From NCBI RefSeq assembly GCF_014127285.1, contig NZ_CP059901.1, positions 2,728,001-2,792,000 on the forward strand: DNA of 64,000 bases, in the 5' to 3' direction. Shown here in pieces: positions 1 to 64,000 of the stretch; the stretch's first letter is position 1, and each line of letters opens with the position of its first letter. The notes beneath the pieces were generated by a model. That model searched no databases and was not told the DNA's origin. It worked only from the letters and a program-made list of their open reading frames with translations. Made by a program: the position numbers and the translations under genes. This DNA comes from Mumia sp. ZJ1417 (GTDB lineage Bacteria; Actinomycetota; Actinomycetes; Propionibacteriales; Nocardioidaceae).

Positions 1-920
1 AGCGCGTACGTGAAGCTCGGGCACGAGACCTCGACGATCTCGGCGCCGGCCTTCGTCAGCAGCGCGATCGCCTCGTCGAACCGGGCGCGTACGCCGGGCT
101 GGTAACCCTCGCCGCCGAGCTCGCGGACGATCCCGATCCGCAGACCCGAGACGTCAGCGCGGCGGGCCGCCTCGATGACGGGCGGGACGGGGGCGTCGAT
201 GCTGGTCGAGTCGAGCGGGTCGTGGCCGCCGATCAGGTCGTGCAGCAGCGACGCGTCGAGCACGGTACGGGTGACCGGGCCCGCCTGGTCCAGCGACGAG
301 GCCAGCGCGATCAGGCCGTAGCGCGACACGCCTCCGTACGTCGGCTTCACACCGACTGTGCCGGTGACGGCGGCGGGCTGACGGATCGAGCCGCCGGTGT
401 CGGTGCCGATCGCGAGCGGAGCCTCGTACGCTCCGACAGCGGCGGCCGAGCCACCTCCGGAACCACCGGGGATGCGGTCGCGGTCCCAGGGGTTGCGGGT
501 CGGTCCGTACGCGGAGTGCTCGGTGGACGACCCCATCGCGAACTCGTCCATGTTGGTCTTGCCGAGGATCGGCAGGCCCGCGGCGCGGATCCGGCGGGTG
601 AGGAACGCGTCGTACGGCGGCACCCAGCCCTCGAGGATCTTGGAGCCCGCGGTGGTCGCGATGCCCTCGGTGGCGACGACGTCCTTGACGGCGATCGGCA
701 CACCGGCCAGCGGGTGGAGCTGCTCTCCCGCGGCACGGCGGGCGTCGACGTCACGCGCGGTCGCGAGCGCGCCCTCGGCGTCGAGCGCGAGGAAGGCGTT
801 GAGGTCGCCGTCGACGGCGGCGATGCGGTCGAGGTGGTCCTGGGTGACCTCGGCGGACGAGACCTCACCCGCGGCCAGCTTGCCGGCGATCTCGGCGGCG
901 CTCAGGCGGATGGTGCTCAT
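1..920 (-). CDS. gatA: Asp-tRNA(Asn)/Glu-tRNA(Gln) amidotransferase subunit A (partial, C-terminus off the window)
   Basis: Glutamine-hydrolysing subunit of the cytosolic GatCAB complex, which amidates mischarged Glu-tRNA(Gln) and Asp-tRNA(Asn). About 306 of the usual ~490-500 residues are visible. The amidase-signature triad is intact: Lys79 (GVPIAVKD), Ser154 in the glycine/serine-rich loop (PGGSGGGS) and nucleophile Ser178 ([12 protein letters not shown]). The ATG overlaps the gatC stop as ATGA, so the two are translationally coupled, as expected for subunits of one complex. gatB is not visible and presumably lies beyond the left edge. Distinguished from general amidases by the motif set and the gatC partner. 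Confidence 0.97.
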
Positions 921-1219
921 GCTTCCTCCCCGAGGATCCGCGGCACCGCGAAGCGCTGCTGCTCGACTGCGGGAGCAGCGGCGAGCGCCTGCTCCGGGGT
1001 GAGGCCCGGCGTGACGACGTCGTCGCGGAACACGTTGGACAGCGGCACGGCGTGGGAGGTCGGCGGGACGTCGACGTCGGCCACCTCCGCAACCTGGGCG
1101 ACCGACTCCAGGATGACCGTCAGCTCCGGGGTGAGCCGGTCGAGCTCGGCGTCGGTGAGGTCGATGCGCGCGAGGTTCGCCAGGTGGGCGACGTCAGCGC
1201 GCGAGATCCCGTCGGACAA
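917..1219 (-). CDS. gatC: Asp-tRNA(Asn)/Glu-tRNA(Gln) amidotransferase subunit C
   Basis: Small stabilising subunit of GatCAB, 100 residues, the normal family length. It opens with the typical pattern of a short helix followed by [20 protein letters not shown] and ends with the proline-rich belt ([10 protein letters not shown], then the FRDD segment) that wraps around GatA. The start is TTG, with a GAAGGGAC ribosome-binding sequence just upstream; no ATG or GTG fits the conserved N-terminus better. It overlaps gatA by four bases and is the first gene of this operon. Confidence 0.95.
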
Positions 1220-1296
1220 CGGAGAGTCCCTTCGAGCGTGGGTGGGGATTACCGATCCATCCTAGGGCGTCGGCCCTTGCCCTCGTCCTCGCACGG

Positions 1297-2466
1297 TCAC
1301 CGGACCTGACGCACCGACGCCATCATGCTCGCGTCCGCACCTGTCGAATAGATCGCGAGCTCGAGCGAGTACCCCGCGAAGTCGCCTTCCTGACGTTCCG
1401 CGGCGGCGGCAACCCACGAGGACCCGGCCTCGTCGCTGAGACCGAGCCCGACCAACTCGAGACCGAGGGCGGCGCGGGCCTGCTTCTCGTCGAGCGGGGT
1501 GTCGTACGTCGCGCCGCGGACCGACAGGTTCCAGCTGGTCGACGTCTCGTGATCCATCCCGAGGACGTGGACGGACGTGCGGCCGTCGTCCTTCTCGCAC
1601 GAGATCGACTCCGCGTCGTCCTTCTTGCAGGTGAACCCCTTGGCCGCCAGCGTCGGAGCCAGCGTGGCGGTGGTCCCGGGCGACGGCCCGGCGCCCGGGA
1701 TCGCCTCGGCACCCTCGGAGCGGATCTGGAAGCCGTCACCGTACGCGGTGAAGGTGGCGGCGGTGCCGAGGTCGTCGGGACCGAGGTCGGTGTCTGCCGC
1801 GGCAGCGGCGGTCAGCTCGTCGCCCAATCCGTCGAAGAGCGTCTCGCCGACGGCCTGCGCCGCGACCGCGGTGACCGCCGCGGGATCCGTGACGAGGTAG
1901 GCCGCGAGGTCCACGTTCGTGACGACGCCATCCGCGAGGTCGACACGAAGCGTCGCGCGCTGCGGGTCCTCGCCGGCAACGAAGGAGTGGCAACGCACGA
2001 GAGCGCCGGCCACCGTCGTGTAGCAGGACCAGCCTTCCTGCGCCTCCAGAGCGGCCGTCAGGTCACCGACAGCCCTCTCCGTCATCGGTTCGCCCCCTCC
2101 ATCGGACCCACCAGCCTGACGCGAAGCCGACGAAACAGGCTCGGTCGAGTCCGAGTTCGGGTCCGAGCTCTTGTCGATGACGCTGACCCCGACCACGACC
2201 GCGGCGACGATCAGGGCGAGCGCGACCGCTGCTCCCACGACGAGGAGGACGAGGTTGCGTCGCCGGTTGCTGCCCCCGTTGCCGCCGTCGGGCGACGGTG
2301 GGACCCACTGCGGGGCGCCGTACGGGGACTGCTGCGGGTAGCCGCCGGGACCCTGCGGACTCCAGTGCTGCGGCGTCGGGGGAACCTGGGGAGGTGGCGG
2401 CCCCCAGCCCTGCGGAGGAGGCCCGTACGGCGGGACGGGCGGTTGCGGGCCGTTCGGGTGCGACAT
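1297..2466 (-). CDS. Proline-rich single-pass membrane protein of unknown function
   Basis: Not recognised as a named family. The 389-residue protein has a cytoplasmic N-terminal tail of about 65 residues very rich in Pro, Gly, Gln and Tyr (PPYGPPPQGW-type repeats), one transmembrane helix at about residues 70-95 (LVLLVVGAAVALALIVAAVV), a low-complexity Ser/Asp linker, and an extracytoplasmic region of about 270 residues containing two Cys pairs, which could form disulfides (WSCYTT...RCHSF and FTCKKDD...SISCEK). The arrangement resembles many actinobacterial anchored exported proteins. The ATG follows a good GGAGG site. It lies upstream of gatC with a 77-base gap, so co-transcription with gatCA is possible but unproven. 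Confidence 0.75.
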   Translation of the reverse strand: MSHPNGPQPPVPPYGPPPQGWGPPPPQVPPTPQHWSPQGPGGYPQQSPYGAPQWVPPSPDGGNGGSNRRRNLVLLVVGAAVALALIVAAVVVGVSVIDKSSDPNSDSTEPVSSASRQAGGSDGGGEPMTERAVGDLTAALEAQEGWSCYTTVAGALVRCHSFVAGEDPQRATLRVDLADGVVTNVDLAAYLVTDPAAVTAVAAQAVGETLFDGLGDELTAAAAADTDLGPDDLGTAATFTAYGDGFQIRSEGAEAIPGAGPSPGTTATLAPTLAAKGFTCKKDDAESISCEKDDGRTSVHVLGMDHETSTSWNLSVRGATYDTPLDEKQARAALGLELVGLGLSDEAGSSWVAAAAERQEGDFAGYSLELAIYSTGADASMMASVRQVR

Positions 2467-2661
2467 CGGTCCTCCGGGGAAGGGTGGCGCTCCATTGTGG
2501 ACAGTCGGTGGTCGCGCGCCGCACCCGGGATCGCCAGGGCGAGGTCACGACTTCGGCCGCCCACGACGCGTGACAAACCGTGCAACCCAGCAGTAACCTC
2601 ACGTTCGCATGCGCCACGGGGCGCCCCCGCCCCCGGCGCCATCGTCTTGGGAGGGACAGAC

Positions 2662-3651
2662 ATGCGTAGGCCCGTCGTCGCCGCACTGGCGACCGCCGCA
2701 CTCGTCACCGCCGGACTCGCAGGCGCACCCGCCGCGAATGCCGGCAGCCAGGTCGTCCTGCCGATCACCGGCACGACGTCGCTCGCCAACCCGCTCGCCG
2801 GTGGCGCCGTCCTCGATATGCCCGCTGGAGCAAAGCTCACCGGCGACTTCGACTTGTTGCGTGACCCGTTGCTCGTCGGCGACATGGTGATCCCGCCGAT
2901 CACGGCAAAGGTGCGCGCCCTCGGCATCCCCGTCCTGGGCGACACGACCTCGACCGTCGTGCTGGAGCCGGTCGGCAAGACCGAGGCACGGGCCGGCGAG
3001 GGCGGCATCGTGACCGCAAAGACCAGCTTCCGGATCGCGCTGCCGGAGGTCCGGAGCGACCTGCCGCTCGCCGACAAGCTCAACCTCGGCGGCCCCGACT
3101 GCAAGACGGACGTCATCACGACCACGCTCACGAGCACCGAGCCGCTCAGCCTGACCGAGGCCTTCCCGATGAAGGCCACGTTCACCATCCCCGAGATCAC
3201 GGGGTGTCCGAAGGTTCTCACGATCCCGCTGAGCAACTGGGCGCTCAACACGCTGATGGGCGGTGAGGGCAACACCCTCGACCTCATGGTCGGCCCGATC
3301 ACCACCGTCCCCGGCCAGAACCCGGCCCCCGCCCCCGCCCCCGCCCCGAAGCCGGTCGCCGTCACCAAGTCGGCGTCGACGGTGAAGGCGACCGCCAAGA
3401 AGATCGCGTACGGCAAGGCCGGCAAGGTCAAGGTCGCCGTCCGCTCGTCTCGCAAGGCGTCCGGCACGGTCCGCGTCTACAAGGGCAAGAAACTGCTTGC
3501 CACCAAGCGGCTCGCCAACGGCAAGGCGACCGTCACGCTGCGCAAGAAGGCGCTGAAGGCCGGCAAGCACCGGCTGCGCGTCGTCTATGCGGGCAGCTCC
3601 ACCGTCCGCGGGTCCAACGGCAAGGTCGTCGTCCGCGTCGTCAAGCGCTGA
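2662..3651 (+). CDS. Secreted protein with C-terminal bacterial Ig-like repeat
   Basis: 329 residues. A classical signal peptide occupies residues 1-29 (basic MRRP, hydrophobic core, AANA cleavage region). The central ~190 residues are unrecognised but are beta-rich with one Cys pair (GPDCKTD, ITGCPK). A Pro-Ala hinge (PAPAPAPAPKP) leads to a Lys-rich domain of ~85 residues ending VRVVKR, typical of bacterial Ig-like domains of the Big_3 type that mediate surface or polysaccharide contact. The start was chosen because GGAGGG stands a few bases upstream and the signal peptide begins here; the open frame extends much further upstream but is unlikely to be translated. Related repeats occur in the amidase at 6532-8889. 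Confidence 0.8.
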   Translation: MRRPVVAALATAALVTAGLAGAPAANAGSQVVLPITGTTSLANPLAGGAVLDMPAGAKLTGDFDLLRDPLLVGDMVIPPITAKVRALGIPVLGDTTSTVVLEPVGKTEARAGEGGIVTAKTSFRIALPEVRSDLPLADKLNLGGPDCKTDVITTTLTSTEPLSLTEAFPMKATFTIPEITGCPKVLTIPLSNWALNTLMGGEGNTLDLMVGPITTVPGQNPAPAPAPAPKPVAVTKSASTVKATAKKIAYGKAGKVKVAVRSSRKASGTVRVYKGKKLLATKRLANGKATVTLRKKALKAGKHRLRVVYAGSSTVRGSNGKVVVRVVKR

Positions 3652-3658
3652 CCCTCGA

Positions 3659-6531
<2,873 letters not shown>

Positions 6532-6545
<14 letters not shown>

Positions 6546-8889
6546 GCGTGAGCGTCTTGGACCGGTACGGGAGGACGTAGCCGTTCGGGTCGATCTGCAC
6601 CCGGAGCTTCTGGGTGCCCTTGCGCGAGGTCGGGATGCGGATCGTGACCTTGTTGTTGAGCTTCTTGGTCATCTTGGCCGAGCGCAGCACCTTGCCACCC
6701 CGATAGACCGAGACCCGTCCGGTGATGCGCGAGTAGCCCGGCGCCGTCGCTTTCACCCGGAGGACGACCTTCTTGCCGCGCTTGACCTTCTTGGCGCTGA
6801 GCTTGCGGGAGACCTTGAGCTTGGCCTTGTGGATCGTCGCCGCCTTCGAGATCGTCGGCGCCGCGTGAAGGTTGGCGGACCCTCCGTACGAGACCGTCAC
6901 CGTACGGCGCTTGGTGCGGTTCGCGGGCAGACGCACGTCGGCGTAGCCGCCGGACAGCGCCTTCTGGCCCACGACCCTGCCGCCCTCGCGGACGACGACG
7001 GTCCCGGTGGGATGCTGGCCGTTGGCGGCCGCACGCACGCGCAGCACCGGCTGAGCCCGCCAGCGCGGCACGCCCACGTACGAGGCCGAGAGGGCGCTGC
7101 GTCCCTTCGCCACCGCAAGGGTCGCCGCGCTCGTCGCCGACGACGGCGCGATCGCGTAGTGGCCGTCGTACCGGGCGACGAGGCGGTGCGTCCCGGCGGC
7201 GAGGTCTCGGCGCAGCCTCACCGTGGCGGTGGAGAAGTCTCCCGTCGACGACATCGCCACGGTCGCCCGTCCCATGACCGTCGAGCCGGACAGGATCGTC
7301 ACCGTTCCGCGCGGCTTGACGTTGGCCCCGTTCACCGTGACGCGCGCCGTCACCTGGTCGCCCGAGGTGACCGAGGTCTTGTCGTACGTCGCCGACGTGG
7401 TCGTCGCCGCGCGGACCACGGAGACGACGAACGTCCCGCTCTGCCCCCAGGCGACCGCGGCGTCGCCGCTGTAGAGCACGGCCAGGCGGCGCGCGCCGGC
7501 ATACATCAGCTTCGGCAGCTTGATCGACGCCTCGCCGGCCGCGTCAAGGGTGGTCTCGCCGAGCACGTCGCCACGCTGGGTGTCGAAGATCTGGACCGAG
7601 CCCGTCGGGACCCGGCCGGCGGCAGTGACCCCGACGGCGACGTCCGTGCGGTTGCCGCCGACGGTGTAGGTCGTCGGGACCGCCGAGGCGGTGATCGTCG
7701 GCTTGAGCCCGGAGTTCTTCATGACGGCGTTGACCCTGGTGCGGATCGTGCCCATCTTGGCGTAGAGGTTGCGTCCTGGGCAGGCCGTCTGGCCGACGTC
7801 GCGGTGGCCGACGATCTTGGGCTTGACGACCTTCTTGCCCCTGTTGGTCGTGAACGTCCGGGTGCCGGTCGGGACGACGTGGTTGAGCGAGAACTTCCAG
7901 GCGATGACGCGCGAGACGGTCTCGACGACCGCCGACGAGGCAGCGGCCGACTCGAAGTTGCCGAGGACCGAGACGCCGAAGGTCGTGGTGTTGTTGTTGA
8001 GCGCGTGTGCACCCACCACGTTGCGGGTCAGACCGCCCCAGCGGCCCTCCCACGCCCGGCCCCACTTGTCGACGACGACGTTGTAGCCGATGTCACGCCA
8101 CTTCAGCGCCTTCACGTGGTAGGCGTAGATCGCCCGGATGACCGAGGGCACCTCGGCCTGCGTATAGGAGTTGGAGCCGGCTGTGTGGTGGACGACCGCA
8201 CCCTGCACCTTGCCGTAGTCGGGCGCGGACTTGTCGCGGATCCGCTCGTCGGCACCCCACGTCGCGCGCGAGCGGATGGTCGGCATCGGCGTCGCGGCCT
8301 CCGCAGCGGCGAGCGGCTTCGCCTCCTTGGTGGTCGTGCTGCCGAGGTCGAGGAGATCGACCTGGACGTCCGCAGGGGCGTCGCCGTCGGACGTGGCGAC
8401 CTTCACCTGGACGGCGTCCGACGGGCCGACGATCAGCGGGGCGGTGCCGGCGCGGGCCTTCGCGGCCTCGCGGGTGCCCGGGTCAGGGCCGTCGTCGGAG
8501 ACGTCGTCCAGCCTGTACCAGTCGGTCCAGCCCGACTCCTCGCGCGTCCGGACGTACGTGAGGACCTCTCCCTCGACCGAGCCCGCGTCCCAGGTGACAC
8601 CGGCGACGCGGAACTCGTCGGTCGGCAGCTTCGGGGTGTCGACGGCGGTCGCGACCTCACGGGTGGGATCAGGCGCGGGCGTCCCGTCCTGGGCAAGCGC
8701 ACCCTCGACCGGTGGCTCGGTGCTCGGTCCCTGCGCGCCGTCGACCGCGTACGAGGCGAGCGTGTGGCGATGCGGATCCGGTGTCGTGCCGACCACCACC
8801 GTCTCGCTCCACGAGATCACCGGGATCGCGACGAGCCCTGCCACCGCCAGTGGCAGCACGGCGAACGCAGTCTTGATCCGAGACGTCAT
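6532..8889 (-). CDS. Exported N-acetylmuramoyl-L-alanine amidase / PGRP-domain protein with Ig-like repeats
   Basis: 785 residues. Residues 1-28 form a signal peptide or membrane anchor. An acidic spacer precedes an Amidase_2/PGRP domain at about residues 200-390, opening with RATWGADERIR. The zinc ligands are intact: His in VVHHTAGS, His in IVGHRDVG and Cys in TACPGRNL, so amide-bond hydrolysis in peptidoglycan is plausible. The remaining ~390 residues are about four bacterial Ig-like repeats, the last very basic and rich in Lys/Val. This layout is common in actinobacterial exported amidases. Its tail is similar in style to the secreted protein at 2662-3651. The gene ends 14 bases inside the convergent methyltransferase gene. 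Confidence 0.9.
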
Positions 8890-8962
8890 AGGGGGCCCCC
8901 AAGCCAGTGTGTTCCTCCAGGCAGGGTACGTGAGGCGCGCCGCTCCGCGACTCGGAACGGCG

Positions 8963-9919
8963 TCAGAGGTGTGCCGCGTCCGCGAGCACCTTCAAGATAC
9001 GTCGTGCCTGGTCAGGAGGGCTTCCGGCCAGCCCGCAGGTGGGCGTGAGCACCGCCCTGGGGATCACGTCGGCGTCACCGAAACCCAGGGCGGCGAAGAA
9101 CGCGTCGGCCGTACGGCGCAGCGCGCTCGGATCGAGATGCGTGTCGGGAATACCCGGCCAGAGGTCCACGCCCGTCTCGAAGACGGCGGCGAACGCGTCG
9201 TACGACCGAGGCGCCACGAGCCGGAGGTCGAACGAGACCGCCTCGAAGCCCGCCCCGCTCAGGAGGGTGACCGGGATGTCGGAGGCACAGCTGTGCACGA
9301 CCGGACGGCCTCCTGCGCCGCGGATCTCGCGGACGACCTCGCGAAGTGCGGCGTCAGCCTCCGGCTCGTGGATGCGGCGGTGCCGACCGATCCCGCTGGC
9401 GGTGGGGATCTGCCCGTCGAGGACGGCCCGTACGCCCGGCTCGTCGACCTGGACGACGACCGAGGCGCCGGCGACCCGTCGCCCCACCTCGAGGACGTGG
9501 GCGCCGATGCCGGAGGCCAACGACTGGGCGAGCTCGCGGCGCGCACCGTGGTCGGCGAGGACGCGGTCGCCGCGCGGTCGCTCCATCGTGGCAGCGAGGG
9601 TCCACGGGCCAGGGACCTGGACCTTGAGGTCGCCCTCGTACCCCTGCAGCTCCTCCTCGAGGACGTCGAGGTCCTGCGCGAGCAGCGACCGTGCCCGGCG
9701 CTGGTCGTGCCCCGGGTTGTCGGTGAGCCGCCACCCTGCGGGCTGGAGGTCGGCGCCGATCCCGTCGAGCAGGGCCGCGCCGCGCCCGGTCATGCCCGCA
9801 CCGTCGCCGCGTGCAGGGAGCTCGGGCAGGAAGGGGAGGTCGGGGCACGTCTCGGCGACGAACCGCACGACACCCCGGAAGTCCTCCCCCGGCATCGATC
9901 CGACACCGGTGGCTCTCAT
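8963..9919 (-). CDS. Methionine synthase (cobalamin-independent) family protein, MetE C-terminal-like
   Basis: 318 residues, corresponding to the C-terminal catalytic half of vitamin B12-independent methionine synthase (UROD/MetE-like barrel) without the N-terminal half. Expected zinc-ligand motifs are visible: HSC in VVHSCASD and Cys in LTPTCGLAG. Short MetE-like proteins of this kind occur beside mnmA and ligA in many actinobacteria; whether this one makes methionine or moves another methyl or thiol group is unknown. AAGGAG precedes the ATG. The open frame extends far upstream through mnmA in another frame, which is a GC-rich artefact. It lies 38 bases after mnmA and is probably in the same operon. 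Confidence 0.88.
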   Translation of the reverse strand: MRATGVGSMPGEDFRGVVRFVAETCPDLPFLPELPARGDGAGMTGRGAALLDGIGADLQPAGWRLTDNPGHDQRRARSLLAQDLDVLEEELQGYEGDLKVQVPGPWTLAATMERPRGDRVLADHGARRELAQSLASGIGAHVLEVGRRVAGASVVVQVDEPGVRAVLDGQIPTASGIGRHRRIHEPEADAALREVVREIRGAGGRPVVHSCASDIPVTLLSGAGFEAVSFDLRLVAPRSYDAFAAVFETGVDLWPGIPDTHLDPSALRRTADAFFAALGFGDADVIPRAVLTPTCGLAGSPPDQARRILKVLADAAHL

Positions 9920-9957
9920 GCGTGCTCCTTGTTGTTGTCGCGCGAATGCCCCACCGG

Positions 9958-11076
9958 TCACCGCTCGGTTGCGGAAGCGGTGGCGTCGGCGCGGGTCGTC
10001 GCGGCGATGGTCGCGGACCCGACGACGCGCGTGCCGTCGTACAGGACAGCCGCCTGGCCGGGTGCGATCCCGTACGCGGGGTCGTGAAGGGTGAGGTGGA
10101 CGCGATCGCCGTCGTCGCGGCGTTCGACGCGTACGGTCGCGCGGTGCTCGTCGCCGTGCGCGCGCAGCTGGACCGTGCAGTCGACCTCGCCCTCGGGCGG
10201 CGTGCCGCACCACAGCGGCCGGATCCCCTCGATCACCCCGACCGCGAGGTGCTCGCGCGGACCGACCGTCACGGTGCCGGAGACCGGCTCGATGTCGAGG
10301 ACGAAGCGCGGCCTGCCGTCGGCGGCGGGGTGCCCGAGCCGCAGCCCGCGGCGCTGCCCGATCGTGTAGGCGAAGGCGCCGTCGTGCGCGCGCAGGACCT
10401 CGCCGGCCTCGTCGACGATCACGCCCGGCTTCGTGCCGAGCTTGTCGTGGAGCCACCCGGGGGTGTCACCGTCGGCGACGAAGCAGATGTCGTGGCTGTC
10501 GGGCTTGTGGGCCACCTGGAGCCCGCGACGCTCGGCCTCACGGCGTACCTCGTCCTTGGTGTCGGTGCCCAGCGGGAAGAGCGAGTGCGCGAGCTGGTCG
10601 GCAGTGAGCACGCCGAGCACGTACGACTGGTCCTTGGCGTGGTCGGCAGCGCGGTGCATCGCGACCACGCCGTCGGCCCCGGGCTCGAGCCGCGCATAGT
10701 GCCCGGTGACGACGGCGTCGAACCCGAGCGCGAGCGCCCGGTCGAGGACGGCGGCGAACTTGATCTTCTCGTTGCAGCGCAGGCACGGGTTGGGCGTACG
10801 GCCGGCGGTGTACTCGGCAACGAAGTCCTCGACGACCTCGTCGTGGAACTCGTCGCTCATGTCCCACACGTAGAACGGGATGCCGATGGCGTCGGCGGCG
10901 CGGCGGGCGTCGTTGCTGTCCTCGATCGAGCAGCAGCCGCGGGCGCCGGTCCGGTAGGACTTCGGGTTGCGCGAGAGGGCGAGGTGGACGCCGGTCACGT
11001 CGTGGCCCGCGTCCTTGGCGCGCGCGGCGGCGACGGCGGAGTCGACCCCGCCGGACATCGCGGCGATGACGCGCAT
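9958..11076 (-). CDS. mnmA: tRNA-specific 2-thiouridylase
   Basis: Thiolates U34 of tRNAs for Lys, Glu and Gln in the cytosol using ATP and sulfur relayed from a cysteine desulfurase. 372 residues. The PP-loop is [14 protein letters not shown] at the N-terminus; catalytic Cys lies in [13 protein letters not shown] and the second Cys in [13 protein letters not shown]-terminal beta domain follows. Its ATG shares one base with the stop of the upstream cysteine desulfurase gene, coupling the sulfur donor to its acceptor enzyme. The start matches the conserved [10 protein letters not shown] opening; the longer frame upstream is spurious. Confidence 0.96.
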
Positions 11077-12284
11077 CAGGCCCTCGCCCCGACCCGGGCG
11101 GCGGCACGCGCCCGCTCGTACACACCGGGAAGGGCGGTGAGCAGGCGGTCGACGTCCGCCTCGGTGCTGGTGTGGCCGAGGCTGAAGCGCAGCGAGCCAC
11201 GGGCCGCGAGCTCGTCCATGCCCATGGCGAGAAGGACGTGGCTGGCCTGAGGGATACCCGCAGAGCAGGCCGACCCCGTCGAGCACTCGATGCCCTGGGC
11301 GTCGAGCAGCATGAGCAAGGAGTCGCCCTCGGCTCCCGGGAACGTCACGTGGGCGACGTGCGGGAGCCGGTGCTCAGGCCCCGCCTCGGGGTCCCCGTTG
11401 ACGACCGCCTCCGGGATCGCCGTAGGGAGCCCGTCGACCAGGTGCATACGCAGGGTCTCGAGGCGCGCCGCCTCTTCGTCGCGACGGCCGACGGCGAGGT
11501 CGAGGGCGGCCGCAAACGCGGCGATCGCGGCGGTGTTGAGCGTGCCGGAGCGCAGGTCGCGCTCCTGCCCGCCGCCGTGCAGCAGAGGGACGGCGTCGAG
11601 CTCACGGCGGACGATGAGCGCGCCGACCCCGGTCGGCCCGCCGAGCTTGTGAGACGAGACCGTCATCGCGTCGAGGCCGCTGGCGGCGAAGTCGACCGGC
11701 AGGTGCCCGATCGCCTGGACGGCGTCGCTGTGGACGGGGATGCCGTAGTCGGAAGCGAGGGCGACGATGTCGGCGATCGGCTGAACCGTCCCGACCTCGT
11801 TGTTGGCCCACATGCAGCTGACGAGCGCGACGTCGGCGGGATCGCGCTCGAGCTGCGCGCGGAAGGCGTCGACGTCGAGGCGGCACCGCCCGTCGACCAC
11901 CGCGAGGTCGGCGACGGCGCCCTCGTCCTTGGCGAGCCAGGTCAGCGGGTCGAGCAGCGCGTGGTGCTCGACGGCCGAGGCGATGACACGGCGACGGGCG
12001 GGATCGGCACTGCGTCGCGACCAGTACAGGCCCTTGACGGCGAGGTTGTCGGCCTCCGTGCCGCCGGACATGAAGACGACCTCGCTCGGACGGGCGCCGA
12101 TCCGGTGCGCGATCAGCTCGCGGGCCTCCTCGACCGTACGCCGGGCGGCGCGTCCGGAGCCGTGCAACGACGAGGGGTTGCCGCCCTGGAGCATCGTCGC
12201 GTTCATTGCCGCGATCGCCTCGGGAACCATCGGCGTGGTGGCCGCGTGGTCGAGGTACGTGATCGGAGTCGGCACGGAAGTCAT
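11076..12284 (-). CDS. Cysteine desulfurase (IscS/NifS family)
   Basis: PLP enzyme that converts cysteine to alanine and passes persulfide sulfur to acceptors such as MnmA. 402 residues, normal size. It opens [12 protein letters not shown]; the PLP lysine is in [16 protein letters not shown] and the catalytic cysteine in [14 protein letters not shown] on a mobile loop. Direct one-base overlap with mnmA suggests its main client is tRNA thiolation. A TAGTCT hexamer lies nine bases before the ATG, suggesting a very short leader. Divergent from the small gene at 12349. Confidence 0.95.
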
Positions 12285-12348
12285 GACGAATCCAGACTAG
12301 TCGCCCACCTGTCGTGTGCGTACGGCCGCCGGGTGCGAGGGTGGGCAG

Positions 12349-13612
<1,264 letters not shown>

Positions 13613-13614
13613 GC

Positions 13615-14487
13615 ATGGACGTCTCGCTGCACCTCCCGCGCTTCGACGTCCCGGGAGGTGCAACGGCGATCGCGCCGACGTACGCCGAGGTGGGCGCGAT
13701 CGCGGACGGCGGCGGTCTGCGGGCGCTGTCGGTGATGGACCACTACTTCCAGATGGAGCACTACGCCGGCGGTGCGCCCGACCCGATGCTCGAGGCGTAC
13801 ACGACCCTCGCGTTCCTCGCGGCGCGGACGGAGCGCGTGGGGTTGCAGGTGCTCGTCACCGGTGTCCCGTACCGCCACCCCGGGCTCCTCGCGAAGATCG
13901 TCGCGTCGCTCGACGTCCTCAGCGGAGGCCGGGCGGGTCTCGGCATCGGCGCGGGCTGGTACGAGCGCGAGCAGCGTGGGCTCGGCGTGCCCGTGTGGCC
14001 GGCGGGCGAGCGGCTGGCGCGGCTCGAGGAGACGCTGCAGATCGTGGTGCAGATGTTCGGCGACGACGACGGGCCGTACGAGGGTCGCTACTACAGGCTC
14101 GCTGAGACGCTGTGCTCCCCGAAGCCGCTCGGGCCCGTGCCCGTGATGGTCGGCGGAGGCGGCGAGCGCAAGACGCTGCGGCTGGCGGCGCAGTACGGGG
14201 ACGCGTGCAACCTGTTTGCGCAGCCGGGGTACGGGACCGACGGCGTCGCGCACAAGCTCGCCGTCCTGCGCGAGCACTGCGACGCGGTCGGGCGACCGTA
14301 CGAGGAGATCCGCAAGACGATCCTCTGGAACGGGCCGGTGCCGTTCGACGGTGCGTTCACCGACACCCTCGCCTCGTACGCGGAGGTCGGCTTCGACGAG
14401 GTGTTCGTGATGCCGCTGGAGCCGGACCTGGTCGCGTTCGCGCGCGGGGTCGTCGAGCACGTCGTGGAGCCCGCGGCCGGGTTGTAG
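13615..14487 (+). CDS. LLM-class flavin (probably F420)-dependent oxidoreductase
   Basis: 290 residues of the bacterial luciferase-like monooxygenase superfamily. Diagnostic segments: SVMDHYFQMEHY near residue 40, TLAFLAARTERVGLQVLVTG, SLDVLSGGRAGLGIGAGWYEREQ and the substrate-side PVMVGGGGERKTLRLAAQYGD. This subfamily in actinobacteria is usually annotated as F420-dependent; F420 versus FMN use cannot be decided from sequence alone. The ATG starts two bases after the aldo/keto reductase stop, suggesting joint transcription of two redox enzymes. Converges on the SDR gene at 14508. Confidence 0.88.
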   Translation: MDVSLHLPRFDVPGGATAIAPTYAEVGAIADGGGLRALSVMDHYFQMEHYAGGAPDPMLEAYTTLAFLAARTERVGLQVLVTGVPYRHPGLLAKIVASLDVLSGGRAGLGIGAGWYEREQRGLGVPVWPAGERLARLEETLQIVVQMFGDDDGPYEGRYYRLAETLCSPKPLGPVPVMVGGGGERKTLRLAAQYGDACNLFAQPGYGTDGVAHKLAVLREHCDAVGRPYEEIRKTILWNGPVPFDGAFTDTLASYAEVGFDEVFVMPLEPDLVAFARGVVEHVVEPAAGL

Positions 14488-14507
14488 GCGTTGGCCCGGG
14501 GCCCTCG

Positions 14508-15458
14508 TCAGAGCCCTTGCGCGATCCTCCACGCGTCGAACGCCTGCGCTGAGGTGTGCTCGGGGGTGTACCCGAACACCGTCTTGAGCCGCGTGTTGTC
14601 GAGGACGGGCCGGTACTGGAGGAACGTCGTCTGCTCCGGGCCGTACTGCGTGAGCCGCAACGGCTTCGCGACGGCGAGCGCCCCGCGCAGCGCGACCTCC
14701 GGGATCGCGAGCGTGCCGCGCCCGAGCCGTGACGCGATCTCGTCGATCGTCAGCGCTCCGTCACCCGCGACGTTGAACGTGCCCGTCACGTCTGCGGTCA
14801 CGGCGCGGACGACGATCGCGGTGAGGTCGGTGTCCCACACGAACACGAACGGCGAGTCGGACCCGGCGATCTTGAGCAGCCGCTTCTTGCGGAACAGGTC
14901 GGTGATCTGGTTGTCGACCCGCTCCCCCAGGATCGTGCCGATCCGCAGGACCGTCTGCTCGAGCGCGGGGTGGTCTCGCCTGGCCTCGGCGAGCAGCTCC
15001 TCGACGAGCCGCTTGTGACGGCTGTACGCGAAGGCGTCGTTGCCTCGTACGGGCTGGTCCTCGGTGATCCAGGCGGGGTTGTCGGCGTGGTAGCCGTAGG
15101 CGGCGCCGCTGGAGGACACGACGACGCGCCGTACCCCGTGTGCCACCGCGGCGTCCAGGACGTGGCGGCTGCCCTCGACGTCGACGCGGTACGCGACGTC
15201 GTCCGTCATGCCCGGCGGCGGGTTCACGATGGAGGCGAGGTGGACGATCGTGTCGATCTCGTGCTCGGCAACGGCGTCGGAGACGGCCGCGGCGTCGGTG
15301 ACGTCGAGGTGCGCGTACGTGACGCCGTCGACGCGCTCGTGTGGGTCGCGGACGTCGCCGCTCACGACCAGCGCGACTCCGGGGTCGGCCGCGAGGCCGG
15401 GGACGACGGACGAGCCGAGGAAGCCGGAGCCGCCGGTCACCAGGACACGTCGGCTCAT
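14508..15458 (-). CDS. NAD(P)-dependent epimerase/dehydratase (extended SDR)
   Basis: 316 residues. The N-terminus VLVTGGSGFLGSSVV is the Rossmann dinucleotide-binding loop; the catalytic Tyr-Lys pair is YSRHK in NDAFAYSRHKRLVEE, and SSSGAAYG provides the upstream Ser. Extended SDRs of this kind oxidise or epimerise sugar nucleotides or related alcohols. The ATG overlaps the stop of the BASS-transporter gene upstream as ATGA, so it is the last gene of a coupled monooxygenase-transporter-SDR operon, which favours a role in processing an imported organic acid or steroid-like compound rather than envelope sugar synthesis. That is inference. Confidence 0.88.
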   Translation of the reverse strand: MSRRVLVTGGSGFLGSSVVPGLAADPGVALVVSGDVRDPHERVDGVTYAHLDVTDAAAVSDAVAEHEIDTIVHLASIVNPPPGMTDDVAYRVDVEGSRHVLDAAVAHGVRRVVVSSSGAAYGYHADNPAWITEDQPVRGNDAFAYSRHKRLVEELLAEARRDHPALEQTVLRIGTILGERVDNQITDLFRKKRLLKIAGSDSPFVFVWDTDLTAIVVRAVTADVTGTFNVAGDGALTIDEIASRLGRGTLAIPEVALRGALAVAKPLRLTQYGPEQTTFLQYRPVLDNTRLKTVFGYTPEHTSAQAFDAWRIAQGL

Positions 15459-16402
15459 GCCGGGACCTCCTTCTTGTCGGCGCGCACAGGCCTTCGCGCC
15501 CAGAGGGTCGCGACGACGAGTCCCGCGATGATGTCCCAGATCCCCCACCAGGCGGCGACCAGCGCCATGCCGCCGAGCCCGTCGAAGAACTCGAAGACGA
15601 GCAGCAGCCCGAGCCCGGCGTTGCGGATGCCGACCTCGAACGTCATCGCGCGGGTCGAGCGGTCGGACAGACGGGCCCCGCGTGCGATGCCGTACCCGAG
15701 CGCCATCGCGAGCGCGTCGTGCAGGAACACCGCGAGGACGACGACCCCGATGTAGTCGACGAAGACGTCCCAGTTGCTGGAGATCCCGACCAGGATGATC
15801 GCGCCGAGCGCCAGGAACGCGACCTTGCTGACGATGCCATGGGCACGGGCGGCGACCTTCGGCCAGAGCCGGGCGATCGTGATGCCGAGGACGAACGGCA
15901 GGCCGATCACGAGGAGGACCTCGCTGAGCATGTCCCACGGGCTCACCTCGATGTCGGCGAGGAAGTCCTGGCCCGTCGGATGGAGCCCGCCCCAGAACGC
16001 GAAGTTCAGTGGCATGAGAAAGATCGCCAGCACGTTGCCGACCGAAGTCATCGCGACGGACAGGGCGACGTCGCCGCGGGCGCGGTGGGTGAGGATGTTC
16101 GAGACGTTGCCCGGCGGGCAGCACGCCACGAGGATCATGCCGAGCGCGACCGAGCCGCGGACGTTGAGCATCAGCGTGAGGACGAACGTGATCGCGGGCA
16201 GCAGGAGGAACTGCCCGGCGATCGCGACCCCCATCGCCACCGGCTTGCGGGCGGCCGCGCGGAAGTCCTCAAGCCGGGTGTCGAGCGCGATGCCGAAGAG
16301 GATCGTGCCGATGACGATCTTGAGCAGCGTGAGGGACGACTCGTTGAACGAGATGCTGATCGCGTCGACGTCGGCTGCCGAGAGGAGGGCGAGGTCGGTC
16401 AT
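15455..16402 (-). CDS. Bile acid:sodium symporter (BASS) family transporter
   Basis: 315-residue inner-membrane protein with about nine hydrophobic helices. Family landmarks are VACCPPGNVSNILTHRARGDVALSVAMTSVGN, which carries the conserved Pro-Gly-Asn kink and sodium-site region, and the paired FEVGIRNAGLGLLLV segment in the second half. BASS members carry organic anions (bile acids, pyruvate, pantoate and others) with sodium. It is linked by ATGA overlaps to the monooxygenase gene upstream and the SDR gene downstream, suggesting uptake or export of the compound those enzymes act on. Confidence 0.9.
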   Translation of the reverse strand: MTDLALLSAADVDAISISFNESSLTLLKIVIGTILFGIALDTRLEDFRAAARKPVAMGVAIAGQFLLLPAITFVLTLMLNVRGSVALGMILVACCPPGNVSNILTHRARGDVALSVAMTSVGNVLAIFLMPLNFAFWGGLHPTGQDFLADIEVSPWDMLSEVLLVIGLPFVLGITIARLWPKVAARAHGIVSKVAFLALGAIILVGISSNWDVFVDYIGVVVLAVFLHDALAMALGYGIARGARLSDRSTRAMTFEVGIRNAGLGLLLVFEFFDGLGGMALVAAWWGIWDIIAGLVVATLWARRPVRADKKEVPA

Positions 16403-17754
16403 GAGAGCTCCTCGATCGCGGCGCGGACCGCCGTACGGTAGGCGTCTTTGTTGACGTAGTACGACATGCGCTCCAGCCCGAGGTAGCGGTAGCCGCCCGA
16501 CAGGTCCGGGAGCGGGCCACGGGACTTGGCCTCGAAAGCCGCGGCCTGGGCGGGACGGTGCTGCTTGGCGTCGAGGTACGACGCGACGAGCTCGGCCTGC
16601 TCGTACCGGCCCTGCCAGCCGAGGCCGGACGCCTCGACCATGCCCATGACGAACAGGCCTTCGGCGGCCGGCGTGAAGATGTTGAGGTAGAGCTGCAGCG
16701 ACCAACCGTTCCAGCGCAGGAGTGCGGGATCGACGAAGGGGTAGTGCAGCCGGTAGCCGGTGGCGAGGACGATCACGTCGTAGTCGTGGGTGGTCCCGTC
16801 CGCGAACGTCACGGTGGCCTCGTCCACGTGGTCGACGTCGGGCTTGATGCTGAGGTCGCCGTGGCCAAGGTGGTGGAGGATCAGCGAGTTCACGATCGGG
16901 TGGGACTCGTAGATCTTGTAGTCGGGCTTCGGGAAGCCGAGCTTGACCGGGTCGCCGGTGAAGAGCTTGAGCACGCGGGTGTCGATCGCCTGCTTGATCC
17001 GCGGCGGGAGCGGCTTGCCCTGGTTGAGCGTGTCGGCGGGCTTGCCGAACAGATACTTCGGGACGAAGTAGTAGCCGCGCCGCACGCTCATGTCGACCGA
17101 CTCGGCGTGGTGGACTGCGTCGACGGCGATGTCGCATCCGGAGTTGCCCGCGCCGATGATGAGCACGCGCTTGCCGGCGAAGACGGTGGCCTTCTTGTAG
17201 GCGCTGGTGTGGACGATCTCGCCGTCGAAGTGGCCCTTGAGCTGCGGCACGTTCGGCTCCGACAGCGTGCCGTTGGCGAGGACGACACCAGCGACGCGGT
17301 CCTCGCCTGTTCCCTCGCCGGTCGAGCCGCCTCCCCCGCCGGTCGAGCCTGTCGAGACCCACGACACCACCCACCCCCCGTCCGGATGCGGCTCGACCCG
17401 CGTCACCTCCGTCCCGAAGCGGTAGCGCTCGCGCAGGCCGAACCGGTCGGCGTACTCGTGGAAGTAGCGCTTGAGCTCGCGGTGGCTCGGGTAGTCGGCG
17501 ACGTCGTCACGCATCGGGTGCTCGGCGAACTGCGTGGTCGTCTTGGACGAGATGAGGTGCGCCGATTCGTACACCGTGCTGCGCGGTCCGTCGATGTCCC
17601 ACAGTCCGCCGACGTCGTCCCCCATCTCGTACCCGAGGACGTCGAAGCCGCGCTTCGTCAGGGCGCGGGTGGCCGCGAGACCCGACGGCCCGGCGCCGAT
17701 GACGGCGTACGGAAGGGCCGGCACGGCATCGCCGTCCGATGTGATCTTGGACAC
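16399..17754 (-). CDS. Flavin-containing monooxygenase (FMO/Baeyer-Villiger-like)
   Basis: 451 residues from the GTG chosen. FAD-binding site YAVIGAGPSGLAATRA at the N-terminus; FMO-type fingerprint FDGEIVHTSAY; NADP-binding site VLIIGAGNSGCDIA; and IVLATGYRLHYPF. It would insert one oxygen atom into a substrate with NADPH and O2. Between GGWVVSWV and RVAGVVLANG lies a low-complexity Ser-Thr-Gly-rich stretch that homologues should lack; it coincides with a dispersed palindrome (see 17341-17359). A longer frame exists upstream, but the GTG at 17754 is nearest the conserved fold and has an AC-rich -10-like hexamer seven bases ahead. Confidence 0.88.
   Translation of the reverse strand: MSKITSDGDAVPALPYAVIGAGPSGLAATRALTKRGFDVLGYEMGDDVGGLWDIDGPRSTVYESAHLISSKTTTQFAEHPMRDDVADYPSHRELKRYFHEYADRFGLRERYRFGTEVTRVEPHPDGGWVVSWVSTGSTGGGGGSTGEGTGEDRVAGVVLANGTLSEPNVPQLKGHFDGEIVHTSAYKKATVFAGKRVLIIGAGNSGCDIAVDAVHHAESVDMSVRRGYYFVPKYLFGKPADTLNQGKPLPPRIKQAIDTRVLKLFTGDPVKLGFPKPDYKIYESHPIVNSLILHHLGHGDLSIKPDVDHVDEATVTFADGTTHDYDVIVLATGYRLHYPFVDPALLRWNGWSLQLYLNIFTPAAEGLFVMGMVEASGLGWQGRYEQAELVASYLDAKQHRPAQAAAFEAKSRGPLPDLSGGYRYLGLERMSYYVNKDAYRTAVRAAIEELS
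17341..17359. repeat. Dispersed palindrome, short form, in frame inside the monooxygenase gene
   Basis: The 19-mer GGTCGAGCCTGTCGAGACC is identical to 55861-55879 and is the exact reverse complement of 55780-55798. A partial copy (GGTCGAGCC) lies just before it at 17320-17328. It encodes the Ser/Thr/Gly-rich insertion of the monooxygenase without breaking the frame. Confidence 0.8.
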
Positions 17755-17876
17755 GCGCCTCAGTGTGCCAGACGGTTTGCGGGCCTCCGGCCGCATCCCA
17801 GGAGATCCTCCGGTCACGCCGCCTTCCGCTCATGGTGACCGGAATATCGCAGTCGCGCGTGCGACCACCGCGCGTC

Positions 17877-20800
17877 TCAGTGGAAGTCGCGCGACGTCGT
17901 TCGCATCGTGATCGGCAGCCGCTCCAGCCGGTCGGCGTGCAGGTTGGTCGCGCCGTCGCGCCGCTCGACGATCCCGCGGACGACCAGCGCGCTGGAGTCG
18001 CGGGCGATCCGCCGGTAGCGCGCCCACAGGCCCGCCGTACAGATCACGTTGAGCATCCCCGTCTCGTCTTCGAGGTTGAGGAACGTCACCCCTCCCGCGG
18101 TCGCCGGCCGCTGCCGGTGCGTGACCAGGCCCCCGACCTCGACACGCGAGCCCGGCTCCACCCCCGCGAGGTCTGCCACCCGCAGCACCCCTCGTACGCG
18201 CATCGCCTCGCGCACGTGGTCCATCGGGTGGCTGTCCGGCGCGATCGCCGTCGCCCACAGGTCGGCCATCGTGATCTCGGCGTCGCTCATGCCCGGCAGC
18301 ATCGGCGCCCCGCTGAGCACCGTCGTCCCCTCGAGCTGGCCGGGACTCTCCTGAGCGGCGGGCCCCGCGGACCACAGCGCCTCGCGACGCGACAGCCCGA
18401 ACCCCTCGAACGCCCCCGCGGTCGCCAGCGCCTCGACCTGGGCGGCGCTCAACGCGACACGGCGGGTGAGATCGGTCATCGAGGCGTACGGTCCGCCGCG
18501 GACGCGTTCGGCGACGATCCGCATCGCGGCGTCCTCGCCCACCGAGGTGACTCCGGCGAGCCCGAGCCGTACGACGAACCGCCCGTCGCGGCGGTGCCAC
18601 GTGTGGTCGAACGGGACGCTCGCGTCAAACTCCCCGACCGGCGGCTGGTCCTGGACGAGGCACGCGTCGTGCCCGGCAGAGTGACTCGCGGGTGAAGCCT
18701 CGAGGTCGACTCCGGCGCCGGACAGGTTCACGTCGGGCCGCAGCACCTCCACCCCGTGGTGCCGCGCGTCCGCGACCAGGCTCGCCGGCGAGTAGAACCC
18801 CATCGGCTGCGCCCGCAGCAGCCCCGCGAGGAACGCGCCCGGATAGTGCAGCCGCAGCCACGTGCTCGCGTACACCAGCAGCGCGAAGCTGATCGAGTGC
18901 GACTCGGCGAACCCGAAGCTCGCGAACGCCTCGATCCGCAGGTAGATCTCGTCGGCGAGGTCGCCGGTGATGCCGTGCGCGGCCATGCCCGCGTACAGCT
19001 TGGCGCGGAGCCGCTCGATCTTCTCCACGCCGCGCTTCGACCCCATCGCGCGACGCAGCAGATCGGCGTCGTCGCCGGTGCAGCCGCCGATCTGCATCGC
19101 GATCTGCATGAGCTGCTCCTGGAACAGCGGGACGCCGAGGGTACGACGCAGCACAGGCTCGAGCGCCGGGTGGAGGTAGGTAATCGGCTCCTGCCCCGTA
19201 CGCCGCCGGATGAACGGGTGCACCGCGCCACCCTGGATCGGGCCCGGTCGGATCAGCGCGATCTCGCACACCAGGTCATAGAACTCGCGCGGCTTCAGCC
19301 GGGGCAGCGTCCCGATCTGCGCCCGGCTCTCCACCTGGAACACCCCCACCGAATCTCCGCGGCAGAGCTGGTCGTAGACGCCCTTCTCCTCCTTCGGGAT
19401 CGACGCCAGGCTCCACTGCTCGCCGATGTGCTCGGCCACGATGTCGAAGGTGTGCTGGATCGCGCCGAGCATCCCGAGCCCAAGCAGGTCGAACTTGACC
19501 AGCCCCATCCACGCGCAGTCGTCCTTGTCCCACTGCAGGACGGTGCGGTTCTCCATGCGCGCGTGCTCGATCGGGCACACCTCCCCCACCGGCCGGTCGG
19601 TGAGCACCATGCCGCCGGAGTGGATGCCGAGGTGTCGCGGCGCCTTGAGGAGCTCCTCGGCCAGGTCGAGCACCGGCTCCGGCACGTCCTCGGTGGCCTC
19701 GTCGCGCGGCAGGCTGCTCCAGCGGTCGATCTGCTTGGACCACGCGTCCTGCTGCCCCTGGGAGTAGCCGAGCGCCTTGGCCATGTCGCGGACGGCGGAC
19801 TTCGGCCGGTACGAGATGACGTTGGCGACCTGCGCGGCGTTGTGACGTCCGTACTGGGCGTACACCCACTGGATCACCTCCTCGCGCCGGTCGGAGTCGA
19901 AGTCCACGTCGATGTCGGGCTCCTCCTCGCGGCTCGCGGACAGGAACCGCTCGAACGGCAGGTCGAACTTCACGGAGTCGACCGCGGTGATCCCCAGGGC
20001 GTAGCAGACCGCGGAGTTCGCCGCGGAGCCTCGGCCCTGGCAGAGGATCCCGCGGCCCTTCGCGAACGCAACGATGTCGTGGACGATCAGGAAGTAGCCC
20101 GGGAAGTCGAGCTCCTCGATCACCGCGAGCTCAGCCTCGAGCCGCTCGTACGTGCTGGGCGGCGCGTCCGCGTACAGCTCCGCCGCCCCCTTCCGTACGA
20201 GCGCGCGCAGCCACGACATCGGTGTGTGACCGGCGGGGACCTTCTGCTTCGGCAGTCGCGGCTTGGCCCGCCGCAGCTCGAACGCGAGGTCGGCGGCGAT
20301 GTCGACGGTCCGCTCCACCGCCCCGGGATAGCGGGCGAACAGGCGCGCCATCTCGGCCCCGGAGCGCAGGTACGGGGGCCCGGCCGCGGGCAGCCAACCG
20401 TCCATCGCGTCTAGGCTGCGGCGCGCACGCACGGCAGCGACCGCCCCCGCGAGCCTGCGATCGGCCGGCGTCGCCGCGTGGACGTTGCCGGTCGCCACGG
20501 TGGGCAGCCCCAGGCGGTTCGCGACCGCTGCGAGCGCGTCGTTGCGGACCGAGTCGTACGGGTCGCCGTGATCAGTCAGCTCGACGAGGACCTGGTCGCC
20601 GCCGAACAGGTCGAGCAGCGCGCGGACCACCTTCTCCGCCGCCACGTCGTCGACCTCCGCGCCGGACGGGCCCACGAGCGCCTGGCGTACGGCGCCCTTG
20701 CGGCACCCGGTCAGCACCATCGCGTGCCGGCCGAGGCGGTCGGCGAGATCGTCGAGGTCGTACGACGGTCGCCCCTTCTCGCCACCGGCCAGGTGCGCAG

Positions 20801-21314
20801 CGGTGAGTGCGCCGGCGAGCCGGTGATAGCCCTCCTGGCCACGCGCGAGCACCAGCAGGTGCGTGCCCTCGGGGTCGGCACTGGCCTGCCGAGGGCTCGT
20901 CTGCCGCGCACCGTCGGGCGCCAGCGACAGCTCCGCCCCGAACACCGTCGGCAGGCCGTGCATCGCGGCCGCCTCCGCCATCCGCACCACCCCGTAGAAC
21001 CCGTCGTGGTCGGTCAGTGCCAACCCGGCCAGCCGCAGCCTCACCGCCTCCTCGACCAGCGCCTCGGGACTGCTCGCGCCGTCCAGGAAGCTGAAGTCGG
21101 AGTGGGCGTGCAGCTCCGCGTACGGGACGTACGGCTCGTCGGGCACGGGCGCGTCGACCGCGTCGGAAGGCTCGTACGGGGCTCGCTTGCGCGAGAACGC
21201 CGGCCCGTCCCCGCCGTCGGGGACGTCGAAGTCGCTCGACTCCTCGGGCAGCAGCCGACCCGACAACCGTCGCTCGAGCTCCGACCACGGCATGTCCGGG
21301 TTGTTGAACCCCAT
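17877..21314 (-). CDS. dnaE2: Error-prone DNA polymerase (DnaE2)
   Basis: Alpha-subunit-type C-family polymerase that performs damage-induced translesion synthesis with ImuA and ImuB. 1145 residues. Domain order: N-terminal PHP domain (AELHAHSDFSFLDGASS and LTDHDGFYGVVRM near residue 65-110), palm with catalytic acidic cluster PDIDVDFDSDRRE at about 467-477, fingers, tandem helix-hairpin-helix, and C-terminal OB domain. DnaE2 rather than replicative DnaE1 is supported by length and by the imuA-imuB neighbours. GGAGGAGGTGATC precedes the ATG, directly abutting a palindromic repeat at 21335-21380. It is separated from imuB by 83 bases but is likely in the same SOS operon. Confidence 0.95.
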   Translation of the reverse strand: MGFNNPDMPWSELERRLSGRLLPEESSDFDVPDGGDGPAFSRKRAPYEPSDAVDAPVPDEPYVPYAELHAHSDFSFLDGASSPEALVEEAVRLRLAGLALTDHDGFYGVVRMAEAAAMHGLPTVFGAELSLAPDGARQTSPRQASADPEGTHLLVLARGQEGYHRLAGALTAAHLAGGEKGRPSYDLDDLADRLGRHAMVLTGCRKGAVRQALVGPSGAEVDDVAAEKVVRALLDLFGGDQVLVELTDHGDPYDSVRNDALAAVANRLGLPTVATGNVHAATPADRRLAGAVAAVRARRSLDAMDGWLPAAGPPYLRSGAEMARLFARYPGAVERTVDIAADLAFELRRAKPRLPKQKVPAGHTPMSWLRALVRKGAAELYADAPPSTYERLEAELAVIEELDFPGYFLIVHDIVAFAKGRGILCQGRGSAANSAVCYALGITAVDSVKFDLPFERFLSASREEEPDIDVDFDSDRREEVIQWVYAQYGRHNAAQVANVISYRPKSAVRDMAKALGYSQGQQDAWSKQIDRWSSLPRDEATEDVPEPVLDLAEELLKAPRHLGIHSGGMVLTDRPVGEVCPIEHARMENRTVLQWDKDDCAWMGLVKFDLLGLGMLGAIQHTFDIVAEHIGEQWSLASIPKEEKGVYDQLCRGDSVGVFQVESRAQIGTLPRLKPREFYDLVCEIALIRPGPIQGGAVHPFIRRRTGQEPITYLHPALEPVLRRTLGVPLFQEQLMQIAMQIGGCTGDDADLLRRAMGSKRGVEKIERLRAKLYAGMAAHGITGDLADEIYLRIEAFASFGFAESHSISFALLVYASTWLRLHYPGAFLAGLLRAQPMGFYSPASLVADARHHGVEVLRPDVNLSGAGVDLEASPASHSAGHDACLVQDQPPVGEFDASVPFDHTWHRRDGRFVVRLGLAGVTSVGEDAAMRIVAERVRGGPYASMTDLTRRVALSAAQVEALATAGAFEGFGLSRREALWSAGPAAQESPGQLEGTTVLSGAPMLPGMSDAEITMADLWATAIAPDSHPMDHVREAMRVRGVLRVADLAGVEPGSRVEVGGLVTHRQRPATAGGVTFLNLEDETGMLNVICTAGLWARYRRIARDSSALVVRGIVERRDGATNLHADRLERLPITMRTTSRDFH

Positions 21315-21334
21315 CAGCCGATCACCTCCTCCCT

Positions 21335-21380
21335 GACGTCATACGTTCTGCGGGTCGGGACCCCCGTTCCGTATGACGTC
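21335..21380. repeat. GACGTCATACG-type palindrome, copy A
   Basis: Arms GACGTCATACG (21335-21345) and CGTATGACGTC (21370-21380) are perfect complements, enclosing an inner GGGTC/GACCC pairing. It lies between imuB and dnaE2, right next to the dnaE2 ribosome-binding site. Same family as 49016-49060 and 50070-50115. Confidence 0.85.
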
Positions 21381-21397
21381 CCGGCCCGTCCGGGCGG

Positions 21398-22945
21398 TCA
21401 GTCGTACCGCGCCTCGACGCACCAGGTGCCGTCGCTGACCCGCAGCAGCCACGCGCTGCCGTCGACGCCGACCACCTGGAACCGCGCCGCCCGCACCGCC
21501 TGGTCGGCGTCCCACCAGCGCTCGTCGACCGGCCACGGCCCGGCCCATGCGGCGACAGGCTGCAGTCCCTGCGCCGGTCGACCCTCCACGCCGAACCGTG
21601 CCGGCGCCGCCGTCACCATCCCCCGCGCGCTCACCGTGACCTGCTGGCCCGAGGCCCCGACCACCTGCGCCGGGCGCGGCGGGTCGTACACGGTCGCCGG
21701 AGCCGGAGCGGGCAGGCTGCCCGGCCACGGCGGGCTCGCCGACCGGTCAGCCGTGAGCGGGTCACCCCAGGGCACCAGCGTCTGCCGGTCCGCTGGGCCC
21801 CGTCCGCCCCCGACCACCGCCGACAGCACCGCCTCCCGGCCGAGCATGCTCTGCACCTTTGAGGCAGCCCGGTGGACCCGCGCGTCGGCGCCGCTCCCCC
21901 ACAGGCCCTCGGCATGGTCGGTGACCGGGGCGACGTCGGCGGGGACGAACCTCACCGCGCTCACCGGTGCGGCCACTGCCGACACGGCCCCTGCCTGCAG
22001 CTGCCAGCGCACCCGGTCGACGAGATCGCCGGCGTCGAACCATCGCGGGTGCAGCCATTGCCGCTCGGAGGTCTCACCGCGTTCGGTGTGCACCTCGATC
22101 CAGACGCTGGTGCACACCATCTGCCGCGCGGCGACCGCGGACACGAACGTCTCGGCCGTACGACGCACGCTGAAGGCGACCGCCTCCGCGTCCTCGAGCG
22201 GCGGCTCGAACGTCACCTCGCGCTCCAGGTCCGAGGGCGGGCGCCGCCCCGCGAAGGGACGGTCGTCTACCCCCCGGGCGAGCCGGTGGGCGAGCGTCCC
22301 GTCGTCGCCGAAGCGGGTGCGCACGTCGGTCTGCGGCAGCGCCGCGAACGCGCCGAGCGTGCGCAGCCCGAGACGCTGCAGCAGACTCACCAGGTCGGGC
22401 CGGTCGAGCACCCCCACCGGCAGGTCGCGCAGGAACGCGCCCGCCTCCCCCGGCGGGACGACCACGCTGCCTTGCGGGAGCGCCTGCCGCGCAGCCTGCT
22501 CGGCGGCGAACACCGCGTCGGCGACGCCGAACCGCACGTCGTCGACACCGAGCTCGACGAGCCGCTCCGCCAGCACCGCCGCCGCGTGCTCCTCGCCGCC
22601 GAAGTAGCGACCCGGCCCCGTCACCCGTACGGCGCACGTCCCCGGGCGCAGCGGCTGCACACCCGGCGCGATCTCCTCCACGGCGGCCAGTACCGGCTCG
22701 AAGGCACGGACGTCCAGGCCGGGGTCGTAGTCGAGCGTCACGAGCTCGGGACAGCGGGCCTGCGCGTCACGCATCCGCTGACCGCGCCGCACCCCGTCGG
22801 CACGGGCCGAGGCGGAGCACGCCCTCACCTCGCCGTGCTCGAACAACGCGATCGGCGCACCACGGGGCAGGTCGACACCTGCCCCGGTGTGCGTCACCGC
22901 CCGCACTGGCCAGTCCGGGCACCACAGCACGAGAGTGCGCGACAT
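21398..22945 (-). CDS. imuB: ImuB-like Y-family polymerase homologue of the SOS mutasome
   Basis: 515 residues. Y-family fold starting RTLVLWCPDWPVRAV, with SASARADGVRRGQRMRDAQARCP and FAALPQTDVRTRFGDDG as recognisable fingers/palm and helix-hairpin-helix segments. ImuB proteins are thought to be polymerase-inactive adaptors linking DnaE2 to the beta clamp, and the N-terminus here lacks the usual DMDAFFA metal motif. The C-terminal QTLVPWGD is a candidate clamp-binding peptide by analogy with mycobacterial ImuB. Its ATG shares one base with the imuA stop, so it is translationally coupled. The longer open frame upstream overlaps imuA and is spurious. Confidence 0.92.
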   Translation of the reverse strand: MSRTLVLWCPDWPVRAVTHTGAGVDLPRGAPIALFEHGEVRACSASARADGVRRGQRMRDAQARCPELVTLDYDPGLDVRAFEPVLAAVEEIAPGVQPLRPGTCAVRVTGPGRYFGGEEHAAAVLAERLVELGVDDVRFGVADAVFAAEQAARQALPQGSVVVPPGEAGAFLRDLPVGVLDRPDLVSLLQRLGLRTLGAFAALPQTDVRTRFGDDGTLAHRLARGVDDRPFAGRRPPSDLEREVTFEPPLEDAEAVAFSVRRTAETFVSAVAARQMVCTSVWIEVHTERGETSERQWLHPRWFDAGDLVDRVRWQLQAGAVSAVAAPVSAVRFVPADVAPVTDHAEGLWGSGADARVHRAASKVQSMLGREAVLSAVVGGGRGPADRQTLVPWGDPLTADRSASPPWPGSLPAPAPATVYDPPRPAQVVGASGQQVTVSARGMVTAAPARFGVEGRPAQGLQPVAAWAGPWPVDERWWDADQAVRAARFQVVGVDGSAWLLRVSDGTWCVEARYD

Positions 22946-23655
22946 CAGCTCGCCACCTCGAGTCGGCCGGGACGACGCCAGGTGTCGTCCGCCGGGAGCG
23001 TGACGACGGGGACGTCCGGCAGGGCCGCAGCGTCCAGCCACAGCTGCGTCCGGTGGGGGCGACCCCAGCGTCCGGTCGCCGAGACGGTGACGCGGCGACG
23101 CCGCAGGTGGCCGTGGCCACCGCCCATGCCCGTCCAGCTGCTCTCGCTGACCTCCAGCCGGCCCTGCGGACGCGGCCACGCCCCCGGCCCCGTCGCGAGC
23201 ACGACGAGGGTGGTCTGGTGCTGACGGAGCCTGGCCGCGACCCGCTGCGCCTCGCCATCCCGTACGGCCGTGGGCGGGCGCAGGAGGATCGCGTCGGTCA
23301 CGTCGACCAGCGCCCCGACGACGTGGGGCCAGTGCTCACCGGGGGTCGGGACGAGGATCGTCCGCTCCAGCGCCACCCCGAGCGCGGCGGCCGCCTCGGC
23401 TCCCAGCTCAGGGACACCGACGACCGCGCACCACGCCCCGGCGGTCGAGGGCCCCGCCAGGAGCGCGGTGGAGAGGCTGAGCGACGCGCTCACCTCGTAC
23501 GTCGCCCCGCGGAGCACACCGCCAGGGACGACCTGGCTCAGCGCAGGCAGCGTGGGCAAGCGATCGCGTACGGGCGCCGTGCCCTCCATCGCGCGGACCC
23601 GCGCGGCGAGCTGGTCGAGAACTGCTGCACCCGTCACTCCTCCATGTTCGAACAC
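22945..23655 (-). CDS. imuA: ImuA-like (RecA-fold) accessory protein of the SOS mutasome
   Basis: Up to 236 residues, the first gene of the imuA-imuB-dnaE2 cassette. It resembles actinobacterial ImuA proteins: a RecA-like core lacking an obvious Walker A loop, with VVPGGVLRGATYEVSAS, TAGAWCAVVGVPELGAEAAAALGVALERTILVP and VVLATG segments. Role: recruits or coordinates ImuB and DnaE2 at lesions. The annotated GTG at 23655 lies inside the SOS box, so a second GTG at 23637 may be the true start; neither has a well-spaced ribosome-binding site. Induction by DNA damage is predicted from the LexA box. Confidence 0.85.
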   Translation of the reverse strand: MFEHGGVTGAAVLDQLAARVRAMEGTAPVRDRLPTLPALSQVVPGGVLRGATYEVSASLSLSTALLAGPSTAGAWCAVVGVPELGAEAAAALGVALERTILVPTPGEHWPHVVGALVDVTDAILLRPPTAVRDGEAQRVAARLRQHQTTLVVLATGPGAWPRPQGRLEVSESSWTGMGGGHGHLRRRRVTVSATGRWGRPHRTQLWLDAAALPDVPVVTLPADDTWRRPGRLEVAS

Positions 23656-23663
23656 ATGTTCGA
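23648..23663. promoter_or_regulatory. LexA-binding SOS box of the imuA-imuB-dnaE2 operon
   Basis: TCGAACACATGTTCGA: perfect inverted TCGAACA/TGTTCGA arms matching the actinobacterial SOS consensus TCGAAC-N4-GTTCGA. It overlaps the proposed 5' end of imuA, where LexA would block transcription until DNA damage. Confidence 0.92.
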
Positions 23664-23692
23664 AGGAGTCAAACGGGCGTCCACCTCGGGAG

Positions 23693-24949
23693 CTAGCCTC
23701 TCCCGTGCGAGGTACGGCTCTGGCGCGACAGCGAGTCGACCATCACCGCGAGCACGAGCACCGCACCGGTGACCATGAACCGCAGCGACGAGCTCAGGTT
23801 GAGCAGGATCAGGCCGCTCGAGATCGACTGGATCACAAGGATGCCCAGCAGGGCCGAGAACGCCGACCCACGCCCGCCGAACAGGCTCGTGCCGCCGATC
23901 ACCGCGGCGGCGATCGCATTGAGGTTGACGTCGCCGGTGCCGCTGCTCTGCGAGGCGGCGGCGATCCGGCCCGCCGCCAGCAGGCCGCCGACTGCGGCCA
24001 GCGTCGAGCAGATCACGAACACCGACGTGTAGATCCGGCGCACGTTGATGCCAGCACGCCGGGCCGCCTCGACGCTGCCGCCGACGGCGAAGACGTGCCG
24101 GCCCCAGCTGGTGCGAGTGAGGGCGTAGTGCATCACCAGGACCAGCGAGACAAAGAACACGAACATCCAGCCGACGCCGCGCGACTGGTTGAGATACCAG
24201 ACGGCGAAGAGCAGAGCGACCAGCAGAACACCGGCCTGGACCGCCATCACCTGGACCGACTTCGCGACCAGCCCGCGCCGGTGCCGCTCGCGGGCCAGCA
24301 GCCACTGGGAGACGAGGAATCCGCCGCACGCCACGACGACGAGCACGTACGACAGCCAGGCCGGCACGAACGACAGCTGACCGAACTGCACCAGCCACGA
24401 GTCGTACGGGAGGTTGATCGTGCCCGACGGACCGAGCACGAACAGCTGGAGTCCGAGGAACCCGAGCAGGCCGCCGAGCGTGATGACGAACGACGGGACG
24501 CCGAACCGGTTGAAGACCTGGCCATAGACCCAGCCGATTGCGACACCGACCGCCACCGCACCGACCACGGCGAAGACGAGAGGCCAGCCCTCCTTCACGA
24601 ACAGGGTCGCAAAGACGGCCGCCGCCAGTCCGCTCACCGAACCGACCGAAAGGTCGATCTGACCGACCAGCAGCACGCAGACGATGCCGAGCGAGATGAC
24701 CCCGACCGCCGCGGACTGCAGAAGCAGGTTCACCAGGTTGGCCGAGGACAGGAAGTTGGAGTTCAGCGACTGGAAGATCACCGCAATGATGAGCAGCCCG
24801 GCGAGCACCGGGAAGGCTCCGAGGTCACCGCTGCGGATGCGGCCCCACGTGCCGGTGAGGAGTCCGCGCAGATCCTGCTGCTCGCGGACGGCTTCATCCT
24901 CGAGCTCGCGTGCGATGGTTGTCGCGCTAGGTTCGTTCACGCTGCTCAC
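23693..24949 (-). CDS. Sugar ABC transporter permease (ribose/xylose type, XylH-like)
   Basis: 418-residue inner-membrane permease with about ten to eleven helices. Characteristic BPD_transp_2 segments: VLLVGQIDLSVGSVSGLAAAV, GRVPSF-like VFNRFGVPSFVITLGG, GRHVFAVGGSVEAARRAGINVRRI (coupling loop to the ATPase) and AIAAAVIGGTSLFGGRGS. The length and the long loop in the middle resemble XylH rather than RbsC. Its start overlaps the ATPase gene stop as ATGA. Pentose or polyol import is likely, but the substrate is unknown. Confidence 0.93.
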   Translation of the reverse strand: MSSVNEPSATTIARELEDEAVREQQDLRGLLTGTWGRIRSGDLGAFPVLAGLLIIAVIFQSLNSNFLSSANLVNLLLQSAAVGVISLGIVCVLLVGQIDLSVGSVSGLAAAVFATLFVKEGWPLVFAVVGAVAVGVAIGWVYGQVFNRFGVPSFVITLGGLLGFLGLQLFVLGPSGTINLPYDSWLVQFGQLSFVPAWLSYVLVVVACGGFLVSQWLLARERHRRGLVAKSVQVMAVQAGVLLVALLFAVWYLNQSRGVGWMFVFFVSLVLVMHYALTRTSWGRHVFAVGGSVEAARRAGINVRRIYTSVFVICSTLAAVGGLLAAGRIAAASQSSGTGDVNLNAIAAAVIGGTSLFGGRGSAFSALLGILVIQSISSGLILLNLSSSLRFMVTGAVLVLAVMVDSLSRQSRTSHGRG

Positions 24950-25743
24950 TCCTGCACGTCGTGGTTCGAAGGGGTCGAGGTCGACGCGGCGGCGATCCGG
25001 CGAGAGGCCGCGTTGTCGGTGGCGCCGGTGATCGCAGCGACGATGTCCTCCTGGGACACGTCGGCGACGGCGAACGTGCCGTTGTTGCGACCGAGCCGCA
25101 GCACCGAGACCCGGTCTGCCACGGCACGCACGTCGGCCATGTTGTGGCTGATCATGATGACCGCCAGGCCGTTCTCGCGGAGTCGCTCGACGAGGTTGAG
25201 GACCTCCGCGGTCTGCTCGACGCCGAGCGCGGCGGTCGGCTCGTCGAGGATGATCAGCTTGGGGTCGCGCAGCAGGGACCGCGCGATCGCGACGGTCTGG
25301 CGCTGACCGCCCGACAAGGATGCGATCGGGATGCGGACCGACGGGATCTTCGCCGACAGCTGCCGCAGCAGCTCCCAGGACCGGACCTCCATCTCGACCT
25401 CGTTGAGACGGGGGCCGCGGATCTCGCTGCCGAGGAAGAGGTTGCTGACGACGTCGAGGTTGTCGCAGAGGGCGAGGTCCTGGAAGACCGTCGCGATCCC
25501 GAGGTTGAGGGCGGCGTCCGGGCCGGGGATGGACACCTCGTCACCGAGGAACTCGATCGTCCCGGAGTCGGGAGCGTGCACGCCGGCGAGCGTCTTGACG
25601 AGTGTCGACTTGCCGGCACCGTTGTCGCCGACGAGCGCGAGCACCTCACCGGCCGACACCTCGAGGTCGACGTCGGTGAGAGCCGCCACCGCACCGAAGC
25701 TCTTGGACACACCCCGGAGCTGGATCACCGGTCGTGAAGACAT
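24946..25743 (-). CDS. Sugar ABC transporter ATP-binding protein
   Basis: 265 residues: a single ABC domain, unlike the ~500-residue duplicated ATPases usual in ribose/xylose systems, so it probably works as a homodimer. Walker A GDNGAGKST, Q-loop in ATVFQDLALC, signature LSGGQRQTVAIARS, Walker B LIILDEPTAALG and switch His in ISHNM are all present. The ATG at 25743 was chosen for its AAGGGA site; one further ATG 36 bases upstream is possible. It follows the substrate-binding gene across a strong hairpin and overlaps the permease gene. Confidence 0.92.
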   Translation of the reverse strand: MSSRPVIQLRGVSKSFGAVAALTDVDLEVSAGEVLALVGDNGAGKSTLVKTLAGVHAPDSGTIEFLGDEVSIPGPDAALNLGIATVFQDLALCDNLDVVSNLFLGSEIRGPRLNEVEMEVRSWELLRQLSAKIPSVRIPIASLSGGQRQTVAIARSLLRDPKLIILDEPTAALGVEQTAEVLNLVERLRENGLAVIMISHNMADVRAVADRVSVLRLGRNNGTFAVADVSQEDIVAAITGATDNAASRRIAAASTSTPSNHDVQE

Positions 25744-25791
25744 CTGAGGTCCCTTCCTCTTCTCGTCCTGCGGGTTCATCTCAACCGCCAC

Positions 25792-25825
25792 GGCTCGGCC
25801 TCCACGAGAGCGTGGAGGCCGAGCC
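25792..25825. terminator. Hairpin between the sugar-binding protein gene and its ATPase/permease genes
   Basis: Perfect 15-bp stem with an AGAG loop just after the binding-protein stop. No T-tract. Such hairpins after a binding-protein gene usually cause partial termination or protect the upstream mRNA, giving more binding protein than membrane components. Confidence 0.75.
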
Positions 25826-25834
25826 ATGAGGGTG

Positions 25835-26905
25835 CTACTTGATCGTCAGCTTCGCGCACGCCGCCGCGTACTCGGCCGTGCAGATCTGCTCCGCGGTGTA
25901 GATGCCGCCGTCGAAGATGACCTCCTTGACGTTCTCCTGCGTCACGACCGTCGGCTCGAACAGCTGCGACGGTGTGTCGAAGAGATCGGTCGTCGCCTTG
26001 GGCTCCTCGCCCTTCATCAGCGCGACGGCCACCTCGGCCGCGGCGTCGGCCACGGTCTTGATCGGCTTGGAGATCGTGTTGAACTGGTCGCCGGCGATGA
26101 CGCGCTGGATCGCGGCCACCTCGGCGTCGTTGCCGGTCACCGGAGGCAGCGGCGTGAGGCCGGCCGCCTTGAGCGCGGCGATGCTGCCGCTGGCGGTGCC
26201 GTCGTTGGCGGCGACGACGCCGGCGATCTGGTCGCGGTACTTCGTGATCTGGCCGCTCACCCAGTCCTGAGCCTTCTGGGGATCCCAGTCAGGGGTGTCG
26301 AAGGACGCGAGCACCTTGGTGTCGCCGACGCCTTCCTCGGCGCCCTGCTTGATGAGCCCCGCCGCGCGGTCGGTCGGCGATCCGTTGACCATCAGGACAC
26401 CACCGGTCGCGCCGGTGCTCTTGAGGTGCTCGACCAGCGACTCGGCGATCGAGCGGCCGATGGCCTCGTTGTCGAACGAGACATAGAAGTCGGCCGGCAC
26501 GTCGGTGACCGGGCGGTCGTACGTGACGATCGGGATCTCGGCGCCCTGCGCCTGCGTCACCATCGACGCCGCGGCCTTGGAGTCGACGGGGTCGAGCACG
26601 ATGACCTTCACGCCCTGGGCGATCATCGACTCGACCTGCTGCTGCTGCTTCGCGGGGTCGGAGTCCGCGTTCTGGTAGAGGACCTCGCAGTCGGCGCAGA
26701 GCTCGGCGACCTTCTCCTTGAACAGCGGCGAGTCCTGCTCCTCGTAGCGGGTCGACGCGCGGTCCGGCATGAGGAAGGCGATCTGGCCGCCCGCGTCGCC
26801 GCCGCCGGAGCCGCCGTCGTCGTCGGACCCGCAGGCCGTGAGGCCCAGGGCCGCGAGAACCGCGGCGCCGCTCAGTGCGGCGATCCGCACGGGAAAGTTC
26901 TTCAT
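25835..26905 (-). CDS. Sugar ABC transporter substrate-binding lipoprotein
   Basis: 356 residues. Lipoprotein signal with lipobox LTACGSD (lipidated Cys25), then an acidic/glycine-rich tether and a periplasmic-binding-protein type I fold of the ribose/xylose group: IAFLMPDRASTRYEEQD, VIVLDPVDSKAAASMV, IVTYDRPV, AANDGTASGSIAALKAAG and PVTGNDAEVAAIQRV. The last phrase is typical of XylF-like proteins. GAAGGAG precedes the ATG. First gene of the importer operon, divergent from the DeoR-type regulator; a matching operator lies between them. Confidence 0.94.
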   Translation of the reverse strand: MKNFPVRIAALSGAAVLAALGLTACGSDDDGGSGGGDAGGQIAFLMPDRASTRYEEQDSPLFKEKVAELCADCEVLYQNADSDPAKQQQQVESMIAQGVKVIVLDPVDSKAAASMVTQAQGAEIPIVTYDRPVTDVPADFYVSFDNEAIGRSIAESLVEHLKSTGATGGVLMVNGSPTDRAAGLIKQGAEEGVGDTKVLASFDTPDWDPQKAQDWVSGQITKYRDQIAGVVAANDGTASGSIAALKAAGLTPLPPVTGNDAEVAAIQRVIAGDQFNTISKPIKTVADAAAEVAVALMKGEEPKATTDLFDTPSQLFEPTVVTQENVKEVIFDGGIYTAEQICTAEYAAACAKLTIK

Positions 26906-26994
26906 GGAAGCTCCTTCGAGTCGCCGACCTGATCGGCCTCGTCCGTGGATGATGGAGAGGGCTGTGATGGCTCTCACATCAGTGGCCGGGATCG

Positions 26995-27011
26995 TAACAT
27001 CACGTACGTTA
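26995..27011. promoter_or_regulatory. Candidate operator of the DeoR-type regulator, site 1
   Basis: TAACA-TCACGTA-CGTTA in the 160-base region between the divergent importer and regulator genes. It shows the same half-sites and seven-base spacing as site 2 at 27904-27920 (TAACA-N7-TGTTA), with one mismatch. Position suits control of both divergent transcripts. Confidence 0.6.
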
Positions 27012-27065
27012 TACCTGTCAATAATCGTGATAAGTCACGACCCCGGCGTCGAACGAGGAGAAGCG

Positions 27066-27854
27066 ATGACCGAGCAGAAGACGTCCCGCCCGTCACGGAC
27101 GCAGCGGCAGCGTCAGATCATCGACACCGTCCTGACGTCGGGGTTCGCGAGCATCAGCCAGCTCGTGGAGATGACAGGCGTGAGCATCATGACGGTCCAT
27201 CGCGATGTGGACGACCTGGCGTCCCGGGGCCTGGTCAGGAAGCTCCACGGAGGCGTCTCAGCGCTGCCGACGAGCGTCTTCGAGTCGAGCTCGGACTTCC
27301 GCCTGCAGCGCAACGCCGAGGCCAAGGCGGCGCTGGCCCGGACGGCCATGGAGTTCGTCGAGCCAGGGATGTCGGTCCTCCTCGACGACTCCACCACCGT
27401 GCTCGCCCTCGCAGGCCTGCTCCCCCAGTCCGCGCCGCTGACCGTCCTGACGAACTACCGCCTGGCCATAGAGACGCTGCGCGAGGAGCCGGACGTCCAG
27501 CTCATCGCGATCGGCGGCCAGTACTCCCGCACGCACGACTCCTTCATCGGCCCTCCGAGCGACACGGGCCTGGACGCGTACGCCGTCGACATCGTGTTCC
27601 AGTCGACGTCGACGGTCGACGAGACCACCGCATACCACCAGGAGCAGGACGTCGTGGTGATGAAGCGGGTGATGCTGCGGGCGGGAGCCCGCAAGGTGCT
27701 CATGATCGACGGCACGAAGACGGGGCGTACGAGCCTCCACCGGTTCGTGGCGCTCTCGGAGTTCACCGACGTCATCGTCACCGACGACGCCTCGCCGGCC
27801 GTCCTGCAGGCCATGCGTGACCAGACCCGCGTGCACATCGCCGCGATTGGCTGA
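27066..27854 (+). CDS. DeoR/GlpR-family transcriptional regulator
   Basis: 262 residues. N-terminal winged helix at about residues 12-67 with the family helix-turn-helix (ISQLVEMTGVSIMTVHRDVDDLASRGLVRKLHGGV) and a C-terminal DeoRC sensor domain (MSVLLDDSTTVLALAGLL, LTNYRLAIETL, LIAIGGQY, KVLMIDGTKTGRTSLHRF), which usually binds a phosphorylated sugar. GGAG lies a few bases before the ATG. Flanked by the sugar importer (divergent) and the kinase operon (same strand), it most likely represses both until a phosphorylated intermediate made by one of the kinases accumulates. Confidence 0.92.
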   Translation: MTEQKTSRPSRTQRQRQIIDTVLTSGFASISQLVEMTGVSIMTVHRDVDDLASRGLVRKLHGGVSALPTSVFESSSDFRLQRNAEAKAALARTAMEFVEPGMSVLLDDSTTVLALAGLLPQSAPLTVLTNYRLAIETLREEPDVQLIAIGGQYSRTHDSFIGPPSDTGLDAYAVDIVFQSTSTVDETTAYHQEQDVVVMKRVMLRAGARKVLMIDGTKTGRTSLHRFVALSEFTDVIVTDDASPAVLQAMRDQTRVHIAAIG

Positions 27855-27903
27855 CGGCCGCCCCGCCGGGGCTACGACAACGTCACTATCAGTTTGAGAT
27901 CTT

Positions 27904-27920
27904 TAACAGCCAACATGTTA
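27904..27920. promoter_or_regulatory. Candidate operator of the DeoR-type regulator, site 2
   Basis: TAACA-GCCAACA-TGTTA, a perfect inverted repeat in the 119-base gap between the regulator gene and the 2-hydroxyacid dehydrogenase gene, 53 bases before the latter's ATG. Unusually AT-rich for this genome and matched by site 1. Confidence 0.65.
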
Positions 27921-27973
27921 TGGTGCGCGACGTACGTCACAAGAGCTCCGGGGTGCCGGAGAAGGAGAAGCCG

Positions 27974-29023
27974 ATGACACGCATCCTCGCTGCCGGAGAC
28001 CACTTCGTCCTCCCCGAGATGTTCGCGGAGGCGATCGCAGCCCGGGTCGACGGTGACGTGGAGGTCACGCCCCTCGCGCTCCCGTGGCCGATCGAGCCCT
28101 TCGGGCCTGTCGACGGTGTGATCGAGGCCAGCGGCACGGCGGCGGACGTGATCGCCGCACTCGGCGACGCCGAGATCGCGGTGACGCAGATGGGGCCCTT
28201 CACGGCGGAGGTCTTCCGCGCGTGCCCCGACCTCCGGTTCGTCGGCGTGTGCCGCGGAGGCCCGGTGAACGTCGACCTCGCGGCGGCGACCGAGGCAGGC
28301 GTTGTCGTCTCCTTCGCACCCGGACGCAACGCGCCCGCCGCGGCGGAGTTCGCCGTCGGGATGATCCTCGCCGCGATGCGGCGTCTCACCAGTGCCGACG
28401 CCGAGCTCCACGACGGCATCTGGCGCGGCGACTACTACACCTACGACAACGCTGGCACCGAGCTCGGCGACTCGACGGTCGGGCTGGTCGGCTTCGGCGC
28501 GATCAGCCGCATCGTCGCCCGGATCCTCCGCGCGTTCGGCGCCGACGTCCTCGCGTACGACCCCTATGTGGACGCCGCCGACAGCGAAGGCGTCGAGCTG
28601 GTCGCGCTCGACGACCTGATGCGCCGGTCCGATGTCGTCAGCCTCCACGCCCGTCTCACCGAGGAGACGCGTCACCTGATCGACCGCCGGCGCCTCGAGC
28701 TGCTCCCCCACGGCGCGGTGCTCGTCAACACCGCCCGCGGCGGACTGCTCGACTACGCGCCGCTGCCCGAGATGCTCGAGTCCGGGCGCCTCGGCGCGCT
28801 GGCGCTCGACGTGTACGACATCGAGCCCCCGCCGGCCGACTGGCCGCTGCTCAGCAGCCCACGCGTCGTGCTGTCGCCGCACCTGGCCGGGGCGACCCGT
28901 CAGACCGCGTTGCGCGCGGCTGCGATCACGGCCGACGAGACCGCCCGCTTCCTTCGTGGTGAGCCGTGCCTGCACGTCGCCAACCCCGAGGTGCTCGAGC
29001 GGCTGGAGAGCGGGCGCTCGTGA
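27974..29023 (+). CDS. D-isomer-specific 2-hydroxyacid dehydrogenase family protein
   Basis: 349 residues. NAD-binding Rossmann motif VGLVGFGAISRIVARIL at about residue 170 and the full catalytic triad of the family: Arg in VNTARGGLLDY, Glu in DVYDIEPPP and His in VLSPHLAGAT. It resembles phosphoglycerate dehydrogenase-like enzymes but lacks an ACT domain, so serine synthesis is unlikely; reduction or oxidation of a sugar-derived 2-keto or 2-hydroxy acid is more plausible. GAAGGAG precedes the ATG. First gene of an operon with two sugar kinases; its stop overlaps the next start as GTGA. Confidence 0.9.
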   Translation: MTRILAAGDHFVLPEMFAEAIAARVDGDVEVTPLALPWPIEPFGPVDGVIEASGTAADVIAALGDAEIAVTQMGPFTAEVFRACPDLRFVGVCRGGPVNVDLAAATEAGVVVSFAPGRNAPAAAEFAVGMILAAMRRLTSADAELHDGIWRGDYYTYDNAGTELGDSTVGLVGFGAISRIVARILRAFGADVLAYDPYVDAADSEGVELVALDDLMRRSDVVSLHARLTEETRHLIDRRRLELLPHGAVLVNTARGGLLDYAPLPEMLESGRLGALALDVYDIEPPPADWPLLSSPRVVLSPHLAGATRQTALRAAAITADETARFLRGEPCLHVANPEVLERLESGRS

Positions 29024-30486
29024 TCGTCGGGGTCGACGTCGGGACCACCGTCACCAAGGCCGCGCTGATCGGCCCGGACGGGCGCGCCGTACGCTCGGCC
29101 GCTGCCCCCTCCCACCTCGTACGCCGCGGTGTCGAGGTGGAGCAGGATCTCGAAGACGTCCTGCGGACGGTCGCCGCGGTCGTTCGCGAGGTCTGCACCG
29201 GCCTCGACGTCGCCGTGGAGGCGATCGCCCTCACCGGACAGGGGGACGGGCTGTGGCTGCGCGACGCGGACGGCCACGCCGTACGCCCGCCGATCTCGTG
29301 GCAGGACGGGCGCGCGTCGTCGATGGTCGAGCAGTGGCGTGCCGACGGCGACCCGAGCGGCGTCATGGCGCAGGTGTTCGCGCTCACCGGCTCCGGGCTC
29401 TTCCCCGGATCGCACGCGGCACTGCTGGCGTACCTCGACACCCACGAGCCCGAGTCGCTGCGGCGGGCCGCGGTCGCGGGCTACTGCATCGACGCCGTCC
29501 TCCAACGCCTCACCGGGACGATCTCGGTCGACGCCTCCGACGCCTCGCTGCCCTTCCTCGACGTCCGCAGCCGGACCTACGTGGATGACGCGCTCGTGCT
29601 GTGCGGCGTCGGGCAGTGGCGCCACCTCCTCGCCGAGCCCGCTCCCCCACAGACCGTGTTCGCGCTCGATGGCCACGGCGCTGCCCTCCTCGGCCTCCCC
29701 GTCGGCACCCCGGTCACCGCCGGCCCGTACGACCTCCAGGCCTGCGGCTTCGGCTCGGGCACCGTTGCCGAGCACGACGCGACAATGGTCGTCGGCACCA
29801 CGCTCGCGTGCCAGGTGTTGACGACCGACGCGAAAGTACGGCCGGGGGACGACCCCGCCGGCATGTGGCTCTGCACGCCTGACCCGGCGACGTACCTGCA
29901 CGTCATGCCGTCCATGGTCGGCACCGCGGGGGTCGACTGGGCGTTGCGCACGCTCGGCCTCGAGGTCACCGCGCTCGACGGCCTGCTCGACGGCAGCTCG
30001 CCCGGCGCCGGCGGCGTGCGCGCCCTCCCCTACCTGTCCGGCGCCGGCGAGCGTGCGCCCTTCGTCGACCCTCGGGCGCGCGGACGGCTCGACGGCATGA
30101 CGCTGTCGACGACGCCGGCCGATCTCGTCCGCGCCGTGTGCGAGTCCGTCGCGTACGCCGCACGGCACTGCTTCGACCGGCTGGGGCTCTCCGGCGAGGT
30201 CGCTGCGTGCGGCGGTGGTACGCGGTCGCAGGCCTGGCTGCAGATCTTCGCCGACGTCCTCGGCACCGACGTCCACGTCCCCCGCGAACCCCTCGTCGGC
30301 GCCCGAGGTGCCGCGCTCGTCGCCTGGGAGGCGCTCGGCGTCGAGGTCGACATCGAGGCGTGGCGCGCCGACCGCGACGTGGTCAGGCCCTCGGCCGCGG
30401 CCGAGCAGTACGACGCCGGCTACCGCCGCTACCTCGACGACCTCACCGCCGCACGCGGATCCTGGGGCACCGGAGCGACGGCGTGA
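29020..30486 (+). CDS. FGGY-family carbohydrate kinase 1
   Basis: 488 residues, a complete two-domain actin-like kinase. The first phosphate loop is GVDVGTTVTKAALIGPDG, the catalytic Asp is in TAGPYDLQACGFGSG, and the adenosine-side motif CGGGTRSQAWLQIFADVLG closes the second domain. Most like xylulokinase/erythritol-kinase branches by length, but the substrate is not readable. The GTG start is fixed by the overlap GTGA with the dehydrogenase stop and by homology of the first residues; the longer upstream frame is not used. Confidence 0.9.
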   Translation: MIVGVDVGTTVTKAALIGPDGRAVRSAAAPSHLVRRGVEVEQDLEDVLRTVAAVVREVCTGLDVAVEAIALTGQGDGLWLRDADGHAVRPPISWQDGRASSMVEQWRADGDPSGVMAQVFALTGSGLFPGSHAALLAYLDTHEPESLRRAAVAGYCIDAVLQRLTGTISVDASDASLPFLDVRSRTYVDDALVLCGVGQWRHLLAEPAPPQTVFALDGHGAALLGLPVGTPVTAGPYDLQACGFGSGTVAEHDATMVVGTTLACQVLTTDAKVRPGDDPAGMWLCTPDPATYLHVMPSMVGTAGVDWALRTLGLEVTALDGLLDGSSPGAGGVRALPYLSGAGERAPFVDPRARGRLDGMTLSTTPADLVRAVCESVAYAARHCFDRLGLSGEVAACGGGTRSQAWLQIFADVLGTDVHVPREPLVGARGAALVAWEALGVEVDIEAWRADRDVVRPSAAAEQYDAGYRRYLDDLTAARGSWGTGATA

Positions 30487-31964
30487 CCGGGCCGCTGTGG
30501 GTCGGACTCGACCTGGGGACGCAGAGTGCGAAGGCGGTGGCCGTCGACGAGACCGGCACCGTGCACGCGTCTGCGCAGGCCCCGATCACCGGGACGCGTG
30601 ACGGCGTCCGGCACGAGCAGCAGGTCGCCGACTGGGTCTCCGCCGCCCGTACGGTGCTCGGCCACCTCGCGCGCGACCTCGGGACCGCGGTCGACCAGAT
30701 CGCCGGCGTCGCCCTCGACGGCACGTCCGGCACGCTCGCCGTGCTCGATTCGACGGGCCGCGCGACCGGGCCGGGGATCATGTACGACGACGGCCGCGCC
30801 GCTGCCCTCGCCGACGAGGTCGTCGCAGCCGGCCAGACGCTGTGGACCCGGCTCGGCTACCGCATGCAGCCCTCCTGGGCTCTCCCCAAGATCGTGTGGC
30901 TCGCCCGCCAGGGTCTGCCGCCCGGGGCGCGGATCGTCTACCAGACCGACGCGGTGATCTCCGCCATGACGGGGACGCCGGTCGCGACCGACTGGAGCAA
31001 CGCCCTCAAGAGCGGCTTTGACCTGCTCTCCCTGGAGTGGCCCGCCGACGTCCTCACCCGCCTCGGTGTCGACCCCGACGTGCTCCCTGACGTGGTCACT
31101 CCCGGCAGCGTGCTGGGTGTCACCTCCGCAGCGTGGGCCGAGCAGACCGGCATCCCCGCCGCGACGCCCGTGGTCGCCGGCACGACCGACGGCTGCGCGG
31201 CACAGCTCGGCGCGGGCGCGCTCGCGATCGGCGACTGGCACAGCGTGATCGGGACGACGCTGGTCCTCAAGGGGGCGAGCGCGAGCCCCGTGCACGACGC
31301 GGCCGGCGCGGTCTACTCGCACCGCGGCCCCGAGCCCGGCACGTGGTTGCCAGGCGGTGCCTCGAGCATCGGCGCGGGCGCCCTGTCGACGTTGCTCACG
31401 GCCGCTCCGAGCACGCACGAGGCTGAGGCGCGCCGACTTTGGGACAGCGGCGCGGCGTTCCCCCTCGTCTATCCGCTGACCGGCACCGGCGAACGCTTCC
31501 CGTTCGTCCGCCCCGACGCTGCCGGGTTCGCGATCGTCGACGCCCGGGTCAGGCCGCTGTCCGCTCTCGCCGGCGTCGACGAGGCCGCGGTCTTCCTCGG
31601 GACGATGGTCGGGGTCGCGTCGGTCGAGCGGCTGTGCTTCGACATCCTCGACCAGCGCGGGGCCCAGACGGACGGACGCCTGAGCACCTCCGGCGGCGGG
31701 AGCCGCAGTCCGCTCTGGAACGCCCTGCGCGCAGCCGCGCTCGACCGCCCGCTCTCCCTGCTCACCTCGGCGGAGCCGGCCACAGGGATGGCCGTCCTCG
31801 CCCGTTGGGGTGTCGGAGGAGGAGGAGAATCGCTCAGCGCCGTCGCTCGCGCCACCAACCCGGTTGCAGCCGTCGTCGAACCGCGCGTCGAGGATGTGCA
31901 CAGGATGGACGAGGCCTACGCGACGTTGACAGGTGTGTTCGAGGCGAAGGGATGGTTGACGTGA
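30483..31964 (+). CDS. FGGY-family carbohydrate kinase 2
   Basis: 493 residues, a second full-length FGGY kinase directly after the first. N-terminal loop GLDLGTQSAKAVAVDETG, SGTLAVLDSTGRATGPGIMYDDGRA substrate loop, catalytic Asp in VAGTTDGCAAQLGAG, and STSGGGSRSPLWNALRAAALDRPL in domain II. It is clearly diverged from kinase 1, so this is not a recent duplication or a split gene. Starts with GTG in a GTGA overlap. Two kinases suggest either two substrates or sequential phosphorylation of one; neither can be chosen from sequence. Confidence 0.9.
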   Translation: MTGPLWVGLDLGTQSAKAVAVDETGTVHASAQAPITGTRDGVRHEQQVADWVSAARTVLGHLARDLGTAVDQIAGVALDGTSGTLAVLDSTGRATGPGIMYDDGRAAALADEVVAAGQTLWTRLGYRMQPSWALPKIVWLARQGLPPGARIVYQTDAVISAMTGTPVATDWSNALKSGFDLLSLEWPADVLTRLGVDPDVLPDVVTPGSVLGVTSAAWAEQTGIPAATPVVAGTTDGCAAQLGAGALAIGDWHSVIGTTLVLKGASASPVHDAAGAVYSHRGPEPGTWLPGGASSIGAGALSTLLTAAPSTHEAEARRLWDSGAAFPLVYPLTGTGERFPFVRPDAAGFAIVDARVRPLSALAGVDEAAVFLGTMVGVASVERLCFDILDQRGAQTDGRLSTSGGGSRSPLWNALRAAALDRPLSLLTSAEPATGMAVLARWGVGGGGESLSAVARATNPVAAVVEPRVEDVHRMDEAYATLTGVFEAKGWLT

Positions 31965-32563
31965 CCGAGCTGGTGCTCGTACGGCACGGCGAGACGATGT
32001 GGCACGCCGAGAACCGGTACGCAGGGGTCTCTGACGTCGGGCTCACCGCCCGCGGCTCGGCGCAGGCGGACCACCTCGGCCGCTGGGCCGCTGCCCACCC
32101 CGTCGATGCCGTCGTCTCGTCGACCCTGTCCCGCGCACGGCTCACCGCGCAACCGGCGGCCGACACCCTCGGTGTGCCGCTGCAGACCGACCCGCGGCTG
32201 CGCGAGGTCGACTTCGGTGCAGGTGAAGGGCTGACCCGTACGGAGATGGCCGAGCGCTTCCCCGAGGCGCTGGCGGCTTTCCTCGCCGCACCTGCCCGGC
32301 ACCCGCTGCCATCCGGCGAGGCCGGCACCGCCGCGATCAACCGGGCGCGCCCCGCGCTCGACGCCCTCGTCACGGACCATCCGGACGGCAAGGTCCTCGT
32401 GGTCATGCACTCCACGCTCCTGCGGCTCGTCCTCTGCGACCTGCTGGGGATCGACCCTGACCGCTACCGCACGGTGATGCCCTCGGTGACCAACGGCGCG
32501 CTCACGACGTTGCGCACCGATGGCACCTCGTACGCGCTGCTCGGGTTCAACGTCCCTGTCTGA
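31961..32563 (+). CDS. Histidine phosphatase family protein (phosphoglycerate mutase-like)
   Basis: 200 residues. Phosphohistidine motif LVLVRHGETMWHAENRY, second catalytic His in VVMHSTLLRLVL and intermediate acidic residue in REVDFGAGEGLTRTE. These enzymes are mostly phosphatases of small phosphorylated metabolites. The GTG start follows the GTGA-overlap pattern seen at each junction of this operon; an ATG nine bases upstream is a poorer alternative. As last gene of the kinase operon it may remove phosphate from an intermediate or relieve sugar-phosphate stress. Confidence 0.88.
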   Translation: MTELVLVRHGETMWHAENRYAGVSDVGLTARGSAQADHLGRWAAAHPVDAVVSSTLSRARLTAQPAADTLGVPLQTDPRLREVDFGAGEGLTRTEMAERFPEALAAFLAAPARHPLPSGEAGTAAINRARPALDALVTDHPDGKVLVVMHSTLLRLVLCDLLGIDPDRYRTVMPSVTNGALTTLRTDGTSYALLGFNVPV

Positions 32564-32569
32564 CGCCGC

Positions 32570-32625
32570 GTGAACGACGACGCCGCCGTGTCCCTCGCGA
32601 GAGACACGGCGGCGTCGTCGTTCAC
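32570..32625. terminator. Strong bidirectional terminator
   Basis: Perfect 23-bp inverted repeat (arms 32570-32592 and 32603-32625) with a ten-base loop, placed exactly between two convergent operons. No T-tract is present, in keeping with actinobacterial terminators. Confidence 0.9.
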
Positions 32626-32633
32626 TGCTGCGG

Positions 32634-34340
32634 TCAGGCCGAGGTCAGCAGGTCCCGGCCGGGGATCGCGTCGAGCAGCTTGCGCGTGTACTGCTCGCGC
32701 GGGCTGTCGAACACCTCAGTCACGCTGGCCGCCTCGACGACCTTGCCGTCCTGCATCACCAGGACGTCGTCGGCGATCTGGCGGACCACTGCGAGGTCGT
32801 GGGTAATGAAGAGGTAGCTCAGGCCCATCTCCGCCTGAAGCTGGTTGAGCAGCTCCAGGATCTGGGCCTGCACCAGCACGTCGAGAGCGGAGACCGCCTC
32901 GTCAAGCACGACGACCTCCGGCTCGAGCGCCAGCGCACGCGCGATCGCGACACGCTGCCGCTGTCCGCCGGACAGCTCGTTGGGGTAGCGGCTCATCACC
33001 GAGGTCGGCAGCGACACCTTCTCGAGCAGGTCGCGGACCTTCGCCTCGCGCTCCTGCGACGAGCCGATCCCGTGTGTGGCCAGCGGCTCCTCGATGGACT
33101 TGAAGATGGTGTACATCGGGTCGAGGGAGGCGTACGGGTTCTGGAAGACCGGCTGCATCTGGCGCCGCAGCGCCATCAGGCGCTTGCCCTTCAGCTGCGC
33201 GGTGTCGTACCCGTCGAACGTGACGGTGCCCTCTGTCAGCTCGAGCAGGCCGAGCACCATCCGCGCCACCGTCGACTTGCCCGAGCCGGACTCGCCCACG
33301 ATCGCGGTGGTGGTGCCCCGACGCAGCCGGAAGCTGACGTCGTCGACGGCGCGAAGCTCGGTCTTGCGCCACGGACGGTCGCCCGGGAGCATGAACACCT
33401 TCGTGAGGTTCTCGACGACGATGATGTCGTCCTCACCCTTGCCGACCACGCCCTCGGCGGTGGCGATCTCGGCCGCGATCTCGCCAGCCGTCTGCAGTGC
33501 CTGCTGGCGCACCTCCTCGCGTGCCTCGACGGAGCTCAGCCGCTGCGAAGCGATCGACGGCGCCGACGACACGAGACGACGCGTGTACGGGTGCTCGGGA
33601 TTCTTGAGGATCTCCAACGCCGGGCCGGACTCCACGACGCGGCCCCTGTACATGACGACGATGTGGTCGGCACGCTCTGCCGCCAGACCGAGGTCGTGCG
33701 TGATCAGCAGCACCGCGGTGCCGAGCTCGTCGGTCAGGCCGTCGAGGTGGTCCAGGATCTGCTTCTGGACGGTCACGTCGAGCGCAGAGGTCGGCTCGTC
33801 GGCGATGAGAAGCTTCGGACGTGCGGCCAGACCCATCGCGATCAGCGCCCGCTGACGCATGCCGCCGGAGAACTCGTGCGGGTACTGGCGGGCCCGCCGC
33901 TCCACGTCGTTGAGACCCGCCTCGGCGAGCAGCTCGTGCACGCGTCGGTCGGCGTCCTTGCCCTTGGCGACGTCGTTGGCGATCAGGGCTTCCTTGATCT
34001 GCGTCCCGACCCGCCAGAGCGGGTTGAGGTTCGACATCGGGTCCTGAGGAACGAGACCGATCTGGTCGCCGCGCAGGGCCTGGAAGTCCTTCTTGCCCGA
34101 GTGCGCGATTTCCTTGCCGTCGAACAGGATCTCGCCGCCGGTGACCTTGCCGGTGCCCGGGAGCAGACCGATGATCGCGTGCGCGGTGGTCGACTTGCCC
34201 GAGCCCGACTCACCGACGATGGCGACGGTCTGGCCTGGGTAGACGGTCAGGTTGGCACCCTGCACTGCAGGGACGGCCTTCTTGTCGGAGAAGAAGGCGA
34301 CGTCGAGGTCGCGGACCTCGAGGAGGGGCTGCTGACTCAT
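32634..34340 (-). CDS. Dipeptide/oligopeptide-type ABC transporter ATP-binding protein, fused double domain
   Basis: 568 residues containing two complete ABC domains, equivalent to DppD plus DppF. First: Walker A GESGSGKSTTAHA, signature FSGGMRQRALIAMGLA, Walker B LLIADEPTSALD. Second: GESGSGKSTVARM, LSGGQRQRVAIARAL, VVVLDEAVSALD. Between them is the OppD/F C-terminal stretch (HPYTRRLVSSAPS) and at the end REQYTRKLLDAIPG. It energises the two permeases encoded just upstream; the start overlaps the permease stop as ATGA. Confidence 0.95.
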   Translation of the reverse strand: MSQQPLLEVRDLDVAFFSDKKAVPAVQGANLTVYPGQTVAIVGESGSGKSTTAHAIIGLLPGTGKVTGGEILFDGKEIAHSGKKDFQALRGDQIGLVPQDPMSNLNPLWRVGTQIKEALIANDVAKGKDADRRVHELLAEAGLNDVERRARQYPHEFSGGMRQRALIAMGLAARPKLLIADEPTSALDVTVQKQILDHLDGLTDELGTAVLLITHDLGLAAERADHIVVMYRGRVVESGPALEILKNPEHPYTRRLVSSAPSIASQRLSSVEAREEVRQQALQTAGEIAAEIATAEGVVGKGEDDIIVVENLTKVFMLPGDRPWRKTELRAVDDVSFRLRRGTTTAIVGESGSGKSTVARMVLGLLELTEGTVTFDGYDTAQLKGKRLMALRRQMQPVFQNPYASLDPMYTIFKSIEEPLATHGIGSSQEREAKVRDLLEKVSLPTSVMSRYPNELSGGQRQRVAIARALALEPEVVVLDEAVSALDVLVQAQILELLNQLQAEMGLSYLFITHDLAVVRQIADDVLVMQDGKVVEAASVTEVFDSPREQYTRKLLDAIPGRDLLTSA

Positions 34341-35311
34341 CGCTTCTTCGCCTTCGGGTCGAGGGCATCACGGACGGCGTCACCGAGCAGGATGAAGCTC
34401 AGCACGGTGAGCGCGAGCGCGGCAGCCGGGACGAACATGACGCCGAGCCGGGTGCCGGAGCGGACGAGCCGCTGGGCCTCTGCGATGTCATTGCCCCAGG
34501 AGACCACCGAGAACGGCAGGCCCAGCCCGAGGAACGACAGCGTCGCCTCGGCGACGATGAAGATGCCGAGTGACACGGTCGCGGTCACGATCACTGGGGA
34601 GATCGCGTTCGGGACGATGTGGCGCCACAGGTTGCGGGTGTTGCTCGCCCCGATCGCCCGGGCCGCATCGACGAACTCATAGTTCCTGACCTCGATGACC
34701 GAGCCACGCATGATGCGTGCGATCTGCGGCCAGCCGAACAGCGCCAGCGTGAGGACGACCGCGGAGATGCCGCCCCAGAACTGCCGCTCAGGGAACCAGT
34801 TGTTGATCGCCGAGAGGCAGACGATGGCAGCCAGGATCAGCGGGATCGCGAAGAAGATATCGCTCACGCGCGAGATGATCGCGTCGGCCCAGCTTCCCTT
34901 GAACCCGGCGATGGCACCCGTCAGGGCACCGAGCAGGACCACGAGAAGCGTGGTGAGGACGCCGACGGCGACCGAGGCGCGCGCTCCGTACAAGGTGCGG
35001 GACCACACGTCGCAGCCCTGGAAGTTGAAGCCGAACGGATGTCCGGGCTCGGCCGGGTCGAGGCTGCGGCCCGGCTCGCAGAAGCGCGGGTCGGCGTTGG
35101 TGAACAGTCCGGGGAAGGCGATGACGACGGCGAGGATGGTGAGCAGCACGGCGGACGCGATGAACATCGGGTTCTTGCGCAGCTGCTTCCAGGCCTCACC
35201 CCACTGGCTGGAGGGCGCCTCGTCGACCTGGAGGGAGTCGACCGCGGCCAGCGGTGTCTCCTCGATCGGGGCCACATAGCGCTCCTGCCCCGGGAGCGTG
35301 GGCTTAGGCAT
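34337..35311 (-). CDS. Dipeptide/oligopeptide-type ABC transporter permease (DppC-like)
   Basis: 324 residues. An N-terminal cytoplasmic tail of about 45 residues is followed by six helices. OppC_N-like start (WKQLRKNPMFIASAVLLTIL), periplasmic loop with FGFNFQGCDVWSRTLYGARASVAVG, and the EAA coupling motif EFVDAARAIGASNTRNLWRHIVPN. The final helices are followed by GDAVRDALDPKAKKR, the usual DppC ending. Overlaps its partner permease by eight bases and the ATPase gene by four. Confidence 0.95.
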   Translation of the reverse strand: MPKPTLPGQERYVAPIEETPLAAVDSLQVDEAPSSQWGEAWKQLRKNPMFIASAVLLTILAVVIAFPGLFTNADPRFCEPGRSLDPAEPGHPFGFNFQGCDVWSRTLYGARASVAVGVLTTLLVVLLGALTGAIAGFKGSWADAIISRVSDIFFAIPLILAAIVCLSAINNWFPERQFWGGISAVVLTLALFGWPQIARIMRGSVIEVRNYEFVDAARAIGASNTRNLWRHIVPNAISPVIVTATVSLGIFIVAEATLSFLGLGLPFSVVSWGNDIAEAQRLVRSGTRLGVMFVPAAALALTVLSFILLGDAVRDALDPKAKKR

Positions 35312-36230
35312 AACGGATCCTTGGGTCGAGGAAGGCGTACAGCAGGTCGACGACCAGTGCCGCCAGGACGTACACGAGGACCATGATCGTCACGACGGAG
35401 ACGATCGTCGGCGTCTCGCCACGGATGACCGCCTGGTAGGCGAGGTTGCCGACGCCGGGGATGTTGAAGATGCCCTCGGTCACGATCGCACCCGCCATCA
35501 AGGCGCCGATGTCGACGCCGAGGAAGGTCACGACCGGGATCAGCGAGTTGCGGAGGACGTGGCGCCGGACGACGGTGCCTTCGGAGAGCCCTTTGGCACG
35601 AGCCGTGCGCACATGGTCGGCACTGAGGTTGCCGGCGACCGACGTTCTCGTCAGTCTCAGCACGTACGCGAAGGAGACCAGTCCGAGCACGAAGGCTGGT
35701 AGCAACAGGTTGTAGAACGACGTGTTGCTGCCGACTGTCGGTGGGAACCACTCCAGCTTGACGCCGAAGATGAGCTGAAGCACGAAGCCGAAGACGAAGA
35801 TCGGGACGGCGATCACCACCAGCGAGACGACGAGCATCGTCGAGTCGAACAGCTTGCCCTTGCGGAGGCCCGCGATCGTGCCGGCGACGATGCCCAGAAC
35901 GGCCTCGATCACGAGGGCCATCAGGGCGAGCTTGATGGTGACCGGGAAGGCGTCGGCCACGAGATCGATGACCGGGCGACCAGTGAACGACTGTCCGAAG
36001 TCACCGGTGACGGCGCCCTTGAGGAAGAGGAACCACTGGACGAGGAACGGCTCGTCGAGGTTGTACTGCTCCCTGACCTGGTTCATCGTGGCTTCGGAGA
36101 CGGGCTTGTCACCGAACAGTGCACGGACCGGGTCGCCTGGGCGAAGGAAGACGAGCGCGTAGATGAGCAGCGTCGACCCGAGGATCACGGGGATCGTCTG
36201 CAAGATTCGCCGCGCGGCATACCACCACAT
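35304..36230 (-). CDS. Dipeptide/oligopeptide-type ABC transporter permease (DppB-like)
   Basis: 308 residues with six helices. Typical DppB opening (MWWYAARRILQTIPVILGSTLLIYALVFLRPGDP), the SFTGRPV loop, and the EAA motif DHVRTARAKGLSEGTVVRRHVLRNSL. Ends with DLLYAFLDPRIRYA, the standard family terminus. It follows the binding-protein gene across 155 bases containing a hairpin and overlaps the DppC-like gene. Confidence 0.95.
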   Translation of the reverse strand: MWWYAARRILQTIPVILGSTLLIYALVFLRPGDPVRALFGDKPVSEATMNQVREQYNLDEPFLVQWFLFLKGAVTGDFGQSFTGRPVIDLVADAFPVTIKLALMALVIEAVLGIVAGTIAGLRKGKLFDSTMLVVSLVVIAVPIFVFGFVLQLIFGVKLEWFPPTVGSNTSFYNLLLPAFVLGLVSFAYVLRLTRTSVAGNLSADHVRTARAKGLSEGTVVRRHVLRNSLIPVVTFLGVDIGALMAGAIVTEGIFNIPGVGNLAYQAVIRGETPTIVSVVTIMVLVYVLAALVVDLLYAFLDPRIRYA

Positions 36231-36323
36231 CAGTGGCCTCCTACGGGATGGGCTCTCCTACGAGGAGAGATATGGTTTCAGGGGCCCGTCGGCGCCGGTA
36301 GGCACCGGGAGCCCGCGCACGGC

Positions 36324-36359
36324 CACGCGGGGGGCAGCTGGTGAGCCGACCCCCGCGTG
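36324..36359. terminator. Hairpin between the oligopeptide-binding protein gene and permease genes
   Basis: Ten-bp perfect stem CACGCGGGGG / CCCCCGCGTG with a 16-base loop, 27 bases beyond the binding-protein stop. Likely causes partial termination so that the binding protein outnumbers the membrane subunits. Confidence 0.65.
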
Positions 36360-36385
36360 CCCCGCATGCGGTGGTGTGGGACCTA

Positions 36386-38011
36386 CTACTTCGTGATGTT
36401 CTGGTAGACCGGCACGTTCTGCCAGTTGAACTTCACGTTCTTGACACCCTTGGCAGCAGCGCCAGTGGCGTCGGTGTACCACATCGACAGACCCGGCAGG
36501 TCCTCCATGAGGATGGCCTGCGCGTCGACGAACGCCTTGTAGCGATCCTCGTCGGTCTCAGCGCCCGCCGCCTTAGCGATCAGGGCGTCGAACTCCGGGT
36601 TGGAGTAGCCGGCGTCGTTCGAGGCCGCCCCGGTGCCATAGATCGGGCCGAGGTAGTTCGAGATCGACGGGTAGTCCGGCTGCCAACCGGCGCGGAACAG
36701 GGCCCCGGTCTTGTTGTTGTCACGGTCGTCGAGGAACTCGTCGAACGTGGCGTAGTACTTCGGCTCGGCCTTGATGCCCAGGGTGTTCTTGATCTGGTTG
36801 GCCATCGCGTCGATCGACGCCTTGTTGCCGGCACCATCAGTGTTGGAGGCGATCAGCAGCTTCTTGTCGCCCCACGGCTCGATGGCCTCAGCCTCGGCCC
36901 AGCGCTTCTTGGCCTCGTCGGCGTTGAACTCGAGAACCTCGTTGCCGGGGATCTCGTCGGTCCAGCCCGGCATCGGCGGCGCGCTGAAGTCGAGCGCCGG
37001 GGTGCGGGTGCCGAAGAACAGCTTCTCGGTGAGCTCCTCGCGGTTCAGTGCCATCGAGACGGCCTGACGGCGGAGCTTGCCGGCCTCACCGGTGAAACCG
37101 GGGAGGTCGACCGGGAACTGGAACGAACCGTTGACCGAGCCCGGCGCGGTGACGGCCTGGACCGTGTCGTCGTCGCCGAAGGTCTGCAGCGCGCTGTCCG
37201 GGACGGTGTCCAGGACGTCGAGGTTGCCGGCCTGCAGGTCGGTGTAAGCAGCCTCAGTGTCGGTGTAGACCACGAAGGTCACGCCACCGTTCTGAGCCTT
37301 GCGGAGACCGTCGTACTCCTCGTTCGGGACGAGACGGAGCTCCTTGTTGTGCTCCCAGGCCTCGAGCTTGTACGGGCCGTTGGCGATCGGGTTCTCACCG
37401 TAGGCCTTCATGTCGGCGTAGGCCGACTCAGGCAGCGGATAGTAGGCCGAGTAGCCGAGGCGCAGCGGGAAGTCCGACTCCGCCTGGTTGAGCTCGATGG
37501 TGAAGGTCTTGTCGTCGACGACCTTCAGACCCGACATCGTCTTGACGGTCGGGTTCTCCTCCTGAACAGCCTCGTAACCCGCAATCGGGTAGTAGAAGTA
37601 GGAGGCGTTCTGCGCGTTCGTGCTCAGGGCGCCGTAGTTCCAGGCGTCAACGAAGGAGGTCGCGGTGACGGGGGTGCCGTCGCTGAACTTCCAGTCCTTG
37701 AGCTTGACGGTCCAGAGCTTGTTGTCGTCGGAGGTGATCGACTCCGCGACCTCCATCTCCTGCGAGCCGTCTTCCTTGTAGGTGATCAGGCCTGCATAGA
37801 GCATGTCGATGACGTTGCCGCCGCCGACCTCGTTGGTGGCCTGCGGAACCAGCGGGTTCTGAGGCTCGGTCGTACGAGCGGTGATGACGGACGTGGTCGA
37901 ATCGCTCGACTCGTCGTCATCTCCCCCGCCGCCGCCGCACGCGGACACCGTAAGTCCGATCGCAGCGAGCAGCGCCACGCCTCCGAGGCGAGTACGCCGG
38001 GAGAGTCGCAT
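36386..38011 (-). CDS. ABC transporter substrate-binding lipoprotein, oligopeptide (SBP_bac_5) family
   Basis: 541 residues. Lipoprotein signal with lipobox VSACGGG (lipidated Cys25) and a Gly/Asp/Ser tether. The mature part is a cluster C binding protein: DMLYAGLITYKEDGSQEMEVAESITSDDNKLWTVKLKDWKFSDGTPVTA, NPIANGPYKLEAW, LRRQAVSMALNREELTEKLFFG and YATFDEFLDDRDNNKTGALFRAGWQPDYPSISNYLGP are family landmarks. CAGGAGG stands seven bases before the chosen ATG. Peptide import is the default inference, although this family also binds nickel, haem and sugars. Confidence 0.94.
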   Translation of the reverse strand: MRLSRRTRLGGVALLAAIGLTVSACGGGGGDDDESSDSTTSVITARTTEPQNPLVPQATNEVGGGNVIDMLYAGLITYKEDGSQEMEVAESITSDDNKLWTVKLKDWKFSDGTPVTATSFVDAWNYGALSTNAQNASYFYYPIAGYEAVQEENPTVKTMSGLKVVDDKTFTIELNQAESDFPLRLGYSAYYPLPESAYADMKAYGENPIANGPYKLEAWEHNKELRLVPNEEYDGLRKAQNGGVTFVVYTDTEAAYTDLQAGNLDVLDTVPDSALQTFGDDDTVQAVTAPGSVNGSFQFPVDLPGFTGEAGKLRRQAVSMALNREELTEKLFFGTRTPALDFSAPPMPGWTDEIPGNEVLEFNADEAKKRWAEAEAIEPWGDKKLLIASNTDGAGNKASIDAMANQIKNTLGIKAEPKYYATFDEFLDDRDNNKTGALFRAGWQPDYPSISNYLGPIYGTGAASNDAGYSNPEFDALIAKAAGAETDEDRYKAFVDAQAILMEDLPGLSMWYTDATGAAAKGVKNVKFNWQNVPVYQNITK

Positions 38012-38304
38012 TGGAATCCTCCTGAATGTGTTGGGAACGCGCAGAAAAACTTCCGCACACCCATGGTTACTCCGGATCATCAACCAGAACAGGTCAGGGG
38101 CCGGACACTTACCGAAGTGTTACAACCACCAGGCCCCCTGATCGTGACAGCATTTTTATCAGACCAGCCAAAAGCGCCCTTCGAGGGGCCCGTCCGGGGA
38201 CGCGTGGGGCACGCTCGTTGCGCCACGTCGAGGCGCACGCAAGACCGCCACGCCTCGCTGCTGCGGGACGTGGCGGCCTGCGTGTGTCGTACGACGTAAG
38301 GGGG
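38012..38304. other. Intergenic region between the binding-protein gene and etfA
   Basis: 293 bases with no credible gene. The half near 38012 is relatively AT-rich (for example around 38040-38165) and should hold the promoter of the oligopeptide importer; no confident -35/-10 pair was picked. The half near 38304 carries the etfA terminator hairpin. Confidence 0.5.
38234..38286. terminator. Terminator downstream of etfA
   Basis: Core stem CCGCCACG (38245-38252) with CGTGGCGG (38269-38276), extended outward by ACGCA/TGCGT pairing across a short bulge; 16-base loop. Lies about 20 bases beyond the etfA stop on the reverse strand. Confidence 0.65.
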
Positions 38305-39261
38305 TCAGCCCTTGCGCTTGTTGATCTCGTCGGTCGCCTGCGGCAGGACCTCCTTGAGGTCGCCGACGACGCCGAAGTCGACCAGCTCGAAGATGGGCGC
38401 CTCCTCGTCCTTGTTGACGGCGACGATCGTCTTGGAGGTCTGCATGCCGGCGCGGTGCTGGATCGCACCGGAGATGCCGTTGGCGACGTACAGCTGCGGC
38501 GAGACCGTCTTGCCGGTCTGACCGACCTGGAAGCTGTGCGGGTACCAGCCGGAGTCGACCGCGGCACGCGAGGCGCCAACGGCCGCACCGAGGGAGTCGG
38601 CGAACGCCTCGACCTGCGAGAAGTCACCGCCGGTGCCACGACCGCCGGAGACGACGATCGCGGCCTCGGTCAGCTCCGGGCGGCCGGTGGCCTCGCGGGG
38701 CTTGGAGTCGGTGATCTTGGCCGCCTTGGCCGCATCGGAGACCGTCACCGAGACGGGCTCGAGCGCGCCGGCCGCCGGGGACTCTTCCGGGGTGGCAGAG
38801 TTGGGCTTGACGGTCACGATCGGGGTGCCCTTGGTGATGGTCGCCTCGACGGTGAAGTTGCCGGCGAAGACCGACTGCGTCGTCTCGACACCCTCGCCAC
38901 CAGCACGCACGTCGACGACGTCGGTGAGCAGCCCTGAGCCGGTCTTGATCGCCAGACGACCGGCGATCTCCTTGCCCTCGGCCGAGCTGCCGATCAGCAC
39001 CGCACCAGGCTGCTTGTCGGCGACGAGCTGGGCCAGCGCCTCCGCCTTGGGAACGACCAGGTACTCGGTCAGCTCCGGTGCGTCCAGCACGTACACCTTC
39101 TCGGCGCCGTACTGCGCCAGGTACGCCTGAGCGGCGTCGGCACCGGAGCCGATGAACACCGCCGACGGGGTGCCGAGGCGGCGGGCGAGCGTCAGGAGCT
39201 CGCCGGTGGTCTTGCGAACTGCACCGTCGACGTGGTCGACGAGAACGAGAATCTCACTCAT
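38305..39261 (-). CDS. etfA: Electron transfer flavoprotein subunit alpha
   Basis: 318 residues. N-terminal domain [30 protein letters not shown]-terminal FAD-binding domain with [15 protein letters not shown], the Arg/Ser-containing [35 protein letters not shown] signature, and [27 protein letters not shown], all diagnostic of ETF alpha. Accepts electrons from acyl-CoA and other flavoprotein dehydrogenases and passes them to ETF:quinone oxidoreductase. It follows etfB by 13 bases. No dehydrogenase is adjacent; the enoyl-CoA hydratase at 46118 could belong to the same physiology. Confidence 0.96.
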
Positions 39262-39274
39262 CTGTGGCTGCTCC

Positions 39275-40054
39275 TCACACGAACTTCTTCGAGGCGAGGA
39301 ACGCGGCGAGCTTGACGCCACCGTCTCCCTCGTCGGTGACGATCTCGCCGGCGCTGCGCGGCGGACGCGGTGCGAAGGACAGCACCTTCGTCCCGGCCGC
39401 ATCCAGGCCGACCTCGGACGGGTCGATGCCCAGGTCGGACAGCGTCAGGTCCTCGACCGGCTTCTTCTTGGCCGCCATGATGCCCTTGAACGACGGGTAG
39501 CGCGGCTCACCGGACTGGTCGGTGACCGACACGACCGCAGGCGCGGTGGCGGTGATCGTCTCGGTCGCGACGTCGCCGTCACGGCGCACGGTCACGGTCG
39601 AGCCGTCCACGGTGATCTGCGAGCCATAAGTGACCGCAGGCAGACCCAGACGCTCAGCGACCATGGTCGGGACGACACCCATCGTGCCGTCGGTCGAGCT
39701 CATGCCGAAGAAGACGAGGTCGTACTCCAACGTGCCCAGCGCCTTGGCCAGGACCAGCGACGTCGCGACGGCATCAGAGCCGGCGATGTCGTCGTCCTCG
39801 ACGTGGACACCCTTGTCAGCGCCCATCTGCAGCGCCTTGCGGACCGCGTCGGCAGCATCGGCGGGGCCGACGGTCAGCACCGTCACCTCGCCATCGCTCT
39901 CCTCTGCAGCAAGCAGAGCCTGCTCGACGGCGTACTCGTCGAGCTCCGACAGCAGACCGTCGACGCCTTCGCGATCCACGGTGTTGTCCGACGAGTCAAA
40001 GGACCGGTCCGCCGTAGCGTCCGGTACGTACTTCACACAGACGACGATGTTCAT
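39275..40054 (-). CDS. etfB: Electron transfer flavoprotein subunit beta
   Basis: 259 residues, normal for FixA/EtfB. Opening MNIVVCVKYVPDATADRSF; AMP-binding and recognition-loop segments DEYAVEQALLAAEE, LVFFGMSSTDGTMGVVPTMVAERLGLPAVTYGS and EPRYPSFKGIMAAKKKPVEDLTLSDLGID are typical, the last being the dehydrogenase-recognition loop. AGAAGG precedes the ATG. Forms a heterodimer with EtfA encoded 13 bases downstream. Confidence 0.96.
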   Translation of the reverse strand: MNIVVCVKYVPDATADRSFDSSDNTVDREGVDGLLSELDEYAVEQALLAAEESDGEVTVLTVGPADAADAVRKALQMGADKGVHVEDDDIAGSDAVATSLVLAKALGTLEYDLVFFGMSSTDGTMGVVPTMVAERLGLPAVTYGSQITVDGSTVTVRRDGDVATETITATAPAVVSVTDQSGEPRYPSFKGIMAAKKKPVEDLTLSDLGIDPSEVGLDAAGTKVLSFAPRPPRSAGEIVTDEGDGGVKLAAFLASKKFV

Positions 40055-40324
40055 GGCCTTCTCGGCCCCTCCTGTGGAGTCGACTTCGTACACGGCGCTC
40101 GCACGGGACGCGCGTCGCGGCAGCCGTGGGCGACTGCGGTGCGGAGCCGTGAGACGTCTCCACAACCCTGATGTTACCGACAGGTAACCATCTTGACGAG
40201 GTCGTCACGGGTGGCATGGGTCACACGGCGAACCGCACACCCACGGCGCTCCCACGTCGGTGGCTCTTTACGCCGAGGGCCTTTTGAGAGGTCGAGCGCG
40301 TGACACGCTGCGACACTGAACCAC
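40055..40324. other. Divergent intergenic region between etfB and the AI-2E transporter gene
   Basis: 270 bases without a supported gene. It must contain the promoters of both divergent units. A moderately AT-rich patch near 40165-40195 (CTGATGTTACCGACAGGTAACC region) includes GTTACC and GGTAAC half-sites in inverted orientation, a possible operator, but with only one occurrence in the window. Confidence 0.4.
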
Positions 40325-41368
40325 ATGACCGAGCCTAGGGCACGCCTGCGGACGCTCACCATCCTGGTCGGGTCTGCGGCGTTCGTGGTGATCGTCGCCG
40401 GCGTGATGAGCATCAACGGGATCGTCGGCCCGACCTTCCTCGCGATCTGTCTCACGGTCACGGTGCACCCGCTCCGCCACGTCTTCGACCGGATGGGCAT
40501 GCCGTCCTGGACCGGCACGGTCGCCTGCGTCGTCGCCGTCTACGCGATCCTCCTGCTGCTCGCGGGGTCGCTGGTGCTCGCCGGTGCGCGGTTCGGCCAG
40601 CTCCTCACCGCGTACGAGGACGAGTTCCAGCGATGGCTCGTCGACGTCAAGAGCCTGCTCAACGACTGGGGCGTCCAGCAGAGCGACCTCGACCAGATCT
40701 TCAAACACCTCGACATCCGCTCGCTCGCCCCGTACGTCGCCGAGGTCGTCTCCAGCGCCACCACGGTCACCGGCAACCTGCTCCTCATCTTGATCCTGCT
40801 GCTCTTCATGGCGCTGGACGGCTCGGTGATCCCCCGGCTTGCGCGCCGGGTCCCCGAGCGTCACCGCGCCACCGTCGACGCGCTCGCCGACTTCGCGACG
40901 GGCACGCGCCGCTATTTCGTGGTCGCGACCGTGTTCGGGCTCGTCGTCGCGGTGGCTGACGTGATCCTGCTGTACGCGCTCGGTGTCCCGGAGCCGTGGC
41001 TGTGGGGCGTGCTCTCGCTCATCACCGGCTACATCCCCAACATCGGGTTCATCCTGGGCCTGATCCCGCCCGCCATGCTCGCGCTGTTCGACTCCGGATG
41101 GCAGACGGCAGTGTGGGTGATCGTCGGCTACTGCGTCATCAACTTCGTGATCCAGTCGGTCTTCCAGCCCAAGATCGTCGGCAACTCCGTCGGCCTCTCG
41201 GCGACAGTGAGCATGCTGTCGCTGATCTTCTGGACGCTGGTCCTCGGGGCGTGGGGGGCGATCCTGGCCATCCCGGCCACGCTGCTCGTCAAGAAGCTCC
41301 TCGTCGACAGCGATCCCGACGCCCGCTGGATATCGCCCATCATCGCCGGCCGGGAACCGGTACCGTGA
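40325..41368 (+). CDS. AI-2E family transporter
   Basis: 347-residue membrane protein with about eight helices in the characteristic layout: two pairs of N-terminal helices, an amphipathic extracellular region (FQRWLVDVKSLLNDWGVQ...), then the conserved C-terminal block VPEPWLWGVLSLITGYIPNIGFILGLIPPAML and VFQPKIVGNSVGLSATVSMLSLIFWTLVLG. The family includes exporters and Na+/H+ antiporters; the autoinducer name does not prove quorum-sensing function. The ATG has little upstream Shine-Dalgarno sequence. Followed 25 bases later by a small membrane-protein gene. Confidence 0.92.
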   Translation: MTEPRARLRTLTILVGSAAFVVIVAGVMSINGIVGPTFLAICLTVTVHPLRHVFDRMGMPSWTGTVACVVAVYAILLLLAGSLVLAGARFGQLLTAYEDEFQRWLVDVKSLLNDWGVQQSDLDQIFKHLDIRSLAPYVAEVVSSATTVTGNLLLILILLLFMALDGSVIPRLARRVPERHRATVDALADFATGTRRYFVVATVFGLVVAVADVILLYALGVPEPWLWGVLSLITGYIPNIGFILGLIPPAMLALFDSGWQTAVWVIVGYCVINFVIQSVFQPKIVGNSVGLSATVSMLSLIFWTLVLGAWGAILAIPATLLVKKLLVDSDPDARWISPIIAGREPVP

Positions 41369-41393
41369 CGGCCACCCCGAGCGAGGAGGCACG

Positions 41394-41873
41394 ATGTCCT
41401 ACCAGCAACCGCCCGCAGGTCAGCCCGAGCCCGGCACCCCGAGCGGCTTGTCCGTCGACGCGGGCAAGCTGTGGGCCGGAGGGGTCGCGACAGCCGTGGT
41501 CGCCGCGCTCGCCGCTGCCGTCGGCCTGCTCGTCTGCCGCGGCGTGTTCGACATCGCCGTGCTGGTGCCGAGCGGCGGCGGTCGCTGGGACGTCACCTCG
41601 ACACTGCCGTACGCGTTCCTCGCCGCCGGTGCCGCGCTCCTCGCCACGGGCCTCATGCACCTGCTGCTCCTGACGACCCCGCGTCCGCGCCTCTTCTTCG
41701 GCTGGATCGTGGCGCTGATCGCCGTGATCATCGGCGTCCTCCCGTTCACGGTCGATATCCCGCTCGAGGAGCAGGTCGCCAGCGCCGCGGTGGGGGTCCT
41801 CATCACGGTCATCATCGGCTCGCTGGTCTCTGGCACCGCCCAGCGCGCGGTCCGCAACGCCCCGCGCGCCTGA
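41394..41873 (+). CDS. Four-helix membrane protein of unknown function
   Basis: 159 residues. A short Pro/Gln/Gly-rich cytoplasmic N-terminus (QQPPAGQPEPGTPSG) is followed by four predicted helices at about residues 28-50, 62-90, 97-115 and 122-145, separated by short loops. DUF6069-like organisation is possible but not certain. GGAGG stands a few bases before the ATG. It follows the AI-2E transporter gene by 25 bases and is probably co-transcribed. No catalytic motif is visible. Confidence 0.75.
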   Translation: MSYQQPPAGQPEPGTPSGLSVDAGKLWAGGVATAVVAALAAAVGLLVCRGVFDIAVLVPSGGGRWDVTSTLPYAFLAAGAALLATGLMHLLLLTTPRPRLFFGWIVALIAVIIGVLPFTVDIPLEEQVASAAVGVLITVIIGSLVSGTAQRAVRNAPRA

Positions 41874-41889
41874 GGTCGCACCGCGGCCG

Positions 41890-41895
41890 TACGCT
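41890..41895 (+). promoter_or_regulatory. Leaderless -10 element of the methyltransferase gene at 41902
   Basis: TACGCT followed by six bases and then the GTG start codon, matching the actinobacterial TANNNT leaderless arrangement. Confidence 0.5.
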
Positions 41896-41901
41896 GCGGG
41901 C

Positions 41902-42654
41902 GTGAGTAGCAAGGGCGCAGGCGGCGACGACACGAAGCCGCAGATGGTGATCACCGGCGAGCGGACGGTGCCCGGCATCTGGCACGAGAACTACTGGTTC
42001 CGCCGGCACGAGGTCGTGTACGAGGCGCTGCGCGACGTCGTCCGCGGTCGCGCGGCGCTCGAGGCCGGGTGCGGCGAGGGGTACGGGGCGGACCTGCTGA
42101 GCCACGTGGCGGGATCGCTCGTCGCGCTCGACTACGACGCGTACGCGACCGGCCACGTCCGCGCCGCGTACCCGCAGGTCCCGGTCGTCCGCGGCAACCT
42201 CGTCGCCCTCCCGTACGCTGACGCGTCGTTCGACGTCGTGGTCAGCCTGCAGACGATCGAGCACCTCTGGGACCAGGACGCGTTCGTCGCCGAGTGCGTC
42301 CGCGTGCTGCGGCCGGGCGGCACGCTGGTCGTCAGCACGCCCAACACGCTCACGTTCCCGCCGGGGAACATCTACCACCCCAAGGAGCTCGAGCCCGACG
42401 AGCTGCGTGACCTCGTCGCCGCCCACGCACGCGTCGAGTCGCTGGCCGGACTGCACCACGGTCCGCGGCTCGCGGCCTGGGAGGACACGAACGGCTCGCT
42501 CGTCGACGCGCAGATCGCGGGGCCGTACGACCAGTGGCCCGCGGCGGTCGCGCAGCTCGTACGGTCGGTGTCGACAGGCGACTTCGTCCTGCGGACGGGC
42601 GACGACGCCGACCTCGCCGCGTCGCTCGACCTCGTGGTCACCGCTCAGGTCTGA
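41902..42654 (+). CDS. Class I SAM-dependent methyltransferase
   Basis: 250 residues. Motif I is ALEAGCGEGYGADLLSH, the acidic residue follows in VALDYDAYATGHV, motif II/III region is LPYADASFDVVVSLQTIEHLWDQDAF, then CVRVLRPGGTLVVSTPN. N-terminal ITGERTVPGIWHENYWFRRHEVVYEAL resembles methyltransferases acting on glycans or mycothiol-like or mannosylglycerate substrates in actinobacteria, but the substrate is unassigned. GTG start supported by the -10 hexamer six bases ahead; no ribosome-binding site, consistent with leaderless translation. Confidence 0.85.
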   Translation: MSSKGAGGDDTKPQMVITGERTVPGIWHENYWFRRHEVVYEALRDVVRGRAALEAGCGEGYGADLLSHVAGSLVALDYDAYATGHVRAAYPQVPVVRGNLVALPYADASFDVVVSLQTIEHLWDQDAFVAECVRVLRPGGTLVVSTPNTLTFPPGNIYHPKELEPDELRDLVAAHARVESLAGLHHGPRLAAWEDTNGSLVDAQIAGPYDQWPAAVAQLVRSVSTGDFVLRTGDDADLAASLDLVVTAQV

Positions 42655-42672
42655 CTGCGCTGCTCTAACCGC

Positions 42673-42687
42673 GCTGCTCTGGGCAGA
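42673..42687 (+). promoter_or_regulatory. Candidate ClgR/PopR-type operator upstream of the clpP pair
   Basis: GCTGCTCTGGGCAGA, 56 bases before the clpP ATG, matches 13 of 15 positions of TCTGCTCTCGGCAGA at 44369-44383 upstream of the XRE regulator gene. Both contain an interrupted palindrome CTGC...GCAG. A second GCTGCTCT half-repeat lies just before it. Position about one -35 distance from a likely start suggests activation. Confidence 0.7.
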
Positions 42688-42743
42688 TCTGCCGCCGGCT
42701 GATCGGCTGGATCCTGGTGGACGCGCCGCGCCACGGTGGAGGC

Positions 42744-43373
42744 ATGGCACACGACACCGCACCCCACCTCTTCGACACGGTCAGTCGTCAACAGCTGCTC
42801 GGCCGGCGGATCCTCGTGCTCGACGGCGTCCTCGACGACGACAACGGCACCCTCCTCACCACCCAGCTCCTGTCCTTGGCCGCCGACGACCCCGGCGCCG
42901 ACATCGCGCTGTGGATCCACTCCCCCGGCGGCTCGGTGCCGTCGATGCTCGCGCTGCGTGATGTCGTACGGCTCATCCCCTGCGACGTGTCGACGCTCGC
43001 CCTCGGCCTCGCCTGCAGCGCCGGGCAGTTCCTGCTGTCGGCCGGGACGCCCGGCAAGCGGTACGCCCTCCCCCACGCACGGATCCTCATGCATCAGGGT
43101 TCGGCGGGGATCGGCGGCAGCGCGGTCGAGATCGAGGTCCAGGCCGACGACCTCCGCCACACCCGCGACACCGTGCTCGGCTTGATCGCCGCAGACACAG
43201 GCCAGCCGTTCGAGCGGATCTTCGAGGACTCGCTGCACGACCGCTGGTACACCGCCGTCGAGGCGCAGGCGTACGGGTTCGTCGACCACGTCGTCAGCGC
43301 GTTCGACGACGTGATGCCGAAGCGGCGCCGCGGCGTGGGGATCGGGGCGGCCCAGATGGGAGGCGTGCGATGA
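42744..43373 (+). CDS. ATP-dependent Clp protease proteolytic subunit (active-site complete, accessory copy)
   Basis: 209 residues, ClpP/crotonase fold. The catalytic Ser is in LGLACSAGQFLLSAG at about residue 92 and His in ARILMHQGSAG at about 117; the oxyanion/Gly-rich strand IHSPGGSVPSM is intact. The acidic third residue falls in FEDSLHDRWYTAVEAQAYGFVD. Sequence divergence from the main ClpP1P2 (C in place of A before the serine, altered axial region) and the absence of clpX or tig suggest an accessory, regulated pair such as ClpP3P4 of Streptomyces. ATG at 42744 follows GGTGGAGG. Overlaps the second clpP by four bases. Confidence 0.9.
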   Translation: MAHDTAPHLFDTVSRQQLLGRRILVLDGVLDDDNGTLLTTQLLSLAADDPGADIALWIHSPGGSVPSMLALRDVVRLIPCDVSTLALGLACSAGQFLLSAGTPGKRYALPHARILMHQGSAGIGGSAVEIEVQADDLRHTRDTVLGLIAADTGQPFERIFEDSLHDRWYTAVEAQAYGFVDHVVSAFDDVMPKRRRGVGIGAAQMGGVR

Positions 43374-43981
43374 GCACGTACACGATCCCGAACGTCATCG
43401 CGAACCATCCGCGTGGTGAGCGCGTCATGGACGTCTACTCGCACCTGCTCACCGAGCGCATCGTCTATCTCGGGACGGCCATCGACGCCGGCGTCGCCAA
43501 CGCGCTGATCGCCCAGCTGCTGCACCTCGAGGCGGACAACCCCGATGGCGAGATCAACCTCTACGTCAACTGCGAGGGCGGCGATGAGACAGCGATGCTC
43601 GCGATCTACGACACGATGCAGCACGTCCGCTCGCCCGTCGCGACGTTCTGTGTGGGTCAGGCGATCGCCGCCGGCGCGGTCCTCGTCGCCGGTGGCGAGC
43701 CGGGCCGTCGGGCGGCGCTGCCCCACGCGCGGTTCGTGCTGCACCAGCCCGCGGCGCGGGGTCAGGGGACGATCCCCGACCTGATCCTCCAGGCGGACGA
43801 GGTGGTGCGGGTGCGCAACGAGATGGAGGCGATCTTGTCGACCCATACCGGCCAGAGCGTCGACACGTTGCGGCACGACACGGACCGCGACCGGGTGTTC
43901 TCCGCTGCGGCGGCACGGGCGTACGGGCTCGTCGACGCGGTCATGGCGCCGCGAGCGGTGCTCGGCGGCGAGGTGCGGTGA
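43370..43981 (+). CDS. ClpP-family subunit lacking the catalytic serine (ClpR-like)
   Basis: 203 residues with a clear ClpP fold: LTERIVYLGTAIDAGVANALIAQLLHLEADNPDGEINLYVNCEGG, HARFVLHQPA (His125), and DTDRDRVFSAAAARAYGLVD, which carries the usual Asp. The nucleophile motif GQAASMGA is replaced by GQAIAAGA, so the serine position (codon GCC at 43667-43669, residue 100) is Ala; the oxyanion strand NSPGGS is also altered to NCEGGD. It should be proteolytically inactive and probably forms a mixed barrel with the upstream active subunit, shaping specificity. The ATGA overlap couples their synthesis, giving near 1:1 stoichiometry. Confidence 0.9.
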   Translation: MSTYTIPNVIANHPRGERVMDVYSHLLTERIVYLGTAIDAGVANALIAQLLHLEADNPDGEINLYVNCEGGDETAMLAIYDTMQHVRSPVATFCVGQAIAAGAVLVAGGEPGRRAALPHARFVLHQPAARGQGTIPDLILQADEVVRVRNEMEAILSTHTGQSVDTLRHDTDRDRVFSAAAARAYGLVDAVMAPRAVLGGEVR

Positions 43982-43991
43982 CGCCGCGGCG

Positions 43992-44327
43992 TCAGACGGC
44001 GAGGGCGAGCGGCCCGCGCGGAACCGACGTCGACGCCGTACGGCGCAGCTCGCCGCTGACGTGCTCGGTCAGGTCGAGCAGGGTCAGGTCGAGAGCGCCC
44101 GAGACCGCGGCGAGGATCTCGCTCGACGGCTCCTTGCGGCCGCGCTCGACCTCCGACAGGTACTGAGGGGAGATGCCGGCCACGGCGGCGGTGTCCGCGA
44201 GGCGCTGGCCACGGGCCAGGCGTGCCTCTCGCAGGCGCCGTCCGACGACCTCGCGCCACAGCGGCTCGGGCTCGGGCGGCGCGAGCGGCGCGGCGCGCCG
44301 AGGGCCGAGGCGTACGACGTCTCCCAT
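43992..44327 (-). CDS. XRE-family regulator, ClgR/PopR-like
   Basis: 111 residues. The helix-turn-helix at about residues 28-82 (VGRRLREARLARGQRLADTAAVAGISPQYLSEVERGRKEPSSEILAAVSGALDL) closely follows the ClgR/PopR pattern in which the recognition helix is followed by SEIERG-KE-SSE. These actinobacterial regulators activate clp operons and are themselves Clp substrates through a small hydrophobic C-terminus; this one ends PLALAV, compatible with such a degron. Convergent with the clpP pair, 10 bases apart. TAGCCT six bases before the ATG indicates a leaderless transcript, and an operator-like palindrome lies further upstream. Confidence 0.85.
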   Translation of the reverse strand: MGDVVRLGPRRAAPLAPPEPEPLWREVVGRRLREARLARGQRLADTAAVAGISPQYLSEVERGRKEPSSEILAAVSGALDLTLLDLTEHVSGELRRTASTSVPRGPLALAV

Positions 44328-44333
44328 GGCCCG

Positions 44334-44339
44334 AGGCTA
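44334..44339 (-). promoter_or_regulatory. Leaderless -10 element of the ClgR/PopR-like regulator
   Basis: On the reverse strand TAGCCT, then six bases, then ATG. Confidence 0.55.
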
Positions 44340-44368
44340 GGCCACGCCACCCGGCCGTCGCCAGGCAT

Positions 44369-44383
44369 TCTGCTCTCGGCAGA
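44369..44383 (-). promoter_or_regulatory. Candidate ClgR/PopR-type operator upstream of the regulator gene
   Basis: TCTGCTCTCGGCAGA, a near-perfect interrupted palindrome centred about 49 bases before the regulator ATG, at the -35/-45 zone of its leaderless promoter. It nearly equals the site before the clpP pair, implying autoregulation. Confidence 0.7.
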
Positions 44384-44456
44384 GCGGCTCCCGTCCGACG
44401 GTGCGTCCGTGGTCAGCGAGGCGACGTCAGGCGCTGCACGCCCGCGGCCGTACGCG

Positions 44457-45140
44457 TCAGCTGCCGCGGGCCTCGCGCTGCTCCTCGGCGACCTCGGCGG
44501 TGTAGCGCTGGATCTCCGCCCACTCCGCCAGGTCGTCGCGGCGGCTCTTGACGACGCGACCGGGCAGCCCGGCGACGATCGCGAAGTCCGGGTACTCGCC
44601 CCGCGCCACGGTGTGCGCGGCGAGCACGACGCCGCGCCCCGTCCGCGTGCCGCGCAGCACGCTCGCCTTCACGCCGATCCACGAGTCCGGCCCGATCCGC
44701 ACCGGAGAGACCACGAGTCCCTGGTCCTTGATCGGCTTCGCGAGGTCGAGCGTCACATGGTCGAAGTCGCAGATGTACGTCCAGTCCGAGATGATCGTCG
44801 CCGCCCCGATCTCGATGTCGAGGTGCGCGTTGATCGTGTTGTCGGACCCCATGACGACCTTGTCACCGAGGCGCAGCGTGCCGTTGTGGGCACGCAGCGC
44901 CGTACGGTCGCCGAGGTGGACGAACCTGCCGAGCACCACCCGCCCGTACGGGGGCTTGGTCTCGATCTCGACCCCGCGTCCGAGGAAGACGAACCCCTCG
45001 GTGATGACGTCGGGATGGCGTCGCTTGAACCGCCAGAACCGCCAGTAGCGCACCAGGTGGTAGCGCGACCACGCACGGTGACGCCGCACCCACCGCAGGG
45101 AGTCCACGGTGAGGAAGCGGGCCTGGCGGGGAGCGCTCAT
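44457..45140 (-). CDS. Left-handed beta-helix acyltransferase (hexapeptide-repeat family)
   Basis: 227 residues. After a basic, possibly membrane-associated N-terminus (RWVRRHRAWSRYHLVRYWRFWRFKRRHP) come isoleucine-patch hexapeptide turns (VVLGRFVHLGDRTAL, LRLGDKVVMGSDNTINAHLDIEIGAATIISDWTYI, VRIGPDSWIGVKASVLRGTRTGRGVVLAAHTVARGEYPDFAIVAGLPGRVV), the standard maltose/xenobiotic O-acetyltransferase layout. It likely acetylates or succinylates a sugar or lipid. Begins immediately after the methyltransferase stop (no gap), so the two genes may modify the same molecule. Confidence 0.85.
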   Translation of the reverse strand: MSAPRQARFLTVDSLRWVRRHRAWSRYHLVRYWRFWRFKRRHPDVITEGFVFLGRGVEIETKPPYGRVVLGRFVHLGDRTALRAHNGTLRLGDKVVMGSDNTINAHLDIEIGAATIISDWTYICDFDHVTLDLAKPIKDQGLVVSPVRIGPDSWIGVKASVLRGTRTGRGVVLAAHTVARGEYPDFAIVAGLPGRVVKSRRDDLAEWAEIQRYTAEVAEEQREARGS

Positions 45141-46112
45141 CTACGGCTTGGTCGCCGAGACCGACACGTTGTAGTAGAGACCCTTGGGCACGACGGGGCT
45201 GAGCGCCTTGTCGAGCGCGGAGAGTCGCAGCCACGACTTGTAGGCGAACATGCGCCACCGCAGGCCGAGCTTCTCCTCCGGCACCGCCGCCTCGAACGTA
45301 CGGACCGGCCAGCCGAACCAGGACGCGGTCAGCTCCTCGGTCGCCGTACGGACGCTGACGCCGCCGGCGCGCAGCACCGTACGCTCCAGGTCGGCCGGCT
45401 CGAACGTGTGCAGGTCGACGACGGCCTCCAGCGCCGCAGCGCGCGACGACTCGTCGAGCTCCTCGGCCGGACGCGACCACTCGCGCAGCGGGCCGAGCTT
45501 GGTGGCGTGGGTCGTGGCCCACCAGGTCAGCCGCGACAGGCGCCGCGCCATGAAGTCGCCGCGGGTGGTCGGCTCGCCGCAGATCACCACGCGGCCGCCG
45601 GGACGCAGCACGCGCAGCATCTCGCGGAAGGCCTTCTCGACGTCAGGGATGTGGTGGATGACGGCGTGACCGATGACCAGGTCGAACGACTCGTCGGGGA
45701 ACGGCAGCTCCTCGGCGTCGGCCGCCTGGCCGTCGAGCGAGAAGCCGAGACCGTCCGCGTTACGCTTGGCGACCTCGACCATGCCGGGCGAGATGTCGGT
45801 GACCGTGCCCTTGTCGATGACGCCGGCGAGCATGAGGTTGAGCGTGAAGAAGCCCGTGCCGGCGCCGATCTCCAGGCTGCGCCCGTACGGCCAGCCGCTC
45901 TCGCCGGCGACGGCGGTGAAGCGGTCGCGTGCGTAGTCGATGCAGCGCTCGTCGAAGGAGATCGACCACTTCTCGTCGTACGTCTGGGCTTCCCAGTCGT
46001 GGTAGAGCACCTGGGCGAGCTTGGTGTCGGACCAGGCGGCCTCGACCTCGTCCGCGCTCGCGTGCGGGTTGGGCGCGGCAGGCGTGCCGGGGGTGGTGGT
46101 GTCGGTGCTCAC
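45141..46112 (-). CDS. Class I SAM-dependent methyltransferase
   Basis: 323 residues from the GTG at 46112. Motif I SLEIGAGTGFFTLNLMLAG, then VTDISPGMVEVAKRNADGLG, LPFPDESFDLVIGHAVIHHIPDVEKAFREMLRVLRPGGRVVICGEPT. The C-terminal ~120 residues (TWWATTHATKLGPLREWSRP... SWFGWPVRTFEA...) are family-specific and unassigned. No ATG exists near the conserved start; the ribosome-binding signal is weak (GGGGAAG). Lies five bases after the enoyl-CoA hydratase stop and directly before the acyltransferase gene, so the three genes look like one operon. Confidence 0.86.
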   Translation of the reverse strand: MSTDTTTPGTPAAPNPHASADEVEAAWSDTKLAQVLYHDWEAQTYDEKWSISFDERCIDYARDRFTAVAGESGWPYGRSLEIGAGTGFFTLNLMLAGVIDKGTVTDISPGMVEVAKRNADGLGFSLDGQAADAEELPFPDESFDLVIGHAVIHHIPDVEKAFREMLRVLRPGGRVVICGEPTTRGDFMARRLSRLTWWATTHATKLGPLREWSRPAEELDESSRAAALEAVVDLHTFEPADLERTVLRAGGVSVRTATEELTASWFGWPVRTFEAAVPEEKLGLRWRMFAYKSWLRLSALDKALSPVVPKGLYYNVSVSATKP

Positions 46113-46117
46113 GGGTA

Positions 46118-46897
46118 CTACTTCCCCTCGAAGGTGGCCTTGCCGGGCCCGTTCTCGACGAACGAGCGCATGCCGGTCGCCTGGTCCTCGGTCGCGAACA
46201 GCGCCGCAAAGAGGTGGCGCTCGATCTCGAGGCCGGTCACGAGGTCGACCTCGAGCCCACGGTCCACGGCCTCCTTGATGCCGCGCAGTGCGAGCGAGGC
46301 GGCGCCGACGAACTGGCGGGCCCACGCGAGCGCCTCCTCGTACACCGACTCGGCCGGCACGATCCGGTCGACGAGCCCGATCGCGAGCGCCTCGGTGGCG
46401 TCGACCTGGCGGCCGGTGAACATGAGGTCCTTCGCCTTGGCCGGGCCCACGAGCCGCGACAGGCGCTGCGTGCCGCCCGCGCCGGGGATGATGCCGAGGA
46501 GGATCTCGGGCTGGCCGAGCTTGGCGTTGTCGGCCGCGAAGCGGACGTCGGTGCACAGCGCGAGCTCGCAGCCGCCACCGAGCGCGTAGCCGGTGATCGC
46601 CGAGACGGTCGGCTTCGGGATCGCGGCGACGGCGTTGAGGGAGGCCTGCAGCGCCTGGGCGCGGACGTTCATCGCGGGGAACGAGAGATCGGCCATCTCC
46701 TTGATGTCCGCCCCGGCCGCGAAGACCCGCTCGCCTCCGTACACGACCACGGCGGCGACGTCGTCACGCGCGGTCGCCTCCTCGGCGCACTCGCGCAGCT
46801 CGTCCTGGAGCTGGGCGCTGATCGCGTTCATCTTGGGTCGGTCGAGACGGATCGTGCCGACGCCGTCGGTCACCTCGAGCCTGACGAGCTCACCCAT
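46118..46897 (-). CDS. Enoyl-CoA hydratase/isomerase family protein
   Basis: 259-residue crotonase-fold enzyme. The oxyanion-hole signature is KPTVSAITGYALGGGCELALCTDVRFAADNAKLGQPEILLGIIPGAGGTQRLSRLVG, with both active-site Glu positions of true hydratases (CELALC and PEILLG) retained. N-terminal FAAGADIKEM forms the first half of the acyl-CoA pocket. It should hydrate 2-enoyl-CoA in beta-oxidation or a related pathway. GAAGG precedes the ATG. It leads an apparent operon with a methyltransferase and an acyltransferase. Confidence 0.93.
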   Translation of the reverse strand: MGELVRLEVTDGVGTIRLDRPKMNAISAQLQDELRECAEEATARDDVAAVVVYGGERVFAAGADIKEMADLSFPAMNVRAQALQASLNAVAAIPKPTVSAITGYALGGGCELALCTDVRFAADNAKLGQPEILLGIIPGAGGTQRLSRLVGPAKAKDLMFTGRQVDATEALAIGLVDRIVPAESVYEEALAWARQFVGAASLALRGIKEAVDRGLEVDLVTGLEIERHLFAALFATEDQATGMRSFVENGPGKATFEGK

Positions 46898-47029
46898 GCG
46901 CGCTGCCTTCCGTGTGGCGTGTCGTGACAGTCCTGCTGTCGACGTCGTGGCTACCGAGGGTAGCGAACCCCGTACGCGCCGGACCGGGCGCGTACGGCCG
47001 GAGGTCTGGGGTGCCCGATGATGGGGGGC

Positions 47030-49000
47030 ATGGCCGAGGCATGGGCGTACGAGCGCCACCCGAGTGCGCCGGGGAGCCCGCACCCCCTCGGCGCCCGCCG
47101 GGTCGTCTCGGGCGTGAATTTCGCGATCCACGCCCCACGCGCACGCCAGGTCGTCCTCGATCTGCCCGGCATCGGGACGTACGAGGTCGAGTCGCGTACG
47201 GGCTCGGTGTGGCACGCCGAGGTGCTCGGGGTCGGTCCGGGGCAGGAGTACGCGTTCGTCGTCGACGGGGTCCAGGTGCTCGACCCGTACGCGCTGCACG
47301 TCACCGGTGGGCTCGACGGCAACACCTCGCGCCTGCGTGCGTACGTCGCCGACACCGCCTTCGACTGGGGCGCCGATGTCGCGCCGCGGATCCCGTGGGA
47401 CCGGACGGTCCTGTACGAGGCGCACGTGCGGGGGCTGACCATGCGGCATCCCGACGTGCCCGAGGAGCTGCGGGGGACGTACGCCGGGTTGGCGCACCCG
47501 GCGGTGCTCGACTACCTCGTCGCGCTCGGCGTGACGACCGTCGAGCTGATGCCGTTGCACCACTTCGTCACCGAGCCGACCGTCGCCGAGCGCGGGCTCG
47601 TCAACTATTGGGGCTACAACTCCGTCGCGTTCCTCGCGCCGCACGCTCCGTACGCCGCCGGCGGCGATCCTGTGCGTGAGTTCAAGGAGATGGTGCGGGC
47701 GCTGCACGCGCGCGGGCTCGAGGTCGTGCTCGACGTCGTCTACAACCACACCGGCGAGAGCGGAGCGGGCGGGCCGCGCATCCACCTGCGGGTGCTTGAC
47801 GACACCGGCTACTACCGGCACGCGCAGGGGCACTATTTCGACGTCACCGGCTGCGGCAACACGGTGCGCGCCGACGCGGCGCCGGCGGCGGCGCTGATCG
47901 TGGAGTCGCTGCGCTACTGGGTGCGCGAGATGCACGTCGACGGGTTCCGGTTCGACCTCGCGTCGGCGCTCGCGCGGGTCGGGCGCGGACGCGTCGACGT
48001 CGAGCAGTCGCTGATCGCGACGATCGGGCGCGACCCGGTGCTGCGCGGGGTCAAGCTGATCGCCGAGCCGTGGGACGCGAGCATGGACGGCTACCTCGTC
48101 GGCGGCTACCCGCACGGGTGGGCCGAGTGGAACGACCGGTTCCGCGACGACGTGCGCGACTTCTGGCGGGGGCCTGCGCACGGCGGCGCCGGCGGGGTCG
48201 CCGGGATCGCCCGACGGCTGGCCGGGTCGTCGCAGGAGTTCGAGCCGAGCGGGCGTCCGCCGCAGGCGTCGGTGAGCTTCGTGACGGCCCACGACGGGTT
48301 CACGCTGCGCGACCTCGTCTCGTACGACGAGAAGCACAACGAGGCCAACGGCGAGGACAACCGCGACGGGCACGCCGACAACCGCTCCTGGAACTGCGGG
48401 GCCGAGGGCGAGACGGACGACGTCGGCGTGCTCGCCCTGCGCCGACGCCAGGCCGCGAACCTCGTCGCCACCACGCTGCTCGCCGCAGGGGTGCCGATGC
48501 TGCGCGCCGGCGACGAGCACGGGCAGACGCAGCACGGCAACAACAACGCGTACTGCCACGACAGCGCGCTCACCTGGGTGCCGTGGATCCCGGACGTGGG
48601 GTGGGAGCACCTGCGCGGCGTCGTCGGCCGACTCACCGCGCTGCGGGCGGCGCACCCCGTGCTGCGGACCACGCGGTTCTTCACCGGGGAGGTGGCGGCG
48701 CAGACGGGGCGGCAGGACGTGCGCTGGCTGCACCCCGACGGGCGGGACTGGGAGGAGCACGACTGGCACGACGGCGCGCTTCGTACGCTCGGGATGGCGC
48801 TGGACGGCGGTCCGGACGATCGCTGCGCGGTGCTGCTGCTCAACGGGGGCGACTCCACGGTGTCGTGGCAGCTCCCGGAGGCGCCGTGGCCGGCCTCGTA
48901 CGAGGTCGCGCTCGACACCGCCGACCTCAAGCGCAGCGGCGCCGTGGCGCACACGTTGCCGGTCGCCTCACACTCCCTCGTCCTCCTCGTCGGCACCTGA
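47030..49000 (+). CDS. glgX: Glycogen debranching enzyme (isoamylase type)
   Basis: 656 residues. N-terminal CBM48 (residues ~10-110, PLGARRVVSGVNFAIHAPRARQVVLDL) followed by a GH13 barrel: VVYNHTGESGAGG (region I), catalytic nucleophile in HVDGFRFDLASAL, acid/base Glu in VKLIAEPWDAS, and third Asp in VTAHDGFTLRDLVSYDEKHNEANGEDNRDG, the GlgX-specific loop. It hydrolyses alpha-1,6 branches of glycogen. Three ATGs cluster at 47018, 47021 and 47030; the last is preferred because a -10-like GATGAT lies seven bases before it. Opens the alpha-glucan cluster. Confidence 0.93.
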   Translation: MAEAWAYERHPSAPGSPHPLGARRVVSGVNFAIHAPRARQVVLDLPGIGTYEVESRTGSVWHAEVLGVGPGQEYAFVVDGVQVLDPYALHVTGGLDGNTSRLRAYVADTAFDWGADVAPRIPWDRTVLYEAHVRGLTMRHPDVPEELRGTYAGLAHPAVLDYLVALGVTTVELMPLHHFVTEPTVAERGLVNYWGYNSVAFLAPHAPYAAGGDPVREFKEMVRALHARGLEVVLDVVYNHTGESGAGGPRIHLRVLDDTGYYRHAQGHYFDVTGCGNTVRADAAPAAALIVESLRYWVREMHVDGFRFDLASALARVGRGRVDVEQSLIATIGRDPVLRGVKLIAEPWDASMDGYLVGGYPHGWAEWNDRFRDDVRDFWRGPAHGGAGGVAGIARRLAGSSQEFEPSGRPPQASVSFVTAHDGFTLRDLVSYDEKHNEANGEDNRDGHADNRSWNCGAEGETDDVGVLALRRRQAANLVATTLLAAGVPMLRAGDEHGQTQHGNNNAYCHDSALTWVPWIPDVGWEHLRGVVGRLTALRAAHPVLRTTRFFTGEVAAQTGRQDVRWLHPDGRDWEEHDWHDGALRTLGMALDGGPDDRCAVLLLNGGDSTVSWQLPEAPWPASYEVALDTADLKRSGAVAHTLPVASHSLVLLVGT

Positions 49001-49015
49001 CGCGCCCCTTCCGTA

Positions 49016-49060
49016 ACGTCATACGTTCTGAGGGTCGGAACCCGCAGAACGTATGACGTC
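49016..49060. repeat. GACGTCATACG-type palindrome, copy B
   Basis: Perfect 15-bp arms (ACGTCATACGTTCTG at 49016-49030, complement at 49045-49059) around an inner GGGT/ACCC pair. Sits between convergent glgX and the DUF559-like gene and supplies that gene's last codons and stop. May also terminate both transcripts. Confidence 0.88.
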
Positions 49061-50002
49061 CGGAGGGGTCCATCCGCCGGCGACGAGCGCCTCGGCGATC
49101 TGCGCGAAGAAGGCGTCCGACGCGACGCGCAGGCCGAGCAACGGGAGCCGGAGCACCGTCGCGTTGCGCAGCGTCACCGCGTTGTGGCGCAGCGCGTCGT
49201 TGACGAGGTTCTGCGCGAACGCGTGGTGGATGCCATCGATCTCTACGACGACCGCGAACGCCTCCCAAATGACGTCCAGGTAGATCCTGCCGTCGCGTCC
49301 CCGCCGTACGACCTGTCGATCCGGCTCGGGCAGACCGCGCCGGCGCGCCATCCCGGCGAAGTCGAGCTCGCCGAGCGACTGCGCCCCACCGATGAGGTCC
49401 AGCACGATCATCTCCACGAAGCGTCGACGGCGGTCGCGTCGCACGTCGAGCAGGGCGAGCCCGATCCGTTTGGCGGTCGTGAGCCGCTGCTGGACGACCA
49501 TCGCGAGCAGCGTCGCCGCCTCCCGATCCGTGCGGGCCCACAACGCTCCCCGTACGGCGGCGATCCAGGGCCAGACGCGCGGGATTCCGGCGCCGACGCG
49601 GTCGGACGGACGCAGCCGCCTCGTCTGCCGGATGTCGATCCCCGCGATCTTCACGACCCGCGCGCCACGTGGCACCGACACCCGTACGGCGGGGATCGTG
49701 AAGCCCGTGAGACCGGCGGCGACGAGGGCGCTGACCCCGTCGAGGACACCGCGTGCTCCGGCCTCGATGACCGCGTGCCACAACATCGCGTCGCCCGCGA
49801 GGTCACCGGTGTGGACGGCGATGGTCTGACGCCCGTGCAGCCTCCACCGCTCTGCCCTCAGCTCTGCCCCGACCTCCCAACGGCTGAGCCCCGTCCCGTA
49901 CAGCTGTCGGCGTGACAGAACCCCGTCCTGTGTCTGCGCCTCGCGCCGTACCCGGCGGCGCCGCGCGCGCCGTGCCTCGTCCCTCGTCATCTGCTTGTGC
50001 AT
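49019..50002 (-). CDS. AbiEi-like winged-helix / DUF559 (PD-(D/E)XK-like) domain protein
   Basis: 327 residues. N-terminus is strongly basic with a winged-helix-like segment resembling AbiEi antitoxins (TQDGVLSRRQLYGTGLSRWEVGAELRAERWRLHGRQTI). The C-terminal ~110 residues match DUF559/Vsr-like endonuclease folds: IYLDVIWEAFAVVVEIDGIHH, NDALRHNAVTLRNATVLRLPLLGLRV, with acidic Asp and Glu-x-Asp candidates. Such proteins are numerous in actinobacteria and have no proven role; no toxin partner adjoins. It is bracketed by two copies of a palindrome, and copy B encodes its C-terminal DVIRSAGSDPQNV. Start uncertain; an ATG 12 bases downstream is an alternative. Confidence 0.75.
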   Translation of the reverse strand: MHKQMTRDEARRARRRRVRREAQTQDGVLSRRQLYGTGLSRWEVGAELRAERWRLHGRQTIAVHTGDLAGDAMLWHAVIEAGARGVLDGVSALVAAGLTGFTIPAVRVSVPRGARVVKIAGIDIRQTRRLRPSDRVGAGIPRVWPWIAAVRGALWARTDREAATLLAMVVQQRLTTAKRIGLALLDVRRDRRRRFVEMIVLDLIGGAQSLGELDFAGMARRRGLPEPDRQVVRRGRDGRIYLDVIWEAFAVVVEIDGIHHAFAQNLVNDALRHNAVTLRNATVLRLPLLGLRVASDAFFAQIAEALVAGGWTPPDVIRSAGSDPQNV

Positions 50003-50069
50003 GCCTTGAGCGTGTGTCCGCCAAGTCCGTACGGAGCTCGTCTGCGTCACCACCTGTGGACGAGCCCGG

Positions 50070-50115
50070 GACGTCATACGAATCGGTGGTCCCCACCCAC
50101 AGGACGTATGACGTC
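50070..50115. repeat. GACGTCATACG-type palindrome, copy C
   Basis: Arms GACGTCATACG (50070-50080) and CGTATGACGTC (50105-50115), extended by CCCGG/CCGGG outside. Lies between the divergent DUF559-like gene and glgE. Inner sequence differs from copies A and B but keeps a GGTGGT...ACCCACC pairing. Confidence 0.85.
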
Positions 50116-50145
50116 CGGGCGAGAGGGGCGACGACCGGGGTCGGA

Positions 50146-50151
50146 TAGCGT
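50146..50151 (+). promoter_or_regulatory. Leaderless -10 element of glgE
   Basis: TAGCGT, seven bases (GGCGCGC), then ATG. The same spacer and spacing precede treS. Confidence 0.6.
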
Positions 50152-50158
50152 GGCGCGC

Positions 50159-52078
50159 ATGCTGCGGATCCCGGTGATGGACGTGTGCCCGGTCGTCGAG
50201 AACGGGACGTACGCCGCGAAGGCCACGGTCGGTGAGCCCTTCCCGATCCGGGCGCGGATCTTCCGTGAGGGCCATGACGAGCTCGGCGCCGGAGTCGTGC
50301 TCACCGGCCCCGACGGCAAGGACCGACCGCGCCTTGCGCTCCCCCACCTCGACAACGACCACCACGAGCTGTGGGTGACGCTCGACGCGGTCGGCCCCTG
50401 GTCGTACCGGATCGAGACCTGGTCCGACCCGTACGGCACGTGGCTGCACGACGCGCCGATCAAGGTCGCCGCCGACGTCGACACCGAGCTGATGCCGGTC
50501 GAGGGCGCCGTGCTGCTCGAACGCGCGGCCAAGGCGCTCCCCCGCGGCCGGACCGCCGAGCGCGCAACGCTGCGGGCGGCCGCGAAGGTCTTGCGCGACA
50601 ATCGCCGCTCCCCCTCCGAGCGTCTCGAGGCCGCGACGACGCCCGAGGTCCTCGACGTGATGAGCCGCTTCCCGGTGCGCGACCTGCTCGGCAGCACGCG
50701 GTCGTACCCGCTGTTCGCGGACCGGGAGCGGGCGCTGGCCGGCGCATGGTACGAGCTGTTCCCCCGCTCGTACGGAGGGCTGCGCGGCGCGATCGGCGAG
50801 CTCGACCGCGTGGCGGCGATGGGGTTCGACGTCGTCTACCTGCCGCCCGTCCACCCGATCGGGCGCGTCAACCGCAAGGGGCGCAACAACTCCCTCGTGG
50901 CCGAGCCCGGCGACCCCGGCTCCCCGTGGGCGATCGGCGCCGCGGAGGGCGGGCACGACGCAGTGCATCCCGACCTCGGCACGCTCGACGACCTCGACGC
51001 GTTCGTGGCCGCAACCCGCGAGCGGGGCATGGAGGTGGCGCTCGATCTCGCGCTGCAGTGCGCACCCGACCACCCGTGGGTCGCCGCCCACCCGGAATGG
51101 TTCACGCACCGCGCCGACGGCACGATCGCGTACGCGGAGAACCCGCCGAAGAAGTACCAGGACATCTATCCGCTCAACTTCGACACCGACCCCGATGGCC
51201 TGTACGAGGCCGTCCTCGGCGTCGTCCGCCACTGGATGGCGCACGGCATCCGGATCTTCCGCGTCGACAACCCGCACACGAAGCCGGTGCCGTTCTGGGA
51301 GCGGCTTCTCGCCGAGGTACGGCGTACGGACCCCGACGTCGTCTTCCTCGCCGAGGCGTTCACGCGCCCCGCGATGATGCGGGCGCTTGGGATGGTCGGG
51401 TTCCACCAGTCGTACACGTACTTCACCTGGCGCGAGACCAAGGACGAGCTCGCCGCCTATCTGGAGGAGGTGTCGGGCCGCAAGGCTGCGGTGATGCGGC
51501 CGGCGTTCTGGGTGAACACCCCGGACATCCTCCCGGTGCACCTGCAGTCCGGCGATCCGGCGATGTTCCGGCTGCGGGCGGTGCTGGCGGCGACGGGAGC
51601 GCCGACGTGGGGTGTCTACTCGGGCTTCGAGCTGCTCGAGCACACGCCGCTGCGGCCGGGGTCGGAGGAGTACCTCGACTCGGAGAAGTACGAGATCAAG
51701 CACCGCGACTTCGACGCGCCACACTCGCTGGCGCCGTTCATCGCACGGCTCAACGAGATCCGCCGCGAGCACCCAGCGCTGCGTCAGCTCCACCGGCTGC
51801 GCGTGCACGAGACGGAGTCGGACCACGTCCTGTGCTTCTCGCGGCGGTACGTCGGCGACGACCGCGACGACGTCGTCATCGTCGTCGCGAACCTCGAGCC
51901 GTCGGTGACGCACGAGACGACGGTGCGCCTCGACCTGCCGGCGCTCGGGATCGGATGGGGTGAGCGGTTCGCCGTACGGGACGAGCTGACCGGGGACGTG
52001 TTCGAGTGGGGCGAGGACGACTACGTGAAGCTCGGCGGCGACTCCCCCGTCGCGCACGTGCTGACCGTGCTGCGCTGA
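50159..52078 (+). CDS. glgE: Alpha-1,4-glucan:maltose-1-phosphate maltosyltransferase
   Basis: 639 residues, GH13_3. N-terminal DUF3416-type domain (VMDVCPVVENGTYAAKATVGEPFPIRARIFREGHDELGAGVVL), insert, then barrel: GFDVVYLPPVHPIGRVNRKGRNN, EVALDLALQCAPDHPWVAAHPEWF, nucleophile Asp in GIRIFRVDNPHTKPVPFWE, acid/base Glu in VVFLAEAFTRPAMM, and KKYQDIYPLNFDTD. Extends alpha-1,4-glucan chains using maltose 1-phosphate. The product of maltokinase encoded 4 kb downstream is its substrate. Leaderless start at the ATG (see 50146); a GTG nine bases upstream is a weaker choice. Confidence 0.95.
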   Translation: MLRIPVMDVCPVVENGTYAAKATVGEPFPIRARIFREGHDELGAGVVLTGPDGKDRPRLALPHLDNDHHELWVTLDAVGPWSYRIETWSDPYGTWLHDAPIKVAADVDTELMPVEGAVLLERAAKALPRGRTAERATLRAAAKVLRDNRRSPSERLEAATTPEVLDVMSRFPVRDLLGSTRSYPLFADRERALAGAWYELFPRSYGGLRGAIGELDRVAAMGFDVVYLPPVHPIGRVNRKGRNNSLVAEPGDPGSPWAIGAAEGGHDAVHPDLGTLDDLDAFVAATRERGMEVALDLALQCAPDHPWVAAHPEWFTHRADGTIAYAENPPKKYQDIYPLNFDTDPDGLYEAVLGVVRHWMAHGIRIFRVDNPHTKPVPFWERLLAEVRRTDPDVVFLAEAFTRPAMMRALGMVGFHQSYTYFTWRETKDELAAYLEEVSGRKAAVMRPAFWVNTPDILPVHLQSGDPAMFRLRAVLAATGAPTWGVYSGFELLEHTPLRPGSEEYLDSEKYEIKHRDFDAPHSLAPFIARLNEIRREHPALRQLHRLRVHETESDHVLCFSRRYVGDDRDDVVIVVANLEPSVTHETTVRLDLPALGIGWGERFAVRDELTGDVFEWGEDDYVKLGGDSPVAHVLTVLR

Positions 52079-52178
52079 GCCACGCGCCCGGCCCCCTACG
52101 AGGCTCCGGTTCTGTGCACGGAGCGACGGGCATACGCGGCGCCCGGTGTACTTATCTGACGCCTGGTGACGGCAGCGG

Positions 52179-52218
52179 GGTCTCGATACGAGCCGTTCCT
52201 CGCCCTACTCGACCAGCG
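52179..52218. repeat. Dispersed palindrome, long form, overlapping the 3' end of the L7/L12-like gene
   Basis: Begins GGTCTCGATACGAGCC and ends CTCGACCAGCGA, sharing its termini with the short form at 55780-55803 (GGTCTCGA ... CTCGACCAGCGA). It encodes the last residues (SLVE) and stop of the reverse-strand gene. Confidence 0.75.
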
Positions 52219-52726
52219 AGGTGCGGCGGATCGTGTCGATGTAGTCGAACGCGTCCGCGAGCCGCATCGTGGTCCGGCGGCGCAGCAGCTTGAGCGCGCG
52301 CCAGCGGCCGAGCCGGAGGCCGAGCAGCTCCCGCAGGTCGTCCGCGAGCGCCTCGTCGATCTCGTCGTGAGCGAGGTCGCGCGCATCGGCGTACGCCTGC
52401 GCAATGAGCCGCCGCTCGACCGCGTCCGACCACTCCTCGACACGCGCCTTCGCCTGGAGCAGCGACATGTCCGTGCTCGCGTGCAAGAGCCGGATCGCCT
52501 CCATCTTGCGCCCGGTCTGGAGCAGGCGCGTGATCTCCGAACGCGTCACGTCGTCGACCGGACGGTTGCCACGGGTGTCGAGCTGAGCCTGCTTGAGCTC
52601 CGGCGCGATCGGCGTGAGGCGCCGTCCGGTGACCGGCTCGGGTGGTTCGCGGCGGCTCGACCACCAGACCAGGACACCGCCGAGGGCGATCCCGCAGAGC
52701 AGGGCGGCGAACGCGGCCAGAAGCAT
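52205..52726 (-). CDS. Membrane-anchored protein with a ribosomal L7/L12 C-terminal-like segment
   Basis: 173 residues. A single N-terminal helix ([22 protein letters not shown]) anchors a cytoplasmic region. Around residues 75-105, [28 protein letters not shown] resembles the KIxVIKxVRxxTGLGLKEAKxLVE helix pair of ribosomal protein L7/L12, a motif reused in several small actinobacterial proteins of unknown role; a helical C-terminus follows. The last residues are encoded by a dispersed palindrome. The start at 52726 is supported by TAGGCT exactly seven bases upstream (leaderless). Divergent from treS. Confidence 0.7.
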
Positions 52727-52733
52727 GCGCACC

Positions 52734-52739
52734 AGCCTA
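52734..52739 (-). promoter_or_regulatory. Leaderless -10 element of the L7/L12-like gene
   Basis: Reverse strand TAGGCT, seven bases (GGTGCGC), ATG. Confidence 0.55.
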
Positions 52740-52786
52740 GTGCCGTACAGGCGCCCGACCCGGGAGGCGGGCAGGACGCTGGGGGT

Positions 52787-52792
52787 TAGGGT
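52787..52792 (+). promoter_or_regulatory. Leaderless -10 element of treS
   Basis: TAGGGT, seven bases (GGCGCGC), ATG; the spacer is identical to that of glgE. Confidence 0.6.
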
Positions 52793-52799
52793 GGCGCGC

Positions 52800-54505
<1,706 letters not shown>

Positions 54506-54509
<4 letters not shown>

Positions 54510-55996
54510 GCAGCGAGCGCAGTGTCCACGGCCGGAGCGAGGTTCTCGACTACCTGGTCCGCCAGCGGTGGTTCGCCGGCGAGGGCGAGGGGTGGGAGCT
54601 GGCAACGATCGAGCCGCGCGGATGGCTCCAGCGGCCCAGCACGGGTCTCGGAGTGCGCTTCGAGCTCGTGACCGTACGCGGGCCCGGCGGCACGCAGACC
54701 TACAACATGCCGCTGGCCTACCGCCACGAGCCGGTCGAGGCCAACGCGTACGGGCTCGTCGGCGCGTACGCGCCCGGCCACGGCGAGCTGGCCGACGAGC
54801 TGTTCGTGTACGACGCGCTGCACGACTCCGAGGCACGGCAGGTGCTCGTACGGGGCTTCTTCGCGGACACGCCCGACGACACGACGTACCTCTCGCTGCT
54901 CCCGGCCGGCGACGACGGCGAGCCGGTGATCGGGACCGGGTCGGAGTCGGTGCTGCTGGTGGTCGAGCAGTCCAACACGTCGATGGTGATCGACGAGACC
55001 GCGCTGCTGAAGGTGTTCCGCAAGGTCGTCGCCGGCCGCAACCCCGACGTGGAGGTGCACGACGCGCTCGCGGGCCCCGGCGACGAGGCCATCGCCACGC
55101 TGTGGGGCGCGATCAGCACGACGTCGTCCGGCACGACGGCGCCGGTCGGGACCTCGTACGACCTGGCGATGCTGCAGCGCTTCCTCCGCACGGCGAGCAA
55201 CGGCTGGGACAGCGCGCGGGCGAGCGTACGGGACCTCCTGGCCGAGCCCGAGCTCGCGCCCGAGGATGCGGGGGGCGACTTCGCGGCGGAGTCCGAGCGG
55301 CTGGGCGAGACCGTACGACTCGTCCACGCGCTGATGGCGCAACGCCTCGCGACGGCCACCTGGGACGAGGGCGGGCTCACCGCCCTCGCTGACAGGCTCG
55401 ATGCGCGACTCGCGGATCTCCTCACCCGCATGCCGGACCTCGACAGGTACGCCGACGTGGCGCGTGCCCGCTACGACCGGCTCCGCTCGGCCTCCGGGCC
55501 CGTGCTCGCACAGCGCGTCCACGGTGACCTGCACCTCGGTCAGACGCTGCGGACGACCATGGGCTGGAAGCTCGTCGACTTCGAGGGTGAGCCCACAGCG
55601 ACACTGGCCGCCCGCGTGGCGCTCGACTCCGCGTGGCGCGACGTCGCAGGGATGCTGCGCTCGTTCGATTACGCGGCGCACTCCTACCTCGTCCAGACCG
55701 GCGGCGGCGAGGGTGACCAGGTGACGCGGGCGCAGGCATGGGTCGCGCGCAACCGGGCGGCGTTCCTGCGCGGGTACGGGGTCTCGACAGGCTCGACCAG
55801 CGAACAACCGCCGGTCGAGACCGCGGCCACCCCGCCGGTCGAGACCGCGGCCACCCCGCCGGTCGAGCCTGTCGAGACCCTGCTCGATGCGTACGAGGTG
55901 GACAAGGCCCTCTACGAGTACGTGTACGAGCGCGACCACCGCCCCGACTGGGCCGCGATCCCGCGCGCCGCTCTAGAACGGATGCGGGGTCGCTGA
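54506..55996 (+). CDS. mak: Maltokinase
   Basis: 496 residues. Phosphorylates maltose to maltose 1-phosphate with ATP for GlgE. N-terminal cap domain ([14 protein letters not shown]), ATP-lid segment [32 protein letters not shown] with Lys, catalytic loop [15 protein letters not shown] and Mg-binding [13 protein letters not shown]. Between FLRGYG and [17 protein letters not shown] sits a ~30-residue Pro/Val/Glu/Thr-rich insertion containing two tandem PVETAATP units; it corresponds precisely to a dispersed palindrome at 55780-55879 that has entered in frame. The catalytic residues are not disturbed, so activity is likely retained. Confidence 0.93.
55780..55879. repeat. Composite dispersed palindrome inside the maltokinase gene
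   Basis: Bounded by GGTCTCGACAGGCTCGACC (55780-55798) and its exact reverse complement (55861-55879). Between them a 24-base unit is repeated in tandem (55813-55836 and 55837-55860), each with the GGTCGAGACC core. It keeps the reading frame and encodes a Pro/Glu/Thr-rich loop near the C-terminus of the kinase. Confidence 0.85.
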
Positions 55997-56073
55997 AAGA
56001 CCGCCCTCGCGGCACCGCGCCAGCGGCAGACTGGCGACTGGGCAGACCCCCTGCTCGACTCGAGGAGGATGCG

Positions 56074-56223
56074 ATGCCGGGAGACGAGCCGCAGCCGAAG
56101 CCGACCACCCCTGGTCGCCCTGTCCGCCACGATCCGCGCCCGGCCCCGACGGCTCCCGAACCCCCTCCGGCGCCGGCTCCCCCGCCGCCCCCGTCCCGCG
56201 GCCCGCGGCCGGGCCCTCTCTGA
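56074..56223 (+). CDS. Small proline-rich protein (possible)
   Basis: 49 residues, PGDEPQPKPTTPGRPVRHD then a tract of about 60% proline. Supported by a strong GAGGAGG ribosome-binding site nine bases before the ATG and by filling an otherwise empty 297-base gap between the maltokinase and glgB genes. Low complexity means chance coding in GC-rich DNA is a real possibility. No function can be suggested. The rest of the gap (55997-56073 and 56224-56293) holds no gene; an AAGACT hexamer seven bases before the glgB ATG is a weak leaderless -10 candidate. Confidence 0.4.
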   Translation: MPGDEPQPKPTTPGRPVRHDPRPAPTAPEPPPAPAPPPPPSRGPRPGPL

Positions 56224-56293
56224 CCCGGACGGGCGGCGCGCGAGGGCTGAAGCCGCTCACGGGCAGCCGTGCGCCCGTGAAAGACTCCACCGC

Positions 56294-58114
56294 ATGACGC
56301 GAGACCTGTGGCGCGACCTCGGTGCTCATGTCCGTGACGACGGCGTGACCTTCGCCGTGTGGGCGCCGCACGCCCAGGATGTGCAGGTCCTCGGCGACTT
56401 CAACGGCTGGGACGGCGCCGGCCACGGCCTCGCTCGCGACGCCGACGGAGTCTGGCGCGGCCGCGTCGACGGCATCGGCGACGGCGCGCTCTACAAGTAC
56501 GCGGTCCACGGAGCCGACGGTGTGTGGCGCCAGAAGGCCGACCCGTTCGAGGCGTGGGCCGAGGTCCCGCCGGCCAACGCCTCGCGCGTCTTCACCTCGC
56601 GGCACGAGTGGAGCGACGACGCGTGGATGAGCACCCGCCCCGCCCGCCGCCCGTGGGCTGAGCCGATGAGCGTGTACGAGGTGCACCTCGGCTCGTGGCG
56701 GCGCGGCCTCTCGTACGCCGAGCTGGCAACCACGCTCGTCCCGTACGTCGCCGAGCGCGGCTTCACCCACGTCGAGCTGATGCCCGTGATGGAGCACCCG
56801 TTCGGCGGCTCGTGGGGCTACCAGGTGACGGGCTACTACGCGCCGACGTCCCGCTTCGGCGATCCCGACGACTTCCGGGCGCTCGTCGACGCCTTCCACA
56901 CCGCGGGCATCGGCGTGATCCTCGACTGGGTCCCCGCGCACTTCCCGCGCGACGAGTGGGCGCTCGGCCGCTTTGACGGCACGGCTCTGTACGAGCATCC
57001 CGACCCACGCCGCGGCGAGCACCCCGACTGGGGGACGTACGTCTTCGACCTCACCAAGCCCGAGGTCCGCGAGTTCCTGCTGGCCAACGCGTTCTGGTGG
57101 CTCGAAGAGTTCCACGTCGACGGGCTGCGCGTGGACGCCGTCGCGTCGATGCTCTACCTCGACTACTCGCGCGGGCCCGGCGACTGGGTCCCCAACCTGC
57201 ACGGCGGCAACATCGACCTCGACGCCGTCTCGTTCTTCCAGGAGCTCAACGCCTCCTGCTACGGACGGTTCCCCGGGATCGCGATGATCGCCGAGGAGTC
57301 GACCGCCTACGACGGCGTCACGCGCGACGTGGCCCACGGCGGGCTCGGCTTCGGGTTCAAGTGGGACCTCGGCTGGATGCACGACACGCTCGGCTACCTC
57401 GCGACCGACCCGCTCTTCCGCGGCCAGGACCACCACCGCTTGACGTTCGCGACGATGTACCACCACGCCGAGAACTTCGTCCTCCCGCTGTCCCACGACG
57501 AGGTGGTTCACGGCAAGGGCTCGCTGCTGACCAAGATGGCCGGCGACGACGCACAGCAGTTCGCGTCGCTGCGCGCGCTGCTCGCCTACCAGTGGTCGTA
57601 CCCCGGCAAGCAGCTCCTCTTCATGGGCGGCGAGATCGCGCAGGAGCGCGAGTGGTCCGACGAGCGTTCGCTCGACTGGGACCTCCTCGACACCGATGCG
57701 CACGACGCCACCGCGCACGCCGGCGTGCAGCGGCTGGTGAGTGACCTCAACGCGCGCTACGCGGCGAACCCGGCCTTGTGGTCCGGCGATCACTCCCCCG
57801 GCGGGTTCGCATGGCTGGAGGCCGATGACGCGACGCACAACGTCTATGCCTTCGTCCGGCGCGCAGACGGTCGTAGTCTCGTCTGCGTGGCGAACATGTC
57901 CGGAGCGACCTGGGACTCCTACCGTGTCGGGCTGCCCACACCCGGCCCGTGGGACGTCGTGATGTGCACCGACGATGCCGCGTACGGAGGGGCGAGCACC
58001 GATCCCGTACGCACGCTGGTGGCCGATGAGCAGCCCTGGCACGGCCAGCAGCACTCGGCGATGCTCACCCTCCCGGCCCTCTCGGTCACCTGGCTGGAGC
58101 GGGCCGATGGCTGA
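56294..58114 (+). CDS. glgB: 1,4-alpha-glucan branching enzyme
   Basis: 606 residues, shorter than the ~730 of many bacterial GlgB because the extra N1 domain is absent; the CBM48/N2 module is present (GAHVRDDGVTFAVWAPHAQDVQVLGDFNGWDG). GH13 core: VYEVHLGSWRRG, VELMPVMEHPFGGSWGYQVTGYYAPTSRFG, ILDWVPAHFPRDEWAL, nucleophile Asp in VDGLRVDAVASMLYLDYSR (about residue 282), acid/base Glu in MIAEESTAY (about 334), and LPLSHDEVVHGKGSLL. It introduces alpha-1,6 branches into glucan made by GlgE. Overlaps the Nudix gene by eight bases. Confidence 0.95.
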   Translation: MTRDLWRDLGAHVRDDGVTFAVWAPHAQDVQVLGDFNGWDGAGHGLARDADGVWRGRVDGIGDGALYKYAVHGADGVWRQKADPFEAWAEVPPANASRVFTSRHEWSDDAWMSTRPARRPWAEPMSVYEVHLGSWRRGLSYAELATTLVPYVAERGFTHVELMPVMEHPFGGSWGYQVTGYYAPTSRFGDPDDFRALVDAFHTAGIGVILDWVPAHFPRDEWALGRFDGTALYEHPDPRRGEHPDWGTYVFDLTKPEVREFLLANAFWWLEEFHVDGLRVDAVASMLYLDYSRGPGDWVPNLHGGNIDLDAVSFFQELNASCYGRFPGIAMIAEESTAYDGVTRDVAHGGLGFGFKWDLGWMHDTLGYLATDPLFRGQDHHRLTFATMYHHAENFVLPLSHDEVVHGKGSLLTKMAGDDAQQFASLRALLAYQWSYPGKQLLFMGGEIAQEREWSDERSLDWDLLDTDAHDATAHAGVQRLVSDLNARYAANPALWSGDHSPGGFAWLEADDATHNVYAFVRRADGRSLVCVANMSGATWDSYRVGLPTPGPWDVVMCTDDAAYGGASTDPVRTLVADEQPWHGQQHSAMLTLPALSVTWLERADG

Positions 58115-58934
58115 CCTCACGCTCCACCCCGACGGCGACAGCCTCGAGATCCACGAGGGCGACGCCGTCCTCGGCACGATCACGGTGCACCGCGACGATG
58201 CGCGCACCGCGACCCTCTCGTGGGACCTCGGCAGCACAGAGGAGCCGCGGCGGTCGCAGGCCGTCAACCTCGCTGTCACGTACGTGCTCGAGGAGCTCGG
58301 CGCGACGCGCGTCCAGACCTTGATCGACGAGGACGCCGTCGGTGACCGCCGCGCGGCGGCGCGCGCGGGCATGCGCCGCGACGGGATGCTGCGGCACGTC
58401 GAAGGACCCGACCAGGAGCTGCTGTCGCGGCTCGCCGACGACCCACACCCGCAGACGCGGGAGGGGTTCGTCGCGATGCTCAACGCCGCCCTGCCCAAGA
58501 AGCGCGCGATCGCACAGGCGCTCGTCTGCGACCAGGACGGGCGGGTGCTGCTGTGCGAGCTCACCTACAAGCGCGAGTGGGACCTGCCCGGCGGTGTCGT
58601 CGACCCCGGCGAGTCTCCCGCCGACGCGGTCGTGCGCGAGCTGCGCGAGGAGCTCGGCGTCGACGCACGCGTCAGGGGCCTTCGTACGGTCAACTGGCTC
58701 CCACCGTGGAGCGCGTGGGACGACGCGGTGCTGTTCGTCTTCGACGTCGAGGCCTGGGGTCCCGAGACCCCGCTGGTCCTGCAGCCGACCGAGATCGCCG
58801 CCGTCCACTGGTGCGACCGCGACCTCGTCCGCGAGCGCGCGACAGGGGCGACGATTGAGCTGCTCGACAGCCTCGACGACGACCCTGCCGACGCCTACCG
58901 CGAAGCGGGGCACGTGTTCCGCGGGACCGCCTGA
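58107..58934 (+). CDS. Nudix hydrolase with N-terminal GNAT-like domain
   Basis: 275 residues. The N-terminal ~125 residues look like a small acetyltransferase-type fold (ATLSWDLGSTEEPRRSQAVNLAVTYVLEELGATRVQTLIDEDAVGDRRAAARAGMRRDGMLR resembles GNAT motif A/B). The C-terminal half has an intact Nudix box, GGVVDPGESPADAVVRELREELGV, with all Glu residues. Nucleoside-diphosphate-linked substrates are expected; near glycan genes a nucleotide sugar is possible, but this is inference. Its ATG lies inside the glgB 3' end (eight-base overlap), so it is translated with glgB. Confidence 0.87.
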   Translation: MADLTLHPDGDSLEIHEGDAVLGTITVHRDDARTATLSWDLGSTEEPRRSQAVNLAVTYVLEELGATRVQTLIDEDAVGDRRAAARAGMRRDGMLRHVEGPDQELLSRLADDPHPQTREGFVAMLNAALPKKRAIAQALVCDQDGRVLLCELTYKREWDLPGGVVDPGESPADAVVRELREELGVDARVRGLRTVNWLPPWSAWDDAVLFVFDVEAWGPETPLVLQPTEIAAVHWCDRDLVRERATGATIELLDSLDDDPADAYREAGHVFRGTA

Positions 58935-58937
58935 GGC

Positions 58938-59954
58938 TCAGGGCGCGGCGACCGGCCCGGTGTCCTCGGACCCGATCACACCGCCGTACTGCGCGAGCAC
59001 CCGCGGGAGCCCGACGCCGCCGGTGGGCGGGATGTACATGAGCACCTGGTGGTAGTAGCGCAGGACCCCCGAGCGCGACATCGGGTCGCCGAAATAGGCC
59101 TTGTGCTCCGACTCCGCCGGCCACCGTACGGTCGCGCCCGGCGTCAGCACCCACCCGTCCTGCCGCATCAGCGTCCCGAACACGAGCGCGCCGCCGTCCT
59201 TGGTCCGCACCGCGTGCTGGACGGGCTGGGAGGCCCACGTGCGCCGGAACGTCGTGCCCGGCTGCGCGAGCCCCGCCGCCTGGGCCCGCATCTGCGAGAC
59301 GAACGAGTCGGCCGTCACCTCGGTGGAACGGGGCGAGCTCGGGTTGCCCAGCGTCGCGGCGTACGCCATCAGCGCCTGCGACGGCGCGCTCACGAGGCCG
59401 TCGGCGTCGTCGGGCCCGACCGTCTGGAGCACGCCGTCGACCGTCTCCGGAACCGGCAGCACCGTGCTGAGCAACGCCTCCGGCGAGGCCGTGAGCTCCC
59501 ACTGATCGGTCGACGAGGCGCGCTCGAACACCTGGATGCGCCGCACCCCCCGCCCCTCGTCGCGGGCGGTGGCGACGAACCACAGCGGGTACGCGTCGAG
59601 CCGCGGCGTGTAGACGTCCTCGATCTCGGCCGGCGCCGTCTCGCGCCCGGTCGACGCGTTGCCGTGCAAGCGCTTCGCCACGTCGATGGCGCCCGTGTCG
59701 ACCGCGAGCACCGGGCCCGTCTCGACCAGCGCGAGCACCTCGGGATCGAGCGCGGCGAAGGCAGCTCCGCGCGCCTTCTCGTAGTTGTCGTACGTCCGCT
59801 GCACCGTCGACGTCTCCGCCGCCAGCTTCGACACATCGGCACTGGTCTTCTCCAGCGGGACCACCCCGCACCCGCCGAGCGAGACGACGAGCAACGCGGC
59901 ACCGACGGCGACGAGCGACCGCGGCGCGCCCGTACGGGCCGCTCTCTCACTCAT
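58938..59954 (-). CDS. Lipoprotein of unknown function
   Basis: 338 residues, not recognised as a named family. Type II signal with lipobox SLGGCGVV (lipidated Cys29). The mature region lacks obvious motifs; it has alternating strand/helix segments and resembles large actinobacterial extracytoplasmic proteins of unknown role. ATGA overlap with the membrane protein gene upstream indicates the two work together at the outer face of the cytoplasmic membrane. Converges on the Nudix gene with a three-base gap. Confidence 0.8.
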   Translation of the reverse strand: MSERAARTGAPRSLVAVGAALLVVSLGGCGVVPLEKTSADVSKLAAETSTVQRTYDNYEKARGAAFAALDPEVLALVETGPVLAVDTGAIDVAKRLHGNASTGRETAPAEIEDVYTPRLDAYPLWFVATARDEGRGVRRIQVFERASSTDQWELTASPEALLSTVLPVPETVDGVLQTVGPDDADGLVSAPSQALMAYAATLGNPSSPRSTEVTADSFVSQMRAQAAGLAQPGTTFRRTWASQPVQHAVRTKDGGALVFGTLMRQDGWVLTPGATVRWPAESEHKAYFGDPMSRSGVLRYYHQVLMYIPPTGGVGLPRVLAQYGGVIGSEDTGPVAAP

Positions 59955-60805
59955 CTCGCCACCTCCTTGTCGGTGCCAGGCCCCGGTTTGCCGACCTTGC
60001 CCTTCCTCGGCCACCGCGGCTTCGCCCCGCGCTTCTTCGGCGGCGCGGACGGGCGGTCGGCCCTGGTCGCAGGACCCTCCGCCGTGCCCTCCTCGGACAG
60101 GAAGTCGTCCCAGGTGTCCGCGTCGGACGGGTCGGTCTCGGGCCAGGGTACGTCCCACTCGTCGTCGACGAAGCCGGATGCTTCGACCGGTGGCGTCCGT
60201 CGCCCCACCCCCGGGACCAGCCTCAGCGCGACCAGGCCCAGCAGCGCGGCACCCAGACCTGTCGCGGCCATCCCGACGCCGACGCCGAACGCCCCGGGAA
60301 CCTCGTACGACGCCGTGACCCGCAGACCTTTCAGGTCGGAGTCGCCGACCGCGAGCACCGCGAGCGACACCGGCTCGTCGGGCAGCGTGAACCGCAGCTC
60401 CGCACCCCCGACACCAGCCGCCTGCATGATCCACCAGTCGAGCGCGGTCGGGGCGGCTCGGAGCTGCGGCTCGCCAGTGGCGACACGGGACTTCAGCGAC
60501 CACGGCACGCGAAAGCGTGTCACCTCCACCCGCGCGGTCGACGAGACGTAGTCCTCGACGTCGACCGTGTGCCCGAGCCCGAGGAACACCGGCTTGTCGC
60601 CCGGGACCTCGACGAGGACGCTCACCTGCGGCCCGTACCGGGCCAGGACCGCGGGCCGCGTCACGACGGCGCGACCGTCGGCCCGCACGTCGTGCGGGCC
60701 TGTCGTCAGGCGGTCGTCCGGACCCATCGCCACCGCGACGACCGCACCGGCCAGCGCGAGGAGGATTCCGAGCGCGAGCAGCCCGATCCCCGCCACCCGT
60801 CGCAT
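59951..60805 (-). CDS. Two-helix membrane protein of unknown function
   Basis: 284 residues. An N-terminal helix (AGIGLLALGILLALAGAVVAVAMG), an extracytoplasmic domain of about 145 residues (LRFTLPDEPVSLAVLAVGD etc.), a second helix near residues 175-200 (GVGVGMAATGLGAALLGLVALRLV), and a cytoplasmic tail that is acidic and then Lys/Arg/Pro-rich. No family recognised. It pairs with the downstream lipoprotein gene through an ATGA overlap. The start is preceded by a CATACT hexamer six bases ahead, a poor leaderless -10 match. Confidence 0.75.
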   Translation of the reverse strand: MRRVAGIGLLALGILLALAGAVVAVAMGPDDRLTTGPHDVRADGRAVVTRPAVLARYGPQVSVLVEVPGDKPVFLGLGHTVDVEDYVSSTARVEVTRFRVPWSLKSRVATGEPQLRAAPTALDWWIMQAAGVGGAELRFTLPDEPVSLAVLAVGDSDLKGLRVTASYEVPGAFGVGVGMAATGLGAALLGLVALRLVPGVGRRTPPVEASGFVDDEWDVPWPETDPSDADTWDDFLSEEGTAEGPATRADRPSAPPKKRGAKPRWPRKGKVGKPGPGTDKEVAR

Positions 60806-60864
60806 GGAGCAAGTATGCCGGGCGTCCGAAGTCTCCGTGCGTTCAGTTCACGCGCGTCGCGGGA

Positions 60865-60932
60865 CGCGGTCGCGAGCGCACTCAGAACAACGCGGTCGCG
60901 AGCGCACTCAGAACAACGCGGTCGCGAGCGCC
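60865..60932. repeat. Tandem 26-base repeat at the 3' end of the thioredoxin-like gene
   Basis: Two perfect 26-base units (60865-60890 and 60891-60916) followed by a partial third that forms the end of the thioredoxin-like coding sequence. On the reverse strand each unit repeats the last codons and stop of that gene. Confidence 0.9.
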
Positions 60933-61822
60933 CGACGGGCCTGGCCGACTCGCGGATCATCATTGCCCACGATCGTGAAGTACTCGACGAGCCGCGCGCG
61001 GATGCGCTCGCGGTCGTCACCGGCCGTACGGCGCACCACGTCGATGAGACGCCCGAACGCGTCGTCGACGTGCCCGCCGGACAGGTCGAGGTCAGCGACG
61101 AGCAGCTGCGCATCGATATCGTCCGGGTTCTGGGCCGCCGCGTCACGCGCTGCGGACAGCTCGGCACCCTCCGTACGCTGCAGCAGCTTGGCGCCGGCAA
61201 GCCGCTCGGCGGCCTCGGTGTCGGCCGGGTTCGTGGCGAGCAGCTTCTCGTACTCGGCGACCGCCTTGGCGTAGTCGCCCTCGGCGTACGCGTCGTCCGC
61301 AGCGGCGAAGCGCGGATCGTCCGCAGGCTCCTCCTCGTCAGAGGCCGCCGCGCCACCGACGGGCGCCGCGGTGCCGGTCACGCCGTTGGCCTCGGCGACG
61401 CGGAGCAGCTCGTCGAGGTACTGACGGACCTGTGCCTCCTCGGCCGTGCCCTGGAACAGCGGCACCGGCTGGCCCTTGACCACCCCGAGCACGAACGGGA
61501 CGCCCTGCGCCCCGAGCATCTGGGCGATCTGCGGGTTGGCGTCCACGTCGATCTGCGCGAGCAGCATGCGGCCCGCGTACGCGTTGACGGCGTCGGCGAG
61601 GACCTGGTTGAACGTGCTGCTTTGAGGCGAGCGCGACGACCACAGGGACAGCACGACCACGTGGTCGACCGAGGCCTGCAGCACCTGCTGGAAGTTCTGT
61701 TCGCCGACGTCGAGCACCCACGACGCACCGGCGGGCGCAGGGCCCGCCGCTGAGGCGCCGGCGGGTGCGGCCGGCTTCTTGAGAGCGGACAGGTCGACGG
61801 CGCCAGGACGCGAGAAGCTCAT
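60908..61822 (-). CDS. Thioredoxin-like/TPR co-chaperone (CnoX/YbbN type)
   Basis: 304 residues. Thioredoxin fold at about residues 35-140 (VLSLWSSRSPQSSTFNQVLADAVNAYAGRMLLAQIDVDANPQIAQMLGAQGVPFVLGVVKGQPVPLFQG) in which the CXXC site is replaced by SSRSP, so it cannot act as a disulfide reductase. The cis-proline is kept (GVPFV). C-terminal half is TPR-like (AADDAYAEGDYAKAVAEYEKLLATNPADTEAAERL). This is the actinobacterial YbbN/CnoX arrangement, which acts as a holdase or folding partner. GAGGAGACC precedes the ATG. The last codons are tandemly repeated just beyond the stop. Confidence 0.88.
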   Translation of the reverse strand: MSFSRPGAVDLSALKKPAAPAGASAAGPAPAGASWVLDVGEQNFQQVLQASVDHVVVLSLWSSRSPQSSTFNQVLADAVNAYAGRMLLAQIDVDANPQIAQMLGAQGVPFVLGVVKGQPVPLFQGTAEEAQVRQYLDELLRVAEANGVTGTAAPVGGAAASDEEEPADDPRFAAADDAYAEGDYAKAVAEYEKLLATNPADTEAAERLAGAKLLQRTEGAELSAARDAAAQNPDDIDAQLLVADLDLSGGHVDDAFGRLIDVVRRTAGDDRERIRARLVEYFTIVGNDDPRVGQARRALATALF

Positions 61823-61859
61823 CGGCGGGTCTCCTCGGGTGTCGAAGTCATCAGAACGG

Positions 61860-62174
61860 TCAGTGCCCGGAGGTGAGCTCCGCGCGCTCGGCAGGCGACG
61901 TGAGCGCCGCACCGGGCGCCGCGACGTAAGGAAGGTAGCTCGGCGTCGTGCGACGCGCGAGGATGAGGCCGAACAGCGCGAGCACCACAGCGATCGCCAG
62001 CGGGATGCCGGCGAAGACGAGCAGGACGTCGAGCGTCGACATCGGGGTCCCCTCCTCCCAGCCGATCGGCACGTCAGCAGCGGCCGGTGTGGCGGCGGCG
62101 ACGGCGATCAGAGGCGATGCGACGAGAGCACCGGCGACGGCGGAACGGACAGCGGTACGGCTCCGGCTCAGCAT
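61860..62174 (-). CDS. Small exported/membrane protein of unknown function
   Basis: 104 residues. Residues 1-30 look like a signal peptide (LSRSRTAVRSAVAGALVASPLIAVAAATPAAAD), then a short loop (VPIGWEEGTPMSTLD) and a transmembrane helix LLVFAGIPLAIAVVLALFGLILARR; the C-terminus is short and cytoplasmic or exposed. Similar small proteins accompany amidase or aquaporin-like loci in actinobacteria but no function is known. Start chosen at 62174 because TAGAAT lies exactly seven bases upstream; another ATG at 62183 would overlap that promoter. Confidence 0.7.
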   Translation of the reverse strand: MLSRSRTAVRSAVAGALVASPLIAVAAATPAAADVPIGWEEGTPMSTLDVLLVFAGIPLAIAVVLALFGLILARRTTPSYLPYVAAPGAALTSPAERAELTSGH

Positions 62175-62181
62175 GACGGTC

Positions 62182-62187
62182 ATTCTA
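62182..62187 (-). promoter_or_regulatory. Leaderless -10 element of the small membrane-protein gene
   Basis: Reverse strand TAGAAT, seven bases (GACCGTC), ATG. The best TANNNT match in the window. Confidence 0.6.
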
Positions 62188-62206
62188 ACCGAGCACCTCA
62201 CTCCCC

Positions 62207-62212
62207 TAGTCT
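62207..62212 (+). promoter_or_regulatory. Leaderless -10 element of the amidase gene
   Basis: TAGTCT, seven bases (CGGCGGT), ATG; forms a divergent promoter pair with 62182-62187. Confidence 0.58.
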
Positions 62213-62219
62213 CGGCGGT

Positions 62220-63635
62220 ATGCCTTCCGACCCCGACGGCGTTCTCGCGTCCGCACTCGACCTCGCTGCCGCCTACCGGCGGCGCGAGACCGACCCCGTC
62301 TCCGTCGTCGACGCGCTCCTCGCACGCATCGAGGCGCTCGACGCGGAGGTCGGCGCCTTCGTCACCGTCACGGCCGACGAGGCGCGGGCGGCGGCCGCCT
62401 CCGCCCGGGACGCCCTGCGTGGCCCCAGCGCCGACCTCCTCCCGCCGCTGTTCGGCATCCCCACCGCACTCAAGGACCTCACCCCCACCGCTGGCATACG
62501 GACGACCTTCGGGTCGGCGGCGTTCGCCGACCTCGTCCCCGACGCCGACGGCACAGCGGCCGTGCGGGTCGCTGCCGCCGGCATGATCAGCCTCGGCAAG
62601 ACCAACACCCCCGAGCTCGGCCTGCCCTGCTACACCGAGCCCGATGTCGCCCCGCCGGCGCGCACCCCGTACGACCTGACCCGAGGTGCGGGCGGTTCGT
62701 CCGGGGGCGCAGCCGCCGCTGTCGCGGCCGGCTTGCTCCCGGTCGCGGTCGGGTCGGACGGCGGCGGCTCGATCCGCATCCCCGCCTCGTCCTGCGGCCT
62801 CGTCGGCTTCAAGCCGACCCGTGGCCTCGTCCCTGGCACGCCTGAGGAGATCGACGTCTCGGGCCTCGCCGTCCCAGGCCCGCTCGCGACCACCGTCGCC
62901 GACGCGGCGGCCCTGCTCGACGTCCTCGCACTCACCGGCGCTCGGCTCAGCGACGCCTGCGAGCGCGCACCGGGGCGCCTGCGGGTGGCACGCTTCGCCG
63001 ACCCGGTCATCGGCGACCTCCCGCCCGACCCGGAGGTCCTCGACGCGTACGAGGAGATGAGCCGCCTCCTGGTCAAGCTCGGCCACGACGTCGTGGATGT
63101 CGCTCCCCCGTTCGGTCCGGAGACCGTCGCTGCCTTCGAGACGGTGTGGTTCGTCGGGGCGGCGTCCGCGCCGGTGCCGCGCGAGCGCGAGGAGCTTCTG
63201 CGGCCGCTGACCCGCTGGGAGCGGGAGCGCGGCCGCGCGGCGAGCGGCACGGAGTACGCGGCGGCGCTGCTGGCGATGCGCCAGGCCGAGCAGCGGACCC
63301 TCGAGGCTTACGAGGCCTACGACATGGTCCTCACCCCGACGCTCGGGCAGCTCCCGGCGCCGGTCGGCTCGCTGCGCGACGACTCCGACCCTGCGGCGGA
63401 CTTCGCGGCGCAGAAGGCGTTCACCCCGTACACGTCCGTCTGGAACATCGCCGGCGCGCCCGCCGTCTCGCTCCCGACCGGCTGGAGCACCGAAGGCCTG
63501 CCGATCGGGACGATGCTGGCGGCCCATCCAGGCGCCGACGTGCTCCTGATGAGCCTTGCCGCTCAGGTTGAGGACGCCTGCTCGGCGCCGGGCGACCCGT
63601 GGAGGCGTCCGCAGACGCTGGTGGGCGCCCGCTAA
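62220..63635 (+). CDS. Amidase (amidase-signature family)
   Basis: 471 residues. Catalytic Lys in [12 protein letters not shown], cis-Ser in [10 protein letters not shown] and nucleophile Ser in [14 protein letters not shown], all as in amidase-signature enzymes. Not GatA: the gene has no gatC/gatB partners and the flanking sequences differ from the gatA at the left edge of the window (for example GGAGGSSGG loop and C-terminal [16 protein letters not shown]). Substrate unknown; such enzymes hydrolyse aryl or aliphatic amides or peptide-like amides. Leaderless start supported by TAGTCT. Confidence 0.9.
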
Positions 63636-63638
63636 CGT
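63633..63638 (+). promoter_or_regulatory. Leaderless -10 element of the MscS-type gene
   Basis: TAACGT, seven bases (CTTGGGC), ATG. Its first bases are the amidase stop codon TAA. Confidence 0.58.
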
Positions 63639-63645
63639 CTTGGGC

Positions 63646-64000
63646 ATGTCCGCTGCCGCCCTCGCCTCCGACAACGAGCTGGTTCCCGAGCTGGTCCCTG
63701 AGGGCCTCCTCAGCCAGAACTGCTGGCAGGACCCCGACCACCAGGTGTGCAGCCTGGTCCATCGGTGGACCGACAACGACACCCTCGCCGAGCTCGCCGA
63801 CCTGCTGCTCGCCAAGCCGATGGCGATCCTGCTGCTGATCCTCGGCGGGGTCGCGGCGCGCTGGCTGATCAACCGCGTGATCGATCGCGTCACCCGCTCG
63901 GCGGCCGCGGGCACCGTGCCCGGCGCACGTGCCGCGGAGGCGGTCACCCCCCTGCTGCACGAGCGCCGCGAGCAGCGCGCCAAGAGCATGGGCTCGCTGC
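63646..64000 (+). CDS. Mechanosensitive ion channel, MscS family (partial)
   Basis: Only the first ~118 residues are in the window. A periplasmic N-terminus with one Cys pair (QNCWQDPDHQVCSLVH) leads into a first transmembrane helix, LLLAKPMAILLLILGGVAARWLINRVIDRVTRSA, and a basic loop. The helix-plus-Arg pattern and N-terminal layout fit actinobacterial small-conductance MscS-like proteins, but the diagnostic pore helix and beta domain lie beyond the right edge. The start is leaderless (see 63633). Confidence 0.72.
   Translation, partial: MSAAALASDNELVPELVPEGLLSQNCWQDPDHQVCSLVHRWTDNDTLAELADLLLAKPMAILLLILGGVAARWLINRVIDRVTRSAAAGTVPGARAAEAVTPLLHERREQRAKSMGSL

Follow-up and report, generated by a model that had tools for sequence, protein, structure and literature searches.

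Introduction

What switches on a second pair of clpP genes, and does the regulator encoded beside them also control itself? The question is raised by a locus of Mumia (Nocardioidaceae), whose 4.19-Mb genome, a single contig, contains the window, the whole stretch of 64,000 nucleotides analysed here. Two clpP genes converge there on a gene for an XRE regulator, and an initial annotation had proposed that one shared operator ties the pair to this regulator.

A comparable system is described in Streptomyces. In S. lividans, PopR activates clpP3P4 via TCTGCC-3N-GGCGAATCTGCC-3N-GGCAGA, and the PopR site named in the initial annotation agrees with this region as given in the article (PMC9775585). 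The site of ClgR reads GTTCGC-5N-GCG in the same account (PMC9775585). Streptomyces PopR is reported to be degraded by ClpP1P2, which leaves clpP3P4 silent until ClpP1P2 fails (PMC9765437, PMC12607617).

Results

A second clpP pair and its convergent regulator

The genes of the locus are:

42744..43373, + strand: clpP3-like gene (PF00574, E 2.7e-50)
43370..43981, + strand: clpP4-like gene (PF00574, E 4e-63), overlapping clpP3 by 4 bases
43992..44327, - strand: popR-like gene for an XRE regulator of 111 aa (HTH_3, E 3.1e-11)

The Mumia genome holds four clpP genes: the two in the window and, at 1.29 Mb, the housekeeping pair. The popR-like gene adjoins, in convergent orientation, a second pair distinct from clpP1P2. 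At their junction lies a perfect 16-bp palindrome, TGACGCCGCGGCGTCA (43979-43994), whose ends are the stop codons of the convergent clpP4 and popR genes.

The convergent arrangement recurs in all six Mumia genomes. With the six Mumia regulators as queries, the best 80 of 360 relatives became the named loci. Of these 80, 77 have ClpP-coding DNA downstream of the regulator and on the other strand; in the remaining 3, none was found inside the locus. Embleya, a member of the Streptomycetaceae, shares the regulator/clpP pair neighbourhood of the window (its match is the one used out of four in plasmid records). A family search gave a best match of at least 97 bits in 70 of 197 genomes, with a gap below 97 bits (a manual count), so the module is patchy. 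One contig titled Kitasatospora arboriphila (L149) shares 95.8% identity with Williamsia muralis (L130) across 6.2 kb, and may therefore be mislabelled or contaminated.

The regulator is not the genome's ClgR

Could the regulator simply be the ClgR of this genome? It matches the NCBIfam ClgR model at 68-69 bits, and the ClgR structures 3f51/3f52 and 5woq are its best matches among solved chains. The score nevertheless stays under the cut-off of 170: three Mumia genes stand out against the model (115, 90 and about 68 bits, all below the cut-off), and two of them score higher than the gene in the window. In the tree, a branch supported at 100/99 separates 83 popR-kind regulators from the Mumia ClgR and a third paralogue, the few columns and long end branches making finer placement unsure. 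The window regulator has neither the score nor the tree position of ClgR and is distinct from it by descent, in a tree that includes Embleya and lacks the S. lividans PopR. We rejected identity with ClgR, which has next to no probability left.

The C-terminus does read PLALAV, as first annotated. Its proposed role as a degron did not fare as well: the tail ends in LAV, unlike the Ala-Ala found in 71 of 83 regulators (4 of 87, outside the motif, were left out), the signal reported for Streptomyces Clp substrates (PMC9775585). In the tail count, as in the tree and serine counts, Mumia xiangluensis and M. quercus are present twice and Williamsia near-copies are kept. The other five Mumia tails are ARAI, AAVV, AGVA, RAA and ALAA, which makes two Ala-Ala ends in six rows; the tmRNA tag of the Mumia genome ends in ALAA. 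Work on E. coli tags suggests that AAV-type ends act as weaker but functional signals. We do not file the window regulator as a proven Clp substrate, and degradation through its LAV tail is a putative property.

One of the two ClpP subunits lacks its catalytic serine

The ClpP3-like protein carries the triad Ser92, His117 and Asp166, and Ser, His and Asp are present in all 80 aligned rows. The triad is incomplete in the product of the second gene: in an alignment that includes ClpP1 and ClpP2 of this genome, the ClpP4-like protein has Ala100 where the catalytic serine is expected. Alanine or glycine occupies this position in 74 of 79 aligned rows, and serine in the other 5 (four Nocardioides and one Marmoricola). 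The backup core would probably pair a catalytic ClpP3-like ring with a non-catalytic ClpP4-like one. Nothing else in the module is as surprising as such a half-inactive core.

Cyanobacteria and plastids have mixed Clp cores in which one subunit, ClpR, is non-catalytic. The likeness is that one ClpP-like protein is missing its catalytic serine; the difference is that in Mumia its gene shares an operon with that of an active ClpP, next to popR. A literature search returned no mention of serine loss of the ClpP4 type, which the original Streptomyces papers may nonetheless describe.

Operator boxes in the window

Upstream of both transcription units we find boxes of the PopR type, each followed by a probable -10 element:

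42673..42687, + strand: PopR-type box, distal in the clpP tandem, GCTGCTCTGGGCAGA, starting 71 bases before ATG 42744
42688..42702, + strand: PopR-type box, proximal in the clpP tandem, TCTGCCGCCGGCTGA, starting 56 bases before ATG 42744
42732..42737, + strand: probable -10 element CACGGT of clpP3, 6 bases before the ATG
44369..44383, - strand: the one PopR-type box upstream of popR, TCTGCCGAGAGCAGA (TCTGCTCTCGGCAGA on the + strand), starting 56 bases before ATG 44327
44334..44339, - strand: probable popR -10 element, TAGCCT, 6 bases before the ATG, the transcript being probably leaderless

The two 15-bp sites of the initial annotation, 42673-42687 and 44369-44383, are real and agree at 13 of 15 positions. 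As a description of the clpP operator, the box at 42673-42687 stands, but the abutting and better-fitting one at 42688-42702 had been overlooked: measured against the consensus TCTGCCNNNGGCAGA, the proximal box has one mismatch and the distal box two. Tandem TCTGCC-3N-GGC boxes are present upstream of clpP3 at 42673-42702; together they make up a tandem operator of 30 bp, and the popR promoter has one box. All three distances to the ATG suit an activator, as had been suggested for the two sites first noted.

The -10 element of clpP3 is probably weak, because its first position is not T. A consensus scan of 42600-44500 found neither a sigma-70 promoter with a -35 element nor a terminator. In the window, an SD-like GGTGGAGG stands before the clpP3 ATG, so that a short clpP3 leader is possible.

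The promoter layout recurs in relatives

After near-copies (at least 80% identity) and non-ATG starts were dropped, the promoter set contained 77 of 86 regulators and 70 of 78 clpP genes. Boxes that match in 10 or more of their 12 letters number 64 at positions -57 to -55 of the 77 regulator promoters; in the 70 clpP promoters there are 69 at -57 to -55 and 63 at -72 to -70. Shuffled controls give about 0.07 (regulator) and 0.06 (clpP) matches per position. Both tandem box cores are at their expected places in 68 of 70 clpP promoters, and the proximal core in 69. The GC-N5-GC core is absent from 11 of 77 regulator promoters, some of which probably have a misassigned start.

The -10 letters recur as well: A at -11 together with T at -7 is seen in 63 of 77 regulator promoters and 58 of 70 clpP promoters, over an AnnnT background with a mean of about 1% and a highest single position of 8% (regulator) and 4% (clpP). 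T at -12 is present in 36 of 77 regulator promoters versus none of the 70 clpP promoters, as expected if clpP3 depends more on its activator; lacking this T, the clpP promoter looks weaker and more activator-dependent. The -10-like hexamer 6 nt from the ATG, combined with the recurrent boxes, suggests leaderless, activated transcripts. If transcripts are leaderless, the proximal box would be centred near -49 in both promoters.

This geometry bears on whether PopR might instead repress both promoters. Many short XRE proteins are repressors, which speaks for such a role. The proximal boxes, however, reach as far as -42 and so stay upstream of the -35 region, and clpP has a degenerate -10 element; PopR and ClgR are, moreover, reported as activators. 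We rejected repression on site geometry and consider it very improbable.

Self-activation or a cascade

Is popR itself a target of PopR? The half-sites of the two promoter classes were counted by their letters, independently of the ClgR comparison set discussed below. The 280 half-sites of clpP promoters comprise 85 TCTGC, 68 TCCGC, 116 others and 11 with the GC core missing (the core is kept in 269), and no TTCGC. The 132 half-sites of regulator promoters comprise 49 TCTGC, 48 TCCGC, 21 TTCGC and 14 others. The idea of one operator for both promoters holds in part: a shared site class links the pair to its regulator, but across the phylum TTCGC makes up 21 of 132 half-sites at regulators against 0 of 280 at clpP.

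In the window, the popR box has two half-sites of the CTGC type, as at clpP3, and all boxes are CTGC-type or variants thereof, with no half-site of the GTTCGC type. The window, most Mumia and many Microbacterium have a regulator box of the PopR type; in some Nocardioides and in other genera, it is of the ClgR type. With 11 of 77 regulator promoters coreless and 18 of 77 carrying a ClgR-type TTCGC half-site, self-activation is not universal.

These 18 promoters also feed another explanation, a cascade in which ClgR, or the third ClgR-like paralogue at 351 kb, drives popR, and PopR acts on clpP3P4 only. TTCGC half-sites occur in ClgR sites and are missing from clpP promoters, an outer GTT is frequent at regulator boxes, and two Nocardioides loci (L096, L123) show full CGTTCGC-N5-GCGAACG palindromes. 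Furthermore, a GCGAAC half is among the two best ClgR-site matches in the clpP1P2 promoters of 21 of 30 other genomes, a manual count of matches picked for that very likeness. The ClgR comparison set itself, 23 sites out of 31 clpP1P2 promoters, was picked for a GCGAA half and is biased to the consensus. Against the cascade, both half-sites of the window popR box are CTGC, the same as at clpP3; among the other five Mumia promoters, four show a TCTGC half and no TTCGC, the fifth (L080, M. xiangluensis) being mixed. We judge the cascade unlikely, and self-activation of popR in Mumia likely.

The third ClgR-like paralogue (G000:C1:350939-351259, L031; also L027, L028, L029, L030 and L032) ends in VAMAA or VAIAA. 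A mixed TCYGC-N5-GCGAAC box lies upstream of it in 6 of 6 Mumia genomes, with TAGCGT six bases before its GTG. In the housekeeping clpP1 region (L009:1371-1440) there is a ClgR-like site, GTGCGCCCGTAGCGAAA, as well as TAGGGT a short way upstream of a GTG start; housekeeping clpP1 may also be leaderless.

Genome-wide search and an epimerase-like gene

With up to one mismatch, TCTGCCNNNGGCAGA occurs at 10 distinct places in the 4.19-Mb genome, two of them at the clpP3 and popR promoters. Allowing up to two mismatches gives 155 forward matches, as against 503 for the reversed control pattern, so the two-mismatch pattern is mostly noise; a degenerate box with zero mismatches occurs at 8 places, the control at 26. 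The initial annotation had set further hits at clp-related promoters only against hundreds of unrelated ones: the site is found at 10 places and not hundreds, but most of these are unrelated to clp genes.

Pooled, the strong boxes occupy 15 distinct places (10 and 8, with 3 common to both searches). The popR/clpP geometry together with the -10 letters is found at three of them, clpP3, popR and a place at 594 kb, and was not seen at the other 12. Of these 12, the box at 2375304 has an ATG at -55, but the frame is antisense to a transporter-like gene and without -10 letters; the one at 1967344 stands 67 bases upstream of an alpha/beta-hydrolase-like gene.

The sole perfect consensus site of the genome, at 594178, is 55 bases before a gene for an NAD-dependent epimerase-like protein (PF01370):

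L001:453-1460: epimerase-like gene
L001:1501-1515: perfect PopR box (gene and box together, genome 593130-594192)

This box is also 39 bases before a phosphoglycerate mutase gene; its geometry fits the divergent epimerase-like gene. In all six Mumia genomes the epimerase-like promoter has a box at -55/-56, A at -11 and T at -7 (the weakest box, in L174, keeps 10 of 12 letters), the six promoters being orthologous and not six independent tests. Outside Mumia, relatives were found in 11 of 30 genomes at E 1e-40; of 15 loci, 5 had a readable start, and one of these has a similar box at -56. The layout of this promoter is not clearly kept beyond Mumia. A Clp_N domain protein (PF02861, E 8.9e-21; L001:1-447) directly adjoins the epimerase-like gene.

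Discussion

We read the window as a PopR-clpP3P4 backup-protease module as in Streptomyces, with a probability of roughly 0.78. On the sequence side, the basis is the genes, the boxes, their recurrent spacing, conservation, the clade and the serine loss; from these we infer for Mumia PopR binding and activation, a leaderless start, self-activation, PopR degradation and the ring composition. The module would be a further case of a known system, whose operator and geometry have strong comparative support.

With S. lividans PopR/clpP3 clpP4 it shares a second clpP pair, a regulator paralogous to ClgR and a tandem operator of 2 x 15 bp; it differs in that the Mumia regulator ends in LAV, not Ala-Ala, and has a box at its own promoter. 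A literature search for PopR autoregulation matched only text on RheA, and the original PopR papers may describe it. The ClgR regulon (clpP1P2, clpC, lon) resembles the module in protein family, GC-N5-GC spacing, activation and, in Streptomyces, degradation by Clp; its half-site is GTTCGC as opposed to TCTGC, and its regulator belongs to another tree group and has other targets.

In the mechanism that we propose, PopR, a small ClgR-like activator, would bind TCTGC-N5-GCAGA boxes as a dimer. At the two tandem boxes upstream of clpP3P4, 15 bp apart, it would bring RNA polymerase to a promoter that is weak and leaderless; at the one box the same distance upstream of popR, it would activate its own leaderless promoter. 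As long as ClpP1P2 works, proteolysis would keep PopR low. When ClpP1P2 is failing or overloaded, PopR would rise and activate both popR and the backup pair.

The feedback first imagined has the protease destroying the protein that activates it. In Streptomyces, by contrast, PopR is removed by the housekeeping pair, ClpP1P2 (PMC9765437, PMC12607617). Given the fit of the window to that system, the loop is corrected accordingly, and the housekeeping protease would be the main expected destroyer of the backup's activator. A 2002 paper reportedly found ClpP3P4 also able to degrade PopR.

More tentative, and in our view somewhat doubtful as a whole, is the wider picture that joins a phylum-wide, self-sustaining PopR switch and a backup with one inactive ring to a popR wiring swapped between PopR and ClgR and an epimerase regulon in Mumia. 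If it is true, loss of housekeeping proteolysis would flip the cell into a self-sustaining state.

In Streptomyces hawaiiensis, a ClpP2 serine mutant is reported to keep full activity together with ClpP1 (PMC9765437). The serine loss of the ClpP4 type would be a natural counterpart of that mutant, and bears on how a backup core may replace the core hit by Clp-targeting antibiotics. Altogether, a system studied in Streptomyces is now placed in many families of actinobacteria, among which a single promoter layout recurs; the PopR operator and the putative self-activation loop thereby become directly testable outside Streptomyces.
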